The notes below the pieces were generated by a model. The model was not told where the DNA came from. It worked only from the letters and a program-made list of their open reading frames with translations, and did no database searches. From Richelia sp. SL_2_1 (GTDB taxonomy: Bacteria; Cyanobacteriota; Cyanobacteriia; Cyanobacteriales; Nostocaceae), in assembly GCA_012033205.1 (NCBI GenBank), contig JAAUSO010000019.1:1-61615 (forward strand): DNA of 61,615 bases, in the 5' to 3' direction. How positions within the stretch are numbered: the stretch's first letter is position 1; each line of letters starts with the position of its first letter. The translations under genes and the position numbers were made by a program. Below, piece by piece: positions 1 through 61,615 of this stretch.

Positions 1-67
1 TCCCCCATCCTCGAAAGTCTCCTCATCCTCTTCCCAAAGGTACTAAGGTAATGGTAATTTTAAATTT

Positions 68-826
68 ATGTATGATACAGATGACGATTACCTACTTGAT
101 GTCGAAGCAGAATTAGAAAGCCCTCTAGATAAGATGGAGCCGCTGAGTGCGGATTCAGAAGCGGTAAAACCGAATCCAGAGGTAATGTTAGCGCTGCTCG
201 AAAATCCCCAGCCACAGCAGAGAATGCTGGCGGCTCGTGCTTTTTGCGATATAGAAGATGTTCGTGCTATTCCTCATTTAATTGGCTTATTAACAGATAC
301 TTGTCCTTTGGTGCGGGTGAGTGCAGCGTATGGTATTGGACGCAATCCCAGCCCGGATGCAGTTGAACCGTTGATTGAGCAATTGAATCATGATTGGAAT
401 GGCTATGTACGAAAAGGTGTCGTTTGGGCATTAGGTAACTGCCGAGATATACGCTGTTTAGCGCCTTTAGCTGATGCTTTAAGAACCGATATTTCCGCTG
501 TGCGATTGTGGGCTGCTAGTTCTTTGGCACAAATGGCAGAAGTCAGTTATCAGGCTGTTGTCGGTGCAATTCCACCTTTAATTGAAGGTTTGGTAAAGGA
601 CTCAATGCCAGCAGTACGGAGTAATTGTGCTTGGGCAATTGGACAATTATGCCGCGAACTACCTTCTAATATTGTTTATGCTACTGCCATCGATGCTTTG
701 ATTCAAGTTTTTGCTGAAGACGAAGATTTAGGAGTGCGTGAAGATACTAAAGCCGCACTGTTAGGAGTCGGAGATCCTCGTGGAATTCAATTAATCGAAA
801 CTCTCGAACAAGAAGGCTGGTTTTAG
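68..826 (+). CDS. HEAT-repeat protein
   Basis: A 252-residue soluble protein. After an acidic N-terminus of about 40 residues it is built of tandem helical HEAT/armadillo units of about 31 residues (for example RAIPHLIGLLTD, AVEPLIEQLNHD, RCLAPLADALRTD, each followed by an VR..AAxALG-type second helix). Such all-helical solenoids mediate protein-protein binding. In cyanobacteria the same fold occurs in phycobilin lyases of the CpcE/PecE type, but I see nothing specific for lyase activity and no phycobilisome gene lies nearby. The ATG at 68 is the natural start. The gene is convergent with the ferredoxin gene that follows. The family call is firm; the function is unknown. Confidence 0.85.
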   Translation: MYDTDDDYLLDVEAELESPLDKMEPLSADSEAVKPNPEVMLALLENPQPQQRMLAARAFCDIEDVRAIPHLIGLLTDTCPLVRVSAAYGIGRNPSPDAVEPLIEQLNHDWNGYVRKGVVWALGNCRDIRCLAPLADALRTDISAVRLWAASSLAQMAEVSYQAVVGAIPPLIEGLVKDSMPAVRSNCAWAIGQLCRELPSNIVYATAIDALIQVFAEDEDLGVREDTKAALLGVGDPRGIQLIETLEQEGWF

Positions 827-914
827 TTTTAATAATTGAGTATGGGGATATAAAACGGTTGAAAAAGATTCAAGATTCAACTTTTCCCTATGATCAAAAA
901 TCTACTAAAATTAG

Positions 915-1247
915 CTAACTCGTCCATACTACTTGAGAACCCTGTCCCCAAAAGCCATCATACTTAGTAACGCGGACATTTCCATTAACTTTAATTTGAC
1001 AAGCTAAACGGCGATTATTATTAGAAGAATGTGGAGGAAGTCCCAACCTTGTCTTTTCTTTCCAATTAGGTTCTGACACTTCCCCTTGCACTGTAACTGC
1101 ACAAGTACCGCAAGTGCCAATACCCCTACAGTTAATCATTTTTGAGTTGCCGTTATAAAGGTCAATATCGTTTTCTAGTAAGACTTGACGTAGATTACTA
1201 CCGGATTCACATTCAAAAGTTTTTCCTTGAGCGGTTATTTTAGGCAT
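915..1247 (-). CDS. 2Fe-2S ferredoxin-type protein
   Basis: A 110-residue protein with a [2Fe-2S] ferredoxin fold. Cluster ligands are visible as C40, C46 and C49 (NCRGIGTCGTC, spacing CX5CX2C) and C83 (RRLACQ). The CX5CX2C spacing is closer to adrenodoxin-type than to photosynthetic plant-type ferredoxin (CX4CX2C). A further Cys lies at position 13. The C-terminus is extended with aromatic residues (YDGFWGQGSQVVW). It probably transfers single electrons in the cytosol or at the thylakoid. The partner is not apparent, since the gene stands alone between a convergent HEAT-repeat gene and a repeat-rich spacer. Confidence 0.88.
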   Translation of the reverse strand: MPKITAQGKTFECESGSNLRQVLLENDIDLYNGNSKMINCRGIGTCGTCAVTVQGEVSEPNWKEKTRLGLPPHSSNNNRRLACQIKVNGNVRVTKYDGFWGQGSQVVWTS

Positions 1248-1324
1248 TATTACTTCCTTTGACTTTAAGTAATAATAAACCTTAATATAGCAATCCTGTT
1301 TGATTTTTAAATAAGTTATAAGGG

Positions 1325-1545
1325 CTAGTAGTCTGTCCCATTAGTTTTGATAGTTTGTAGTAAGGGCTTTAGCCCTTGATTTGAGGGATAAATCCCTCAC
1401 TACGAACCCTTCAGAACTTATGGAACAGATCACTAGTAGTCCATTTCATTAAATTTAAATGTTTGTAGTTGGGCTTTAGCCCTCAATTGGAGCGATAAAT
1501 CGCAACTACAAACCTATCAAAACTAATGAAAAGGACTACTACTAA
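1325..1545. repeat. Two copies of a dispersed palindromic repeat
   Basis: This spacer (1248-1652) contains no gene. It holds two related palindromic units, about 1325-1439 and 1440-1545. Each has arms of the type GTAGTAAGGGCTTTAGCCCTT (partly shown here) facing GGGATAAATCCC and a matching TACGAAC or TACAAAC end. Both are bordered by TAGTAGTCC-like sequence. A half copy of the CCCGACTTCT repeat follows at about 1550. A related unit lies at 15330-15380. They look like miniature mobile palindromes or RNA hairpins. Confidence 0.7.
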
Positions 1546-1611
1546 TAAAAACCCGACTTCTGTGATTGTCGTCGAACTCACGTTAACGGAGGTGTCAATA
1601 TTCCATACATT

Positions 1612-1636
1612 AAAAAGACGTTGCATTGCAACGTCT
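1612..1636 (-). terminator. Rho-independent terminator of the TRAP binding-protein gene
   Basis: On the minus strand a perfect stem, AGACGTTGCA facing TGCAACGTCT, is followed directly by TTTTT. It sits just past the stop codon at 1653. The same hairpin sequence is common as a dispersed repeat in cyanobacteria, so it may be a repeat used as a terminator. Confidence 0.75.
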
Positions 1637-1652
1637 CTACATTATTTATTAC

Positions 1653-2746
1653 CTATTTTTTAGTTACAAAATTAGCAAAACTCAATTCATTCACGCGATT
1701 CCAGTTATAAAGCTTCTCTCTAAAACCTTGCCATTGTTCGTAAACTTTCTTAAAGGTTGGATCTTTACTAGCGCTTTCTGCTAATTCTTCAATACTAGCT
1801 TTTTGTGCTGCTTGTAAGATATCGTCACTGTAGGCAACTAATTTTGTACCGCTCTTAGTTAATTCGGTTAATGCTTGCCCATTCAAAGCTTCATATCTTG
1901 CTAACATATCCATATTCGCTTCATAAGCGGCAGTTTGGAAGATTTGCTTGTATTCCTCTGGTAATTTTTGCCAAGCATTACGATTAACTAATACATCTAA
2001 ACTGGAACCGGGTTCCCACCAACCGGGATAATAATAAAATTGCGCGGCTTTATTTAAACCTAGTTTTTCATCATCGTAAGGGCCAATCCATTCTGCTGCG
2101 TCGATGGCACCCCTTTCCAAGGCTAAATAAATTTCTCCTCCGGGTAATACCTGCACGTTAACACCCAAACGGGACATCACTTTCCCACCCAATCCGGGAA
2201 TCCGCATTTTTAATCCTTTCAAGTCACCAAGGGATTTAATTTCTCGTTTGAACCATCCTCCCATTTGGGTGCCACTATTACCAGCCGGAAAATAAATAAT
2301 ATTAAAATTATCATAAATTTCCTGTATTGCTTTTTGTCCCTCACCGTGGTATAACCAAGCATTTTGTTGCTGTGCAGTTAAACCAAAAGGTACGGAGGTT
2401 GCAAAGGCTAAAGCGGGGTTTTTACCGATGTAAAAATAACTTGCTGTATGTCCGCATTGTACCGAACCTGTTTGTACGGCATCAAGCACTTCCGTGGCAC
2501 CTGCTAATTCTCCAGCGGTAGAAGGAGTAATGATAAAACGTCCGTCAGTCATTTCCTTGACGCGCTTGGCAATTGTCTCCGGACCGCTGTAAATTATTAA
2601 AGACTCAGGCCAGCTAGTTGCCATTCTCCAGCGGACATTAGGTAAACTCTTGCCTACCGCAGGCCCCTGATTACTACTACAGGAAACAATAGTCGCAGCA
2701 GTTGCGGTTGCGATCGCAGTTTTTTGATGATTTCTCGACGTTTCAT
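1653..2746 (-). CDS. TRAP transporter substrate-binding protein (DctP family), frame disrupted in the signal peptide
   Basis: A periplasmic solute-binding protein of the DctP/TAXI-like TRAP family. It shows WRMATSWPESL after the signal region, then GGEIYLALERGAIDAAEW and a C-terminal YEQWQGFREKLYNW. The natural N-terminus is MKRREIIKK at 2746, a twin-arginine start. That frame runs out, while the rest (KTAIATATAATIVSCSS, a lipobox-like end with Cys) is one frame over. The join is a run of six A on the minus strand (plus 2720-2725). One extra A would restore MKRREIIKKTAIATATAATIVSCSS-type continuity. The open frame reaching back to 2789 has no signal-like sequence and is not the real start. 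No TRAP permease genes lie in the window. It could be a sequencing error, a mutation or slippage. Confidence 0.85.
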
Positions 2747-2844
2747 ATGATTTGTTGTAAAAAAAGCATTCCCAAAGTTGCTGTTGCATTTTAAAACAGT
2801 TTTATGGAGAAAATAAGCAATTTTTACACCGATCAAAATAAATG

Positions 2845-3573
2845 TTACAATTTCCGTTTGTTAGCGAAACCAAAACCTAGCAAACTTAGAAAAGCAAATA
2901 TCAAACTTGGTTCGGGAACGGTTTTATTTTCATTTAAGTTAGAAGCAATCGGAAGTTGACGAATTGTAAAGGAATCGTAAAAATTGTTTGCTTCTAAATC
3001 GTCTGGAATATCTAACGAAAATGTGAAATCCACTGATTCACCGGGCGCTACAGTACCCCCAGACCAGTTAATATTAAAGGAACCATCGGGATTAACTTGG
3101 GCGAATTTTGAGGATGTGGGTTGAGCGTTATTAAAAGTGGGAATTGCAAAGCCGGTAGGAACTAAAATTACCGCTGGGGATGCAAAGTTATCTCCACCTA
3201 AACCATTATCTAATGAAAACCCAATTGCAATATTAAAGCCGTTCCAAGTTGCCTGAGTACTATTTACAACTTTTTGACTCAGTAAATATTCGGTGGTTCC
3301 TTTAGAAGGTTCAACGAATAATGTGGTGTCGATGGGAGCAATTTCGAGGAAGGTTGTGGGTGTACAGGATAAACCGGGAAAGTTGTTGATTTGATTGCCA
3401 GTATTATTAGGAAATGGGGTATCTACGGAAGTTTGCACCTGTGGACAAAAGACATCCCCTTGACCTGTGCCTGAAGGTGGGCTGATACTAGTAATGATTC
3501 TGGCTTGTACTGTGGTGTTAAGGGCTAGGGAGATGGTTAGGGTTGTGGCTAGAGTGGTTATTATTTTGTTCAT
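2845..3573 (-). CDS. PEP-CTERM sorting-signal protein
   Basis: A 242-residue exported protein. It has an N-terminal signal peptide (MNKIITTLATTLTISLAL, cleavage near VQA-R) and a C-terminal PEP-CTERM anchor: VPEPS, then a hydrophobic helix FAFLSLLGFGFA, then basic KRKL. PEP-CTERM proteins are processed by exosortase and often end up in surface or extracellular matrix material. The middle is Asn-, Thr- and Gly-rich with short beta-type stretches and no enzyme motif. No exosortase gene lies in the window. The role is unknown, but the sorting class is clear. Confidence 0.85.
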   Translation of the reverse strand: MNKIITTLATTLTISLALNTTVQARIITSISPPSGTGQGDVFCPQVQTSVDTPFPNNTGNQINNFPGLSCTPTTFLEIAPIDTTLFVEPSKGTTEYLLSQKVVNSTQATWNGFNIAIGFSLDNGLGGDNFASPAVILVPTGFAIPTFNNAQPTSSKFAQVNPDGSFNINWSGGTVAPGESVDFTFSLDIPDDLEANNFYDSFTIRQLPIASNLNENKTVPEPSLIFAFLSLLGFGFANKRKL

Positions 3574-3670
3574 TAAATTAGGAAGTTTGTGTTTAAAGTG
3601 GGTTTGATTTTCATGGTATTCGCTGGGGTTAGAAATTACTAGTGGTTTTGCTGAGATATTTTTGATTTAT

Positions 3671-3717
3671 TTAACCGCAGAGTACGCAGAGTACGCTGAG
3701 GAAGAAAGAAGAGAGAG
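3671..3717. repeat. Dispersed AACCGCAGAG... repeat
   Basis: The sequence begins AACCGCAGAGTACGCAGAG and ends in a purine-rich GAAAGAAGAGAGAG tail, directly in front of an in-frame ATG at 3718. A similar unit is inserted in the siroheme chelatase gene near 23.63-23.73 kb. It therefore belongs to an interspersed repeat and argues against 3718 being the true start of the cupin gene. Confidence 0.65.
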
Positions 3718-3819
3718 ATGATACAAGAAGCACTTACTCAGGAAAGAGTTAGTACCACCGGAGTTAGTAATTTATATCTCTCCAATTACCTATTACCAAT
3801 TACCCATTCCCAAATAAAT

Positions 3820-4284
3820 ATGATTATTAATCCTGAAGATGTACCAATTCAACAAAGTACAAATTACCCAGATGAATTCAAGTCCATAGTAGCGGGAAGA
3901 TTTCGTCAGCGGTTAGGAAATTTTGCCGGACTAAATAATTTTGGCGTAAATCTAGTCAAGTTATCTCCTGGAAGCGCTTCAGCATTAAGACATTGGCATT
4001 CACATCAAGATGAATTTATTTATATTTTAGAAGGTGAATTGACATTAATTACTGATGCGGCAGAAGAAATTTTAACACCGGGAATGGCTGCTGGATTTCC
4101 TGCGAATGCAGCTAATGGACATCATTTAGTTAACCGTTCTAATCAAGTAGGTGTTTATTTAGAAGTGGGAGATAGAACTCCGAATGATACTGTAAATTAT
4201 CCTGATAATGATTTAATTGCTAAACCATCTGATGATGATAAATCGGTAATTTTTACTCGTAAAGATGATACTAGTTACAAGTAA
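3820..4284 (+). CDS. Cupin-domain protein
   Basis: A 154-residue protein from the ATG at 3820. The cupin motif 1 is visible as RHWHSHQDEFIYILEGELTL (G-X5-H-X-H-X3,4-E-X6-G pattern), and motif 2 lies in GMAAGFPANAANGHHLVN. The two His, one Glu and a later His form a typical metal site. The frame stays open back to 3718, but that stretch is made of dispersed repeats (AATTACCTATTACC-type and the purine-rich unit), so 3820 is preferred. The domain fits a small metal-binding sugar- or organic-acid-related enzyme or sensor. The substrate is unknown. Confidence 0.85.
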   Translation: MIINPEDVPIQQSTNYPDEFKSIVAGRFRQRLGNFAGLNNFGVNLVKLSPGSASALRHWHSHQDEFIYILEGELTLITDAAEEILTPGMAAGFPANAANGHHLVNRSNQVGVYLEVGDRTPNDTVNYPDNDLIAKPSDDDKSVIFTRKDDTSYK

Positions 4285-4325
4285 TTATAATTTGGTTAAA
4301 TTTGGAAAAAATAGTTGTATTGACT

Positions 4326-5108
4326 TTAATTATCTTGTTCTGATTCACTCTGGTTATTTACTGATAAATCGGTTGATTTATGTTTGTTAGGAGAAAATAT
4401 AAGCTCTTTTTCTTTATAACGTTGTCTCAAGTATTTTGATGCTATTTTCCATACAATAATACCAACAAGTATGCTTATGGAAAACGAAAACAGAAAATGA
4501 GGTAAGTGGAAGTTGATTTTTCCAATAACAGGTAATTGAGTTGATGTATTATTGTCTGTTACAGATCCAGCTTCATAACTGGATGCAAAATTTCCCGCAC
4601 CAGCAATAGCAATACCTAAACTTGTAATTGTAGTTTGTAATTGCCGTTCTCTATTTGCTTGCTCAATTGCGATTTGCCCTCGGAGTGCGTCAACTACGTT
4701 ATCAACTAAATCGATACCATGTTGAAAATAGGCTAATTCCGATGTAAGTTGGTCTTTAAAAGAACGACAAGTCCTTTCTCCAAAAAAGCTTAAAAACCCC
4801 ACACTTTCATTAGGAGAAAAGCTTTTTATCTCTCGTATTTTATCATTATAATTTCGAGTATTATCAACTATTGCATTTTGATACTCTTCTATATCTCTCA
4901 AAATATTTGCATATCTTACGGACATTTGAGTCAATTCGATTATATCTTGAGATATTTTTATGAGATTAAAATTGTTTTCTCCTGTTTTTAAAGATGAACT
5001 TGTAATCATTCCTTCTAGCTTATTTTCTATTTCTCTATTTTTATCCTTTGCGTCCTTTGAATGTGTTCTTGTTTCTTTATAGGCTTGAACAACTTTAGTT
5101 CTAAACAA
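4326..5108 (-). CDS. C-terminal part of a split membrane protein of unknown function
   Basis: About 260 residues, largely helical and charged. There is coiled-coil-like sequence (KDKNREIENKLEG; RDIEEYQNAIVDN), a hydrophobic Gly/Ala stretch (TSLGIAIAGAGNF), one clear transmembrane helix near the end (FSISILVGIIVWKIA) and a basic tail. The only formal start is TTG at 5106-5108, with no ribosome-binding site. The reading frame continues upstream as coding-like sequence (KFYSKLLDLFLFRTK) to a TGA at 5154, overlapping the end of the preceding gene. With one extra A in the A6 run at 5149-5154 the two frames fuse into one protein of about 530 residues. I regard it as the C-terminal half of that protein. 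The function is not recognised. Confidence 0.65.
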   Translation of the reverse strand: MFRTKVVQAYKETRTHSKDAKDKNREIENKLEGMITSSSLKTGENNFNLIKISQDIIELTQMSVRYANILRDIEEYQNAIVDNTRNYNDKIREIKSFSPNESVGFLSFFGERTCRSFKDQLTSELAYFQHGIDLVDNVVDALRGQIAIEQANRERQLQTTITSLGIAIAGAGNFASSYEAGSVTDNNTSTQLPVIGKINFHLPHFLFSFSISILVGIIVWKIASKYLRQRYKEKELIFSPNKHKSTDLSVNNQSESEQDN

Positions 5109-5140
5109 AAATAAATCTAATAGCTTGCTATAAAATTTTT

Positions 5141-5902
5141 CTACAATATTTTTTCATCTTTATCTTCGATTAACCAAACGAAAACATGAATATAACTGTC
5201 TAATTGTCTAAAAATACCATATTCAAAAACTGGTCTACCGAATAATTTACCGGCTCTATTAAAAGCAGGTTTTCTCAAATTTTTATTTTCTATAAATAAA
5301 GCATCTAAGTATTCATCAGCAATATGATTTTTTAACCACTCTAAAGATTTTTTTAGGTCTTTTCCTGTTAATTTCGCTGTAATTAATATTGTCTGACCCA
5401 AAAATGGACTATTGTTTTCTTGGGATAAAAATAAACAGTTATGGGGATTTAAATTATATTGTTTTATTTCTTGAATAGTAAATTTTTTATTCTCTAATTC
5501 CCGTTTTGGATAAAAACTTAAACCCAATGCATAACTTTCATAAAGCCTTAATGGGTAAATTTCAGCTAGAATATCATTTTCCTCTTTAATTGAAATTGGA
5601 AAATAATTTTCAATATCATAACTATCTATTTTTTTATCTATTGGAATATCAATAAATTCTGGTTTGTCTTGCTCGGATAATTTCTGATTAATTAAAAGTT
5701 CTCCTGATACTTCCTTATTTTCTTCCTGCAAAAAAGCTTTAAGATTCAACTCGTATGATAATTTTGTTCTAACCATGGAATTACACTTTTCCCATAGCCA
5801 ATCAGGATTTATATTTTTTTCATCTGCTAATAAATCTTCTAATTTAGGAGCGCGAGAATAGGCAAACAGGTGAATTGTTGGCAAATAAATTTTACAACCC
5901 AT
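5141..5902 (-). CDS. N-terminal part of the split protein (unknown function)
   Basis: About 253 residues from ATG 5902 (MGCKIYLPTIHLFAY). An earlier ATG at 5929 adds nine hydrophobic residues and is less likely. The sequence is soluble, rich in Lys, Glu and Tyr, with no catalytic motif that I recognise. It ends HVFVWLIEDKDEKIL and then stops. Reading one base further would continue DEKNIVEKFYSKLLDLF into the downstream frame. It is probably co-transcribed with, or the same gene as, the following open frame. The unusual N-terminal hydrophobic IYLPTIHLFAY suggests a membrane-near or strand-forming segment. Confidence 0.65.
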   Translation of the reverse strand: MGCKIYLPTIHLFAYSRAPKLEDLLADEKNINPDWLWEKCNSMVRTKLSYELNLKAFLQEENKEVSGELLINQKLSEQDKPEFIDIPIDKKIDSYDIENYFPISIKEENDILAEIYPLRLYESYALGLSFYPKRELENKKFTIQEIKQYNLNPHNCLFLSQENNSPFLGQTILITAKLTGKDLKKSLEWLKNHIADEYLDALFIENKNLRKPAFNRAGKLFGRPVFEYGIFRQLDSYIHVFVWLIEDKDEKIL

Positions 5903-6149
5903 TTTTAAAATTAAGTGATAGAAGTACAAAGCATCAGATACAATCCTTAACTGAGTTATTTACAGCTTCAGATAGTATCGGAATCAACTTATTATTACTT
6001 AATTAGCAATAAGTTATTTGTATATAATTATACGTATACACTAATCGTATAAATATCTTTATAATTCTCTTACTCTGAATAAAATAAATCCTTAACCTTC
6101 TACAATATTAGAAGTACGTATATACAAAACTAATTACCGCTGATGACTT

Positions 6150-6260
6150 ATCCTCCCGCACCTTGGACGGTGAAAGTCCACCTAAAGCTGAACTATTGAT
6201 ATATAACCCGTGAAGACGGGTGCCGATTTGTGTAGGAACGACTTATAGTCGCCAGATATG
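6150..6260 (+). ncRNA. Possible structured RNA, family not identified
   Basis: Within the 5930-6376 spacer, a stretch less AT-rich than its surroundings holds three hairpins in a row: GGAC(ggtgaaa)GTCC at 6165-6179, CCCGT(gaag)ACGGG at 6207-6220 and CGACT(tat)AGTCG at 6239-6251. It lies about 120 bases before the methyltransferase-like gene at 6377. It could be a riboswitch-like leader, a piece of a group II intron (the GGTGAAAGTC loop resembles domain V), or a small RNA. I could not match it to a known family, and the strand is a guess. Confidence 0.4.
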
Positions 6261-6376
6261 GATAAAATTTTACTTTCCATTTCTTGATTACATCTAACTA
6301 TTTTCTTACGTTTAAATTCGGATTAATATATATATCTAGCTTGTATTCTTTATCGGAAATTTACACCAAACAAATC

Positions 6377-7027
6377 ATGAAAGTCAAATATCCAATCAAC
6401 TTACATAAATGTTCGACATTTATATTTGTTTTAGCATTAATGATAATCTATCAAAACTTTACTATCGGTGCTTGGGTTTATTTAGCACTTCACGGAACTT
6501 ATGGAATATTATGGTTGTTGAAAGACCGAATTTATCCAGATAAACAATGGGAACAAGAAGTTTCACCACTTGCAGGAATTTTTACTTTTATGCTAGTTAA
6601 TTTATATTGGGTAGCACCATTTATTTTAATTAGTAGTGGTTCGATTCCTCCTTCACCTTTAATCGCGGCGGCAATTTCAATTAATATATTAGGAATATTT
6701 CTGCACTACAGTAGCGATGCTCAGAAATATTACACTCTCAAATACAAATCTGGATTGATAACCGAAGGTTTTTTTGCTCGCTGTCGGAATACTAATTATT
6801 TAGGAGAAATTTGTATCTATTTTGGTTTTGCTTTATTAGTTCAACATTGGCTACCATTTGCAATTTTAGGATTATTTGCAGCGATTATTTTCGTTCCGAA
6901 TATGCTTAAAAAAGATAAGTCTTTATCTCGCTATCCTGAGTTTACAGAATATAAAGAAAATTCTGGATTATTATTACCTAAACTTTGGGTAAATCCTTCT
7001 CAAAGTGATACTACACAAGTTGGGTGA
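6377..7027 (+). CDS. Isoprenylcysteine methyltransferase-like / DUF1295 membrane protein
   Basis: About 216 residues from ATG 6377 (MKVKYPINLHK). An upstream ATG at 6284 would add 31 residues without a better signal. There are several transmembrane helices (TFIFVLALMIIY, GIFTFMLVNLYWVAPFILI, PLIAAAISINILGIFL, LPFAILGLFAAIIFVP). The conserved C-terminal signature is present: GLITEGFFARCRNTNYLGE, corresponding to the RHPNYxGE motif of ICMT and steroid-reductase-like proteins, then LSRYPEFTEYKENSGLLLP. The family carries S-adenosylmethionine-dependent methyltransferases and NADPH reductases of the membrane. The substrate is unknown. Confidence 0.8.
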   Translation: MKVKYPINLHKCSTFIFVLALMIIYQNFTIGAWVYLALHGTYGILWLLKDRIYPDKQWEQEVSPLAGIFTFMLVNLYWVAPFILISSGSIPPSPLIAAAISINILGIFLHYSSDAQKYYTLKYKSGLITEGFFARCRNTNYLGEICIYFGFALLVQHWLPFAILGLFAAIIFVPNMLKKDKSLSRYPEFTEYKENSGLLLPKLWVNPSQSDTTQVG

Positions 7028-7095
7028 AGAAGTCGGGTTTTTAGAATAAGTATCTTTATGATTAGAGAAATTTGATAAAAACCCGATTTTTAACC
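7026..7095. repeat. AGAAGTCGGGTTTTT inverted repeat / terminator
   Basis: The arms GAAGTCGGGTTTTTA and TAAAAACCCGATTTTT enclose about 40 bases just after the stop at 7027. It is one copy of a family seen at least eight times in the window. Its place right behind a gene means it can act as a terminator. Confidence 0.7.
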
Positions 7096-7121
7096 ATATT
7101 AGTAATACTTGAAAATCTGTT

Positions 7122-7808
7122 ATGAATATAAAAAACAGTTTAAATATTCACGTTTCAGAAACTATAATTCAACGCTTACGACAAACTAAAGAAACTGTAT
7201 TTACCGATGATTGGAAACAAACAGCAATTCAAGGTAGTCATAATGCTATGAATACAGTTACTGATACAGTACAACAAGCTAAAAGTTATTTACAAAAAAA
7301 TTTACAACCTTTATCAGTACAAACTGTTGTGACTTCTTCAGTAGCAGATTGGTTTGAACAACATCCAGCATTTTTAAAAGTTATTACATTATTCAATTGG
7401 TCAATAAATCACCCTATTATTAGTTTAATTATTATTTTATTTAGCTTAGCTATTTTCTGGAATTTAATCAAAGTTATAGGTCGTTTGATTGAATCGATTA
7501 GCTTATCAATATTGCAAATACCTTTAAAATTATTTCAAGCTTTAATTAAATATAGTTGGTTATGGTTAAGTAAATTATTTAGTAATTTTGCAACTAATCA
7601 ATTTACAGATACAAAAACATTAACTAACACTTTAGAATATAAATTACAAGATAATACTACTTATAAAATAGTTTCTTCTCATTATAAACAACAAAGATTA
7701 AACGATATTTCCGCACGATTAGAAGAAATTCACAAAGAACAACAAGAACTTTTACAAGAAGCAGCACATATTTTAGATTCGGAAAGAATAAATAATTCGG
7801 TTAATTAA
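7122..7808 (+). CDS. Single-pass membrane protein of unknown function
   Basis: A 228-residue protein. The N-terminal half is amphipathic (QRLRQTKETVFTDDWKQTAI; NTVTDTVQQAKSYLQ). A hydrophobic segment at about residues 96-112 (PIISLIIILFSLAIFWNLI) is followed by a second amphipathic-hydrophobic stretch, and the C-terminus is charged and coiled-coil-like (LNDISARLEEIHKEQQELLQEAAHIL). I recognise no family. It sits alone behind the methyltransferase-like gene, separated by a hairpin repeat, so it is probably transcribed from its own promoter. Confidence 0.7.
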   Translation: MNIKNSLNIHVSETIIQRLRQTKETVFTDDWKQTAIQGSHNAMNTVTDTVQQAKSYLQKNLQPLSVQTVVTSSVADWFEQHPAFLKVITLFNWSINHPIISLIIILFSLAIFWNLIKVIGRLIESISLSILQIPLKLFQALIKYSWLWLSKLFSNFATNQFTDTKTLTNTLEYKLQDNTTYKIVSSHYKQQRLNDISARLEEIHKEQQELLQEAAHILDSERINNSVN

Positions 7809-7968
7809 CTATTTTTATAAAGACTCAATTTAAACTCGCGATAGACGCATCAAAGATGAATTCAAAAAACATGAAATCTAGAGAATCAGTAAATATTCAA
7901 AGAAGCCTTGGTTACTTCCACCAAGACTTCAAATAAATTGATTAAATTAAATATATAAACCCAAATCA

Positions 7969-8208
7969 TTAGCCAAAATTTTTGAACAAACTTACCCAAA
8001 GAATTCCAGTTACTCCTATACCAATTAAAAGATTGGTCAAAAATTTACCCAATTCAGTTTGCTCTCCCAATAGCTTATCATCTTTACCCGCTGTCAAAAA
8101 TAAAGACCAAGCTTGATTTACATTAATCGCTGCAAAATTGTTAAAATCTGGTCGAAAAACAACCGAACCAAGTAAATCTTTTCTAGGAAAATCAAAATCA
8201 GTTTTCAT
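7969..8208 (-). CDS. Small membrane protein downstream of hli
   Basis: A 79-residue protein with one transmembrane helix near the C-terminus (FLTNLLIGIGVTGILWVSLF) and a polar N-terminus (FDFPRKDLLGSVVFRPDFNNFAAINVNQAW). It lacks the ExxNGRxAM chlorophyll-binding signature. It starts 43 bases after the high-light-inducible gene on the same strand, so the two probably form an operon. That suggests a role in thylakoid membranes under light stress. This role is inferred from context only. Confidence 0.7.
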   Translation of the reverse strand: MKTDFDFPRKDLLGSVVFRPDFNNFAAINVNQAWSLFLTAGKDDKLLGEQTELGKFLTNLLIGIGVTGILWVSLFKNFG

Positions 8209-8251
8209 CGTTAGTTATCCTCTATTTTTATCTATTTATTAACTACAATTA

Positions 8252-8464
8252 TTACAAATTAGTTAACCATCCAATAAAGCTCTGTCCGCTTAAAAGCTCC
8301 ACCGCAATCATTGAAATAAAGCCAATCATTGCAAGACGACCATTCAGCTTCTCTGCATATTCAGTAAAACCGACTCTTGATGTCTCGTCAACATAAACTT
8401 TTGGTTCAACCGCAAAATTATTCAGTTGACCTAGTTCGTTACTGGTAAAACCTCTACTCATCAT
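8252..8464 (-). CDS. hli: High-light-inducible protein (HLIP / small CAB-like)
   Basis: A 70-residue single-helix protein. The chlorophyll-binding signature is clear: GFTEYAEKLNGRLAMIGFIS, with the E...NGR.AM.G motif inside the helix ending VELLSG. The N-terminal NNFAVEPKVYVDE is typical of longer HliA-type and Psb34-like proteins. HLIPs bind chlorophyll and carotenoid in thylakoids, protect photosystem II assembly intermediates and dissipate energy. An HLR1 (RpaB) site lies about 35 bases upstream, which fits high-light control. Two ATG codons are adjacent at the start (8464 and 8461), and either may be used. Confidence 0.95.
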   Translation of the reverse strand: MMSRGFTSNELGQLNNFAVEPKVYVDETSRVGFTEYAEKLNGRLAMIGFISMIAVELLSGQSFIGWLTNL

Positions 8465-8498
8465 GTCTTTATCCTTTATTTGCGTTTCTTATTAAGTA

Positions 8499-8516
8499 AT
8501 GTAACAGAATGTAAAT
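8499..8516 (-). promoter_or_regulatory. HLR1 element (RpaB site) upstream of hli
   Basis: The minus strand reads TTTACATTCTGTTACATT. This matches the HLR1 consensus (G/T)TTACA(T/A)(T/A)NN(G/T)TTACA(T/A)(T/A) at every fixed position. HLR1 is the direct-repeat site bound by the response regulator RpaB at high-light genes. The rest of the 8465-8932 spacer is AT-rich with no gene seen. Confidence 0.8.
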
Positions 8517-8932
8517 ATTTATTAAAAGCTGTAACAACCGTACATAGTTGTAGGGAATACCGAAATTATGAATGTGGTACGTGAAGCTCTATTTAGACAA
8601 ACATCTAATTTTGCTGTCTGTTAAATATTAGAAATATTTAAATAAGTAAATACTTCTTTTTTGAGTTCAGCAATGATTTTTTTTTATAATTATGGTGATT
8701 GTATGAAGATTTTGGGAACCCTAAATATTAGAGCTTTTTATGTAGTAAATTTTTGTTTTGTCTAAAACAAGGTTAAGAAATAAAAGTTAAACTATTTTAC
8801 TTTTATTTACATCTCTTTTTTTTCGTTTTTTAAACTTAGAAAATTTTAATGATATTAGAGATGACAACCGAGTTGCAGGTAAAACAAATAATTAATTGTT
8901 CCTGGTGTTCCCAGTTTTGAGGTAGTTAGCTG

Positions 8933-10602
8933 ATGAGTAGCATTAATGTTGAAAAATTTTTAACTCAAAAAGATATTACTTACCTGATAAAAAATATTCT
9001 TGCAAGCGAAAAAACACCTTTGTATATCATGAATAGCGATGGTAAAGTTATTCACGGTGAATATCAAAAGGAATTAATCGAAAAATATCCGGTTGAATTA
9101 TCCGATAAAATATTTGCTTGGGTAGTTGGTGATTGTAGAGCTTTAGTAGTTTCTCAACTGCTTTCTTTTTTGATTAAACAAGAGTTGGAAAAAAAAATGT
9201 TAGCGAAGGAGTTATTAGAAAGATATGAAGAAATTGATTTATTTGATGAACTATCTACACAGATTACGAATAGTTTAAATTTAAATCAAATTGCTCAATT
9301 AGTCTTAGAAAGAATTAGCACAATAATTGAATGTAATATTGGTGTTTTTTTGTTATTAGAACCTCAAAGTGATCAACTTCAACCTCTGTTTAAATTTGGT
9401 GATATTAGCTGTTTTCAATTTCCCAGAAAATTAGGTGAAGGTATGATCGGTGAGATAATTAAAAGAGGTAAAGGAGAGATAATCAACAATCTTTGTGACA
9501 GTTTAATATGCCCTACAATGATAAACCAATTAATTCATTAATTTGCGTTCCTTTGAAGAATAAAGAGGAAGTAATTGCAGCGATTGCTGTTGGTAGTCAA
9601 GCAAGAATTAACTATACCACAGAAGATTTAAAAGTCCTTAATATTTTTGCCGTTCAAGCGGCGCTCGCCATTGAAAAAGCGCTACTATACGAACAAAGTT
9701 TAAATGCTGCGAAATCCGCTCAAAAACAAGCTAAAGAGTTACAACAAACCTTAGATAAATTGCAGCAAACCCAAGCTCAATTAGTACACAGTGAAAAAAT
9801 GTCTAGCTTGGGACAAATGGTAGCTGGAATTGCTCACGAAATCAATAATCCAGTCAATTTTATTAAAGGTAATATTAGTTATGGCTTTAATTATGCTCAA
9901 GATTTAATTGATTTGATAAGTCTATATCAAGAAAATTATCCGCAACCAATAACAGAGATTGAAGAGAAAATTGAGGATATAAATTTGAATTTTATTAAGC
10001 AAGATTTTGTACAATTATTTAATTCTATGAAAGTAGGAGTTAACAGAATTAAAGATATTGTGCGTTCTTTAGGAATTTTCTCTCACCTTGATAAAGCGGA
10101 AATAAAACCCGTTGATATTCATGAAGGTATTGATGGAACTTTGTTGATTTTGCGTCATCGTTTGGATGGAAATGAAAAACGAAAATCTATCGAGATAGTT
10201 AAAGAATATGGTGAAATACCTTTAGTAAGTTGTTATGCAGGACAGTTAAATCAAGTATTTATGAATATTATTAGCAACGCGATAGATGCTTTACAAGAAA
10301 AGGGAAATTTGATTTTAATTCGCACTCAAATGATTGAGAATAACTGGGTAAATATTTCTATTATAGATAATGGTCCAGGGATTGCAGAAGATATTCAAAA
10401 AAAGCTATATGACCCATTTTTTACGACAAAAGAAGTTGGGAAAGGAACGGGTTTGGGTATGGCAATTAGCTATCAAATTATCGTAGAAAAGCATGGTGGA
10501 GTTATCAAATGTCTATCGGAGTTAGGCAAGGGAACAGAATTTTATATTCAGATACCGATTGAACCAAATCAAGAGAATTTATCTAAACATTCGGAAATAT
10601 AA
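8933..10602 (+). CDS. GAF-domain sensor histidine kinase, frame disrupted inside GAF
   Basis: Two overlapping open frames (8933-9541 and 9508-10602) make one kinase of about 555 residues. The first carries an N-terminal sensory region (MSSINVEKFLTQKDITYLI) and the first half of a GAF domain (NQIAQLVLERISTIIECNIGVFLLLE). The second carries the rest of GAF (NDKPINSLICVPLKNKEEVIAAIAV), a coiled coil, the H-box GIAHEINNPVNF and a full HATPase (N-box NIISNAIDAL, DNGPGIAE, GTGLGMAI). GAF is split near 9500, in the stretch gacagtttaatatg, where one added base would give a continuous C-D-S-F-N-M-P-Y-N-D reading. It ends shortly before the next kinase gene. The ligand is unknown. The disruption may be a sequencing error. 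Confidence 0.8.
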
Positions 10603-10684
10603 AAATATTTTTTCATATTTTATTGTTATTTTGGTAAAGATAATGGGAAAACTATTAATAAGTCATTTTATTGGTACCAAAATT

Positions 10685-13396
10685 ATGAAATTAAATAGTT
10701 TATTTAACCCAAAATCTATCTATAGCTTCAACTATAAATTATTCAAAAATCTGAAAATAAATCGAAAAATTTATCTGGGATATGCTATTGCTTTTGGGAT
10801 TTCTGTATTCGGAACTGTCTTAGGAGTAACAATTGGGAATCAATGGGAAAAACAAGCTTTAGAGCAAGAAGAATACGCTTTAATTAATACTAATTCTCTT
10901 CATCGTTTGCAAACAGCAATTTTACAAGTAAGAACCCATCAACAACAGTTAATTCCGTTAAGCAAGCAGCCAGAAAAATTTGAAGAAGAATATGCTCATA
11001 TTATAAAACATTTAGAAACTATTCAAAAAGGTTGGTCAGAAATTAAGTTGATTAAAGCACAAGAAAACTATTACTCACAACAAGAAATATCAAAATTAAA
11101 AAAATTTATCCAATCCTATGAAGGAGTATCAGGAAAATATTTACAATCATTAAATCAACTAGTAAACAAAAATCAAATTACTAACTTAGATTCCGCAGAA
11201 AAAATTACAACTGCTCAAACTCAACTTTTAGAATTTACTAATAGTGATGTAGCAATTAGATTCGATGAAATTTCCGAGAGTTTAACTGAAATAATCAATA
11301 TTTTTTATAAGCAAATCACGCAAGCAAAAGAAAACTTAAATCAAGCAATTTTATTTCGTAATTGGATTATCTTTAGCAGTCTTTTCATATCTATTCTTCT
11401 AACAATTTTCTTAGCTAGAAAAATTAGTTGGGCAATATCCTCTCCGATTATTGAACTAACCAATGTTGCGAAAAAAGTCACCCAATCAGAAAATTTTGAC
11501 TTACAAGTTCCGATTACCACAGAAGATGAAATTGGTATTTTAGCATTTTCTTTTAACCATCTGATTAATCGAGTCAAGCAACTTTTAAAAGAACAAACAG
11601 CAAATACAGCACATTTAAATGCAATTATTGATAACCTTGCAGATGGTTTATTAGTCAGCGATATTAACGGTAAAATAATTAATTACAATCCTGCTATTAC
11701 TAAAATGTTAGGTTTTGGGGATGTAGATATGAAAGGAATCTACTGTCAAGAATTTCTTCCTGAAGTTATAGAATTGGTAAATAATAGTCAGCAAAACCCT
11801 ACAGCAGTTTTTACAAAAGAATTACAACTAAATAAAAAGCAAATTGCTAAAGCATCTGTCACCGCAATTTTAGAAACTAATTGTAACGAGTCTTATTGTA
11901 AATCTTTCGGTTCAATTATTCTCGTCAGAGATATTACTCAAGAAAAAGAAATTGATGCAATGAAGACAGATTTTATTTCTACAGTTTCTCACGAGTTACG
12001 AACTCCTTTAACTTCTGTATTAGGATTTGCATCTATCATTCAAGAAAAACTAGAAGAAGAAGTCTTTCCTTTACTACCTGTGGAAAATCGTAAAACTAAC
12101 AAAACTATCAGAAGAGTAAAAGACAATATTAATATTATTATCTCCGAAGCCGAGCGTCTGACTGCTTTAATCAACGATGTACTAGATATTGCTAAAATGG
12201 AAGCAGGAAAGCTTGATTGGAAGCAAGAAGCAATAAGTATTGACAAATTAATTGAGCGTTCTTTAGCTGCTATATCCGCTTTATTTACAACCAAAAATTT
12301 AGAGTTAATCACAAATATTGAACCAGAATTACCGCAAATTATTGGCGATGAAAATCGTCTGATACAAGTTTTAATTAATCTCATATCAAATGCTATTAAA
12401 TTTACTCATGAAGGTTCTATTACCTGTAGTGCTAAACTAATTAATCATAATATTGTTATCAGTATAATTGATACGGGTAATGGTATAGCATTAGAAGATC
12501 AAACAAAAGTATTTGATAAATTCAAACAAGTAGGAGAAACCCTCACCGACAAACCCCAAGGTACGGGTTTAGGATTACCAATTTGCAAACAAATTATTGA
12601 ACATCATGGTGGGAATATTTGGGTAGAAAGTGAATTAGGGAAAGGTAGTACTTTTGCATTTTCTATCCCAATTCAAATTAATGTCATTAACCAATTTGAA
12701 CAGATTGTCAATTTAAATACTATTGTTCAACAGTTACAAGAACATTCTACTAATAATAATCTAACTTGTGACCGTCAAAAAACTATTTTAGTAGTTGATG
12801 ACGATGCAAATATCCGTGAATTACTCAGACAATCTTTACAAAATCAAGGTTATGCAGTTAGAGAAGCGACAGATGGGTTAGATGCAATTTATCAAATTAA
12901 AGCTGATAAACCAGATTTAATTATACTTGATGTTATGATGCCTCAAATTAATGGCTTTGATACCGCTGCAATTATCAAAAATGACCCTACTAAAATGGAT
13001 ATTCCCATTATTATGTTATCTATATTTGAAGATAAAGAACGAGGGTATCGATTGGGTATTGATAGATATATGACCAAACCAATTGATAATAATAAGTTAA
13101 TGAAAGAAATTGGCTTATTACTATCTCAAGGTACATCAGCTAAAAAAGTTTTAGTAGTAGATACAACTGCTTCAACTTTATTAACTTTATCTCAAATTCT
13201 CAAAACCCAAGGTTACAATGTTGTAGAAGCATCTAATGGTGAAGAATGTATAGAAAAGGCTTTATCTCTCCAACCTGACATGATTATTGTTGATTCCGTT
13301 TTATCACAAGAACACGATTTAGTTAAAACATTACGCTTTGAAAAAGGTTTAGAAAATTTATTTTTTATTTTATTAGGTGATACTGATAAATCATAA
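10685..13396 (+). CDS. Hybrid sensor histidine kinase (TM-HAMP-PAS-HisKA-HATPase-REC-REC)
   Basis: About 903 residues from ATG 10685 (MKLNSLFNPK). The frame is open back to 10559, but the added part has no signal-like logic and overlaps the previous gene. Order: TM1 (YLGYAIAFGISVFGTVLG), a helical periplasmic sensor of about 190 residues, TM2 (WIIFSSLFISILLTIFLA), HAMP, PAS (AIIDNLADGLLVSDINGKI), HisKA with FISTVSHELRTPL, HATPase (NLISNAIKFT; DTGNGIALE; GTGLGLPI), a receiver with DD and D in LIILDVMMP, and a second receiver that has lost the DD pair (VVDTTAS) and stops early. The degenerate second receiver is odd. It likely pairs with the stand-alone regulator downstream. Confidence 0.9.
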   Translation: MKLNSLFNPKSIYSFNYKLFKNLKINRKIYLGYAIAFGISVFGTVLGVTIGNQWEKQALEQEEYALINTNSLHRLQTAILQVRTHQQQLIPLSKQPEKFEEEYAHIIKHLETIQKGWSEIKLIKAQENYYSQQEISKLKKFIQSYEGVSGKYLQSLNQLVNKNQITNLDSAEKITTAQTQLLEFTNSDVAIRFDEISESLTEIINIFYKQITQAKENLNQAILFRNWIIFSSLFISILLTIFLARKISWAISSPIIELTNVAKKVTQSENFDLQVPITTEDEIGILAFSFNHLINRVKQLLKEQTANTAHLNAIIDNLADGLLVSDINGKIINYNPAITKMLGFGDVDMKGIYCQEFLPEVIELVNNSQQNPTAVFTKELQLNKKQIAKASVTAILETNCNESYCKSFGSIILVRDITQEKEIDAMKTDFISTVSHELRTPLTSVLGFASIIQEKLEEEVFPLLPVENRKTNKTIRRVKDNINIIISEAERLTALINDVLDIAKMEAGKLDWKQEAISIDKLIERSLAAISALFTTKNLELITNIEPELPQIIGDENRLIQVLINLISNAIKFTHEGSITCSAKLINHNIVISIIDTGNGIALEDQTKVFDKFKQVGETLTDKPQGTGLGLPICKQIIEHHGGNIWVESELGKGSTFAFSIPIQINVINQFEQIVNLNTIVQQLQEHSTNNNLTCDRQKTILVVDDDANIRELLRQSLQNQGYAVREATDGLDAIYQIKADKPDLIILDVMMPQINGFDTAAIIKNDPTKMDIPIIMLSIFEDKERGYRLGIDRYMTKPIDNNKLMKEIGLLLSQGTSAKKVLVVDTTASTLLTLSQILKTQGYNVVEASNGEECIEKALSLQPDMIIVDSVLSQEHDLVKTLRFEKGLENLFFILLGDTDKS

Positions 13397-13523
13397 TTTT
13401 AGATTTTCTAGTTATATCATTTCCGGTTAAATACTTGTAATCAAGGGAATAGGGAATAGGGAATAATAACTAATCATTCGGACTTGATATCATAGTTTAA
13501 ATAAATCAAAATAACAGGTATTT

Positions 13524-13901
13524 ATGGAAAAGCAAATTTTAATTGTCGATGACGAAGCAAATATTCGCATCTTAATGGAACAAGTCTTAGAAAAATTAGA
13601 AGATGAAGGTGTTGAATTACTTATTGCAGAAAATGGACAAGAAGCTTTAGAAATAATTGAAAATCAGAAACCTGATTTAGTTTTTCTAGATGTGATGATG
13701 CCGAAAATGAATGGTTTAGATGTATGTCGGGCTGTAAAAAAAGAATTACAAATTCCAGATATTTATATTATTATTTTGACAGCTAAAGGGCAAGAAAATG
13801 ATAAAGAAAAAGGCTTAGAAGTTGGTGCTGATTTGTATATGACTAAACCTTTTCGTCCCAAAGCAATTTTAGAAAAGTCACGGGAAGTATTAGGAATTTA
13901 A
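13524..13901 (+). CDS. Stand-alone response regulator (REC only)
   Basis: A 125-residue CheY-like receiver. The acidic pair is in ILIVDDEANIR, the phosphate-accepting Asp is D56 (LVFLDVMMP), Thr is in IILTAKG and Lys is in YMTKPF. There is no output domain. It lies 127 bases after the hybrid kinase, whose last receiver is degenerate, so it may be the phosphotransfer partner of that kinase. Its end overlaps by four bases with the convergent oxidoreductase gene. Confidence 0.92.
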   Translation: MEKQILIVDDEANIRILMEQVLEKLEDEGVELLIAENGQEALEIIENQKPDLVFLDVMMPKMNGLDVCRAVKKELQIPDIYIIILTAKGQENDKEKGLEVGADLYMTKPFRPKAILEKSREVLGI

Positions 13902-15067
13902 CTGTTAAAACGTTGTGGAGAAAATTGACAAATAATATCATCTTCATTGCCAGCCAAATAATTAGCGAAACGTCGCGCTAATGGTGGAATAATTACTAAA
14001 GGATTGCTGAAACCAGAAAAAATATGAATATTATGATGATGAGGATTATTTTGAGGAACAATACCAATCAAAGGTAAGTTATCTTTACTAAAAGTTACTA
14101 AACAATGATTCCAAATTCCCGATATATTTTCTAATATAGGTAATACGTTACCGATATTTTCTCGTAATACTGCTTCACTTTTTGTAGAATCTACATCAGC
14201 ATCAGGGTTTGGATTAATATAGCTAATTTGTCCTAATCGTAAACTACCATCTTGAAATTGAACTGCACCTACGTCTAAAATCCAACCAAGTTGATGATTA
14301 CTTTCATTCCATAATTTATCATCTTTAGTAGAGTCAGCTTCTAGTTGAAAACGTTGAAGTTTTGCTGGCATAATTAATGTATGTAAATGTAAATCTATGG
14401 GTGCAGTTTCGATTATTTCCGCATGGGTAAAATACAGTTGGATGGGAATACCAGATGTTTGAAGTAACTGTCTGCTAAATCCACCCGCACAAACAACAAT
14501 ATTTTTACAATGAAAGGTATCGGTATTTGTTTTAACTGATAAATTATTTTGCTCTATCTCTAAAACTTTGCTAATTTGCATTTTACCCCCAGCCAGCAAA
14601 AATGCTTTGATATAAGCTTGTGTTGTTTTTTCTGGATGAATATGTCCGTGTTTTACAGTTAAAGCACCAGATATTGCTGCTCTATTTAATAAAGGTTCCA
14701 ATTCACAAGCTTGATTAATATTGAGTAATTCTGGAGGTGTTCCAAAATCTTGGTAAGATGCAGCAATTTCCTCTGGATTACTATCTTGAGGAATAGTTAA
14801 TAATAAATCTAATTCGCGAAATTGAATATCAGTATTTAATTCTTGAGATAATGTTTGATAAAGTTTTTTTGATTCATTACATAATTGACGAGTTAAAGGA
14901 TTTGTCCCGCTCCAAAAAGCCAAACCACCGTAACTATAGCGAGTAGCATTTTCCGGCGTAGTATGTTGTTCTAATAAGAGTACCGAAAAGCCTTTTGTCA
15001 CTAATTCGTAACTAAGTGCAGCACCAGCAATTCCAGCACCGATAATAATAATATCGTAGGTTTTCAT
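13898..15067 (-). CDS. FAD-dependent oxidoreductase, DadA/glycine-oxidase type
   Basis: A 389-residue flavoenzyme. The N-terminal dinucleotide-binding motif is DIIIIGAGIAGAALSYEL, with the acidic residue of the second strand in LLLEQH. The fold belongs to the D-amino-acid oxidase/sarcosine oxidase/GlpD superfamily. A C-terminal FAD contact (VTFSKDNLPLIGIVP, HIFSGFSNPLVIIPPLA) is visible. The substrate is probably a secondary or D-amino acid, but it cannot be fixed from sequence. No tRNA-modification C-terminal extension or amino-acid catabolic partner is present. It is convergent with the response regulator and followed upstream by a double hairpin repeat. Confidence 0.88.
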   Translation of the reverse strand: MKTYDIIIIGAGIAGAALSYELVTKGFSVLLLEQHTTPENATRYSYGGLAFWSGTNPLTRQLCNESKKLYQTLSQELNTDIQFRELDLLLTIPQDSNPEEIAASYQDFGTPPELLNINQACELEPLLNRAAISGALTVKHGHIHPEKTTQAYIKAFLLAGGKMQISKVLEIEQNNLSVKTNTDTFHCKNIVVCAGGFSRQLLQTSGIPIQLYFTHAEIIETAPIDLHLHTLIMPAKLQRFQLEADSTKDDKLWNESNHQLGWILDVGAVQFQDGSLRLGQISYINPNPDADVDSTKSEAVLRENIGNVLPILENISGIWNHCLVTFSKDNLPLIGIVPQNNPHHHNIHIFSGFSNPLVIIPPLARRFANYLAGNEDDIICQFSPQRFNS

Positions 15068-15108
15068 AGGAAAATAGGAAGTAGCGAATAGGGAGTAGGA
15101 AAAAAATC

Positions 15109-15262
15109 ATAGAAGTCGGGTTTTTACAATCTTATATAGATAAAACCAGAAAGTAGTCATCAAAACCCAACTTCTTACTCCACGACAATAATCATAGAAG
15201 TCGGGTTTTTAGATATTCTATCGGTAACACCAGAAAGTAGTCATCAAAACCCGACTTCTTAC
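15109..15262. repeat. Two tandem copies of the AGAAGTCGGGTTTTT inverted repeat
   Basis: Two units (about 15109-15181 and 15191-15262), each with arms AGAAGTCGGGTTTTT and AAAACCCGACTTCT (the first right arm is AAAACCCAACTTCT). The inner parts share ACCAGAAAGTAGTCATC. A related palindrome of the TTCGTAGTAAGGAATTTATT type follows at 15330-15380, before ychF. Confidence 0.75.
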
Positions 15263-15388
15263 CCCACAACTTATAACCACAATCAATATTTATCGCAGCG
15301 TCACACACCTTACAAGATAAAATATTTAGTTCGTAGTAAGGAATTTATTCCTTACAAAAAGCGATAAATAGCTTGCTACAAATTCACA

Positions 15389-16477
15389 TTAATTAGTTAG
15401 GAATAACATGACATCACCTTCTTTAACAATATAATTTTTTCCTTCAGCACGAACTAAACCTTTTTCTTTTGCAGAAGCGAGGGAACCAGAGGAAACTAAA
15501 TCATTGTAACTAACAGTTTCTGCACGAATAAATCCTTTTTCAAAATCAGAATGAATTACACCTGCTGCTTGCGGTGCTGACATTCCAGCTTTAATTGTCC
15601 AAGCACGGGTTTCTTTTTCACCTGATGTAAAATAAGTCCGCAAACCTAATAAATCATAAGTAGCGCGAATCAAAGATTTCAAACCACCTTCTTTGACACC
15701 CAAAGATTCGAGAAAATCAAGTCTTTCTTCGTCCGATAATTCCACTAATTCCGATTCTACCTGTGCGGAAACTATGACTACCTGAGCATTTTCTTGAGAT
15801 GCAATTTTTCGGACTTCTTCGACGTATTCATTCCCAGTTGCCAAATCATCTTCGGAAACATTCGCAGCGTAAATAATCGATTTAGCACTCAGCAGTGTCA
15901 AAGGTTTAATTATTTCTGCTTCTTCTTCATTCAACTCGATTTGACGAACCGATTTACCTTCATTTAACTCAGCTGCAACCTTTTCCAACACCGACATTTC
16001 ATATTGAGCTTCTTTATTCGCTCGCGCTTGTTTGCGAGTCCGATCCATACGACGCTCAACTTGCGTTAAATCTGCTAAAATTAACTCCAAATTAATGACT
16101 TCAATATCTCTAGCGGGTCCAACGGAACCAGAAACATGAATTACATCATCATTATCAAAACAACGTACCACATGAACGATCGCATCAGTTTCCCGGATAT
16201 TGGATAAAAACTGGTTTCCTAATCCCTCACCCTTACTAGCACCCTTAACCAAACCAGCAATATCTACGAATTCTACCCGTGCTGGAACAATTTGCTTTGC
16301 AGAGGAAATTTTCGCTAAAACTTCTAACCGTTCATCTGGTACCGATACAATACCGACATTCGGCTCAATGGTACAAAAAGGAAAATTCGCAGCTTCAGCC
16401 TTAGCATTAGCCACCACAGCATTGAATAAAGTAGATTTTCCCACATTCGGCAGTCCGACAATCCCGGCTCTTAGCAT
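15389..16477 (-). CDS. ychF: Ribosome-binding GTPase/ATPase YchF
   Basis: A 362-residue Obg-family P-loop protein at its normal length. G1 is [10 protein letters not shown]3 is [17 protein letters not shown], and in place of the usual G4 there is NVSEDD (NxxE class), which gives YchF its preference for ATP. A coiled-coil insert ([13 protein letters not shown]) and the C-terminal TGS-like domain ([31 protein letters not shown]) follow. The protein binds ribosomes and influences oxidative-stress responses and translation start choice in other bacteria. It is a single gene divergent from trmFO. Confidence 0.97.
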
Positions 16478-16709
16478 TTTTGATTTTAGATTTTGGATTT
16501 ATAACTCACAGGTTATCTTAAATCCAACAGCAATTTGTTTCAATTATATTTGGGTATTGAGCCGAAGGGCAGTCATTCAACTTTTCACCTCAGAGCAAAG
16601 GATTGGGTAGACTATGAAGAAGGTAAAAGACCATTTAAGTCATCTGGTAGAATAAACTTCCTTCGATTTTGTCCCAAACTAGACCGTCGATCATTAGTTA
16701 ATCTCAAAT

Positions 16710-18080
16710 ATGAATCCCATAATAGTAATTGGTGGTGGACTCGCTGGAACCGAAGCAGCATGGCAAATAGCCAACGCTGGAGTTCCAGTAATTTTTTATG
16801 AAATGCGTCCGCAACGCTTTGGAGGAGCGCATCATACGGAGCATTTAGCCGAGTTAGTCTGTAGCAATTCCTTTGGAGCAATGGCAACTGATAGAGCCTC
16901 TGGTTTGCTGCACGAAGAATTACGCCGTCTCGGTTCTATCGTGATTTCTAAAGCCGATGAGCATCAAGTTCCCGCTGGTGGAGCCTTAGCGGTTGATAGG
17001 GGTGTGTTTAGTCAAGATTTGACACAAACTCTTAGCAGTCATCCTTTAATTGACTTTCGCCGGGAAGAATTACGCGAAATTCCCGAAGGTATTGTAGTCT
17101 TAGCAACCGGACCTTTAACGAGTCCCGATTTAGCAGCAGATTTGAGTCGCTTTACGGGAATGGAATATCTCAGCTTTTTTGATGCTGCCAGTCCCATAGT
17201 TGTGGGAGAATCGATTAATTATGACATTGCTTTCATGGCATCTCGTTATGACAAAGGTGAAGCAGCTTACCTCAATTGTCCCATGAATAAACAGCAATAT
17301 CTGCGATTTTGGTCAGAATTGCGCCAAGCTGAACAAATTGAATTAAAAGGCTTTGAACGAGAAAACGCCAAATTTTTTGAAGCTTGTTTACCCATTGAAG
17401 AACAAGCGCAACGGGGAGAAGATACAATGCGTTATGGTCCCCTCAAACCAGTAGGTTTGACTCCTCCTTCAACTGCGGGGTGGAGTAATGATTCTCCTGA
17501 CAAACCAACTCCAGAAGGAGAAGAAATTAAAAAGCAACGTCCTTACGCAATCGTTCAGTTACGTCAAGAAGACAAAGCTGGCAAACTCTGGAATATGGTT
17601 GGATTTCAAACAAACCTGCGTTGGGGAGAACAAAAGCGGATATTCCAGATGATACCCGGTTTAGAAAATGCCGAATTTGTAAGATTGGGAGTAATGCATC
17701 GTAATACCTTTATTAATGCACCCCAATTAATGATTCCCACACTGCAATTTAAATCACGTTCCACCTTACTAGCTGCCGGACAGATTATTGGTACCGAAGG
17801 ATACAGTGCTGCATCCGCCGGAGGTTGGTTAGCGGGAACAAACGCCGCCCGCATAGCTTTAGGGAAAGAACCCCTAACCATGCCCAACACAACCATGATG
17901 GGAGCGCTATTTGACTTCATTAGTTCTGCTTCCCCCAAACACTTCCAACCAATGCCCCCAAACTTCGGTATTTTGCCAGACTTAGGAGTAAAAATAAAAA
18001 ACAAACCCGAACGTTATGGAAAATATCGTGATCGCGCTTTGGAGCAGTTAGCAGGGATAGAGTTAGGAGTGAGGAGTTAG
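16710..18080 (+). CDS. trmFO: FADH2-dependent tRNA (uracil-54-C5) methyltransferase TrmFO
   Basis: A 456-residue flavoprotein that makes ribothymidine at tRNA position 54, using methylenetetrahydrofolate and FADH2. The N-terminus has the FAD motif [16 protein letters not shown], then YEMRP, the family motif [11 protein letters not shown] with its Cys, and GGALAVDRG. The C-terminal [20 protein letters not shown] motif is also typical. The last residues (GIELGVRS) run into a short-repeat stretch (GAGTTAGGAGT), so the natural C-terminus was probably altered by repeat insertion. It is divergent from ychF. Confidence 0.97.
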
Positions 18081-18162
18081 GAGTTAGCAGTTAGCAGTTA
18101 GTTGACAGTTCTTATTTATTTCTTCCCATCCCCCCATACCCAATATTCAACACCTAAATTAA

Positions 18163-18891
18163 ATGAACGAATCCGAACGCTATTTGTTTGATTTACAAGG
18201 ATTTTTAGTTGTTGAAGATGTGCTTCGCAACGAAGAAATTGCTGCTTTGAACAAATTGGTAGACAAGCAAGTTGCGATCGCAAATCAACCGCAAGCAGCT
18301 AAATTAAGGTTTGATAGTTTGCTTACGTGGGGGAAACCTTTCCGCAGTTTGATCGATAACCCCCGAATAACTCCTTATTTATCTGAGTTATTAGGAGGAA
18401 AGTTTCGTTTAGACCACGATTATCTTCATATTATTCGTCAAGGTGTTGGTCCCATTGGCTGTTATTTGCACGGTGGCGGAACTCCCTACGATCCAACCCA
18501 GTATTACACGTTCCGCAATGGTAGAATATACAATGGTTTGCTAGCGGTTGCTTACGAATTAAATGATGTACATCCCGGTGATGGGGGATTTGCTTGTATT
18601 CCCGGTAGTCACAAAAGTAATTTACCTTGTCCCCAATCATGGCTTAATCTAGAATTGCCCAAAAGTTGCATCAAATCAGTTACCGTTAAAGCTGGAAGCG
18701 CCATTATATTTACTGAAGCCTTAACTCACGGAACTCTTCCTTGGCAAGGAAAAAATGAGCGTAGAACATTATTTTACAAATATTCTCCTCATTCATATGC
18801 ATGGTTGAGAAATTACTATAATCCCGATGAATTTGCTGATTTAACTCCATTGCAAAAAGAAATTCTCAAAACACCCGGAGTTTATCCTTGA
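18163..18891 (+). CDS. Phytanoyl-CoA dioxygenase (PhyH) family protein
   Basis: A 242-residue Fe(II)/2-oxoglutarate oxygenase-like protein. The N-terminal LFDLQGFLVVEDVL is the usual PhyH start. The iron triad is probably H in CYLHGGG or GSHKSN with D in HPGDGGF and the late H in LTHGTLPW. The basic residue that salt-bridges 2-oxoglutarate is likely R in NERRTLFYKYS. Members hydroxylate small molecules or lipids. The substrate is unknown, and no natural-product cluster is adjacent. It follows trmFO after about 80 bases of short repeats, so an operon is unlikely. The hairpin repeat directly after its stop can serve as terminator. Confidence 0.88.
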   Translation: MNESERYLFDLQGFLVVEDVLRNEEIAALNKLVDKQVAIANQPQAAKLRFDSLLTWGKPFRSLIDNPRITPYLSELLGGKFRLDHDYLHIIRQGVGPIGCYLHGGGTPYDPTQYYTFRNGRIYNGLLAVAYELNDVHPGDGGFACIPGSHKSNLPCPQSWLNLELPKSCIKSVTVKAGSAIIFTEALTHGTLPWQGKNERRTLFYKYSPHSYAWLRNYYNPDEFADLTPLQKEILKTPGVYP

Positions 18892-18897
18892 AAAGAC

Positions 18898-19054
18898 TTT
18901 TAGAAGTCGGGTTTTTAGGTTAAATATCTCTTAGAAAAAACAATTATGGTAAAAACCCGACTTCTCATCCCCACGAATCACCAGAATCAGAAGTCGGGTT
19001 TTTAGGTTAAATATCTCTTAGAAAAAACAATTATGGTAAAAACCCGACTTCTTA
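18898..19054. repeat. Two near-identical tandem copies of the AGAAGTCGGGTTTTT repeat
   Basis: Units at about 18901-18972 and 18991-19052 carry the same interior (GGTTAAATATCTCTTAG then AACAATTATGG) and arms AGAAGTCGGGTTTTT / AAAAACCCGACTTCT. They are separated by a short linker with CACCAGAATC. The near identity implies a recent duplication. Confidence 0.8.
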
Positions 19055-19072
19055 CCCCATTTTCTGATCAAA

Positions 19073-19816
19073 TTAAACTTCCGGTTCTATTCCCAAAGCA
19101 CGCAATTGAGCAGCCAAACGTTCGGCTCTTTGATGTTCCTGCTCGGCTCTTTGATGTTCCTGCTCGGCTCTTTCCTCACCAGTTAATAACAAGTTACCTT
19201 GTAAATTCCACCAACGTAGCCAAGGTAATTCTAAATTTTGATATAGTCCTTGCCAAATACCTAACTCAACTCCTAAAGAAGCTATGGAAAAATGTCCCCG
19301 CTCGTTTGCTGCTAATAACTGATATTGTCCTTCAATCAGATGATAAACTTCGATACTCGCTTTCTTTACTTCATAAATGCCGTAGAAAGCCGGACGAATT
19401 ACCTGCTCGTAAATCCAAAATTTTCCCATCCAAGGAGTTTTATCGCGTTCTTCTTCACCATTACCGGAGACGAATTCTAATGCAATCAATGGGGCAATAT
19501 GTTCTCTCCATAGCACGTAGGAACGTCGTATTTGTCCATCAAGAGTAGGTGGTACATTTGGCACATAAAACCAATCAGGAGCTTCTGCACCTCTTTCTGG
19601 GGGGTCAGTAATACGCCAATATATTCCACTATCTTGACCAATACAATACTGACCATCAGGATGGCGTTGTTGTAATATTGGTTGAATAGAATCCGTCAGT
19701 AGAATGCTTTGAGGATGTTCTTGAAAGTTTTTCACAAAGGTTCCGTCAGACTCTGGCAGTTGGGTATGGTCTGGGAAAGGTGTTAAATCGGTGATGGGAT
19801 TAATTGCAGAGGTCAT
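19073..19816 (-). CDS. Uma2-family (DUF820) putative nuclease
   Basis: A 247-residue protein of the Uma2 family, very abundant in cyanobacteria and related to PD-(D/E)XK endonucleases. Visible are PDWFYVPNVPP with the acidic core, ALEFVSGNGEEERD, and YGIYEVKKASIEVYHL, which carries E and K in a nuclease-like spacing. The last 35 residues are a charged coiled coil with a direct repeat of EQEHQRA, encoded by tandem 21-base units at about 19128-19170. The function of the family is not established; a role in defence or mobile elements has been proposed. Confidence 0.85.
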   Translation of the reverse strand: MTSAINPITDLTPFPDHTQLPESDGTFVKNFQEHPQSILLTDSIQPILQQRHPDGQYCIGQDSGIYWRITDPPERGAEAPDWFYVPNVPPTLDGQIRRSYVLWREHIAPLIALEFVSGNGEEERDKTPWMGKFWIYEQVIRPAFYGIYEVKKASIEVYHLIEGQYQLLAANERGHFSIASLGVELGIWQGLYQNLELPWLRWWNLQGNLLLTGEERAEQEHQRAEQEHQRAERLAAQLRALGIEPEV

Positions 19817-19869
19817 AGAAACTACCTTTGCACAATAATATAATAAAGGTTGTTTTTAGTTTAGCAAGG

Positions 19870-20067
19870 AATGTTAGAGGTTAAAGGTCAAAGGTTAGAG
19901 GTTAAAGGTTAAAGGTTAAAGGTTAAAGGTCAAAGGTTAGAGGTTAAAGGTTAAAGGTTAAAGGTTAAAGGTTAAAGGTTAAAGGTCTGCATTTAAGGTT
20001 ATAAATTGGTAATAAACAACTGTCAACTGTCAACTGTCAACTGTTAACTGTCAACTGTCAACTGTTA
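19870..20067. repeat. Heptamer array (GGTTAAA / GGTCAAA) and CAACTGT array
   Basis: From about 19873 to 19985 the sequence is a head-to-tail array of GGTTAAA with GGTCAAA and GGTTAGA variants. From 20022 to 20067 a second array of CAACTGT/TAACTGT heptamers follows and runs into the 3' end of the acetyltransferase gene. Such STRRs are typical of heterocystous cyanobacteria. Confidence 0.9.
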
Positions 20068-20573
20068 ACTAACTCCTCACTCCTAGTAAGATATTTTTCC
20101 ATTGCGTAATTAATGAAATTTTCTCCTCTGCACTCTACTTGTTGTTTCTTGATGATAGAGAAACCCATACGCTGAAAAAACGGTTTTGCGGTAATACTGG
20201 CTTCGGTATATAAACGATATATTTCTAATTCGTCAGCCTTTGCTTCAATTGCACGGTAAATTTTACGACCTACACCCATTCGCTGATAATCTTTATGACA
20301 GTAAAAACAATCTATATGTCCATCAGCTTCTAGTTCGCCAAAACCTGCAATTGTACCGTTATCATCGGCTACATAAGTGAACTTTTGCGAACAAACATTT
20401 ATCCAATCTCGAAAATAAATATCATCTGGAGCCCATGCTTTCACCTGCAAAAGTGAGTAGTGGCTAATATTAATTTCACGTACTGTTTGATGAAATAATC
20501 TGGCAATCTGCTCGGCATCTTGTTGATTAAATAATCGTATTTTTATTGAGTTTGGGGATTGTTTATCAGTCAT
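20058..20573 (-). CDS. GNAT-family N-acetyltransferase
   Basis: A 171-residue acetyltransferase. The acetyl-CoA binding motif A is visible as CHKDYQRMGVGRKIYRAIE (R/Q-x-x-G-x-G/A), preceded by the beta-4 strand AGFGELEADGHIDCFYC. The N-terminal IRLFNQQDAEQIARLFHQTV and a later EASITAKPFFQRMGF are both usual in this family. The acceptor substrate is unknown. The last residues (TRSEELVNS) are encoded by the CAACTGT-type short repeats, so the C-terminal tail is probably repeat-derived. It has its own promoter region upstream at 20574 and beyond. Confidence 0.9.
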   Translation of the reverse strand: MTDKQSPNSIKIRLFNQQDAEQIARLFHQTVREINISHYSLLQVKAWAPDDIYFRDWINVCSQKFTYVADDNGTIAGFGELEADGHIDCFYCHKDYQRMGVGRKIYRAIEAKADELEIYRLYTEASITAKPFFQRMGFSIIKKQQVECRGENFINYAMEKYLTRSEELVNS

Positions 20574-20655
20574 GAGGAACAGTTGACAGTTGACAGTTAC
20601 CCATTGTAAATTACCAATTACCTATTATCAATTACCAATTACCAATTACCCAAAG

Positions 20656-20691
20656 AAAAAATCCCACACAACTTTAAATTGATAGGGATTT
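20656..20691 (-). terminator. Terminator of the 91-residue hypothetical gene
   Basis: On the minus strand AAATCCC and GGGATTT enclose about 19 bases and are followed by a run of T. It lies about 50 bases past the stop codon at 20738. Confidence 0.65.
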
Positions 20692-20737
20692 ATATGTATA
20701 AATATGGCAATATTTTTGCAATATTTTTGTAAAAATA

Positions 20738-21013
20738 TCAGTTATTTACAGAGTGCCATCTTATGTATTGTATTTCTGCCCAAGCTTGATTTTGGTGAAA
20801 AATTTGGGCAATTTTTGACCATGTTGTCCGTGAAGTATTAGCAAGATCATATTTTTTTAAATCGCCAAATTTGCAGAACATTTTATATGACCAAGTTGGC
20901 TCGTATCCCATGAATCTTGCTATTCCAATCCAGTCTGCTAATGAAAATAATGAAATGTCAATTTCGGATTTATTCTTCAAGTCATCGGAACTGATAGTCT
21001 TAGCTAATAACAT
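20738..21013 (-). CDS. Hypothetical protein, 91 residues
   Basis: A small soluble protein with aromatic-rich sequence (LADWIGIARFMGYEPTWSYKMFCKFGDLKKY, in pieces) and a Trp-rich C-terminus. It has a terminator hairpin behind it and an ATG start at 21013. No family is recognised. Codon use looks like its neighbours. It could be a DNA-binding or phage-related small protein, but nothing proves this. Confidence 0.5.
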   Translation of the reverse strand: MLLAKTISSDDLKNKSEIDISLFSLADWIGIARFMGYEPTWSYKMFCKFGDLKKYDLANTSRTTWSKIAQIFHQNQAWAEIQYIRWHSVNN

Positions 21014-21424
21014 GGCATTCCTATTAAAAAATAATTGTCTACAAACAACCAGAACTGCATAGAAGTAGGATTACTTTTTTGGTTGCGAAAAATAAAATCC
21101 ACCTCGGTTTTCACATATTTATATTGAAATGTCAAGTAAATTTAAATGCAATTTTTGCATAATATTATTTTTTTAATATATTTTGTTAATACAATTCCCG
21201 ATAAATTGAGGACATATCTGGGGAATCCGCGACTTCCGGAGTTTTGTTTAATCCCAATTGTCTTGATATACTTCCCCGTGGTAATTTTGGCATTGATTCA
21301 GAGTGTCTATTGATGGCTATTAAACCGTTAAAAAAATCAACTCGATTTTTGTGATAATAAAAAAGCCAGCTTTACTACAGCTAGCTTTCAACGATTAATT
21401 CAAATATCTAAGGGTATTGTAACA
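21014..21424. other. Spacer without genes, one hairpin
   Basis: This 411-base AT-rich spacer has no gene that I can support. Near 21360-21392 an imperfect hairpin (AAAGCCAGC facing GCTAGCTTT) precedes the gene at 21425 and might be a terminator or leader structure. Confidence 0.5.
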
Positions 21425-21730
21425 ATGACTAACTCACAACCGGAAGATTTAACAACAAGAGTCGCGACTATCGAGGAACAGCTAAACCACATTATTGATG
21501 AACTAGATTTAATCGGCACTATTCAAAACGGTGTTAGACTTGAGGTACGCGCTACTTCTCAATCAACAGCGAGACTTGAACGAACAGTAAGACAACTTGC
21601 CGAAATATCAGCACGAACACAAGCTGTAGTTGTACGACAACAGGAAACAATCAACCAACAGCAAGAAAACATTGAACGAATTTTAACTTATTTAGAAAAT
21701 CCCAACCGTGGAGATACAATGCCAAATTAA
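21425..21730 (+). CDS. Coiled-coil hypothetical protein
   Basis: A 101-residue, highly charged, Gln-rich protein. It is a continuous coiled coil: VATIEEQLNHIIDELDLIG, then RLERTVRQLAEISARTQAV, then RQQETINQQQENIERILTYLE. There is no membrane segment or enzyme motif. Short coiled-coil proteins of this kind are common in Nostocales genomes, often near surface or restriction-like genes. A clear Rho-independent terminator follows (21773), so it is a complete monocistronic unit. The function is unknown. Confidence 0.75.
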   Translation: MTNSQPEDLTTRVATIEEQLNHIIDELDLIGTIQNGVRLEVRATSQSTARLERTVRQLAEISARTQAVVVRQQETINQQQENIERILTYLENPNRGDTMPN

Positions 21731-21772
21731 CCAATACTACGCATTCGACCATACTACAATTATTAATTACAC

Positions 21773-21803
21773 ACCCACTATCATTCGCTAACGGTGGGTT
21801 TTG
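21773..21803 (+). terminator. Rho-independent terminator
   Basis: The stem ACCCAC/GTGGGT encloses a 15-base loop and is followed by TTTTGATTTTTT. It lies 43 bases past the stop of the coiled-coil gene. Confidence 0.85.
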
Positions 21804-21870
21804 ATTTTTTGATTTTTTTTGGGAATAATCAACATGGTATTGCAGCCCAAAATACAGTTAATCAGAAAAT

Positions 21871-23088
21871 ATGAGAGCATTATTTCCCCAACATCAGAAA
21901 ATCTACCTCCGATTGCATATTGTATTTTGTGGCTTTTTATGCATATTATTAGTCTTAACTCCAGTATTCTCGGTTCGCGCTCAGGGAAGCTCAAAGCAAA
22001 CCATTGACCAACTTAAGCAGCAGCGACAACAGATTCAGCAAACTCATCAAAATACCGTTGAAGAAAAAAATCGTTTAAATAGTTTGCAGCAAGAAGCCGA
22101 AAAACGTCTTGGTGGTTTGCAGGAGAATTTACGAACAACTGATAGTCAAATTCAAGACACCGAAAAGCGTTTGGAAATCGCAACTCAACGTCTCCAACAA
22201 CTGCAAGCAGATTTAGCCACAGCAGAAGTATCCTACGCACAACGTCAAACATCAACCGTTGCTAGACTCAAATTTTTGCAACGTTCTACGACTAGTCAAG
22301 GGTGGGCTGTTTTACTACAAAGTCGTAATTTAAATGATTTTCTCAGTCGTCGTCGTAATTTAAAGTTAATTTATCAAGCCGATCAAAAAGTTTTGGCAGA
22401 ATTAACCCAGGAAGCTAATCGAATAATCCAACAAAAAACCGATATAGAAGGTAAAAAGAACGAAATTGCTTTGATTAGGCAGCAATTACTAGTACAGAAA
22501 GCCGATTATCAAGGTCAATCAGAATTACAAACCGAATTAGTACAGCGTTTAAATAGCGATCGCCTGGCATTAGATGCAGCTAGAATCCAATTAGAGAAAG
22601 ATTCGCAATCCATCGCAATCTTGATTAATCAAAAAGTTGCAGAACAACAAGCCAGAATTGCAGCAGCTAAAGCTCGTAGTCAACAGCGAGACTTCGTAAG
22701 TGGAAGTGGTATCATGGCGTTGCCCAGCGACGGTTACATCAGTAGTCCTTACGGTTGGCGCGCGCATCCACTTCTCGGCTATCGTCGCTTGCATACAGGC
22801 ATGGATTTTGCTGCTGGTTATGGTAGTACAATTCGCGCCGCCGATTCGGGAACTGTGATCTATTCGGGTTGGTACGGTGGTTATGGCAAAGCTGTAATTA
22901 TCAACCACGGAAAAGGTATTACCACACTTTACGCACACTCTAGTCAATTATACGTACAAGTCGGAGAAAGCGTTAAACGAGGACAAGCTATATCCGCAGT
23001 CGGTTCTACAGGGTTATCAACAGGTCCCCATTTACACTTTGAAGTCAGGAAAGACGGCAATCCATTAAATCCCGCAGATTATCTTTAA
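21871..23088 (+). CDS. M23-family peptidase with EnvC-like coiled coil
   Basis: A 405-residue exported protein. It has an N-terminal signal peptide (FCGFLCILLVLTPVFSVRAQG). A long coiled coil of about 220 residues follows (QQRQQIQQTHQNTVEEKNRL...), then a LytM/M23 domain with GWRAHPLLGYRRLHTGMDFAAG (H and D of the zinc site), ITTLYAHSS and TGPHLHFEVR (the HxH signature). The zinc ligands look intact, so it may cut peptidoglycan itself, as well as act as an EnvC-like amidase activator. It acts in the periplasm during cell division or separation. It starts 140 bases after the coiled-coil gene, behind a terminator, so it has its own promoter. Confidence 0.93.
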   Translation: MRALFPQHQKIYLRLHIVFCGFLCILLVLTPVFSVRAQGSSKQTIDQLKQQRQQIQQTHQNTVEEKNRLNSLQQEAEKRLGGLQENLRTTDSQIQDTEKRLEIATQRLQQLQADLATAEVSYAQRQTSTVARLKFLQRSTTSQGWAVLLQSRNLNDFLSRRRNLKLIYQADQKVLAELTQEANRIIQQKTDIEGKKNEIALIRQQLLVQKADYQGQSELQTELVQRLNSDRLALDAARIQLEKDSQSIAILINQKVAEQQARIAAAKARSQQRDFVSGSGIMALPSDGYISSPYGWRAHPLLGYRRLHTGMDFAAGYGSTIRAADSGTVIYSGWYGGYGKAVIINHGKGITTLYAHSSQLYVQVGESVKRGQAISAVGSTGLSTGPHLHFEVRKDGNPLNPADYL

Positions 23089-23220
23089 TCAAGTTAGGAG
23101 TGAAGCGCGCAGTGTGTCCGTCAGGACATGGAGTTAGTTGACAGTTGATAGTGTTTAATTAATCAAGGCATAAAACTGATGTAGTCAAGAAAGCAAATAA
23201 AAGGTATACTCATATTGCGA

Positions 23221-23293
23221 GGGCGCGTAGCTCAGTGGATAGAGCGGCAGATTCCGGTTCTGTAGGTCGGGGGTTCAAATCCCTCCGCGCTCG
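23221..23293 (+). tRNA. trnR-CCG: tRNA-Arg (CCG)
   Basis: A 73-base cloverleaf. The acceptor stem is GGGCGCG with CGCGCTC and discriminator G. The D arm is GCTCAGTGGATAGAGC. The anticodon stem GCAGA/TCTGT has loop TTCCGGT, giving anticodon CCG. The T arm is GGGGG-TTCAAAT-CCCTC. No CCA is encoded. A short T run follows (TTTTTAA), which can end the transcript. Confidence 0.97.
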
Positions 23294-23440
23294 TTTTTAA
23301 TAATTAATAATATTCCTTTGATTAAAAATTAGCTAAAGTCTTAATGATTTGCTAGTGTTAATAGATCGACGGTTTATATATATATATCCATCCATCCATA
23401 TTTCCATCATCTACACGAGTTATACAGCCGAGAATCAGGA

Positions 23441-24351
23441 ATGATTAATCACAAACAAATTTTAAAATTACTAATATCATCTGCATATCTGCTAGTATCT
23501 CACGGAAGTAAAGACCCACGTCCCCAAGTAGCGATGGAAGAATTAGCGCGAAATTTGCAAGATAAGTTAGCTAACTCGAATAGTCAACCAGGATATGTTA
23601 CTCCTTTTCCGCTGAAAGATTACCGAAAAAAAACCGCAGAGACAAGGCAGTGCGTTGCGGAGGCTCCCTCCGTTGTAGCAACTGCCGCGCAGAGAACACA
23701 GAGGAAAGAGATCAAGAGAGAAGGCTAATTTTAGGGCGGGAAGGGAGTAAGTATATCGGTACGGCTTACTTAGAATTACATCCCCAACCGCTACACCAAC
23801 AAATCATCGATTTTAGTAGAAAACTTATTGCTGACGGATGTCGTCATTTAAAGATAATACCTTTATTTTTACTGCCAGGAATTCACGTTACCGAAGATAT
23901 TCCAAGTGAAGTAGAGTTAGCTAAACTTGCTCTGGGAGAAGATATTTTCATTGAGTTACAACCATACTTAGGTTCTGAGAAAGGTTTGCAAAAATTGCTA
24001 ACCAAAAAAATAAATTCGTCGGTAGATGGCAGAATCATTGTAGCCCACGGTAGCCGTCGCATCCAAGCAAATAACATCATTGAAGCAATGGCAATTTCTG
24101 TAAATGCAGTTGCTGCTTATTGGGCTGTTTCTCCAAGTTTACAAGATATCGTTGCTCAGTTAGTAGCTGATGGGAAGAAAAGAATAGAAATTATACCTTA
24201 TTTTTTATTTGCAGGTGGTATTACGGATGCCATTGTGGAATCTATAGAAGATTTAAAATTACACTTTCCTGGAGTAAGTTTTCAATTATACGAACCTTTA
24301 GGAGCAAACGGAGAATTAATTGATTTGATTTGGGATTTAATGCAAAAATGA
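23441..24351 (+). pseudogene. Sirohydrochlorin chelatase (CbiX/SirB type), interrupted by a nested repeat
   Basis: A chelatase that inserts iron or cobalt into sirohydrochlorin for siroheme or cobalamin. The N-terminal half has LLVSHGSKDPRPQVAMEEL, with the catalytic His in SHGS. The second half has a matching IIVAHGSRR and IEIIPYFLFAGGI (two-domain form). Between them, at about 23631-23727, lies a repeat that shifts the frame: the first frame stops at 23726-23728, while the rest is read in another frame from about 23729. The 3' part ends ATGA-overlapped with the methyltransferase gene, so the genes were an operon. If this is the only copy, siroheme synthesis would depend on another chelatase. 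Reinitiation is possible but unproved. Confidence 0.85.
23631..23727. repeat. Nested dispersed repeat inside the chelatase gene
   Basis: The outer unit resembles the AACCGCAGAG repeat at 3671 (AAACCGCAGAGAC ... GCAGAGAACACAGAGG). Inside it, at 23646-23686, a GC-rich hairpin is inserted: GGCAGTGCG ... CGGAGG / CCTCCG ... ACTGCC. It is thus a repeat inside a repeat inside a gene. Confidence 0.75.
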
Positions 24352-25190
24352 ACCGGGAAAATATGCAAAATGCTGCGGGTAAAGTATATTTAGTAGGTGC
24401 TGGACCCGGAGACCCTGGATTGATGACTATCAAGGGAAAAGCCTTATTAGAAACTGCGGATGTGGTAATATATGATGCTTTAGTAAGTCCGTCTATTCTC
24501 GTAATGATTAATCCCCGTGCGGAAAAAATTAATGCTGGTAAGCGACGGGGAAGGCATTCTTTATTACAAGATAAAACAACCGAGTTATTGATTCAGAAAG
24601 CCCAAGATAATGCTATAGTAGTGCGGCTCAAAGGAGGCGACCCCTTTGTTTTTGGTCGTGGTGGTGAAGAAATGCAAGATTTAATTAACGCTGGGGTTTC
24701 AGTAGAAGTAGTGCCGGGAATTACAGCCGGAATCGCTGCTCCCGCCTATGCAGGTATCCCCTTAACCCATCGTCTTTATAGCTCTTCGGTGACATTTGTT
24801 ACTGGACACGAATCAATCGGTAAGTATCGTCCCGCAGTTGATTGGTTAGCGATCGCTAAAGGTTCGGAGACAATTGTAATTTACATGGGAATTCACAATT
24901 TAGCTTATATAGTCGAAGAATTATTAAAAGCGGGATTGAGTGCAGATACTCCCATTGGTTTAATTCGTTGGGGAACTCGTCCTGAGCAGGAAGAATTAAT
25001 TGGTAAATTAGAGACAATTGTGGAAGAAGTGGAAAAAAGCGGGTTTGAAGCACCAGCGATTGTTGTCATTGGTGCGGTAGTGAATTTGCACTCGGTACTT
25101 GGACATGGGAGGGTTGAGTCGTCGGTACTCCTGCGCGCAACGGCGGAGCCTACGACGACGGGCGGCGTTCCCCGATCAGTTTCCGAGTAA
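24348..25190 (+). CDS. cobA: Uroporphyrinogen-III C-methyltransferase
   Basis: A SUMT that methylates uroporphyrinogen III at C2 and C7 to make precorrin-2 for siroheme and cobalamin. About 280 residues from ATG 24348, which overlaps the stop of the chelatase frame (ATGA), a sign of translational coupling. A frame-internal ATG at 24330 would sit inside the upstream gene. The signatures VYLVGAGPGDPGLMTIKG, VVRLKGGDPFVFGRGGEE and PGITAGIAAPAYAGIPLTHR are complete. The last 25 or so residues (VESSVLLRATAEPTTTGG) are encoded by a GC-rich repeat and are unlike the family's usual end, so the C-terminus has been extended by insertion. Confidence 0.95.
   Translation: MNRENMQNAAGKVYLVGAGPGDPGLMTIKGKALLETADVVIYDALVSPSILVMINPRAEKINAGKRRGRHSLLQDKTTELLIQKAQDNAIVVRLKGGDPFVFGRGGEEMQDLINAGVSVEVVPGITAGIAAPAYAGIPLTHRLYSSSVTFVTGHESIGKYRPAVDWLAIAKGSETIVIYMGIHNLAYIVEELLKAGLSADTPIGLIRWGTRPEQEELIGKLETIVEEVEKSGFEAPAIVVIGAVVNLHSVLGHGRVESSVLLRATAEPTTTGGVPRSVSE
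25105..25180. repeat. GC-rich palindromic repeat at the 3' end of cobA
   Basis: The stretch has GTCGTCGG ... CGACGAC arms and CGCAACGGCGGAGCC, the same motif family as the hairpin inside the chelatase gene. Its GC content stands out against the AT-rich surroundings. It supplies the last codons of cobA. Confidence 0.65.
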
Positions 25191-25328
25191 AGTAATGACC
25201 ATTTGGATGTTTGCAGATAATTGTTTTTTTGAAGTTTGAGAAAATTTGTTATCTAAAATCCTTCCTTTGCGTTGGTAGTTTAATTTATCCTTGCTTGTGT
25301 TTCTTTAATTTTATGTGAGTATCCCTAA

Positions 25329-25385
25329 GCGACAGAAGTTGGGTTTTGATAATTAAAAACCCACTTCTCTAAATGGGTTTTTAGA
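25329..25385 (+). terminator. Repeat-derived terminator after cobA
   Basis: AGAAGTTGGGTTTT faces AAAACCCACTTCT, then a second GGGTTTTT. It is a variant of the AGAAGTCGGGTTTTT family placed downstream of cobA. The rest of the 25191-25604 spacer holds no gene. Confidence 0.6.
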
Positions 25386-25516
25386 AACTACGAATTCACT
25401 TTAATTAATCTACCTGATCTGATTTACTATCCATCACAGCAGATACAAAATTTTGGCAAAATACAAATAGAAAATGGTTTATGAAAATTTTTTACCTAAG
25501 TCAAGCTTTACCAATT

Positions 25517-25606
25517 AGACATCTCCGAAAATTAATTATGCGTTACCCAGAACCCTTGTAGAGACGTAGCAATACGCCCCGTCTCTACATCTTTCCGGAG
25601 ATGTCT
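25517..25606. repeat. Inverted-repeat element with nested hairpin
   Basis: Outer arms AGACATCTCCGAAA (25517-25530) and TTTCCGGAGATGTCT (25592-25606) enclose an inner TGTAGAGACG/CGTCTCTACA stem. It is a small MITE-like palindrome of about 90 bases. Its right end contains the stop codon of the SLH-domain gene. Confidence 0.75.
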
Positions 25607-26531
25607 ATTTATTTTCTCCAACTCGAACAATATATTTAGCAGCCGGGTTGTTGCTGTCAATTTGAGGCACTTTTCCTTGAGCAGCCATTGTTTGATAAAC
25701 TAAAGCCGCTGTTTCTCCCCGGCTAATAGCTTGATTGGGATTAAGAACGTTAGGATTAGGATAGTTTACTACTATGTTTGATTGAGTTGCTGCTGCAACT
25801 TGGGGAACCGCATTTTCAGGAATTTGATCGGCATCTTTATAAGCTTGTTGAACGATAGATGCTGGTGTTAATGGTGCTGTTGCTGTAGTAGTTGGTTGGG
25901 AATCAGTTGTCACACTAGGAGTTCTAGCAGCATTAGCTCTTTGAATCAGTAAAGGCTGCATCAAAGAAGTAATCCCGATTGGTAACATCAAAGGCTTTCT
26001 TCGTCTGTTAGCTGCTGCTCTTCTTCTCGTATATGGGGGAATAATTGTTACCGGAGAAACTGAAGCCTGATAATTTAAATCCAAACCTCTGGTTAAGGCA
26101 TTTATTGCTTCTAGTTTACTAACTTCTTGACGGGGACGGAATAAATTTTGATCGCCCGATAAAAACCCTTGTTCTACAGATTCTTCAATTGCTTGACTTG
26201 CCCAATAACCTTGAGGAACATCTTTATATACAGAACCGCTTTCAATTTGTTTTTCTCTATCTTGATCAAAAGCTTTACGAATTATCGCGGCAAATTCGTC
26301 TCTTTCTAATGCTTGTTTTGGTCTATAAGTACCGTCAGGATAACCAGTTATAATATTTCTTTCTGCTAAACCTCTAATAAATGGTTGCGCCCAATAATCA
26401 GATGGTACATCCGGAAAGGTTGACTGTGGCGAAGTTTGAGCATTACTTACTAATGGAATCGCTCCACCAATTGCTAAACCTAAAGTGATTATAGATGCGC
26501 CGATAATTGGCAACCGTCCTAAGTTATTCAT
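25605..26531 (-). CDS. S-layer-homology (SLH) domain protein
   Basis: A 308-residue exported protein. A signal or anchor helix (IIGASIITLGLAIGGAIPLVSNAQT) is followed by an SLH domain (FPDVPSDYWAQPFIRGL, ITGYPDGTYRPKQALER), a second SLH (YKDVPQGYWASQAIEESV, LSGDQNLFRPRQEVSK), a Pro/Thr/Ala-rich linker and a partial third (NPNQAISRGETAALVYQTM). SLH domains bind peptidoglycan-linked polymers, so it probably sits in the periplasm or at the cell envelope. The stop codon is within an inverted repeat, so the C-terminus may be altered. It starts at ATG 26531. Confidence 0.92.
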   Translation of the reverse strand: MNNLGRLPIIGASIITLGLAIGGAIPLVSNAQTSPQSTFPDVPSDYWAQPFIRGLAERNIITGYPDGTYRPKQALERDEFAAIIRKAFDQDREKQIESGSVYKDVPQGYWASQAIEESVEQGFLSGDQNLFRPRQEVSKLEAINALTRGLDLNYQASVSPVTIIPPYTRRRAAANRRRKPLMLPIGITSLMQPLLIQRANAARTPSVTTDSQPTTTATAPLTPASIVQQAYKDADQIPENAVPQVAAATQSNIVVNYPNPNVLNPNQAISRGETAALVYQTMAAQGKVPQIDSNNPAAKYIVRVGENK

Positions 26532-26618
26532 GAAAAATATCCTTAAAAAATTATATTACCTTAATGTAGATACTAAGTTGTTAATTCTCAATCATTTATC
26601 CATCTGAAGATATAAAAG

Positions 26619-26648
26619 TTGAATTTGAATTTGAATTTGAATTTGAAT
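26619..26648. repeat. Tandem TTGAAT hexamer
   Basis: Five copies of TTGAAT between the SLH gene start and the lipid-kinase gene end. Likely slippage-prone. No function apparent. Confidence 0.8.
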
Positions 26649-26658
26649 ATTAATATTA

Positions 26659-27636
26659 TTAATCTCTCGTAATTGTCGATGATTTTTCTTCAATTTCCAA
26701 ATCGGGTAAACCTTCCAACTTTTCGGAAATTTTTTCCGCAGGTAACATCGGTACAATAACACTTAAACCACCGGGAATACATTCCACTTCCAAAGGTGTA
26801 TTACCAATCATTTCACCATCCAAAACGATTTTTTGCGGAGGATTTGTGGTGATTTTGACGCGCTTTGTGCGTAAATAACCGATATCATCACGTTGTGCGG
26901 CATCTCCTCGTAAACCAGTTTGGAATAAGTGATAAGAAGCGGCGATCGCAGCTGACCAAGTATTAGATGAAATAATGGTAACATCAAGTAATCCATCGTC
27001 GTAAAGAATACCTGCGGGTCCTTGAGCTAATATTGATGTGGGTGGTGCAGCATTTGCCACAGTTAAAGCACCAGCAGAAACCCGAATAATTTTATCATCG
27101 GTTTCAATTTCCGCTTCAAATAATTCCAATTCTCGTAATTGCTGTATCCCCGAAACCAAGTAAGCTAAAGCACCCCAGCGCTGTTTGGCTTCTCGTGAAG
27201 CATTTTCAATAGTTTCGGCTTCAAAACCGATTCCAGCCAACAACGTCATTAATTTACCATTGCATCTACCAATATCAATTCGACGAGTTTTACCCGATAA
27301 AATTGTTTGACAAGCTTCATCCAAAGTATCAGGAATCCCCAAAGCAGAAGCAAAAGCATTTGCAGTCCCCCTGGGAATTACTCCTAGAGGAATAGTTGTT
27401 TCTCCTAACGCTCTAGCTGTTTCTGAAAGAGTACCATCACCACCAGCAGCAATGATAATTTCAAAATCTTTTTTTACTGCTTCTTCAGCTAATTTATCAG
27501 CGCTAATTTCTTCTGTAGTAAATTGAATATCCAATTCAAATTGAGAAGACAACAGTTCTTTTATCCTTTCTAAATCTTGTTCGGAATTATTGGAACCAGC
27601 AACGGGGTTAAAAATTAGACAAGCTTTTCGGTGCAT
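26659..27636 (-). CDS. YegS/BmrU-type lipid (diacylglycerol) kinase
   Basis: A 325-residue kinase of the DAGK catalytic family. The N-terminal ACLIFNPVAGSNNSEQDL and the signature IIIAAGGDGTLSETARAL (GGDGT) bind the nucleotide. The next conserved PLGVIPRGTANAFASALGIP (GTxN) is intact. The C-terminal DGEMIGNTPLEVECIPGGLSVIVP closes the fold. It probably phosphorylates a lipid such as diacylglycerol or ceramide, at the membrane. The gene is co-directional with the SLH gene but 127 bases upstream of it. Confidence 0.92.
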   Translation of the reverse strand: MHRKACLIFNPVAGSNNSEQDLERIKELLSSQFELDIQFTTEEISADKLAEEAVKKDFEIIIAAGGDGTLSETARALGETTIPLGVIPRGTANAFASALGIPDTLDEACQTILSGKTRRIDIGRCNGKLMTLLAGIGFEAETIENASREAKQRWGALAYLVSGIQQLRELELFEAEIETDDKIIRVSAGALTVANAAPPTSILAQGPAGILYDDGLLDVTIISSNTWSAAIAASYHLFQTGLRGDAAQRDDIGYLRTKRVKITTNPPQKIVLDGEMIGNTPLEVECIPGGLSVIVPMLPAEKISEKLEGLPDLEIEEKSSTITRD

Positions 27637-28007
27637 AGTAACTTGTAGCGGTTTATTAGGAGTATAGATATTATCAGATAATTACTATATTCTATAAAAT
27701 TAAAAAAAAACAATCTAGCTAAAGAAGTAATTTTAGTTGGATGGAATCATCAAAAACCTTAACTTTAGATATATATATCAAACTATCATCGTTAATAATC
27801 TGACGTTTTACTTACCACTACTTCTTTTTATATAAAAAAATAATTCGATAATCTATCCAACGATAAAGGTTTTATTTATGCAAGATAAATTAACATCAAT
27901 AGGAGAAAGAGAAAACTTAAATTCAGTTTCTGAGTTTTATTTGAGTCACTGAATTTTAGAGATATTATCCGAGATTATCCGACAAAGAGAGGAATAAAGA
28001 ATAGCTG
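27637..28007. other. Promoter spacer before the Mn catalase gene
   Basis: A very AT-rich 371-base spacer between divergent genes. A 24-codon frame starts at 27878 but lacks support. A GAGAGGA ribosome-binding site lies just before the Mn catalase start. No operator is recognised. Confidence 0.45.
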
Positions 28008-28700
28008 ATGTTTTTCCACAAAAAAGAACTGATTAATAAAGAAGTAAAAATTGACGAACCCAACCCTCGTTTTGCTCAACTTTTATTAGAGCAATTTGGT
28101 GGTGCAACTGGTGAACTTTCTGCGGCTTTACAGTACTGGGTACAGTCTTTTCATACCGAAGATGCAGGTATTAAAGATATGCTGCAAGACATCGCTACCG
28201 AAGAGTTTAGCCATTTGGAAATGATTGGTAAACTAATCGAAATGCATACTAAGAATGTAGATCAAACTGATGCATTTAAGAGTAGTTTATTTGCAGTACG
28301 AGGTCAAGGACCTCACTTTTTAGATTCTCAAGGTTCTGCTTGGACTGCAACCTATCTGAATGAAGGAGGTAGCGTAGTTAGAGATTTGCGAGCAAACATT
28401 GCAGCGGAAGCAGGTGCGCGGACTACATACGAATCCTTGATTTTATTAGCACCAGACCAAGGAACTAAAGATACTTTAGTACACTTGTTAACGCGGGAAA
28501 TTTCTCATACTAAAATGTTCATGAAAGCCTTAGATTCTATGGGTAAATTAACAGACCCATTCTTCGGCAATATCCCACCTGATTCTACCGTAGACCTTTA
28601 TTACAACTTATCTAGCAACGGTGGTAAAGATGAGCGTGGTCCTTGGAATTCTGATGAAAACTTCCGTTACGTTGCTGACCCAATGAAAGAGAAAGTATAA
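28008..28700 (+). CDS. Manganese catalase
   Basis: A 230-residue dimanganese catalase that breaks down hydrogen peroxide in the cytosol. The ferritin-like four-helix core carries the likely ligands E36 (GGATGELSAALQ), E66 and H69 (TEEFSHLE), E134 (AAEAGARTTYE) and H167 (REISHTKMF). The length is typical of the family. The C-terminal tail (YYNLSSNGGKDERGPW) wraps the neighbouring subunit in known structures. It is probably protective under oxidative or desiccation stress. A hairpin terminator follows, so it is monocistronic. Confidence 0.95.
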   Translation: MFFHKKELINKEVKIDEPNPRFAQLLLEQFGGATGELSAALQYWVQSFHTEDAGIKDMLQDIATEEFSHLEMIGKLIEMHTKNVDQTDAFKSSLFAVRGQGPHFLDSQGSAWTATYLNEGGSVVRDLRANIAAEAGARTTYESLILLAPDQGTKDTLVHLLTREISHTKMFMKALDSMGKLTDPFFGNIPPDSTVDLYYNLSSNGGKDERGPWNSDENFRYVADPMKEKV

Positions 28701-28758
28701 CTTTTTTACCACTTTAAATTTACTAAGTAAACAATTAAGTTATGGGGAACCATAATTA

Positions 28759-28794
28759 GGGGAGAAGGTATTATTTTGCCTTTTCCCTTTTTTT
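28759..28794 (+). terminator. Terminator of the Mn catalase gene
   Basis: GGGGAGAAGG pairs with CCTTTTCCC and is followed by seven T. It lies about 60 bases past the stop. The rest of the 28701-29180 spacer shows no gene or clear site. Confidence 0.75.
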
Positions 28795-29180
28795 GAATCA
28801 GTGTACTTTATCACGCTCCTTGTGCCATCTTAGTTATTCAATAAGCAGAGGAAATGATGATTAATCTCAAAAAAATCTACATCTCTAGAATTACTCACTA
28901 ACCAGAAAATATCTACCAATCGAATGCTGTTTTCAACTTTTTTAAGCTATATTCTATTAGATAGTGGATAGATAATAATTGGATACGGGTTGCAAACAAA
29001 TTGAATATTACTGCTTTTGATAACTCAAGTTGTTTTGATATGTTTAGCTTTTACTAGGAATTTTTCTTATATCAGAAGCAAATCAAAAACAAGGTAAGCA
29101 GTATTTTAATGCATTAATTCCTAATTAATGGCTTATCGATAGCGGTCTAATCATATTTGAAACTAAATAAACAGATAGTA

Positions 29181-29618
29181 ATGAAAACATCAATTCCAAC
29201 TCGAGGACAAAGAGAAAGAGAGCTTTCACAGCGGATTCAAGCTTTATATTCCAATCAGTTAGGACACAGACCTACAAAAGTCACCTGTCAACTGTTTGAT
29301 AACTCTTTAGCAATTGTCATGGAAGATTCAATTACTCCAGCGGAGCAATTATTAGTTGATCAAGGACAAGAAGAGTTAGCAGAACAAGTACGTTCTGGTT
29401 TGGATGATGCAATAGAACCCAAACTCAAAGTACTGATTGAAGAAATTTTGGAAGTTAAAGTATTAGATTTAATGGGTGATGCGACTTTACAAACTGGTAG
29501 GAGTGGTATAGTTGTCGTACTATCAAATACACCGGAAGTCCGTAACCCAGATGCAATTCCGAAAGCAAAGTCTAAGACATTAAGTAGTAGAAATGGAAGC
29601 AATTCTATAAATGAATAA
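29181..29618 (+). CDS. DUF2294/MpsC-family protein (first copy)
   Basis: About 145 residues from ATG 29181 (MKTSIPTRGQRE); the frame is open to a TTG at 29157. It belongs to the DUF2294 family, named MpsC for a subunit of a Na+-linked membrane-potential system in Staphylococcus. In that system it works with MpsAB in inorganic-carbon uptake. Conserved pieces: RIQALYSNQLGHRPTKVTCQ, LAIVMEDSITPAEQLL, LDDAIEPKLKVLIEEIL and the final VVVLSNTPEVRNP. MpsA/B are absent here, so it may work differently in this organism. A paralogue lies 217 bases downstream. Confidence 0.85.
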   Translation: MKTSIPTRGQRERELSQRIQALYSNQLGHRPTKVTCQLFDNSLAIVMEDSITPAEQLLVDQGQEELAEQVRSGLDDAIEPKLKVLIEEILEVKVLDLMGDATLQTGRSGIVVVLSNTPEVRNPDAIPKAKSKTLSSRNGSNSINE

Positions 29619-29835
29619 ATCCTAATGGTAAAAGGGTAATACCATTTTAGATTTTAGATTTTGGATAAAAAAAAAGTTACTAGTTCGGCTTTTCAAGATT
29701 TTATTTGTCGCAATCATTTTCTAAATTGGTACAAAAAGAAAGATTTTACCCTTTACCATCTAGGCAATATAGAAGATAATTTTCCTTGATTGAATAAAAC
29801 TAATAAATTACGGCTGTCCTTAAGGGGTATTCCCT

Positions 29836-30231
29836 ATGCATTCTCAAATTTCCTATTCTCAAAATCTCGAAAAAATCATCGCTGAACGCATACAGTCTTT
29901 GTTTATAAGTCAACTTGGACATCAACCTAAAGATGTGTATTGTCGTTTTTTAGATGATAAACTCACAATTATTATTGAAGATGCTGTTACTAAACCAGAA
30001 CAATTATTAATGGCAGCAGGACATCAAGATGTAGTAAAAAAAGCAAGAGGTCGTATTGAAGAGATTTTACAACCTCAGCTACAAAAAATAATTGAGGAAG
30101 TTACTAATTCTCAAGTTAAAGATATACTTTTTGCAACTCATCTTGATACCAATTATGTTAGCATCATTGCTTTATTTGCCGATAAATCCAATGTGACTGC
30201 GGAACAAAAACAAAAAGTTATTAAAAATTAA
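29836..30231 (+). CDS. DUF2294/MpsC-family protein (second copy)
   Basis: A 131-residue paralogue of the preceding gene: RIQSLFISQLGHQPKDVYC, LTIIIEDAVTKPEQLL, RGRIEEILQPQLQKIIEE and YVSIIALFADKSN match the family in order. Sequence similarity to the first copy is clear but far from identical, so the duplication is old. The C-terminus is shorter. It ends five bases before the convergent response-regulator gene. It may form a heteromer with its neighbour; this is inference. Confidence 0.85.
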   Translation: MHSQISYSQNLEKIIAERIQSLFISQLGHQPKDVYCRFLDDKLTIIIEDAVTKPEQLLMAAGHQDVVKKARGRIEEILQPQLQKIIEEVTNSQVKDILFATHLDTNYVSIIALFADKSNVTAEQKQKVIKN

Positions 30232-30236
30232 CTTTT

Positions 30237-30647
30237 CTAGTTGAGGTAACGGCAAATCACTTCTTCGATGTCTTCAAGCATATAAGGTTTGCTAACATAA
30301 GCGTCGAAACCAGCATCTAGGATTTTCTGTTTTTCTTCGGCACTTGCTAAAGCTGTGACTGCAATTATCGGTATATGCTTTGTTGAACTATCTTGTCGTA
30401 AAACATGAAAAATGTCTATACCATTTGCTTCTGGCAACATGATATCTAATAATATTAAATTTGGTTGAAATTCTCGCGCAATTAGCAACGTCTTGTTTCC
30501 GTCTGCTTCGCCAATAAATCTATAATTTAAAGAATCAACGATATAATTTACTATCAGTAAGTTATCTTCGTTGTCCTCAATTGCCAGAATCAGAGGAATC
30601 TGAGAAGTACGCCGGTGTTTGTCATTCTCATCAAGTTCCATTTTCAT
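30237..30647 (-). CDS. Stand-alone response regulator
   Basis: A 136-residue receiver domain. The acidic pair is in LILAIEDNEDNLLI, the phosphorylation Asp is D68 (LILLDIMLPEANG), then Thr in IAVTALAS and Lys in YVSKPY. The N-terminal 15 residues are a charged extension. No output domain is seen. Single-domain regulators of this type usually act as phosphate carriers or bind a target protein. It faces the MpsC genes and lies 576 bases from the next regulator. Confidence 0.92.
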   Translation of the reverse strand: MKMELDENDKHRRTSQIPLILAIEDNEDNLLIVNYIVDSLNYRFIGEADGNKTLLIAREFQPNLILLDIMLPEANGIDIFHVLRQDSSTKHIPIIAVTALASAEEKQKILDAGFDAYVSKPYMLEDIEEVICRYLN

Positions 30648-31222
30648 CGTCTGCTCCTAAAAGTCTATCGATTATATACTTAAGCACAGACGAGACTTTT
30701 CTCCAGCAGCCGAAAGGAAGCTTTAAGTGGATGAATTGACTCGTAACTTGCCTTCTATCAGTTTAATAATGCTTTGCCTGTTAATTACAGGGAAAGGAAT
30801 TATTTAAGCTAATACAACGGAAATAACATTACGATTATAAACTAAATTTGATCTGATTAGACAACAAATAGATAGATATTTTTAGTTTAAAACATTATAT
30901 GCACAACTTTATTATATTAAATTATACTTAAATATACTAAAAATCTTTAAGAATATACCAGTAAAAATTTTGCGTTCTTTTGTGCGTACTTTAGCGTTAA
31001 AAAGCACAGACTGATTAATTGATATCTTGCACCATCAAAACTCCTAACTCAAAATAATTACTGATTGTTTTCCTGTGGTTCTTACCCACCTGGGACTGCA
31101 AGTCCCAGTCTGATAGCAGAAGTCCATTAAAATGGACTAAAATATGACATTTTTATTTTAGTAATATTTTTATTGATATTTTTGATTATGTAGTTAATTA
31201 TGCGTAGGGTGCAAGATGTGAA
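30648..31222. other. Spacer with short palindromes
   Basis: No gene is seen in this 575-base spacer. Near 31090-31145 there are two neighbouring small palindromes, GGGACTGCAAGTCCC and AGTCCATTAAAATGGACT, of a kind that recurs in cyanobacterial genomes. Confidence 0.5.
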
Positions 31223-31654
31223 TTAAGGCATTTCACATAACATCCAATATTTATTTAAAGTTGCCATTGTTTCAATGAATTGGGAAAAATTTACTGGTTT
31301 TAACAGATACCCGGCTACATTTAAATTATAAGCCTCGATTCTATCTCGATCTTCGTCAGAAGTTGTCAATACAATTACTGGTATTGATTTGAGTTCGGAA
31401 TCTGCTCTTAACTCTTCAAGAAACTCTAATCCACTCATTCTAGGCATATTTAAATCGAGCAAAATAATTCTTCGCTGCTTAGGAATATTTAAAGAAGTTT
31501 CATTTTCACCTCGCAACATTTTTAATGCTTCAATTCCATTACAAGCAACATAAAGAGGATTTCTCAAATTATTCTTTTTTAAGGCTCTTTTGACGTTCAT
31601 TACATCTACTTCATCATCTTCTACCAGGAGTAGATTTAAAATTTTTTCCTCCAT
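31223..31654 (-). CDS. Response regulator, Rcp1-like, partner of the ethylene-receptor-type kinase
   Basis: A 143-residue receiver of the Rcp1 (phytochrome-partner) type: LLLVEDDEVDVMNVKRAL, D67 in ILLDLNMPRMSGLEFL, VLTTSDEDRD and YLLKPVNFSQF. It lies 204 bases downstream of the large kinase gene on the same strand and is likely its phosphotransfer target. A clear paralogue sits at 46196-46636 next to another multi-PAS kinase, so the regulator/kinase pair was duplicated. Confidence 0.93.
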   Translation of the reverse strand: MEEKILNLLLVEDDEVDVMNVKRALKKNNLRNPLYVACNGIEALKMLRGENETSLNIPKQRRIILLDLNMPRMSGLEFLEELRADSELKSIPVIVLTTSDEDRDRIEAYNLNVAGYLLKPVNFSQFIETMATLNKYWMLCEMP

Positions 31655-31858
31655 TTCTCTTTCCTAATTTAATTTTAGTTAAGTCGTTTTTAACTTTATT
31701 TGCAGGATACTAAATTTCCATTATTATTGCCTCATCTAATAGTAATAATTACACAATATTACTTCTTACTCTTGAGGAATAAATAAAGAAATAAAAAAAT
31801 AAATAAATAATAAATACAGTGAGCAATTACTAATACCCCTCATTGTATATGATATTTT

Positions 31859-34800
31859 TTACATTCTTTTTTTCAGCCAGGTAAACCGGAAAGTTGTTCC
31901 TTTACCAACTTCCGATTCTAAGCTGATAGTTCCTCCGAGTTCGTTAACTATTCTCTTGACTATAGCCAAACCAATACCAGTATTTTCTTGCTTATCTCGC
32001 GCTTCCAAAGTTTGAAATATGACAAATATTTTATGATGATATTGTTCTGAAATCCCAACACCGTCATCTGAAACTGCAAATTCGTAAAAAATATCTTGTT
32101 CTTTGACTTCAATGGTAACTTTACCATCCGTGCGATGGTGATGTTTGACAGCATTACTAATTAAGTTACTAAAAACCTGTTGTAAAGGAATTTTTTCAGT
32201 AACAAAGGTGGGCATTTCTCCGATAATCTCAATGGTAAATTCTTGGGGAGGAGCAATTGAGTCAATTATTTCTGTTAAAAGTTGACCAACATTAACTGTT
32301 TCCGGTTCAGTTTTGACTCTTCCGATACGGGAATATTTTAAAAGTCCGTTAATTAAAGCTTCCATACGATGAACTCTTCCCCGTAACAAGTTCATTTGCT
32401 TTTGTGTATCCTCAGTCAACACTTCTTGTAAATCTTCCTCAATCCACTCTGATAAATTTGCGATGGCTCTAAGAGGTGCTTTCAAATCGTGGGATGTGAC
32501 ATAAGCAAATTGGTCTAATTCTTTATTGCGTTTTTCTAACTCTCTGGTAGTTTGCAACAATATCAAATTAATTTGAGCTAATTCATCAGCTCTCGATTGT
32601 AAAACAGCTTCCGTTTGCTTACGTTCGGTAACATCATTAAGGGTACCATAAACACCAATTTGTTCATCATCGGAATTAGTTTCTAATTGTGCGTACATTT
32701 CTAACCAACGGAAATTACCATCTTTAGTTAAAATGCGAAATTCATATTGAAAATTTTCTTCATTTCCTAAAATTACTGATGCAAATAATTCTCTACCCTT
32801 AATTTGTTCTTCTTCCCCATACATCAAATTTGCAAAGTATTTACATAAACTCTCTTTGATACTATAACCAGTAATATCAATCCAAGCTGCACTTAAGAAT
32901 GTCCAACAACCCGTTTTATCTATTTGAAAAACGACTTCTTTAACACTGTTAACTACATTCCGATACAACCGTTCACTTTCTGCTAAAGCTGTTTCCATGC
33001 GTTTACGTTGGGTAACATTATCAAAAGCCACACCAACTAAATTACCTGGTAAAGGAAAAGCTGTTACTTTAAAAAATGAACTATTAATCCGCTCGTCACC
33101 GTAGGTAAATTCTCCTAAATCTTTCACTTGCTTGGTTTTAACTACTTGAGCATAAGTTTGTAACTGTATGAGATGTTCTTCATTTAACATATTAGGAAAA
33201 CATTCCTCTATTGGCTTACCAAGATAATTTTGGATATTTAAACCTAACATTCGCGATGCCGCAGGATTAGTAGTTACCAACCGAAAACTGGTAATATCGT
33301 TTAAATCATCCATTTGCCAAATACACAAACCAATTTGGATGCTTTTGACAATATCCTCATAAATTTTGACTTCTGCTCTTGCCGATTGCTCGCTTTCAAT
33401 TAACTCGTCTTTACGTCGATTTGATTCTTCTAACTGCGCTGTTCGTCGTTTTACTCGTGCTTCCAACTCTTGATTTAAACGAATAATTTCCGCTTCCGCT
33501 GCTTTGCTCCCGCTAATATCTTGGTGGGAACCAATCATCCGAATTGCAACTCCAATTTGATTCCACAAAGCCATACCGCGAGCTAAAATCCATTTATAGC
33601 TGCCATCTTTACAAAGTAAACGAAACTCAACCTGATACTGAGGAATTTGATGATTTAAGTAAGCATTCCAAGTTGCTTGGGTTAACTCAACATCTTCTGG
33701 ATGAATCAAATTTTCCCATCCTTCGTAGCTGTTTTCCACTTCCCCATCTTCATACCCCAGCATTTCTTTATACCGAGTTGAGAAAAAAGCTTCGTTAGTA
33801 GCAATATTCCAGTCAAATATACCGTCTCCAGTACCCTGCAAAGCAAGTTGCCAACGTTCTTCGCTTTTTTGCAGCGCTTGAATCATCAGTTTTTTATCCG
33901 TAATATCACGTCCTTCGGGAATCAATAATTCTACTTCTCCCTGTTCGTTAAATACGGGTTTAACAGAAAAATCAATAGTAGTTACTTTATCGCCAGCCCC
34001 GAATAAATCTACTTCATAGCGAACAAACTCACCATTTGCAGCTTTTTCGATGGCTTGTTGTAATGAGTACTGTGTTTCCGGAGAAATTGTCCACCAATAA
34101 CTTTGCCAAAATGGTCGATTTACTACCTCTTCTTTACTTATTCCCCCAAAATCCAAAGCAGTTTGATTGACTTCGAGTAAAGTACCATCCGGTTTCAGTA
34201 AGCCGATAAATTGAAACATCGAATTAAAAATTGCTCGGAAACGACGTTCACTTTCTTGTAATTGCGCTTCCGCTTGTTTGCGTTGAGTGATACTAACACT
34301 GGTACCCACAATCCGATAAATTTGCTTGGCTTCGTCATACAATGGTTTTAAGCTGGTTAACCACCAAGAATCTTCCGAGCCATTAAATTTTAAACATTCT
34401 TCATAAGTAATACTTTCCCCAGTTGACAAGCAGTAATTATAACGCTCTCTAACTGCTGTTGCAGAGTTCTTGGGTAGAACTTGTTCCGGAGTTTTTCCTT
34501 GAACTTCCTCAGAGCTAATCCCCATTACTTTTTCAGTAACTGGATTAATACTTGTATAGATAAATTCATGTTTTTGGGTAGTATCAACTACAAAAATTGC
34601 CTCTGTTACCCCTTCGTAAATACTGCGTAAAAATTGCTCTTTTTGTTTTCTAATTTGAATTTCTTGCTGTAGTTTCTCAGGTGTTGGTAAAACTAAAATT
34701 TCCGGAATTAAATTAGTTAAAGCAATCGCCGTTATCAATGACACAATGGCAGTGATTGCTCTAATGTAACCCGAAATCCAGTAATCCGGATGCCATAACG

Positions 34801-35053
34801 TCCAGATATCCATCAAATGTCCGGTACCGCAAAAAATAATAAAACTAGCAAATAGCCAGAAAATCCCATTAAAGGGAATATCCGCTCGTTTGCGAAGAAT
34901 ATATATCAGAGTTATGGGAATAGAAAAATAAGATAAAGCAGTAACAGTATCGCTCACCAAATGTAGTCCTACTAATCCAGGTTTCCACAGATAGCAGGTA
35001 CCATGAGGCATAAAGGAAGCAGCTGTTAAAAGGTTCGTTGTAATTGGGAGCAT
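31859..35053 (-). CDS. Multi-PAS histidine kinase with ethylene-receptor-like membrane domain
   Basis: A 1064-residue sensor kinase. The first ~125 residues hold three membrane helices of the ETR1 ethylene-binding type: SDTVTALSYFSIP, then FIIFCGTGHLMDIW, whose C75 and H79 match the copper ligands Cys65/His69 of plant ETR1, with D35 at the position of Asp25. Five PAS domains follow (starts near residues 140, 265, 395, 560, 690), then HisKA with FAYVTSHDLKAPLRAI and a HATPase (NLISNAVKHH, DDGVGISE, GIGLAIVKR). ETR1-like kinases in Synechocystis bind ethylene and affect phototaxis and biofilm. The neighbouring regulator at 31223 is a likely partner. Whether this one binds ethylene is untested. 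Confidence 0.93.
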   Translation of the reverse strand: MLPITTNLLTAASFMPHGTCYLWKPGLVGLHLVSDTVTALSYFSIPITLIYILRKRADIPFNGIFWLFASFIIFCGTGHLMDIWTLWHPDYWISGYIRAITAIVSLITAIALTNLIPEILVLPTPEKLQQEIQIRKQKEQFLRSIYEGVTEAIFVVDTTQKHEFIYTSINPVTEKVMGISSEEVQGKTPEQVLPKNSATAVRERYNYCLSTGESITYEECLKFNGSEDSWWLTSLKPLYDEAKQIYRIVGTSVSITQRKQAEAQLQESERRFRAIFNSMFQFIGLLKPDGTLLEVNQTALDFGGISKEEVVNRPFWQSYWWTISPETQYSLQQAIEKAANGEFVRYEVDLFGAGDKVTTIDFSVKPVFNEQGEVELLIPEGRDITDKKLMIQALQKSEERWQLALQGTGDGIFDWNIATNEAFFSTRYKEMLGYEDGEVENSYEGWENLIHPEDVELTQATWNAYLNHQIPQYQVEFRLLCKDGSYKWILARGMALWNQIGVAIRMIGSHQDISGSKAAEAEIIRLNQELEARVKRRTAQLEESNRRKDELIESEQSARAEVKIYEDIVKSIQIGLCIWQMDDLNDITSFRLVTTNPAASRMLGLNIQNYLGKPIEECFPNMLNEEHLIQLQTYAQVVKTKQVKDLGEFTYGDERINSSFFKVTAFPLPGNLVGVAFDNVTQRKRMETALAESERLYRNVVNSVKEVVFQIDKTGCWTFLSAAWIDITGYSIKESLCKYFANLMYGEEEQIKGRELFASVILGNEENFQYEFRILTKDGNFRWLEMYAQLETNSDDEQIGVYGTLNDVTERKQTEAVLQSRADELAQINLILLQTTRELEKRNKELDQFAYVTSHDLKAPLRAIANLSEWIEEDLQEVLTEDTQKQMNLLRGRVHRMEALINGLLKYSRIGRVKTEPETVNVGQLLTEIIDSIAPPQEFTIEIIGEMPTFVTEKIPLQQVFSNLISNAVKHHHRTDGKVTIEVKEQDIFYEFAVSDDGVGISEQYHHKIFVIFQTLEARDKQENTGIGLAIVKRIVNELGGTISLESEVGKGTTFRFTWLKKRM

Positions 35054-35528
35054 TTCTTACCAAAAAATTACCAGATAGTATTTATATTTTTAACTATTTT
35101 TAACTATTTTTTAGTTTGTGCCAAAGTTATGTAACACAATTGACTGGGGAACGTCGGTGTACAAAAACGGTCAAAAACACAGCTAAAGCTGTTATCTTTT
35201 GCCTGTTCCCTACCCTCAAAGATTTTTTCAGCAAACCCTATTCAATAACTCAATACCAAGCAATTACTTAGCTTCATATGACAAATCGTAAAGCTTTGTA
35301 ACAAAACATCAAGAAAAATATCAAAAAAACATATATCCGTCTTAAGGAGGATGCAGGATTTATCTTTTAATAGAGTATGAGTGCTACTGTAGAACGATGA
35401 AAAATCACGCAATTTTTAATTATATATAAAGTAGGTTTTTCTATGATTCATGTTTAAGTTAATTAGATGTAGAAGAAGACCAAAATTGGATTATGGATTA
35501 AATTATTAAAACTGCAAGAATGTGAACT
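35054..35528. other. Spacer between divergent genes
   Basis: 475 bases with no gene that I can support. A strong AAGGAGG sequence at about 35344 stands before a nine-codon frame only. The region presumably holds the promoters of the kinase and of the small protein at 35529. Confidence 0.4.
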
Positions 35529-35732
35529 ATGGTTAATTCTAGAAATATCGATCAAATTCGGGAAGATAAAGAGATCAAAGCCATATTAGGCTATCCAGTT
35601 AAACGAACTGTTCGCGACAAACAAGGTAATATTATCCTTAATGTGGGAGATATCATCAGTTTTAGGGCATTAGAGCAAGTTAATCAAGCCGACGTTTTCG
35701 ATTCTTTGTTTCGTTCGGTTTATCGCAAGTAA
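35529..35732 (+). CDS. Small PRC-barrel-like protein
   Basis: A 67-residue soluble protein. KRTVRDKQGNIILNVGDIIS resembles the beta-hairpin core of PRC-barrel-type domains, followed by a short helix ending DSLFRSVYRK, a tail frequent in cyanobacterial proteins of this class. The domain match is by pattern only. It lies in the stress-gene region, upstream of a CsbD gene but 378 bases away, so it is probably a separate transcript. Confidence 0.6.
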   Translation: MVNSRNIDQIREDKEIKAILGYPVKRTVRDKQGNIILNVGDIISFRALEQVNQADVFDSLFRSVYRK

Positions 35733-36110
35733 TTACAAGCAATTAATTATTTCTATTTATTTCTATTTATTTATTTCTATTTATTTTTATATATATCAAA
35801 CAAGACTCCAGTACAAAAGTTCAATCAAGATTGAATGATTATTATAGCAATCCCAGTTGAAGTATGAGGAGATCAGAAGATTTTGTCTAGATTCTGTTCA
35901 AATTACAGCGATTATAAATTTCTGACTCGTTATATAAACTCCGAAATATATCTAAATTATCTATACAGATAGATAGAGATAAAACATTGGAAAACGTTTC
36001 TCATGGTAGAGCAATAACCAAAAATCACCAATTAATATAGGAAGTAAGAAAGAAACAAACTCATAAATAACCAAGTTTTTGGTTAATTATAAAAAATTAA
36101 GGAGTCAATT
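35733..36110. other. AT-rich spacer with TATTTC repeats
   Basis: No gene. A TTTCTATTTATTTC-type direct repeat covers about 35750-35790. A good AAGGAG ribosome-binding site at about 36100 belongs to the CsbD gene. Confidence 0.5.
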
Positions 36111-36293
36111 ATGAGTACAGAAGATAGAGCAAAAGCAACTGCTAAAAACATCGAAGGTAAAGCTCAAGAAGCAATGGGTAATATCACCGGAGACACCGAA
36201 GATCAAGCTGAAGGAAAAGCTAAGCAAACTGAAGCTGAAGCTCGTCATACAGTTGAAAATGCAAAAGACAAAGTTAAAAAAGCAATTGACTAA
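36111..36293 (+). CDS. CsbD-family stress protein
   Basis: A 60-residue, highly charged protein of the CsbD family: AKATAKNIEGKAQEAMGNITGD, then DQAEGKAKQTEAEARHTVENAKDKVKKA. CsbD-type proteins are abundant hydrophilic proteins raised by stress in many bacteria. Their exact role is unknown. An AAGGAG site seven bases before the ATG marks the start. It is short but recognisable, and its neighbours fit a stress context. Confidence 0.9.
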   Translation: MSTEDRAKATAKNIEGKAQEAMGNITGDTEDQAEGKAKQTEAEARHTVENAKDKVKKAID

Positions 36294-36615
36294 TTTTTAG
36301 TCATTTATAAACTTAATTTCAGAATTCCTATAAACCTCTGAAACAAGTTAGTTAGTGTTTTTTAGGGGGAAATTGAGTTGTCATTATTCAGAAGTTAGAG
36401 TGTTTTTTAACTTCTGAATTATTCTATTTTTTTAGTTGTGAAAATTTTAATTAATTATTTGAATAATTCCAATGATAATTTAAATTACTATTTAAATTAT
36501 TATTTAAATAATTGATTGACAAGTGACAACAAAAAATGTGAGAATTTTGATTAATTTCTGATTGAAATACATCCGAATAATTAACTAATTAGTTGTTCAA
36601 ATTTAGGCTTTCACA
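36294..36615. other. AT-rich promoter spacer
   Basis: About 320 bases with no gene. Direct repeats of TTTAAATTA type cover 36476-36515, and a TTGACA box appears at about 36514. The promoter of the gene at 36616 is likely here. Confidence 0.4.
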
Positions 36616-36840
36616 ATGAACATTTCTTTAAACTACCTTTTAGCAGAGCTAATCAACAATTCCTACGGTCGTTCTGATTACTATATGTCCCTAACCGGAA
36701 TAGTTGTTCTCGGCTTTGTTGCAGCTACTACCATCGGTTCCATTGCTTGGTACAATTCCAAACGTCCGGTAGGTTGGGAAGATAAAGAACGTCCTGATAT
36801 TGTTCCAAATATTGACAAATCAGACAACCCCGGTTTGTAA
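36616..36840 (+). CDS. Small single-pass membrane protein
   Basis: A 74-residue protein with one transmembrane helix (LTGIVVLGFVAATTIGSIAWY) and a conserved-looking polar C-terminus (NSKRPVGWEDKERPDIVP). An internal start at MSLTGIV (residue 24) would give a 51-residue form. The small size, the helix and the W/E/R-rich tail resemble small thylakoid or photosystem-associated proteins of cyanobacteria, but I cannot assign it. A strong bidirectional terminator follows. The function is unknown. Confidence 0.7.
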   Translation: MNISLNYLLAELINNSYGRSDYYMSLTGIVVLGFVAATTIGSIAWYNSKRPVGWEDKERPDIVPNIDKSDNPGL

Positions 36841-36870
36841 TATTTTTGCAGTATTTTTTAATATAAAATA

Positions 36871-36922
36871 AACCCCGACCTGTATTTAAAATATATTATT
36901 TAAAATATATAAGTCGGGGTTT
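36871..36922. terminator. Bidirectional terminator
   Basis: AACCCCGAC and GTCGGGGTT are perfect arms about 33 bases apart, with T-rich tails on both strands. It separates the gene ending at 36840 from the convergent gene ending at 36937. Confidence 0.85.
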
Positions 36923-36936
36923 GTTTTTAGAAATTG

Positions 36937-37509
36937 TTAGAAGTTGTACCCTACACCTAAAAGCAATCCGACATCAGTATTATCATCAGAAAAGCCAATG
37001 TTAACACCTCCGGTTGCTGTAATTCTTTGCGAAACGGGAACGTCAACTCCTCCAGTAAGTAGGAACCCAACATCAGCATCGTTATCAGTATTAATAGAAA
37101 CTCCCGCACCGAGATAAGGTGCAACACTAAGCCTTTGAATTCCGGTATTTGCAACGTCATCAACAGGAAAGTCAATTGTGAGGGGAATTAGGAATACGGG
37201 GTCATCATTAATTAAAGCAGATGGACGTATAGAAAAGTTTCTGCTCAAACCGATTTTACTAATTACTGAAAAAGCACCATCACCGAATGAACTATTATCA
37301 TCAAAACTGACAAATCCACCTACTCCAAGATAACTCGGACCAGAACGAGTAGTTCTACCAGGTGAAAATTGTGCGACTTTTTCAGGTGCTTTTTCAACGT
37401 ATAGGTTGTTACTTTGAGTTTGTGCTTGGGCTTTTACTCCGCTAACGGTTAAGATAGCTGCACTAAGACTAGCAACGGAACAAGCAAGTTTGAATTGTCG
37501 AAAGTTCAT
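36937..37509 (-). CDS. Small outer-membrane beta-barrel-like protein
   Basis: About 190 residues from ATG 37509 (MNFRQFKLACSVASLSAAIL, a signal peptide ending at VKAQAQ). A reading back to 37536 adds nine residues and is unlikely. After a linker it is built of alternating short beta strands (PSYLGVGGFVSFDDNSS; VAPYLGAGVSIN; ATGGVNIGFSDDNTDVGLLLGVGYNF), ending with an aromatic residue as outer-membrane beta-barrels do. It is probably an outer-membrane barrel protein of unknown function. The size fits an eight-stranded barrel. Confidence 0.75.
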   Translation of the reverse strand: MNFRQFKLACSVASLSAAILTVSGVKAQAQTQSNNLYVEKAPEKVAQFSPGRTTRSGPSYLGVGGFVSFDDNSSFGDGAFSVISKIGLSRNFSIRPSALINDDPVFLIPLTIDFPVDDVANTGIQRLSVAPYLGAGVSINTDNDADVGFLLTGGVDVPVSQRITATGGVNIGFSDDNTDVGLLLGVGYNF

Positions 37510-37652
37510 TGTTTGTTTCTCCAAATTAAGTTGCAAACTGCTTTAAATCAAATTTAAATTAAAGCAGGGGTTTATCAGAATAAAAATTAGTTCCTAAAAC
37601 TGTAAACAACAGGTTTTTTGTTGAAAAACTCCTTGATAATAATTAATCAAGT

Positions 37653-38015
37653 CTAGTTCAACATCATACTATAAGTTGAATCATCAAACAGTGTAAAATC
37701 ATCAAAGTTTGACGAATTCACCTGATAAGCTCTCGGTGTATAATATATTTCCCAATCGACCATATTTAAAAATTTTAAAATAGCTTGAACCTGCTTAATC
37801 TGTGATTCAGTGCTATTAATTACTAACAGATATTGACCTTGTTGAAGAGAGTTCGTATAAAAATCAATTCTATTTTGGGGAATTTCTAAATCTTCTAAAA
37901 CGTGATAAAAACACTGATTTTTATTCGGCAAAATCCGATAAATTTGCTGTACCGGAAAGCAATTACTCTTCAAGTACAATATTAGTTTATCGATATTATT
38001 TTGATTGCCAAGCAC
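37653..38015 (-). CDS. Small protein, possibly YflT/GSP17M-like, with unusual start
   Basis: About 120 residues from GTG 38015. The coding signal continues upstream in frame: a proper AAGGAG site (38058-38063) is followed by ATT at 38049-38051 and NFLSNTKHTIAVLG, which would complete the first beta strand. A rare ATT start or a mutated ATG is therefore likely. The beta-alpha-beta plan (IAVLGNQNNIDKLILYLKS, then DFYTNSLQQGQYLLVI) resembles small stress proteins of the YflT type, by pattern only. It lies between the barrel gene and the dehydrogenase gene, on the same strand as both. Confidence 0.6.
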   Translation of the reverse strand: MLGNQNNIDKLILYLKSNCFPVQQIYRILPNKNQCFYHVLEDLEIPQNRIDFYTNSLQQGQYLLVINSTESQIKQVQAILKFLNMVDWEIYYTPRAYQVNSSNFDDFTLFDDSTYSMMLN

Positions 38016-38141
38016 AGCAATTGTGTGTTTAGTATTACTTAAAAAATTAATAGTCTTCTCCTTTTATCTACAATTTTGATTTATAAAAAAAATTAGGAAT
38101 GTTACTAATTATCTTAGGGAAGGATAATTAGTAATTAGCAA

Positions 38142-38999
38142 TTATCCGTTAATCACCGCACCACCGTTGGGGTGCAGAATTTGACCAGTAAAGTAAGAGG
38201 AATCGTCTGATGCTAGAAAAACATAACTAGGAGCAACTTCTTCGGGTTGTCCAGGACGCTTCATCGGTACTTGTTTTCCGAAACTATCTACTTTTTCTTC
38301 GGGGAAAGTTGCGGGGATTAAAGGAGTCCAAATCGGACCTGGTGCAACTCCATTAACACGAATACCTTTGTCTATTAATTGTTGGGATAAAGAACGTGTA
38401 AAGGCGACAATTGCACCTTTAGTAGCAGAATAATCAAGTAGTGAAGAACTACCTCTATATGCAGTAATCGAAGTAGTATTGATAATCGCATCGCCTTGTT
38501 TAAGATGAGGCAACGCTGCTTTTGTAATAAAGAACATCCCAAAAATATTAGTACGGAAAGTTCGTTCTAATTGTTCTGCGGTAATATCTTCAATACTTTT
38601 TTGAGGATGTTGTTCCGCTGCATTATTAACTAAAATTTCTAAATGACCGAGCTTGTTAACAGTTTCTTCAACTGCTTGTTTACAAAACTGTTCGTCACCA
38701 ATATCACCTGACATCAGAATACAGCGACGACCTTCTGCTTCTACCAAACGTTTAGTTTCTTCTGCATCAGAATGCTCATCTAAATAAACGATCGCAATAT
38801 CTGCACCTTCTTTAGCGTAGAAAATAGCCGCAGCACGACCGATTCCACTATCACCACCAGTTATCAAAGCTACTTTACCAGTTAATTTATCACTACCTTT
38901 ATATTGAGGGTCATCCGCCTGGGGTTTAGGTGTCATTTCCGACTCTATGCCAGGTTGACGATTTTGAGTTTGTGCTGGTGGTGTTTGAGATTGAGTCAT
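38142..38999 (-). CDS. SDR-family oxidoreductase (GSP39/YhdF type)
   Basis: A 285-residue short-chain dehydrogenase. The NADP-binding motif is ALITGGDSGIGRAAAIFYAKEGA, the NNA motif is LVNNAAEQHPQK, the catalytic Ser is in INTTSITAYRGS and YxxxK is YSATKGAIV. The N-terminal Pro/Gln-rich extension (QSQTPPAQTQNRQPG) is typical of the general-stress glucose/ribitol dehydrogenase-like group. It is likely cytosolic, with a sugar alcohol or aldehyde as substrate. It lies with other stress genes on the minus strand. Confidence 0.93.
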   Translation of the reverse strand: MTQSQTPPAQTQNRQPGIESEMTPKPQADDPQYKGSDKLTGKVALITGGDSGIGRAAAIFYAKEGADIAIVYLDEHSDAEETKRLVEAEGRRCILMSGDIGDEQFCKQAVEETVNKLGHLEILVNNAAEQHPQKSIEDITAEQLERTFRTNIFGMFFITKAALPHLKQGDAIINTTSITAYRGSSSLLDYSATKGAIVAFTRSLSQQLIDKGIRVNGVAPGPIWTPLIPATFPEEKVDSFGKQVPMKRPGQPEEVAPSYVFLASDDSSYFTGQILHPNGGAVING

Positions 39000-39072
39000 T
39001 TTAAATACCTAGTGGCTGTTTACAATTACTCCACAATAAAAGCAACTTGATATAAAATCTGAGTAACAGGTG

Positions 39073-39140
39073 AGAAGTCGGGTTTTTACAATGATTGTCT
39101 TGTTTGACAAATAAATATTTAACTCAAAAACCTAACTTCT
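39073..39140. repeat. AGAAGTCGGGTTTTT repeat copy
   Basis: Arms AGAAGTCGGGTTTTT and AAAAACCTAACTTCT (one mutated) lie between the dehydrogenase gene and the next minus-strand gene. It could terminate the upstream transcript. Confidence 0.6.
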
Positions 39141-39155
39141 AATCAAAACTAAACT

Positions 39156-39497
39156 TTAATTCCATTTTCGATTACCGTCTTCATCAACTCTTGCTTGACG
39201 AATTACATCAGAAATTTCTTCAGCATCTTTAACATGGTGTAATGCTTCTTCCTCACCAGTTTCTTTGTCTTCAACTACAAAGTAAGTGGGAACAGTAATG
39301 TGATCTCCAGTGATATCGGGAGCATCTACAGCAACTTGCTGAGCTTTTTCATCTAAGGACTTACTTTCGTCAACCCTGTCTCCAGGATTTAGTACATGGG
39401 GATTATCTGCATTTTTTAATTCTTGTTTTTGTCGATCTTTCTGTTCAAAGTCAACTTGTTCGGGGGTTAAAGGTTGCTTTTTATCTTGATTAGTCAT
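39156..39497 (-). CDS. Hydrophilic hypothetical protein in the stress cluster
   Basis: A 113-residue very hydrophilic protein. The N-terminal half is Gln/Lys/Asp-rich (TNQDKKQPLTPEQVDFEQKD), the middle has VTVPTYFVVEDKETGEE and the end is RQARVDEDGNRKWN. There is no signal or membrane segment. Composition fits stress- or desiccation-linked proteins. No family is recognised. It is transcribed in the same direction as the dehydrogenase and GlsB-like genes. Confidence 0.65.
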   Translation of the reverse strand: MTNQDKKQPLTPEQVDFEQKDRQKQELKNADNPHVLNPGDRVDESKSLDEKAQQVAVDAPDITGDHITVPTYFVVEDKETGEEEALHHVKDAEEISDVIRQARVDEDGNRKWN

Positions 39498-39682
39498 ATT
39501 ACAATTCCAATTAACAACTTGCTTCCCTGCTATTACGGGAATTTATTAAAAAAATAGATTCTCTTGGCAAGGAGATTAATAATTAAGAAACGATTAATTA
39601 TTTTCTCAGCTATATCTATATAGTCTCCCCATCCCTTTAAACGACTTTCCAGCAGTCCAAGAGAATCTTTACGGAGTATTTA

Positions 39683-39952
39683 TTACGCAGCACTTCTAGT
39701 AACTAAACCCCAGATAAAGATAGCAATCATTGCGCCGATAATAGCAACTATAAATCCACCGATGCTAAAACTAGTAGCGGTTAGGGCTAATGTCCCCGTA
39801 TTTAAAAATGTGAATAAGCTTCCACCAAGAAATGCACCAACGATACCTAAAAGCATTGTTGCTAGTATGCCACCACCTTGATGACCAGGGTAAATCGCTT
39901 TAGCAATAGCACCAGCTATCAGACCTAAAATAACCCATGCAATAATATTCAT
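39683..39952 (-). CDS. GlsB/YeaQ/YmgE-family membrane stress protein
   Basis: An 89-residue protein with three transmembrane helices, Gly- and Ala-rich: IIAWVILGLIAGAIAK, then the family motif GHQGGGILATMLLGIVGAFLGG, then FIVAIIGAMIAIFIWGLV. The family is induced by stress and associated with the Asp23/GlsB envelope response in firmicutes. The full-length match is clear. It starts a minus-strand run of stress-type genes. Confidence 0.93.
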   Translation of the reverse strand: MNIIAWVILGLIAGAIAKAIYPGHQGGGILATMLLGIVGAFLGGSLFTFLNTGTLALTATSFSIGGFIVAIIGAMIAIFIWGLVTRSAA

Positions 39953-40259
39953 AATTTTATTCTCCTCAACAAGAGTTGTGTTTGTTTTCTTATCCCTAAT
40001 TTATCAATTCCCAACTGTCTGCAAATCTATAGTGAGAAGTAATATTGATATTCGAGAGGAATAGAAATTTCACCTTGGTTGAGTAGCCATTAAATCAGAA
40101 GGTAGGCACTTAGAGATAATTATCCCATTTTGGATTGCAAACTCGTTTGTGTATCTGGGTTAGATGATTCTATCCGTCGCACTCATTTTCTAAATTACTA
40201 TTACTTTCTAACTGATTTGAAAAGCCAGGGATTAGGGATTAGGGGGAAAGAATATTTTT
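39953..40259. other. Spacer left of the insertion sequence
   Basis: 307 bases with no gene. A GGATTAGGGATTAGGGG short repeat at 40228-40246 borders the ISL3 target site. Confidence 0.5.
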
Positions 40260-40285
40260 GGCTCTTCAGTACTTAGTATGCTAAA

Positions 40286-41535
40286 CTAATAGTCTAAATA
40301 CCAGTTAAGTAAACATCTAATTCTAAAGTTATCAAAGTTTCTGAATCCATATCCTGACCGTTTAATCAGTTTTAATTTATTATTAATACCCTCAACTACA
40401 CCACTAGTTGTACCGTTATCAAAGTAAGCGATTACTTCATCTAGCCAGCGAATAATTGTTTTCTGGCTAACCGGAAAATATTTTTTAGCTGTTGATAACC
40501 ACATCCCTAGTTGAAATAATCCTGTTAACCAATCCTTTGTCTACATTAAAAAATAATTCGTATCTTTTCTTTTAATTCATGCATTAGCTTAAGAGTAGGA
40601 GATACTTCTTTAACTTGTTCAAGTTTAATTTTTTGTTCTTCATTCAAATTAGATTCATTTTTTAATAAAGCATATTTACTTTTTTTCAATCCATTTAAAA
40701 TTTTTTCGTATTTATTTTTATCTAATTGTGATTTTGTTTTTTTAATAGAATCTTCGACGTTTCTTTTTTCTCGTTTTCTTACTGAATCTAATTCCTTATT
40801 TATTTGTGTCATAACATGAAATCTATCGGCGACAACTTGAGCATTTGGAATTAATTCGGAGACTAAATTTTTGTAACCTATCCATAAATCTATACTTACT
40901 TCTTCTATTTGTTGTAAAACCTCTTCTCCCCATGATTTAAGTACTTTCTTAATTATTTCTTGTGTTCTTCCTGGTAAAATTGCTAGTAATTTAGAATTGT
41001 CTAAATCTACTAAAACTGCACAGTAATTGCCTTTCCCTTTGACTAAGGCTATTTCATCAATACCAAGTCTTTTTAAAGATAATGGTTTAGTAAAAAATGA
41101 TTTTTTATATGCATCTTTTAGCATTCTTTCTATTTGCTCTGTTGTTACACATCCTTTTTTAGCTACACTATGAATATCTGAATCCAGTACTTCTTTTATT
41201 GTCTGACTTGCAAGTCTTTTAGTATATTTTCTTCTGCTATCTACAAAATTCAACTCTTCACTGAAAGGTTTTTTACATTTATCACATTTAAATTGTCGCT
41301 TGTTTATTTCTAAAAATACTTGTTGTTCTCCCAGTGGTAAATCTTTAATTATATATCTGTGATTTTGATGTAACCTATGACTTTTTATTCCACAACGAGG
41401 ACAAATACTTTCCGTCTTTATTGATTCAATCTGTAAGATTATCCCAACTCCTTGATATTGACGGTGTGAGATAACTTTTACTCTTTCTAGGTTCAATAAT
41501 TGTGTTAATATTTTAATATCTTTTTTTGAGTTCAT
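40286..41535 (-). pseudogene. ISL3 transposase, frameshifted
   Basis: The N-terminal 329 residues (40546-41535) carry the zinc-finger pairs [10 protein letters not shown] and [10 protein letters not shown], a helix-turn-helix region, the first catalytic Asp in [12 protein letters not shown], and [20 protein letters not shown] with the second Asp. The frame stops at TAA in a T6 run. The C-terminus continues in another frame to 40286 (DWLTGLFQLGMWLSTA... GTTSGVVEGINNKLKLIKR, with the final Glu). One extra T and one extra G between 40520 and 40555 explain it. The enzyme is probably inactive unless the shift is programmed. Confidence 0.9.
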
Positions 41536-41670
41536 TATAGTAGATATATCCTGTTTTTTAATTGCCTGTCTTTAATTTCATTTTGTAATAAAATAGCAGT
41601 ATAAAAGCAATTCTTTTTAAACTTTTAGCAATTATTTAGTAAACTTATTTATATTTAAGAATTGAACTAT

Positions 41671-41784
41671 GATTCGTTCGCGAAGCGTGTCCGAAGGACA
41701 TATAGCGCAGCGGCGTAGAAGCAGGTTATTACTATTTGAGGTTTTAACAAGTGAGTAACAAGCCTGTTTCTACGCAATCGAATC
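41671..41784. repeat. Hairpin-rich passenger segment inside the IS
   Basis: Arms GATTCG (41671) and CGAATC (41779) enclose a TGTCC(gaa)GGACA mini-hairpin and a longer stem with GTAGAAGCAGG facing CCTGTTTCTAC. The GC-rich part resembles the small dispersed hairpins seen near 23.1 kb. It is not a usual part of ISL3 elements and looks like a repeat trapped inside the IS. Confidence 0.6.
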
Positions 41785-42060
41785 AAGCGCAGCGGTAGTT
41801 CAATTCGCCGCACCAACAAGTCAATTTGCGCTATTCTTGTTCATTTAATAGCTTTTTATTATATTTTTAGCATACTAAGTACTGAAGAGCCATATTTTTT
41901 TGCTGTACTAATTTACTACTCGGTTCCCCGTAGAAGACTTTTGAAAAAACGAGCAAGAGTATTTGATATTGCTAGGGAGCTTTCCGGCTCGTACTACAAT
42001 TATAAATTATAAATACTTCCCTATTCCCTAACTTAATATTTTATTATTCTTTTCTATTCT

Positions 42061-43395
42061 TCATCCACCAAATCCTCCTTTAGACTTAGTTTTACCCTTC
42101 TTATTACTCTTCCCTTTGACTTCCGCTAATGCTTCTTGGAAAAGGTTATGTAAATGTAATGGAACGCTGGCAATTTCTGGTAATACCGGATTTAAATTTT
42201 TGTTAAATTCACTTAACAAACTCACCAAATCTTGCTTAATATCAAATTCCGGTCTATTTAATACTTGCTGCAATAATTTCTCTAATTTTTCGGGATATTC
42301 TGCCGATAAACGCTGCCAAACACAAGCTTTAATATCGGGAGATTCCAAATATTCTTTTACCAATTTGTTTGGATCAATTTGCTCGTCAGTATTGTCACCT
42401 ATTAACAAATTCTTAAATTGAGTATAGTTTGTCAAAAAGATTTGTCCCCAACGCGGAAAGCTCAACACGGTAACTTCTTCGGCTTTTTTTAGGTGTGGGG
42501 GTAATTCTACTTTCGGCATTACCATTTTGACACTTTTATTGCTGTCTAACACCTGAGAAATAGCTTTCCCTTCAATACCCATTCCTTCTGCAACTTCAGA
42601 CATTTCCTGTTCAGAAATATCTGCTTCTTGCACCATTTCCTTGAGAGATTTAGAACTATCAATTCCTGCTGCTGCTAATTTATTTTGAGTAACTTGTTCT
42701 TGAAGTTCACTGAGTTTTTGTTCTAATTGATATCCCGGTAAAGTAATTTCATCACTGTTAAAAAAGTCAATAAACCCTTGGTGGTATTTTTCTACAGAAA
42801 GCCATGCTTCTTCAAGTAATTCTGGTGCATCACCGTATAGAGAATTTTGATAATTCTTCTTAAAATTGCCAATTGCTACGGCTAATTTTGGTTTACCCAA
42901 ACGTCCCATGACAGTAACTGGAGAAGAAAACATCCAGTATTGCTCATTTACGGGTACAATTCGCGCTAATAATATTTCTGCTGCTTTTGCACGTTTTAAC
43001 TGTTGTTGTTCTTGCTCGCTAATTTTAACGATATATTCTTTTTCTGTTAACCAATTTCTCAATGCAAAACCATCATCAAAAATATCTTTAACTACAAACA
43101 AACCTGCAAAACTGCGCTGAAAATTATCAACAATATTTCGCTGTTCAGAAGATAAATTGGGGTGAGATTCCAAAAATAGATCAATTGGCTGTTTATCTCC
43201 TACTTTACCTTCAGTAAGAAACATATTCAGCACCATTTCATTTTGAACCGCACCTTGATATTGAGAATCAGAAAAACTAGCTAAATGTTCCGCACTAAAA
43301 GCTTCTAAAGATACTGCTAAATCGTCCTCAGCATCCAACATAAAATCTAGTAATTCTGAATGTAACTCTTTAGCTGTTGTTAAAATTGCATCCAC
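42061..43395 (-). CDS. Large hypothetical protein, helical
   Basis: A 444-residue soluble protein starting at GTG 43395. It is almost entirely helical and acidic (LHSELLDFMLDAEDDLAVSLEAFSAEHL) with a lysine-rich C-terminal tail (GKSNKKGKTKSKGGFGG). A central segment (FWGMGIEGKAISQVLDSN-like) is followed by WGQIFLTNYTQFKNLL. I recognise no family. Similar proteins are frequent in Nostocales as hypothetical genes. The Lys/Gly tail may bind nucleic acid or phosphate groups; this is speculation. No partner in the same operon is evident, since the next gene starts 139 bases away. Confidence 0.75.
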   Translation of the reverse strand: MDAILTTAKELHSELLDFMLDAEDDLAVSLEAFSAEHLASFSDSQYQGAVQNEMVLNMFLTEGKVGDKQPIDLFLESHPNLSSEQRNIVDNFQRSFAGLFVVKDIFDDGFALRNWLTEKEYIVKISEQEQQQLKRAKAAEILLARIVPVNEQYWMFSSPVTVMGRLGKPKLAVAIGNFKKNYQNSLYGDAPELLEEAWLSVEKYHQGFIDFFNSDEITLPGYQLEQKLSELQEQVTQNKLAAAGIDSSKSLKEMVQEADISEQEMSEVAEGMGIEGKAISQVLDSNKSVKMVMPKVELPPHLKKAEEVTVLSFPRWGQIFLTNYTQFKNLLIGDNTDEQIDPNKLVKEYLESPDIKACVWQRLSAEYPEKLEKLLQQVLNRPEFDIKQDLVSLLSEFNKNLNPVLPEIASVPLHLHNLFQEALAEVKGKSNKKGKTKSKGGFGG

Positions 43396-43533
43396 AGATA
43401 TCAGCCTCCATCGCGCTTTGTAATTTCTACTTTAATCCCATGCTCCGCAAAGTTATGGAAAATCTAATTATCATAGTAACCGTAAAAAATATCTATGCGG
43501 TTCGGGGGATAGGGGGATGGGGAGAGAAAATTC

Positions 43534-44661
43534 CTAAATATCAACTGTCAACGGCAAATTAATGATAAATAAACTTCCCTTTCCTGGTTCGGATTCTACA
43601 TTAATCGAGCCTTGGTGTGCTTCAATAATACAACGCGATAGATATAATCCTAAACCGCTACCGGAATTTTTGTTTTTACCAGGTCGAAATCTCTCGAATA
43701 AAATTGCTTTTTGTTCTGGTGAAATTCCACTTCCTGTATCTTTAATTTTGATTTCTGCTGTTTCTGAATTCATCTGTAAACTTATTTCTATTAATCCCTG
43801 ATTTGTAAATTTAATTGCATTTCCAATTAGATTAGTCAAAACTCTTTTAATTTCAATACGGTCTGCAATAATGGTAAATTCATTATCTAGTAGAGTTTCA
43901 TTTGCTAAATTTAACTTCAATGTTAATTGTTTTTCTTCTGCTAAAGGAGTTAATTCTTGAACTACATCGTTAATTAAATCGTAAATATTAACTTTATCCA
44001 AGTTAATTTGTTTACAATCAGCTTCATAACGATAAACTTCCAGCAAACTATTTACCATGTTTAACAAATCATCATTGCTAGTAATCATGGTGCTAAATAT
44101 CTGTTCAACTGCTGGAGGTACTTCAAAAAATTTACCTTCACGCAATAGTTTTAAAACGCGATTAGAAGCAGCTAATGGTGTTCTGAGATCGTGTGTAAAG
44201 CGGGAAACAAAATCTTGACGCAAACTCGCCATATGGTCGCGTTCATCTATACTATGTTTAAGACGTAAAAGACTACGCACTCGTGCTTGAAGTTCGTCAG
44301 CATCCACTGGTTTGTGAATAAAATCATCCGCACCTGCATCCAATCCTTCCACTGCGCTGGTGCTATCATAAGCGGTAATTAAGAGGATGGGAATAAATGG
44401 CAAATCTTGATTTTGACGAATACTACGGGTAAATTCATAACCATCCATTTCCGGCATCATTACATCTAGAAGAATCAAATGTGGTGGAGATTCTTCCACC
44501 ATAGCTAAGGCGATTTTACTATCTTCTTGAATTTCGATTTCGTATCCTTCGTCTTCTAAAATAGTTTGAATAACTAGTAAGTTATCAAAAATATCATCAA
44601 CTACTAAGATACGATCTGGTTTTTCTAATTTGTTATAAGACATCATATTTTTATTTATCAA
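43534..44661 (-). CDS. Hybrid REC-HisKA-HATPase histidine kinase
   Basis: A 375-residue cytosolic kinase with a receiver first (ILVVDDIFDNLLVIQ, D in LILLDVMMPEMDGYEF, HKP loop), then HisKA (FVSRFTHDLRTPLAASNRV) and a HATPase (NLIGNAIKFT, DTGSGISPEQ, GSGLGLYL). There is no membrane segment. Receiver-first kinases usually act as relay proteins in a phosphorelay. It is the last gene of a minus-strand run of regulators and kinases (43.5-49.0 kb). Its upstream neighbour at 44760 has the same layout. Confidence 0.93.
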   Translation of the reverse strand: MINKNMMSYNKLEKPDRILVVDDIFDNLLVIQTILEDEGYEIEIQEDSKIALAMVEESPPHLILLDVMMPEMDGYEFTRSIRQNQDLPFIPILLITAYDSTSAVEGLDAGADDFIHKPVDADELQARVRSLLRLKHSIDERDHMASLRQDFVSRFTHDLRTPLAASNRVLKLLREGKFFEVPPAVEQIFSTMITSNDDLLNMVNSLLEVYRYEADCKQINLDKVNIYDLINDVVQELTPLAEEKQLTLKLNLANETLLDNEFTIIADRIEIKRVLTNLIGNAIKFTNQGLIEISLQMNSETAEIKIKDTGSGISPEQKAILFERFRPGKNKNSGSGLGLYLSRCIIEAHQGSINVESEPGKGSLFIINLPLTVDI

Positions 44662-44759
44662 TTATTTATAAATCATCTGTAACATAAATTCCTGACCACG
44701 GATTGAAAGGGATTGCGCTGATTTCACGGATTAAATACCCATTACCAATTACCAATTAC

Positions 44760-45989
44760 CTATTCCACTTGAATACAACGTGGTAATTCAACTCGAAACG
44801 TCGAACCTTTATCTACTTCGCTATCAACTAAAATATGACCATTCATCATTTTGATTAAAGATTGAGTGATTGCTAAACCTAATCCCGTACCACCATATTT
44901 ACGCGAAATCGATTGATTAATTTGCCGAAACGGTTCAAAAATATGTTTCATATCATTTTGGGAAATACCAATACCAGTATCTTTGATAAAAATAGCAACA
45001 TGAGTATCTGATATTTCTTTTACTTCGATGGAAACCATTCCTTGATCGGTAAATTTAATCGCATTAGAAATCAAGTTTACTAAAATTTGACGAACACGGG
45101 TTTTATCATTAATTATCTTAGTATTTTGCAAATGTATTTTAACATCTAATTCTAAATTATTTTGTGCTTTTAAAGAGCGTAATTCATCGACAGTGTTAGC
45201 AATTAACAAAGATAAATCTAATTCTTCAGGATGTAATTGTAATCCGACTGCTTCAATTTTTGATAAATCAAGAATATCGTTGATTAAAGCAAGTAAATTT
45301 TTACCATTATTGTGAATTCTCTGTATCATCTCTAATTGAGAAGCAGAAAAGTTATCTTTGTTTTTGCGCTGCAACATTTGCGAAAATGCCATAATCGCAT
45401 TCAACGGCGTTCGCAATTCATGAGACATTGTTGCTAAAAATTTAGATTTTGTTTCCGAAGCTTCTAATAACTTGAGATTTTGTAAATGAATTTGTTCCTT
45501 CTTTTCCTCTAATTCTTTATTTTTTTTCTTCAATTGTTCATTACTTTCTCTTAATCGCTGATTATAAGACTCTATCTCTAATTTACTTTGATAAATCTGT
45601 AATTCAACTTGATAAAGACGAATTACATTTCTTAAAGTCGCACTTAGCAAATCAGGAGTAATTCTCGACTTAGTAATATAATCGGAAGCACCTGCTTTCA
45701 TTAATTGAACCGCAGTTTGTTCGTCTCCTTGTCCAGTTAAAACTATCAATGGTACTTTAGAACCTGAAGTCCGTATTTCTTGAACTAAGGCTAAGCCATC
45801 TTTCCCCGGTAAAAGGTAATCTACAAAGATGCAGTCAAACTCATTTTCTGCTAATATTTCAAAGGCTCCTGAATAGTCGCTTGCTTCATACAGGTTCATT
45901 TTTATCCCTGCTACTTTTAAAGCACGACTCACAGCCATACGGTCTATTTCATCATCATCAATAATTAAAATTTTGAGGTTTTCTTCCAT
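44760..45989 (-). CDS. Hybrid REC-coiled-coil-HisKA-HATPase histidine kinase
   Basis: A 409-residue cytosolic kinase. The receiver has ILIIDDDEIDRMAVSRAL, the phosphorylated Asp in FVDYLLPGKDGLAL and Lys in YITKSRI. A charged coiled coil follows (ESNEQLKKKNKELEEKKEQ), then HisKA (FLATMSHELRTPLNAIMAF) and HATPase (NLISNAIKFT, DTGIGISQ, GTGLGLAI). The design mirrors the gene downstream, and both probably act in one relay. The 206 bases upstream separate it from the 146-residue regulator, which could be the downstream acceptor. Confidence 0.93.
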   Translation of the reverse strand: MEENLKILIIDDDEIDRMAVSRALKVAGIKMNLYEASDYSGAFEILAENEFDCIFVDYLLPGKDGLALVQEIRTSGSKVPLIVLTGQGDEQTAVQLMKAGASDYITKSRITPDLLSATLRNVIRLYQVELQIYQSKLEIESYNQRLRESNEQLKKKNKELEEKKEQIHLQNLKLLEASETKSKFLATMSHELRTPLNAIMAFSQMLQRKNKDNFSASQLEMIQRIHNNGKNLLALINDILDLSKIEAVGLQLHPEELDLSLLIANTVDELRSLKAQNNLELDVKIHLQNTKIINDKTRVRQILVNLISNAIKFTDQGMVSIEVKEISDTHVAIFIKDTGIGISQNDMKHIFEPFRQINQSISRKYGGTGLGLAITQSLIKMMNGHILVDSEVDKGSTFRVELPRCIQVE

Positions 45990-46195
45990 AGACTTGAAAA
46001 AATTATATATTCCCGACTATCTACTACTTCTTACATATTTACAAATTAAATTTATATATGATAATCTACTTATTAAGTAAGTAAAAAATAAATATAATAT
46101 TTTTTAATTTTCTCTAATAAAATTTTTTATTTGTTTAAGATGATTAAGTTAAAACATCAATTTAAAATAGTTAAATTAAAATAAAATAATTGAAA

Positions 46196-46636
46196 TTAAT
46201 TCGGCATTTCTGACGAAGACCAATATTTATTAAGAGTTTTGATTAGATCAACAAATTCGGAAAAAGTCACTGGCTTTAAAAGATAGCCAGCTACATTCAA
46301 ATCAAATGCTTCTATCATGTCTCTATCTTGATTTGATGTTGTCAGCATTACAACTGGGGTTAATTTTAAATCTTTATCAGCACGTAATGTTTGTAAAAAT
46401 TCTAAACCACTCATTTTAGGCATATTAATATCTAATAAAATTAAACGGCGTTCGTGAGGAATCTCTAAAAACTCTTCACTACCTCCACGTAACATTATTA
46501 ATGCTTCTATACCGTTTCTAGCTATGTAAAGTGGATTCTTAATATTAGCCTTTCTGAAGGCTCGTTCCACGTTCATAATATCTACTTCGTCATCTTCCAC
46601 AAGTAATACATTTACTATCCTGTCATTTTCCTGCAT
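46196..46636 (-). CDS. Rcp1-like response regulator, paralogue of 31223
   Basis: A 146-residue receiver: NVLLVEDDEVDIMNVERAF, D69 in LILLDINMPKMSGLEFL, VMLTTSNQDRD and YLLKPVTFSEF. It is a close paralogue of the regulator at 31223-31654. Both lie just behind multi-PAS kinases on the same strand, so a regulator/kinase cassette was duplicated. It is likely the target of the kinase at 47012-48967. Confidence 0.93.
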   Translation of the reverse strand: MQENDRIVNVLLVEDDEVDIMNVERAFRKANIKNPLYIARNGIEALIMLRGGSEEFLEIPHERRLILLDINMPKMSGLEFLQTLRADKDLKLTPVVMLTTSNQDRDMIEAFDLNVAGYLLKPVTFSEFVDLIKTLNKYWSSSEMPN

Positions 46637-47011
46637 TGTAATTTACGATAAATCCTTTAAATCCTAATCTCAAATTATATAGAACATTCCAAAAGTTATG
46701 CCTTAATGAATTGTAAACTGATAGTTGAACGGCGGTGTTTGACCAATAGTGAGGATTTGCTCTCAAATCATCTATGCCTATCGGAAGAGATACAAATGTT
46801 CTGTATGTGATTTTAACCAAGTAAAATAAAAAGTTGCTTATTTATTATTTTTTTGTTTGAACCAAAGTAACTAAAGTAAGTACTTACGCAAAATTATTTA
46901 TATAATTACTCGTGAGTTATATAAGGCTCCCCTCTTCCCTCCCTAAACGAAATGTTTAATTTATTTTGCACGAGTACTTAACTATTAGGTTATGGTATTG
47001 ATTATTTATGA
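46637..47011. other. Spacer between the kinase and regulator genes
   Basis: 375 AT-rich bases. I see no supported gene or recognisable site here; the open frames are short and not coding-like. Confidence 0.5.
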
Positions 47012-48967
47012 TTACTTATGCCAATTAAAACGAAAAGTTGACCCTTTGCCAACATCCGATTCTACAGTAATTGTAGCTCCTTGACTTTCCAAAATTTTTT
47101 TGACAATCGATAAACCAACTCCCGTACCTTCCTTTTGATCGCGAGCTTGTAAAGTCTGAAAAATTACAAATATTTTATCGTGATATTCAGCAGAAATACC
47201 GGGTCCATCATCGGATACTGCAAATTCATAAAATTCACCCTTATCTGCCACAGAAATTTGAATATGACCTTCCGCAGCATGATGATGAGTAATTGCATTA
47301 TCAACTAAATTTGTCAATACTCGTTTCAACATCATACCCTTAGTATTTAAAATCGGCATGGGATGTTTTATTTCAATTGTAAAATTAGATGGTGGTGCAA
47401 TATCCTCAATTATTTCTTCTAAAAGCTGACCAACATTGACTACTTGTTTAGCACCGTCAATACGTCCGACACGAGAATATTGTAGCAAACCATTAATCAA
47501 AGCTTCCATCCGGTATACTCGTTGACGCAATAACTCTAAATAACGACGATTTTCTGCTTCAAGTACTGTCGATAAATCATCCTCCAACCATTGTGAAAGA
47601 TTTGCTATCGCTCTTAAAGGTGCTTTTAAATCATGGGATGCAATATAAGCAAATTGATCTAATTCCGAGTTACGTTTTCTTAATTTTGTTGTAGTTTCCG
47701 TTAATAATATATTTAATTCTTCTAATTCTTGCGCTCGCAGTTGTAGTTGAGTTTCTGCCTGTTTGCGCCCACTTATATCTTGAACAACACTGAGAAAATA
47801 TTTCGGTGAGCCGTTTGCTTCACGAACAAAAGAAACCGTTATTTCTACCCAATTTACCGAACCATCTTTACAAAGGTAACGCTTCTCCATCGAGAAATTT
47901 TCAGTTTTACCCGCAAGAAAATCCCGCACTTTGGTTAAATCGCTTTGTAAATCATCTGGATGAATAATTTGCTGAAATCTTAGTTGTAAAAGTTCCTGGC
48001 GACTATAACCCAAAATATCGCACAATTTCTGATTAACTCGGATAAATTTACCGCTTAAATCTGCATGAGCAATACCCACTGCTGCTTGTTCAAAAGTTGA
48101 ACGAAAACGTTTTTCACTTTCTTGTAATGCTTCTTGCCATTGTTTTCGCTCACTAATGTCAATGACAGTCCCAGCCATCCGCAAAGCTTTACCATCGTCA
48201 TCATAATAGTAGCGACCATAAGATTCAACCCAGCGGACACTATCATCAGGTAAAACTATCCGATATTCACAAACATAATCTTTATGCTCTCGTAAAGCAG
48301 TTTTCCAAGCAGCCTCAGCTAACGCTAAATCATCCGGATGAAGGCGAGTAGCCCAATCTTCATAGGTATGTTCTCCATTACCCGGTTCATAACCAAAAAT
48401 TACATCATGGTAAGGAGTCCATACATTTTTATTCGTAAATGAATCCCAATGCCAAGAACCCATCTTAGCAGCATCTAACGCTAAAGTTAGTCTTTCAAAG
48501 TATTTTTGAATCTCTAAATTTACTTCTTGACTTACTTCTTGCTGTTTTAATTCAGTTTCTATAGTCTTATATTTGTCAATATTATGACAAACTACTACCC
48601 ATTCAATTATTTCTCCAGATTCATCAAAACAAGCCTGAGCAGATGCTGCATACCAATAAGCTTGATTATCTTGATGTATAATTCTCAACTCATCTTTCCA
48701 TATTTGCTGCCTGTTTATCGCCGAAAACCAAGATTGAGAAACCCGATTACGTTGCTGAGCATCAACAGCTTGGAGAAAATTTAAACCCAAAGATTGACTT
48801 TCATCTAATCCCGTTAATTGGTACCATTGTTGATTGAAATAAGTAGCTTGTCCATCCCGATTCGCACACCAAACAATTTGCGCCATAGACTGCACAATTC
48901 GCTCAAACCGAGCATCAGTTTGAGTAGTATCATTATTATTGGAAGCAGGATAGCGACTTTGATTCAT
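47012..48967 (-). CDS. Multi-PAS histidine kinase
   Basis: A 651-residue soluble kinase. Three PAS domains (starts near residues 20, 158 and 285; MAQIVWCANRDGQATYF, MGSWHWDSFTN, AVGIAHADLSGKF) are followed by HisKA with FAYIASHDLKAPLRAIANL and a HATPase (NLVDNAITHHH, DDGPGISAE, GVGLSIVKK). The H-box and HATPase are very similar to those of the kinase at 31859, but there is no membrane domain. The sensed signal is probably redox, light or a small ligand. The paired regulator lies 375 bases downstream. The spacer in front carries a heptamer array. Confidence 0.93.
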   Translation of the reverse strand: MNQSRYPASNNNDTTQTDARFERIVQSMAQIVWCANRDGQATYFNQQWYQLTGLDESQSLGLNFLQAVDAQQRNRVSQSWFSAINRQQIWKDELRIIHQDNQAYWYAASAQACFDESGEIIEWVVVCHNIDKYKTIETELKQQEVSQEVNLEIQKYFERLTLALDAAKMGSWHWDSFTNKNVWTPYHDVIFGYEPGNGEHTYEDWATRLHPDDLALAEAAWKTALREHKDYVCEYRIVLPDDSVRWVESYGRYYYDDDGKALRMAGTVIDISERKQWQEALQESEKRFRSTFEQAAVGIAHADLSGKFIRVNQKLCDILGYSRQELLQLRFQQIIHPDDLQSDLTKVRDFLAGKTENFSMEKRYLCKDGSVNWVEITVSFVREANGSPKYFLSVVQDISGRKQAETQLQLRAQELEELNILLTETTTKLRKRNSELDQFAYIASHDLKAPLRAIANLSQWLEDDLSTVLEAENRRYLELLRQRVYRMEALINGLLQYSRVGRIDGAKQVVNVGQLLEEIIEDIAPPSNFTIEIKHPMPILNTKGMMLKRVLTNLVDNAITHHHAAEGHIQISVADKGEFYEFAVSDDGPGISAEYHDKIFVIFQTLQARDQKEGTGVGLSIVKKILESQGATITVESDVGKGSTFRFNWHK

Positions 48968-49011
48968 AACTTACGAAATTGGGGAATTGGGAATTGGGAA
49001 TTGTTAATTGG

Positions 49012-49129
49012 TACCTTTGACCTTAAACCTTTAACCTTAAACCTTTGACCTTAAACCTTTGACCTTTGACCTTAAACCTTTGACCTTTGACCTTAAACCT
49101 TTGACCTTAAACCTTTGACCTTAAACCTG
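49012..49129. repeat. Heptamer array, opposite orientation to the one at 19.9 kb
   Basis: A run of TTTAACC/TTTGACC/TTAAACC heptamers, the reverse complement of the GGTTAAA array at 19.87 kb. It ends five bases before the start codon of rnc, so it forms its 5' leader. Confidence 0.9.
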
Positions 49130-49134
49130 AATTA

Positions 49135-49854
49135 ATGTCCGTTATTTATCCGCGTCGTCAACGACAACTTGAAAGTTTGCTAAAAAAGCTGGGTTTATCA
49201 GCAAAGTCACCTTTGAAATGGGAATTGCTGGACTTAGCGCTGACTCATCCGTCTATTTCTGAGTCGGCAAATTACGAACAACTTGAATTTGTTGGGGATG
49301 CGGTGGTACGTTTGGTGGCTGCTCTTGTTTTGTGGGAAGATTTTCATGACCAGAAGGTAGGTGATTTCGCTGCAATTCGTTCCGTACTTGTTAGCGATCG
49401 CGTTCTTGCTCAATTAGCTAGTTACTACGGATTGGAACTACATTTATTGGTTGCTGGTAGTGCATATGGAGATAAAGCAGGACAAGAAACCAGATTAGCA
49501 GATGCTTTTGAAGCGGTTTTAGGTGCGCTTTATCTAAGTACTAATAATTTAGAGCTGATTCGTCCTTGGTTAGATCCTCATTTCAAACAACTTGCCACAG
49601 AAATCAGCTTAGATCCAGCAAAACAAAACTATAAAGCTGCTTTACAAGAATGGACTCAAGGACAATATAAAACTTTACCGGAATATCGTGTAACTCAACT
49701 TGCTTCACCTCAACATAATCAAGAGCGCTTCATTGCTGAGGTTTGGCTACACGATCAAAAATTAGGTTCAGGTAAAGGGCGTTCGATTAAAGCTGCTGAA
49801 CAAGCTGCTGCAAAAGTCGCTTTTTTAGCTATAGAGCCTCCGCAAAAACACTGA
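49135..49854 (+). CDS. rnc: Ribonuclease III
   Basis: A 239-residue double-strand-specific RNase for rRNA and mRNA processing. The catalytic signature ANYEQLEFVGDAVV is followed by DAFEAVLGALYL with the second acidic cluster. The C-terminal dsRNA-binding domain runs from NYKAALQEWTQG to GKGRSIKAAEQAAAKVAFLAI. Length and order are normal. The ATG at 49135 sits directly after the heptamer array, leaving little room for a normal ribosome-binding site. Only one rnc is seen; cyanobacteria often have two or three. Confidence 0.96.
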   Translation: MSVIYPRRQRQLESLLKKLGLSAKSPLKWELLDLALTHPSISESANYEQLEFVGDAVVRLVAALVLWEDFHDQKVGDFAAIRSVLVSDRVLAQLASYYGLELHLLVAGSAYGDKAGQETRLADAFEAVLGALYLSTNNLELIRPWLDPHFKQLATEISLDPAKQNYKAALQEWTQGQYKTLPEYRVTQLASPQHNQERFIAEVWLHDQKLGSGKGRSIKAAEQAAAKVAFLAIEPPQKH

Positions 49855-50058
49855 ACTCAATCGGGTATTTGATCAGCTATTAATCGTAAATTGCCATTCA
49901 ATTTTAGATTTTAGATTTTAGATTTTGGATTGATTTACTAAACTTCAGGTTAGGAATCCATTCTTGGAGGCTCTGCCTCCTATTCCCTATTCCCAATTCC
50001 CTATTCCCTTGTCATAATGATAAATCTTTCTACCCACTTACTTAATAACTAATAAATA
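49855..50058. repeat. Short repeats and a GGAGGC hairpin
   Basis: TTTTAGA direct repeats (49898-49926), a GGAGGC(tct)GCCTCC hairpin at 49966-49980 and AATTCCCTATTCCC repeats fill the spacer before the oxidoreductase gene. Confidence 0.65.
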
Positions 50059-51087
50059 ATGACTAATATAATAAAACTTGCTGTAATTGGAGTTGGACGC
50101 TGGGGTGTTCATTTACTGCGAAATTTTTTAGCACATCCGATTGTTAAAGTTGTCGCAGTAGTAGATCCAAATGCCGATTGTTTGAGCAAAGTACAGCGGC
50201 AATATTGCTTAGATAAAGATGTTTTATTAACTACTGAATGGCAAAAGCTTCAACATTTACCTGAATTAAATGCGGTAGTAATTGCGACTCCTGCTATTAC
50301 CCATTACTCCTTAATTATTGATGCTTTGAATTGGGGATGTCATGTTTTAGCGGAAAAACCTCTAACTCTTAATCCCGCAGAGTGTAATCAATTGTGTGAA
50401 TTAGCAGAAAAACAGCAATTGATTCTCATGGTGGATCATACTTATTTATTTCATCCGGCAGTAGAAAAAGGACAAGCATTATTACAAGCTGATGCTGTGG
50501 GAGATTTACGCTACGGTTATGCAACACGCACTCATTTAAGTCCAGTACGTCAGGATGTTGATGCACTTTGGGATTTAGCAATTCATGATATTGCCATTTT
50601 TAATAATTGGTTAGAGCGATCGCCAATAGTTGTTCAAGCAAGCGGAAAAGTTTGGTTACAAACAACATCAGCTAATCCCCCCCTATCGGATTTAGTTTGG
50701 GTAACATTAACATATTCCTGTGGTTTTCAAGCATCTATTCATCTATGCTGGCTCAATCCCGATAAACAGCGGCGTTTGGGAGTGGTAGGAAGTCGCGGCA
50801 GTTTGATTTTTGATGAAATGCTATCTGAGACACCTTTGACACTGATGCAAGGGGAATTTGAGCGTCAAGGGAATAGCTTTATCCCCATCAATCAACAACG
50901 AAAAGTAGTAGAAATTGAAAAAGGGGAACCATTACAACGAGTTTGCAACAGCTTTATTGAATGTATCGTGCAAAATACTCCTTCAAGGCTGTCATCGGGT
51001 TGGGTTGGTACTGAATTGGTAGAAATTCTCACCGCTCTTAGCCAATCTCTGGAAGCAGGAGGTAAACCGATTTCTCTGGAAAAATAA
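50059..51087 (+). CDS. Gfo/Idh/MocA-family oxidoreductase
   Basis: A 342-residue NAD(P)-dependent sugar-type oxidoreductase. The N-terminal Rossmann motif is LAVIGVGRWGVHLLRNF, followed by VVDPNA, then AVVIATPAITHYSLIIDAL and CHVLAEKPLTLN with the EKP motif of the family. The C-terminal dimer domain has WDLAIHDIAIFNNW, where the conserved His-Asp pair sits. The substrate is often a UDP- or free sugar, or an inositol. No sugar gene lies beside it, so the role is open. A hairpin repeat follows. Confidence 0.92.
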   Translation: MTNIIKLAVIGVGRWGVHLLRNFLAHPIVKVVAVVDPNADCLSKVQRQYCLDKDVLLTTEWQKLQHLPELNAVVIATPAITHYSLIIDALNWGCHVLAEKPLTLNPAECNQLCELAEKQQLILMVDHTYLFHPAVEKGQALLQADAVGDLRYGYATRTHLSPVRQDVDALWDLAIHDIAIFNNWLERSPIVVQASGKVWLQTTSANPPLSDLVWVTLTYSCGFQASIHLCWLNPDKQRRLGVVGSRGSLIFDEMLSETPLTLMQGEFERQGNSFIPINQQRKVVEIEKGEPLQRVCNSFIECIVQNTPSRLSSGWVGTELVEILTALSQSLEAGGKPISLEK

Positions 51088-51113
51088 AGCAGTAACTATC
51101 AGAATTAATCATA

Positions 51114-51179
51114 GAAGTCGGGTTTTTAAAAACTTTTATCCGTAACACGCTGATAATTTTTATCAAAACACGACTTCTT
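51114..51179. repeat. AGAAGTCGGGTTTTT repeat copy
   Basis: AGAAGTCGGGTTTTT at 51114 faces AAAACACGACTTCT near 51166. It lies directly after the oxidoreductase gene and may end its transcript. Confidence 0.65.
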
Positions 51180-51223
51180 GCCCTCAAAGATTTTCAAACC
51201 TGTTCCCTGCGATAAATTTAACT

Positions 51224-51835
51224 ATGAATCGTCCCCGGATTCTTCAACCCAACCAAAACTACACCTTTACTAAATATTTTGAGTTGTCTTTCTCTGTAGA
51301 AGATATTCTCGTCGAACTTGGATGTAGCTACAATCGGGAAAGGTTGCAATTGCCAACCGCTGATATTTCCCAAGAAGCGATCACACCCCTAATTTCTATT
51401 ATTAATCGTAACCTCAAACGGGTGAAATTAATGAGTGAGGATGCTCGCAAACAAGCAATTATTGCTCCTATTCTTCTTGAAGTATGTGAAATTACTCAAA
51501 CCCAATTAAATATTGAATACCCGATTAATATTAACGAACGATTACAAGGTCGTTTAGATTATTATATTGGTCAAGATAAGGAACTATTAGTCATAGAAGC
51601 AAAACAAGCTGATTTAAGTCGGGGATTTACTCAGCTTGCGGTAGAATTAATTGCTTTAGATCAATGGACGCAATCGGAAATACCAATTTTATACGGAGCA
51701 GTAACTACGGGAGAAGATTGGCGATTTGGTAGTTATAATCGTCAAAATCAAGAAATTACAGAAGATTTTAAGCTATATCGAGTACCCGAAGAAATCACCA
51801 TATTAGTAAATATTTTAGTAGGAATATTAAGTTAA
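51224..51835 (+). CDS. PD-(D/E)XK-like protein of unknown function
   Basis: A 203-residue protein. The central motif GRLDYYIGQDKELLVIEAKQA has D112, E125 and K127 in the spacing of PD-(D/E)XK nucleases (D-X12-E-X-K), followed by a helix with FTQLAVELIALDQW. The N-terminus is helical, and no other domain is present. The fold occurs in restriction enzymes, repair nucleases and solitary nuclease-like proteins. No methyltransferase or defence partner is adjacent, so it may act alone. The enzyme call rests on one motif. Confidence 0.7.
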   Translation: MNRPRILQPNQNYTFTKYFELSFSVEDILVELGCSYNRERLQLPTADISQEAITPLISIINRNLKRVKLMSEDARKQAIIAPILLEVCEITQTQLNIEYPININERLQGRLDYYIGQDKELLVIEAKQADLSRGFTQLAVELIALDQWTQSEIPILYGAVTTGEDWRFGSYNRQNQEITEDFKLYRVPEEITILVNILVGILS

Positions 51836-51891
51836 ATTATTTACTCGATTATTTTGTGTTCTATCAGGGAAAACTCCCATGCCAGTCATTT

Positions 51892-53844
51892 CTAATTAGA
51901 ATTACTTTGAAAAGTCGCTTGTGGTAATTTATTATTCTCGCTAATCTGCTGGTTTCCAGAATTCATTTTAGTATCGGCTATAAATGGATGCTCACTATCA
52001 ATTAAAGGTAAACTAATTTTAACCGTTGTACCTTGATTCATTCCCCGACTTTCAAGAGTTATCATCCCTCCCATCAATTCAATTAAGTTACGGGAAATTG
52101 CTAACCCCAATCCTGTACCGTTATACTGCCTTATATTATTACCATCTACCATCACAAAGGGACGAAACAGTTTTTGCTGTTGTTCGTTGTCGATTCCTAT
52201 ACCTGTATCAATAACCGCAACTGTCACCCAGAATTTCTGATTATCTTCGTAAATTTCTGTAGTTATGGTAATACTTCCTGTTTCAGTAAACTTTGTTGCA
52301 TTACCAATAACATTGATTAATACTTGCTTCAATTTGGCTATATCCGCATTCACTCGAATTTGCTCGTTCAATTGAGGAGCATTCAACTGCAAACCTTTTT
52401 GTTTAATATTAACCGATTGCTGAGTAATTACGTCTTCAATCGCTTGACGCAGATCAATTGGTTTGATGACAACTGACAGCTTACCAGCTTCTATTCTAGA
52501 AATATCAAGTAAATCGTTAATAATACCTAACAAATGAATCGCAGTTTCGTCCGCACGTTTGAGAAACTCTTTTTCTTCTTCTCTATCGTCGCACAAATCA
52601 TCCCTAACCAAGCGTATAGAGTTGATAATCACATTTAAAGGGTTCCTCAACTCATGGGAAGTTGTAGCCAAAAAATAACTTTTGCTTTGATTTGCGGTTT
52701 TCGCTTCTTTCCAGGCTATTTCTAACTCTTGAGTCCATGCTTTGAGTCTTTCAACCATTTGATCTATTGCTTGTGCTAGTTGATTGAATTCCCGAATGTT
52801 GAAATTATCCGGAACAGAGGAACAAGTATGCTGAGAATGAAGATTCAGAGCATAATCGCGTAACTGTTCTACTGGACGCGCTAAATAACGAGCTACATAC
52901 AGCGATACTAATAAAGTCGCACCAATCAACCCAATTGTCAAAACAAACAAAATTAGCTTGATTTCCTTCAATCCGTATAAAGCATTATCCAAACTAGTAA
53001 CAGCTAAAATTACCCATTTTTGCTCACCATTTTCAACTGGGCTGTTAATAGCTGTATATCCAGCAAGTAACAAACTACCTTCTTTTTCAAAGAATAAATC
53101 TAGAGAATCTTTACGTCCAGATATGGCATTTTTGACGATGTTTTGTAATTTTTTTGCATCTACGTGTTCCGTAATATTTGTACCTACTCTTTGAAAAATT
53201 GGGTGTGTCAGAATTGTCCCATTTTCTGCAATTACGACTGTAGAAGCTGTTAAAAAACCAGGATTCTGTTTAATTTTTTCATGCAATAGTTGCGACTGCA
53301 TACTTAAGATATAACGCAATTTACCTTGAGTATCGTAAACGGGAGAAGACAAGTTAAGATGTAGCTTTAAAGACTGCTCTTTTAAACTATTTGCGCTCAA
53401 CATTTTCGGTAAAATCGGCTCGATTTGAACTTTCTTTTGATCAAACAAAAAATTATTCAAATTAGTTAATTCTTCATCACAATTTCCAGCAATAATCTTA
53501 CCGTCATCAGGATTTGTTAATTGAATACACTTAATTTGTCTGGGTAATTCTTGGGCTAATTGAGTAACAAATTTTTCCACCGATTCAGGCTCACCTGATT
53601 GAAGAACCGTTGTTTGGGAAGCAATTAACAAGTTACTTCCGAGCATATCAATAGTATTTAGAATATTTTCTCCTTTGATAATGGCAGTTTCGGTCAAATT
53701 ACGACGCGCACTTTCTATTAAGCTAGAACGTGCTTTTTGATATACGACAAATTCACCTATCAATAAGATTGGTACTGATAACAGTAATATCTTTGATACT
53801 AGAATTCGGCGAAATGATGATTGACGAAAATTCACCATTGGCAT
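51892..53844 (-). CDS. Membrane sensor histidine kinase (dCache-HAMP-HisKA-HATPase)
   Basis: A 650-residue kinase. An N-terminal membrane helix (ILVSKILLLSVPILLIGEFVV) leads into a periplasmic Cache-type sensor of about 250 residues with the conserved NLSSPVYDTQGKLRYILSM and TVVIAENGTILTHP. A second helix follows (LILFVLTIGLIGATLLVSLYVA), then HAMP, HisKA (FLATTSHELRNPLNVIINS) and HATPase (NVIGNATKFT, DTGIGIDN, GTGLGLAI). The Cache domain probably binds a small periplasmic ligand. No regulator lies next to it. Confidence 0.93.
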   Translation of the reverse strand: MPMVNFRQSSFRRILVSKILLLSVPILLIGEFVVYQKARSSLIESARRNLTETAIIKGENILNTIDMLGSNLLIASQTTVLQSGEPESVEKFVTQLAQELPRQIKCIQLTNPDDGKIIAGNCDEELTNLNNFLFDQKKVQIEPILPKMLSANSLKEQSLKLHLNLSSPVYDTQGKLRYILSMQSQLLHEKIKQNPGFLTASTVVIAENGTILTHPIFQRVGTNITEHVDAKKLQNIVKNAISGRKDSLDLFFEKEGSLLLAGYTAINSPVENGEQKWVILAVTSLDNALYGLKEIKLILFVLTIGLIGATLLVSLYVARYLARPVEQLRDYALNLHSQHTCSSVPDNFNIREFNQLAQAIDQMVERLKAWTQELEIAWKEAKTANQSKSYFLATTSHELRNPLNVIINSIRLVRDDLCDDREEEKEFLKRADETAIHLLGIINDLLDISRIEAGKLSVVIKPIDLRQAIEDVITQQSVNIKQKGLQLNAPQLNEQIRVNADIAKLKQVLINVIGNATKFTETGSITITTEIYEDNQKFWVTVAVIDTGIGIDNEQQQKLFRPFVMVDGNNIRQYNGTGLGLAISRNLIELMGGMITLESRGMNQGTTVKISLPLIDSEHPFIADTKMNSGNQQISENNKLPQATFQSNSN

Positions 53845-54093
53845 TCTCTGATAAATATCTGCAAACTAAAACAGTACAATAAAGGTTATTCAACAAGTTA
53901 ATGTACTTCTATTATTAAGTTGATTAATCCTAATAATCAAGTTATTAAATTGCTGCTGACTAAAAAGAAGTGGTAGATACAAATTTTTACAAAAAAACAG
54001 GATTTTTGTGATTTTGGTCATTGAGAATGGTTTATGACAATTATTTATGACAATTACATTGACTTCACTAATAGGATAACTTTTTGATCGCAG

Positions 54094-54288
54094 ATGATAG
54101 AATTTGCAATTTTGCTATCAGAAGTTATTTGTTGTAAAAATGCAAATCAAGCGCGAGATGCCATCATCGGTATGGATACAAGTTGGGTTGTTTTATTTGT
54201 TGTTCATATTGAGTTTGAAGACGACATAATCCGAATTATTTCAGCCCGTAAAGCTACACGTCAGGAGCGAAATTACTATGAAAATTGA
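54094..54288 (+). pseudogene. BrnT-like toxin, N-terminally truncated
   Basis: 64 residues. The second half matches the BrnT toxin end: ARDAIIGMDTSWVVLFVVH, then FEDDIIRIISARKATRQERNYYEN with the conserved RIISARKAT. The usual start of BrnT (a WDxxK and KHG segment of about 35 residues) is missing, and the first 20 codons are unlike it. It overlaps the antitoxin gene by 11 bases. It is most likely a dead toxin whose antitoxin is still intact. Confidence 0.75.
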
Positions 54289-54562
54289 AACTTTAAAACA
54301 ACGCTTAAACAAAAACCGTCCCATGAGCGCGGTAACAATTAGAATACCTGAAGACGTAGTGGAAGACTTAAAACGGATTGCACCAATACTGGAATTTTCT
54401 GGTTATCAACCATTAATGCGTGCTTACATTGGACAAGGGCTTCGCGTAGATTTGGAACGTTTGGAAAACAATACTGTTAGTGCTTTGGTTGCAAGTTTAA
54501 AGCGACATCATGTCAGTGATGATGTAATTAATCAAGCATTAGCTGAGGTTATACATGGGTAA
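54278..54562 (+). CDS. Antitoxin, CopG/BrnA-like
   Basis: A 94-residue antitoxin. RPMSAVTIRIPEDVVEDLKRIAPIL resembles a ribbon-helix-helix segment, followed by GYQPLMRAYIGQGLRVDLERLE, a motif common in cyanobacterial antitoxins of BrnT-type pairs. It overlaps the truncated toxin by 11 bases, the usual arrangement of the pair. It probably binds the operon promoter. With the toxin truncated it may persist as an orphan. The family call is by pattern. Confidence 0.8.
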   Translation: MKIETLKQRLNKNRPMSAVTIRIPEDVVEDLKRIAPILEFSGYQPLMRAYIGQGLRVDLERLENNTVSALVASLKRHHVSDDVINQALAEVIHG

Positions 54563-55260
54563 TGTTGAGAAATATAATCAGGACTTACGTCAGCGTTGCG
54601 TGTCTGCTAGGACATTATATACAACAAGAATACTGCTAGCAAATAAATTCCTAAACTCACAAAAAAAGCAGCAGGAATATTTTGTGATAAAAGTAACTTT
54701 AATAACTTATGACCATCAAAAGTATAAAGAATATTCATATTTTTTGCTCAGAGAGAATATTTACTGAGTTTGATATTTTATATCTTGCCTTTGTTTCCTC
54801 GGACTCTACACTCATCAAGATGTCTCAATTGTGTTTATCACTTAAAGTTTTGTATATAAAGGCTTTATAGAGATTCATCAGATGAAAAAGCAGAATTGCG
54901 ATCTGCTTGCCTTACTCGCTTGGCTATCGCCAGCATTTTCAACTGTTGAAAACTCCATTATGTTTAACTGGAGTCAAAACTAATTGGTGTAAAATAATCA
55001 ATACCAAACCTCAGTTAGATTACCAGATTGATACGTAGAATTTTAGCCATTATCGCAACATAAAAATCTTTTTTTTACCTTGACGTTAGAACCAGTTTAT
55101 CAAGTCTTAAATAATACAATTCTTTGCCCTTTGAGGAAATATTTTAATCAGGTATACTAGGATGAATTAAGCTATAATTTTGCGCTGTGCCGGATAATTT
55201 TCTAGCTTTGCAATTTATATAATAATTTATATAAAATTTTATATAAAATATGAAATTTAT
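54563..55260. other. Long AT-rich spacer
   Basis: About 700 bases with no clear gene other than a 33-codon frame at 54882. An ACTCCA/TGGAGT hairpin is at about 54952-54974. Just before 55261 the sequence TTTATATAA is repeated several times, likely the promoter region of the methyltransferase gene. Confidence 0.5.
54882..54983 (+). CDS. Short open frame (33 residues), doubtful
   Basis: ATG 54882 opens a 33-residue peptide with a hydrophobic middle (LLALLAWLSPAFS) and a single Cys near the start. No ribosome-binding site is seen. It is mentioned because the next two genes form a methyltransferase/cyclic-peptide exporter pair, which raises the question of a peptide precursor. It may be chance. 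Confidence 0.2.
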   Translation: MKKQNCDLLALLAWLSPAFSTVENSIMFNWSQN

Positions 55261-55893
55261 ATGACAAACCTCTGGACTTCTGCCGAACACGCTTTAGGAT
55301 ATCTTGCAAAAGCCGATCAAATACCCCATCGTACTGAAGGAGAAGCGGTACTGTTAGAGCAGGTACCCAAAACGGTCAAACGCATTCTCGATTTGGGAAC
55401 TGGGGATGGACGGTTATTAGGATTACTCAAAATCGAACGCCCTTCAGTAGAATGTATCGCTGTGGACTTTTCACCAACTATGTTAGAAGCAGTAAAAACT
55501 CGCTTTGCAAATGATTCAACAGTGGAAATTCTTGACCACAATTTAGATAAAACTTTACCAAATAAAGGAACTTTTGATGCAGTTGTGTCTAGTTTTGCTA
55601 TCCATCACCTCAGTCACAATCGCAAACGTTCCCTTTACCTAGAAATATTTAATTTATTGCAACCGGGAGGTATTTTCTGCAACTTAGAACACGTTGCTTC
55701 ACCAACCCCTCGTTTACACGAAAAATTTTTAAAAGCTATCGGTAGAACAGTTGAACAAGACGATCGATCAAATCAACTTCTCGATGTAGAAACTCAATTA
55801 AGGTGGTTGGAGAACATTGGTTTTGATGATGTGGACTGTTATTGGAAGTGGCTCGAATTAGCGCTACTAATTGGATTAAAACCGAAAAGTTAA
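55261..55893 (+). CDS. Class I SAM-dependent methyltransferase
   Basis: A 210-residue methyltransferase with the usual Rossmann motifs: RILDLGTGDGRLLGLL (motif I), CIAVDFSPTMLEAV (acidic residue for ribose), AVVSSFAIHHLS (motif II) and LLQPGGIFCNLEHVA (motif III). The C-terminus has a variable substrate lid. The acceptor is unknown. It lies 19 bases before the ABC exporter gene, so the two are likely co-transcribed. This suggests it modifies the exported compound or a related molecule. Confidence 0.9.
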   Translation: MTNLWTSAEHALGYLAKADQIPHRTEGEAVLLEQVPKTVKRILDLGTGDGRLLGLLKIERPSVECIAVDFSPTMLEAVKTRFANDSTVEILDHNLDKTLPNKGTFDAVVSSFAIHHLSHNRKRSLYLEIFNLLQPGGIFCNLEHVASPTPRLHEKFLKAIGRTVEQDDRSNQLLDVETQLRWLENIGFDDVDCYWKWLELALLIGLKPKS

Positions 55894-55911
55894 GCAACTA
55901 CGGTGTGGTGA

Positions 55912-57585
55912 ATGAATTTAATTTGGCTTTTATTAAAGGCTTCTTGGTTACAAGTTGCGATCGCGATTTTGACGGGTTTGATCAGTGGTGGAACTACAGC
56001 AAGGTTGATTGCGTTGATCAATAAAGCGATTAGCGAAGGCTTTCAATCCTCCGACAGCTTGAGTAACCTAGGGTGGCAGTTTCCGATTTTGGCATTAATA
56101 GTAGTTGTCAACAGCATTATCTCGCAAGTTTTACTGATAAATCTTTCTCAAGAAGCCGTATATCAGTTACGGTTGCGGTTGAGTCGAGGAATTTTAGCTG
56201 CTCAATTACAACATTTAGAAAAATTAGGTATACCACGTCTGTTAGCAACCCTCACAGAGGATGTCGCAACCCTAACAGCGACAGTCTATGCAATTCCTTT
56301 TATCTGTGTTGATATCGCAATTATTACTGGATGTTTGCTTTATTTGTCTTCCCTATCTGGTAACGTGTTTGCTTTTACCGTGGGGTTTGTGATGATAGCT
56401 GTCGGTAGTATTCAACTACTGATTAACAGAGCGCAAGGTTTTCTGATTTCAGCACGAGAAGAACAAGACCGTTTATTTAAACATTTTCGCGCCATTACCG
56501 AAGGGATAAAAGAGCTTAAACTACATAGCGCCCGTCGTCAAGAGTTTTTTGAACAAGAATTACAGCAGAGTGCAGCGATATCTCGCGATCAAAATTCAGC
56601 AGCATTATTAACATTTTCTGTTTCCACAGGATGGGGAAATCTCTTATTTTTCATCCTTGTTGGTTCCCTACTATTTGTATTACCGCAAATAGCGACAGTC
56701 CCCCCCGCAACATTATCAGCTTATATCCTGACAGTTACTTATTTAATGCTGCCTATGCAGAGCATATTAGATAAATTACAGGCTTTATCTAAAGCTAGTG
56801 TAGCCTTACAAAAAATCGAAAGAATGGGTTTAGTATTAGCTGGGAACAAAGAAAATTATATCGAAGAAAACAAACAAGATATCAAAACATTTTTCACATT
56901 AGAGTTAAAACAAGTAGTTCATGCATATCCGGGAGAAGATAAAGAAAGTCGCTTTAATTTAGGTCCCATTGATTTAACATTTAAACCTGGAGAAATTGTC
57001 TTTATAGTTGGTGGTAACGGTAGCGGAAAATCAACTTTAGCAAAATTAATTACAGGATTATATATTCCCGAAGCTGGAGAAATTATTTTAGATGGGAAAA
57101 CAATTACCGATGAGAATCGTGAGTGGTATCGTCAACATTTTTCAGTAATTTTCTCCGATTTTTACTTATTTGAAAAACTTTTAGGAATTGGTAAACCTAG
57201 TTTAGACGAACAAGCACAGGAATATTTACGACAATTGAAATTAAATCATAAAGTAACCATAGAAAATGGGAAATTATCAACCACTGAACTTTCTCAAGGA
57301 CAGCGTAAAAGGTTAGCATTATTAACAGCTTATTTAGAAAATCGTCCAATTTACTTATTTGATGAATGGGCTTCTGATCAAGACCCAATATTTAGAAATA
57401 TTTATTACAAAGAGATATTAACTAATTTGAAAAAACGTCATAAAACAGTATTAGTTATCAGTCACGACGACCATTATTTTCACCTTGCAGATAGGATAAT
57501 AAAATTAGATTACGGCAAAGTCGAATATGATAAAGTTAATTCTAAATTAGCAGTAGAAAATGGCGTAATTCGACATAGTTCATAG
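55912..57585 (+). CDS. Cyclic-peptide-type ABC exporter (SyrD/PvdE-like)
   Basis: A 557-residue fused ABC transporter with six helices first (LLLKASWLQVAIAILTGLISGG; FPILALIVVVNSIISQVLL; FAFTVGFVMIAVGSIQLL; NLLFFILVGSLLFVLP) and then the ATPase: Walker A VGGNGSGKST, signature LSQGQRKRLALL and Walker B RPIYLFDEWASDQDP. The WASDQDP variant is typical of SyrD/PvdE-type exporters of siderophore precursors and cyclic peptides. The methyltransferase is the only adjacent partner. No NRPS is in the window. A perfect hairpin terminator follows. Confidence 0.93.
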   Translation: MNLIWLLLKASWLQVAIAILTGLISGGTTARLIALINKAISEGFQSSDSLSNLGWQFPILALIVVVNSIISQVLLINLSQEAVYQLRLRLSRGILAAQLQHLEKLGIPRLLATLTEDVATLTATVYAIPFICVDIAIITGCLLYLSSLSGNVFAFTVGFVMIAVGSIQLLINRAQGFLISAREEQDRLFKHFRAITEGIKELKLHSARRQEFFEQELQQSAAISRDQNSAALLTFSVSTGWGNLLFFILVGSLLFVLPQIATVPPATLSAYILTVTYLMLPMQSILDKLQALSKASVALQKIERMGLVLAGNKENYIEENKQDIKTFFTLELKQVVHAYPGEDKESRFNLGPIDLTFKPGEIVFIVGGNGSGKSTLAKLITGLYIPEAGEIILDGKTITDENREWYRQHFSVIFSDFYLFEKLLGIGKPSLDEQAQEYLRQLKLNHKVTIENGKLSTTELSQGQRKRLALLTAYLENRPIYLFDEWASDQDPIFRNIYYKEILTNLKKRHKTVLVISHDDHYFHLADRIIKLDYGKVEYDKVNSKLAVENGVIRHSS

Positions 57586-57604
57586 GGTGCATCTGAATCC
57601 TCTC

Positions 57605-57637
57605 AGAAGTCGGGTTTCTTTTAGAAACCCGACTTCT
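57605..57637 (+). terminator. Perfect hairpin (AGAAGTCGGGTTTC) after the exporter gene
   Basis: AGAAGTCGGGTTTC and GAAACCCGACTTCT pair perfectly with a short loop of TTTTA. It is the tightest copy of the AGAAGTCGGG family and sits 20 bases past the stop codon. Confidence 0.85.
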
Positions 57638-57777
57638 CTCCTCTAGCATCTTCCAACAAGTTGTAATTAATTAAGGGACTTCCAAGAAATAATTTATCCA
57701 ATTAGCTACCCAATCTAAAATGAATGTTTTTTTATTTAGAAGTCCCTAAATCAAATCAAATTATCAATGAAAAATAT

Positions 57778-57888
57778 TTACTGAGAAAGAAAACCTGTAA
57801 TCAGTAACGGAAGTATTAACAAAACAAATATAATAAACACCACAGTTCCGGGTTCTATTTTGATAGTATTTTTATCTTCTTGGCTCAT
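57778..57888 (-). CDS. Very short membrane protein (36 residues)
   Basis: ATG 57888 opens a 36-residue frame: a polar start (MSQEDKNTIKIEPGTVV) leads into one transmembrane helix (FIIFVLLILPLLITGFL) and a short end. The layout is that of small photosystem or b6f-type subunits or stress peptides. It is too short to assign. No ribosome-binding site is visible. Confidence 0.5.
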   Translation of the reverse strand: MSQEDKNTIKIEPGTVVFIIFVLLILPLLITGFLSQ

Positions 57889-57969
57889 AAGACAGATTTG
57901 AGTGAAAATTAATTAAGTATATAAACTCAGCTTACCTTGATGGTAATTCTTTCTCAATCCCCATAAAGT

Positions 57970-58055
57970 ATGATTTCAATCCAAGTTTACGATATTCCCA
58001 ACTGTGGTAGTTGCCAAAAAGCTTTTCTATGACTGCAAAATCATCATATCTTTCG
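57970..58055 (+). pseudogene. ArsC/Spx-family remnant
   Basis: ATG 57970 reads QVYDIPNCGSCQKAFL, the start of the Spx/arsenate-reductase-like family with the CxxC (NCGSCQK). A TGA at 58030 stands where Trp is expected; past it the same frame still reads LQNHHI. After that, AATTGGTAATTGG-type repeats interrupt the gene. It is a remnant of about 28 codons. It lies next to an ArsB/NhaD-like permease, which hints at an old arsenic or thiol-related locus. Confidence 0.75.
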
Positions 58056-58167
58056 CGGGCTGGTAATAGGTAATTGCCAATTGGTAATTGGGGATTGGTA
58101 ATTATTAAATTACCGATTACCCATTACCATTAAAAGATATAGAAACCATCGGAGAAAAACTGGAAAC

Positions 58168-59505
58168 TTAGACAAAAAAGCGAATTAATAGATAACCTGT
58201 AGCCGCAACTAGCTGTAATAGTGTTACCGGAATACTGTATTTAAGAAAACCCTTAAATGTAATTCGTCTTCCATACTGTTGAGCAATTCCTGCGGCTACA
58301 ATATTAGAAGATGCTCCCACCAAAGTACCATTTCCTCCTAAACTTGCACCGAACAACATCGCATAAAATAAAGGTAATACCGATGGTGGTAATTGCCCGC
58401 TGAAATCTGGTGTTAATACTTCTGCTCCCACTAATCCAACATTAATTAAATACTGTTTTAATAGCGGAATCATTGCTACCACCAAAGGAATATTAGGAAC
58501 TATACTTGAGAGGATTCCAGTCACAAAAACCAATACTATGGAACCAAAAATCATATTTGTACCGATAGATGTTGCTAATATACCTGCAAAACTTTCAATT
58601 ACCCCTGTTTTTTCCAATCCTCCGATTAACACAAAAGTACTCATAAAAAATATTAAAGTACTCCAATCCACATCCCGTAAAATATTTTCTACTGTATCAA
58701 CTTTAGTTTGATGAGATACAAGCATTGATAAACCAGCACCCGATAAAGCAACCGCAGCCGGTGAAATTTTCACTGGTAAAGTATCGCCAATTACAAAAAA
58801 GAGTATTACCAAAGCAAATATCAACCCCCCCATTGTTAAAGCTTCTGGATGTTTAATTTGCGGATGCGGGATGTGTTCTAAATCATCCAACTTTGTCAGC
58901 CAAGTTTTGCGGAAAAGTATGGGTAATGTCACCGCAACCACAGCAATTGCTATTACTCCCCCCAAACTTAAACGTAATAAATAATCTCCAAAGCTTAAAT
59001 TAATTGCATCACCAACTAAAAATGTTACCGGGTCACCAACTAAAGTTAATAATCCTGCGGCGTTAGCAACAAATACCATTAAAATTAATAACGGTACAAA
59101 ATTAACACTTAATTCTTTCGCTATGGGAGGAATTAAAGGTGCTAATAACATTACTGTTGTCGCATTAGGTAAAAATGCACAAATAGGAATAGTTATCGCA
59201 ATGATTCCTAGTAATAAACGTTTACCTTCTCCTTTGACTAATAATAGTATTCGTGCAGCTAAATAATCAAAAACTTTCGTGGGTTGAAATGCTCTGACTA
59301 ATACCATTACACCGAAAAATAATGATATTGTTCCATGACTTTTCGCTATATAACCAATTGCTTCTTCTAAAGTCATGATATTAGTAAAAACTAATAACAA
59401 TGCCCCTAAAAAAGCTGCTACAGTCAAATTTATCCACTCTGTCATAATTAAACTAATGACAGCAATAAAGATGGCACCGCTCAACATTGCTTGCCAATTC
59501 CCCAT
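58168..59505 (-). CDS. ArsB/NhaD/SLC13-type ion permease
   Basis: A 445-residue membrane protein with about 11-12 helices. The ArsB/NhaD (ion transporter) superfamily pattern is visible: TVAAFLGALLLVFTNIMTLEEAIGYI, then GIIAITIPICAFLPNATTVMLL, FVANAAGLLTLVGDPVTFLVG (the GDP motif shared by ArsB and NhaD) and GASLGGNGTLVGASSNIVAAG. It may export arsenite or exchange Na+ and H+, or carry a dicarboxylate; these cannot be told apart here. A good AGAGGAG ribosome-binding site precedes the start. A probable c-di-AMP riboswitch lies about 320 bases upstream on the same strand. Confidence 0.9.
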   Translation of the reverse strand: MGNWQAMLSGAIFIAVISLIMTEWINLTVAAFLGALLLVFTNIMTLEEAIGYIAKSHGTISLFFGVMVLVRAFQPTKVFDYLAARILLLVKGEGKRLLLGIIAITIPICAFLPNATTVMLLAPLIPPIAKELSVNFVPLLILMVFVANAAGLLTLVGDPVTFLVGDAINLSFGDYLLRLSLGGVIAIAVVAVTLPILFRKTWLTKLDDLEHIPHPQIKHPEALTMGGLIFALVILFFVIGDTLPVKISPAAVALSGAGLSMLVSHQTKVDTVENILRDVDWSTLIFFMSTFVLIGGLEKTGVIESFAGILATSIGTNMIFGSIVLVFVTGILSSIVPNIPLVVAMIPLLKQYLINVGLVGAEVLTPDFSGQLPPSVLPLFYAMLFGASLGGNGTLVGASSNIVAAGIAQQYGRRITFKGFLKYSIPVTLLQLVAATGYLLIRFFV

Positions 59506-59824
59506 AACAAGCTCCTCTAAATTTAATAGTATTAATTAGGAATTACTAGCCTCTAAACTAGTTATTAACTAGCAAAATTCATTTGCTAATCAGATTTAGC
59601 CACGGATAATTAATTGTATTCGTTTAAATGCTATTACTGCCATCAAAAACCCCTAAGCAGTACATCACGAATACTTAAAGCTTAAAAATTTTATTTTATT
59701 CAATCAAAAAAATCATGCATCATGTTTTACCAGGTAATAATTAAGTACACAACTAAGTACACAACTGAAACGAATAATATTAGCCTGGGATAATAATGAA
59801 AACAAAACATCATTAAAATGCTGT
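59506..59824. other. Leader between riboswitch and permease
   Basis: 319 bases without a supported gene. On the minus strand an expression platform could be here. I see no strong terminator stem, so translational or long-range control is possible. AGAGGAG precedes the permease start. Confidence 0.45.
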
Positions 59825-59990
59825 TTATCATCAATCCCCTCGATGCCTACGAAGTTAGCTGACGGGCTAGGATTGAGAGGTATCCTTCTTACTAAGAAGT
59901 TATTGATACTTCTAAGTAAAATACGCCCCGTAATAGTGGTTCCTCCGTTCCAACTTGAAAAAGATAAGCAGGATTAGGCTGATTTTTTGT
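59825..59990 (-). promoter_or_regulatory. Probable c-di-AMP riboswitch (ydaO/yuaA family)
   Basis: On the minus strand the conserved blocks of the ydaO aptamer appear in order: CCTAATCCTGCTTAT, GGAACGGAGGAACCA, TTACGGGGCG, GGATACCTCTCAATCC and CCCGTCAGCTAACTTCGTAG, then GGCATCGAGGGG. The last blocks are the most diagnostic. The riboswitch binds cyclic di-AMP and usually turns genes off. Here it faces the permease gene at 59505. The family call is from memory of the consensus and should be tested. Confidence 0.8.
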
Positions 59991-60190
59991 TGATAATTAT
60001 TGTATCATAATCTGCTTTTTTTGTAATCAAATCTACCTAAAGGGAGTTTTATTTTTAATTTTTTTTGAAAATTGAAATTTATAATACAATATTTAGCCTA
60101 CTTTGTTAAATAGATGTATTGCTTTCAATATACTTTTATAAACTTGAGGGAGCGGGAAAGAAGCAATAATATAAGAAAAATTGGAATAAG
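59991..60190. other. Spacer, nothing recognised
   Basis: 200 AT-rich bases between the riboswitch and the deoxyribosyltransferase-like gene. No supported feature. Confidence 0.4.
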
Positions 60191-60628
60191 TTATTTGAAA
60201 ATTTGGTTGGCTAATTCTTCTAAAGAATAAACAATATTAATTTCAGGACGTACTAAAGCAGTTTGAATTTCTACGTCCTGTCTTCTCGGATAATTGGGAT
60301 GAACTCCGATAAACAAAGGTTTATCCGTCATTGAGAAAGCACCGAGTTCGTAAAGGGTTATTGGACAAATTGTTTCTTGGGGAAACCAGAAAAGAATCGA
60401 TGAAGCAAGTCGCAAATGTCTGTGTTCCCATGCAATCTGCTGTTTAGAAGCATCGGGATTATCAATCGGGAAATTAGCACGACGGGGATTTAAAATAATC
60501 CAAGGTGAAGGTTTCAAAAATTCCACCATTTGCGATTGCCAATCTGGACAGTTGGAAATTCCACCAGCTAAAAATATTGCATCTCCTTGACCATCAAACT
60601 CTTCTAACGCTTCAATATATATACTCAT
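60191..60628 (-). CDS. Nucleoside 2-deoxyribosyltransferase-like protein
   Basis: A 145-residue protein with the Rossmann-like NDT fold: DAIFLAGGISNCPDWQSQM, WIILNPRRANF, then WEHRHLRLASSILFWFPQE and the catalytic-type motif TLYELGAFS, whose Glu matches the nucleophile of the family, ending INIVYSLEEL. Such proteins move deoxyribose between bases or cleave nucleotides. The same fold is used by TIR-like effectors in phage defence. The ATG at 60628 lies one base past the stop of the preceding gene, so they are co-translated. The role is open. Confidence 0.85.
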   Translation of the reverse strand: MSIYIEALEEFDGQGDAIFLAGGISNCPDWQSQMVEFLKPSPWIILNPRRANFPIDNPDASKQQIAWEHRHLRLASSILFWFPQETICPITLYELGAFSMTDKPLFIGVHPNYPRRQDVEIQTALVRPEINIVYSLEELANQIFK

Positions 60629-60629
60629 G

Positions 60630-61139
60630 TTAAAAGCAATAATCTACACCAGCAATTACTGCTAAAGCTATAGCATATTCTTCTAAATCGCGCCTGAGTA
60701 TTTCTAATTCGCTTCTTAATTTTGCTTGGTGCTTCCAGTTTTTTTCGTGTTCAAAAGGACTAATATCGAGAGGACGTTGTGCTTCCCAGGTTTGTAATAA
60801 AGGATGCCACTTTGCGAGAAAAGGACGTAAACCGCGATTGAGTACGGTAATCGCAATTCCTCCAACTGATCGATGAGAAGCACCGATATCGGGACCTGCT
60901 TGTTTGAGAATTTCCCGTGTAGTTGCAAATAAGCTGTGCAAAGATACAAGAGCTTCCCGCAATAATCCGTGGTCTGTTCCTGCTTCTAAAGGTTGGATGG
61001 TAACACGAGTAACGAGTTCTACAAATAATGACCAAGCAGCCTTTCTTTCGGTATCATCGGGTTCCCATTCCGTTCCACCAATTCCAAAAGGGAGATTTAC
61101 AGATACTTTTGTTAATTTTGTAGAGTCTTGTTTGGGCAT
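60630..61139 (-). CDS. Hypothetical helical protein, partner of the NDT-like gene
   Basis: A 169-residue soluble protein, mostly helical. RKAAWSLFVELVTRVTIQPL, REALVSLHSLFATTREILKQ and QAKLRSELEILRRDLEEYAIAL are the helices. Between them is an Asp/Gly/Ser/His-rich part (GPDIGASHRSVGGIAITVLNRGLRP). I know no domain name for it. It is tightly linked to the NDT-like gene (one base apart) and 61 bases behind the HigA gene, so the three probably form one operon. Confidence 0.75.
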   Translation of the reverse strand: MPKQDSTKLTKVSVNLPFGIGGTEWEPDDTERKAAWSLFVELVTRVTIQPLEAGTDHGLLREALVSLHSLFATTREILKQAGPDIGASHRSVGGIAITVLNRGLRPFLAKWHPLLQTWEAQRPLDISPFEHEKNWKHQAKLRSELEILRRDLEEYAIALAVIAGVDYCF

Positions 61140-61200
61140 TTTTAATTAACTCATTCATTTAGGGATTAAATAACAAAAAGAAACTGTCAAACAACGTACA

Positions 61201-61497
61201 TCAGCCTATAGCTTTAAATTGCGAAATATTTTTTAGCTCTTCCTCTTCTTCTTTGAGAACGTAGTAAAGCTCCCAATTTTGTTGAAGATTTAACCAAAAA
61301 TTGGAGCTATTTCCAAAGAATTTTGATAATCGTATTGCTGTACTAGGTGTAATTCCTCGCTTTTGATTTACAAGCTCATTTATTCGCTGATAGGGTACGT
61401 GAAGTGCATCTGATAGTTGTCGTTGGGTTATTCCCATTGGTTCGAGAAAATCTTTGAGTAATATTTCACCGGGATGTATTGGAGGTCCATATAGCAA
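61201..61497 (-). CDS. higA: HigA-family antitoxin
   Basis: A 98-residue helix-turn-helix protein of the HigA/VapI family. PIHPGEILLKDFLEPMGITQRQLSDALHVP is the typical start, then YQRINELVNQKRGITPSTAIRLSKFFGNSSNFWLNLQ, ending in an acidic patch. It would bind its operon promoter. HigB usually lies just upstream of higA on the same strand. Here the upstream sequence (61498-61615) is a dispersed palindrome, so HigB is absent or outside the window. It may instead regulate the two genes behind it. Confidence 0.9.
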   Translation of the reverse strand: MLYGPPIHPGEILLKDFLEPMGITQRQLSDALHVPYQRINELVNQKRGITPSTAIRLSKFFGNSSNFWLNLQQNWELYYVLKEEEEELKNISQFKAIG

Positions 61498-61525
61498 ATT
61501 TCAGTTGAGTTCAATACAGTAAAAC

Positions 61526-61581
61526 CTCACCCCCTTCCCCTCTCCTTGCTAAGGAGAGGGGTGCCCGGAGGGTGGGGTGAG
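61526..61581. repeat. GC-rich palindromic repeat
   Basis: CTCACCCCC and GGGGTGAG arms enclose a CCCCTCTCCTT(gct)AAGGAGAGGGG hairpin. It lies upstream of higA on the minus strand and is a known type of dispersed cyanobacterial palindrome. Confidence 0.75.
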
Positions 61582-61615
61582 TAATTGTATTGCACCCAAG
61601 TGAAAACCGCTATAT

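Follow-up and report, generated by a model that had tools for sequence, protein, structure and literature searches.

A c-di-AMP riboswitch predicted in the leader of a CitMHS-family permease gene in the cyanobacterium Richelia sp. SL_2_1

Described c-di-AMP riboswitches and the aptamer of the window

According to passages of a review (PMC10117731), verified c-di-AMP riboswitches exist in cyanobacteria (citing Mantovani et al. 2022), and the one in Synechocystis regulates slr0753, which encodes a putative chloride efflux transporter (citing Kobayashi et al. 2006). The same gene was the site of three independent suppressors that relieved a chloride requirement, as stated in a passage of PMC9896922, and the RNA Ncr1680 is tabulated together with slr0753 in an excerpt of PMC5386190; we infer that Ncr1680 holds the riboswitch. 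Slr0753 is named among candidate chloride exporters that were undetected in proteome data in the relevant passage of PMC8670252. The pairing of a c-di-AMP riboswitch with an ion transporter in a cyanobacterium, proposed for the DNA analyzed here in an earlier annotation (the first-pass annotation), is therefore already in print (PMC10117731). The locus presented below is a further example of a pairing described in a model cyanobacterium, and its type of system is known. Another described system is the tandem Na+/c-di-AMP riboswitch of Dehalobacter. Passages of PMC9337991 mention the pseudoknot of c-di-AMP riboswitches, describe potential base pairing between the left shoulder of a terminator and nucleotides from the aptamer and pseudoknot, and give the effect of c-di-AMP in vitro as OFF.

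The window analyzed here is a stretch of 61,615 nt from Richelia sp. SL_2_1 (contig JAAUSO010000019.1), and the positions of its features are collected in Table 1. Blocks of the ydaO type had been noted in order on the minus strand in the first-pass annotation, with an Infernal search proposed as a check. When the window was scanned with cmscan, the RF00379 model matched with 76.7 bits (gathering cut-off, 38; E = 4.6e-16), and the alignment spans model positions 1 to 134 of 134, with no truncation and with all blocks in order, which bears out the earlier reading. The aptamer is without notable difference from RF00379 riboswitches. It is the sole RF00379 match in the 7.55-Mb genome (98.3% complete), and cmscan found no other Rfam riboswitch in the window. 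In an alignment of five genomes of the genus, the core blocks of the aptamer are nearly invariant and the flanks divergent. The sequence comparisons confirm the aptamer as a genuine c-di-AMP riboswitch, the predicted sensor of this locus. The host is predicted to be able to make the ligand, with one diadenylate cyclase domain (DAC, PF02457; 3.0e-37) and one homolog of the 7TMR-HDED phosphodiesterase (PF07697; 7.9e-45) in the genome.

RF00379 was surveyed in an even draw of 292 genomes over the cyanobacterial phylum, of which 75 carried it (111 matches, 109 over the cut-off), and in 388 genomes of the order, of which 258 did so (257 over the cut-off); both surveys used stricter filters, by which weak matches are lost. 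The pseudoknot, which joins a hairpin loop to the 3′ tail, lies outside the nested Rfam score and so provides independent support for the aptamer. The window strands CCUCUC and GAGGGG can form 6 bp, one of them G-U. A loop/tail helix of 5 bp or more is possible in 109/109 cyanobacterial RF00379 matches over the cut-off. Counted as distinct loop/tail pairs, 78/78 reach this length, whereas 200 letter shuffles of the tails gave 47.3 on average and 57 at most. Relatives form the helix with other letters, including CUCUC/GAGAG, CUUCC/GGAAG, ACUGAA/UUCAGU, and AUCCCA/UGGGAU. When a subset of 38 leaders was aligned, the pseudoknot cells were paired in 96.1% versus 34 to 81% when slid, and 2/6 pairs change on both sides.

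Several other candidates in this region were set aside or downgraded. The letters CGUAU after GGGG, considered as an unusual feature of the window aptamer, occur more often than any other form in the 109 matches (29 by the main pattern, with 4/109 fitting no pattern) and were rejected as such. Four weak Rfam matches within 59000-60700, all under their cut-offs and bearing eukaryotic family names, were also rejected. A promoter-like site adjoins the aptamer just upstream and is weak because six sites of that quality occur in the region versus 3.1 (SD, 2.1) in shuffles.

Table 1. Positions of the features of the window (numbered from its first letter)
Feature	Positions	Strand	Basis
Cyclic peptide export ABC transporter gene	55912-57585	+	TIGR01194, 498 bits
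Permease gene, 445 aa, CitMHS (PF03600)	58168..59505	-	ORF and profile matches
Permease ribosome-binding site AGAGGAG	59512..59518	-	Read from the sequence
Leader, 323 nt, aptamer to permease	59506..59828	-	Five-genome alignment within the genus
Possible second stem	59730..59788	-	Arms kept in the 5-genome alignment (by eye)
Possible hairpin A	59787..59838	-	Minimum-energy fold; homologous helix in selected relatives
Pseudoknot tail strand GAGGGG	59836..59841	-	Pairs with loop
Pseudoknot loop strand CCUCUC	59875..59880	-	Pairs with tail
c-di-AMP (ydaO/yuaA) riboswitch aptamer	59829..59990	-	RF00379, 76.7 bits, full length
Promoter-like site ATTACA-17-TACAAT	59999..60027	-	Consensus scan 9/12, TG before second hexamer
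HigA-type antitoxin gene	61201-61497	-	TIGR02607, 104 bits

Family and putative substrate of the permease

The next gene on the same strand encodes the permease, and its ORF starts 323 nt past the aptamer. The interval 59505..59990 delimited in the first-pass annotation corresponds to the aptamer plus the leader, with the permease start codon beginning at 59505. This arrangement, together with a permease homolog downstream of 36/109 RF00379 matches (window included), upholds the claim that the riboswitch is aimed at the permease, and comparison of the sequences makes it very probable that the permease gene is under c-di-AMP control. Elsewhere in the window, we observed genes for a cyclic peptide export ABC transporter and, near the contig end, a HigA-type antitoxin.

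The permease had been described as ArsB/NhaD-like. Its principal Pfam match is to CitMHS (215.2 bits versus a gathering cut-off of 31.9), with lesser matches to ArsB (PF02040; 47.3 bits) and Na_sulph_symp (30.6 bits). Every one of the six NCBIfam families listed for the permease is under its curated cut-off. The score for NhaD is 51.9 bits versus an equivalog cut-off of 577.1 (TIGR00775), and the scores for ArsB are 89.3 versus 457 bits (NF011980) and 82.4 versus 415 bits (TIGR00935); the Na+-coupled DASS transporter family gives 87.9 versus a cut-off of 198.6 bits. An arsenical pump membrane protein of solved structure (3e-20) and VcINDY (2.5e-12) are matched by a profile built from 24 such permeases. 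The ArsB, NhaD, and DASS transporters thus show remote profile similarity to the permease over much of its length, whereas the window permease falls under the curated cut-off of each family. By sequence, the permease belongs to the CitMHS family and its likeness to ArsB and DASS is remote; the ArsB/NhaD likeness noted earlier stands in this remote sense only. The genome contains no close paralog, the second match being 24% identical over query positions 7-198 (E = 1.2e-6). Among the best 80 of 387 permease relatives in named genomes, the nearest are those of Rivularia sp. T60_A2020_040 (98%) and Calothrix parasitica NIES-267 (85%), and none is a Synechocystis record.

Like the proposed arrangement in the window, slr0753 of Synechocystis sp. 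PCC 6803 (“P protein”) is described as a riboswitch-controlled cyanobacterial transporter, and, likened by description, the window permease is most likely of the same type. Chloride or another anion is its putative substrate, an assignment that we rate as evenly poised, and its putative role is most likely anion (chloride) export tuned to the ionic or osmotic state. The first-pass annotation had raised Na+ control by c-di-AMP, under which the permease would be a Na+/H+ antiporter or a Na+-coupled transporter. The remote matches to NhaD, DASS, and VcINDY are in keeping with such a transporter, but the NhaD and DASS scores are far under their cut-offs, and slr0753 is called a putative chloride efflux transporter in passages of PMC10117731 and PMC9896922. 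Because of that description, anion export is a better fit than Na+ exchange; the sodium proposal is disfavored, and we regard it as unlikely.

Leader structures and the proposed switch

Among the five aligned genomes of the genus, the leader is kept well past the aptamer, to about position 59710, and is divergent thereafter. The first-pass annotation had called for the expression platform to be found; this search yielded two candidate stems, but a simple scan detected 0 terminator-like sites in the leader, and the fold of the window leader has a z score of -1.0 (34/200 shuffles as good). Hairpin A is present in this minimum-energy fold, even though the z score is only of that size. Its 5′ arm, GGGAU-UGAUGA (59838-59828), overlaps the pseudoknot tail in the window, and its 3′ arm is UCAUUA-UU-AUCCC (59799-59787). 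The possible second stem would pair CCAGGCUAAU (59788-59779) with AUUACCUGG (59738-59730), and two of its bases are common to hairpin A.

Similar helices were sought in relatives, in many of which the tail past the pseudoknot, GGAGACUGA, pairs with a downstream UCAGUGUCC. For the hairpin A-type helix, 96.7% of cells are paired versus 31 to 46% when slid (37 selected leaders plus the window), a result favored by the selection, since the 37 leaders were chosen by the downstream motif. The covariation score of the helix is 0.151 versus 0.029 to 0.086 when slid and was reached by 7/500 shuffles. Pairs changing on both sides number 3/8, versus up to 6 in slid versions, and the number of pair types was reached by 88/500 shuffles. 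Without selection, the tail/downstream helix exceeds the 95% point of shuffles in 26/108 distinct leaders; under a scheme that allows one mismatch but not bulges, the best such helix in the window, at 13.0, falls short of the average for shuffles (15.4). At the place matching the second stem, a GGUAC/GUACC stem in relatives has 78.4% of cells paired versus 25 to 58% when slid; that percentage was reached by 51/500 shuffles, and the stem is weakly supported. RNAalifold, applied to the same alignment of relatives' leaders, predicted neither of the two stems. The overlap of hairpin A with the pseudoknot is limited to two columns in most relatives, and formation of one therefore need not exclude the other. 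Judged by sequence alone, the leader past the aptamer is similar to a structured element that many relatives carry. We noticed no earlier description of this element in the literature searched, although it may still be known. The stems offer a model of the expression platform that is specific enough to be tested.

The direction of control can be approached through relatives in which a start codon lies close to the aptamer. In four leaders (L060, L083, L117, and L135), an ATG is located 20 nt after the tail start, and the purine-rich pseudoknot tail is the would-be ribosome-binding site; the four come from two genomes of one genus and were drawn from 10 leaders with a possible start near the tail. 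If the ligand stabilizes the pseudoknot, these leaders would be OFF switches. By analogy, the riboswitch of the window is somewhat more probably an OFF switch than not. From the aptamer, pseudoknot, gene order, and recurrence observed in the sequences, we infer a mechanism with the following steps. At high c-di-AMP, the ligand would bind and clamp the tail GAGGGG in the pseudoknot, and the clamped tail would be unavailable to the downstream leader for pairing into hairpin A. The alternative stem would then form in the leader, and permease expression would drop. At low c-di-AMP, the tail would pair downstream and the permease would be made. Control in the window would be exerted by early transcription termination or RNA processing more likely than by hiding the permease ribosome-binding site, because the permease start is 323 nt away. 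The Dehalobacter riboswitch, as described in passages of PMC9337991, is comparable in that the 3′ side of its aptamer and the pseudoknot can pair with a downstream expression platform. It differs in possessing intrinsic terminators and an upstream Na+ aptamer, whereas neither a terminator-like site nor another Rfam riboswitch was found in the window. Passages of PMC5986932 report that c-di-AMP levels under salt and sorbitol vary between species; under salt, two unicellular strains showed no change, whereas the level fell in F. diplosiphon and rose in Anabaena. Given such species-dependent levels, physiology leaves the direction of the switch unfixed.

The leader also bears on three other explanations. 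The aptamer could act on translation or mRNA stability, with the leader stems gating ribosome access or exposing the leader to RNases. The lack of terminator-like sites in the leader is consistent with this route, as are the four relatives whose pseudoknot tail would be the ribosome-binding site and one leader (L042, genome G170) in which, by eye, the tail-pairing segment can also pair with the ribosome-binding site. In the window, however, the permease ribosome-binding site (AGAGGAG in 3/5 aligned genomes, window included, and AAAGGAA in the other two) is separated from the tail by about 320 nt. When the leader was scanned for pairing, no convincing partner emerged for this site, the helices being 6 to 9 bp and A-U or G-U rich only, and the 12 best include neither hairpin A nor the second stem. 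We thus consider action on translation or stability a real but lesser possibility. A small protein of 34 codons (59831..59727, minus strand), with its ribosome-binding site in the pseudoknot tail, might alternatively be the true target. Its frame is open in 5/5 aligned genomes at 30 to 34 codons, with length differences in multiples of three, yet third-position changes are not in excess (for example, 4, 7, 7; window versus genome G450), 4/5 genomes have a second open frame as well, and by eye no such ATG occurs there among the other relatives' leaders listed. Because the substitutions show no codon-position bias, the small ORF is probably not coding and was rejected, and its being the target is very unlikely. 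Finally, the aptamer could be a decayed relic without function, as might be suggested by the leader fold, which is not significantly stable, and by the genus, in which the leader was matched by DNA in 5/8 genomes and had no match in 3/8. The full-length RF00379 match, the contrast between nearly invariant core blocks and divergent flanks, and the kept pseudoknot all argue against decay, which we judge to be extremely improbable. The best explanation, in which we have good confidence, is a standard c-di-AMP riboswitch in the permease leader, with OFF-type control as the likelier direction and anion export as the putative role.

Recurrence of the riboswitch-permease pairing in cyanobacteria

The first genes downstream of the 109 matches were classified by BLAST clustering, with a few contigs ending early, and each class was named from the Pfam match of an individual member (BPD_transp_1, NMT1_2, Usp, and ExoD). 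Where a permease homolog is present (36 matches), it follows the riboswitch directly in 27 cases, behind a universal stress protein gene in 8, and behind an ExoD-like gene in 1. An ABC transporter permease comes first downstream in 37/109 matches (plus 3 uncertain), a universal stress protein without the permease in 25/109, and other genes in 8/109. Viewed from the permease, the aptamer core motif is present upstream at 40/80 loci (within up to 1.8 kb of upstream DNA per locus) and downstream of the gene at 12/80, these being the best 80 of 387 in named genomes. One genome, G687, carries the riboswitch with a permease 65.6% identical to that of the window. By these sequence surveys, the riboswitch-permease pairing is an ordinary, recurring arrangement in cyanobacteria. 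The pairing is shown to recur across the phylum, and the window adds a Rivularia/Calothrix-type cyanobacterium and no new class.

A wider interpretation, which we advance as tentative and rather doubtful, is that of a platform shared by many cyanobacterial c-di-AMP riboswitches, in which the pseudoknot tail would pass to a hairpin downstream in the absence of ligand. Such a platform would govern a phylum-wide ion/osmotic regulon made up of the anion permease, a nitrate/bicarbonate-type ABC transporter, and the universal stress protein, and in the Rivularia-like host considered here it would govern chloride export.

Multiple riboswitches per genome were also observed. In 11/30 matched genomes of the window's family, two c-di-AMP riboswitches on the same strand are spaced by 1.9 to 4.1 kb, with ABC transporter genes behind the first and a universal stress protein gene behind the second (for example, L062/L100, L058/L087, and L093/L109, and eight more). 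Behind the second riboswitch of these 11 pairs, the universal stress protein gene stands alone in 7 and has the permease next in 4. At L256 and L257, in two genomes (G538 and G525), a pair of c-di-AMP aptamers on one strand, spaced by about 540 nt, is possibly tandem. Single riboswitch matches precede genes for P-type cation ATPase-like (L049), cation/proton antiporter-like (L057), and glycosyltransferase (L052) proteins, the first two being named by eye from their sequences.
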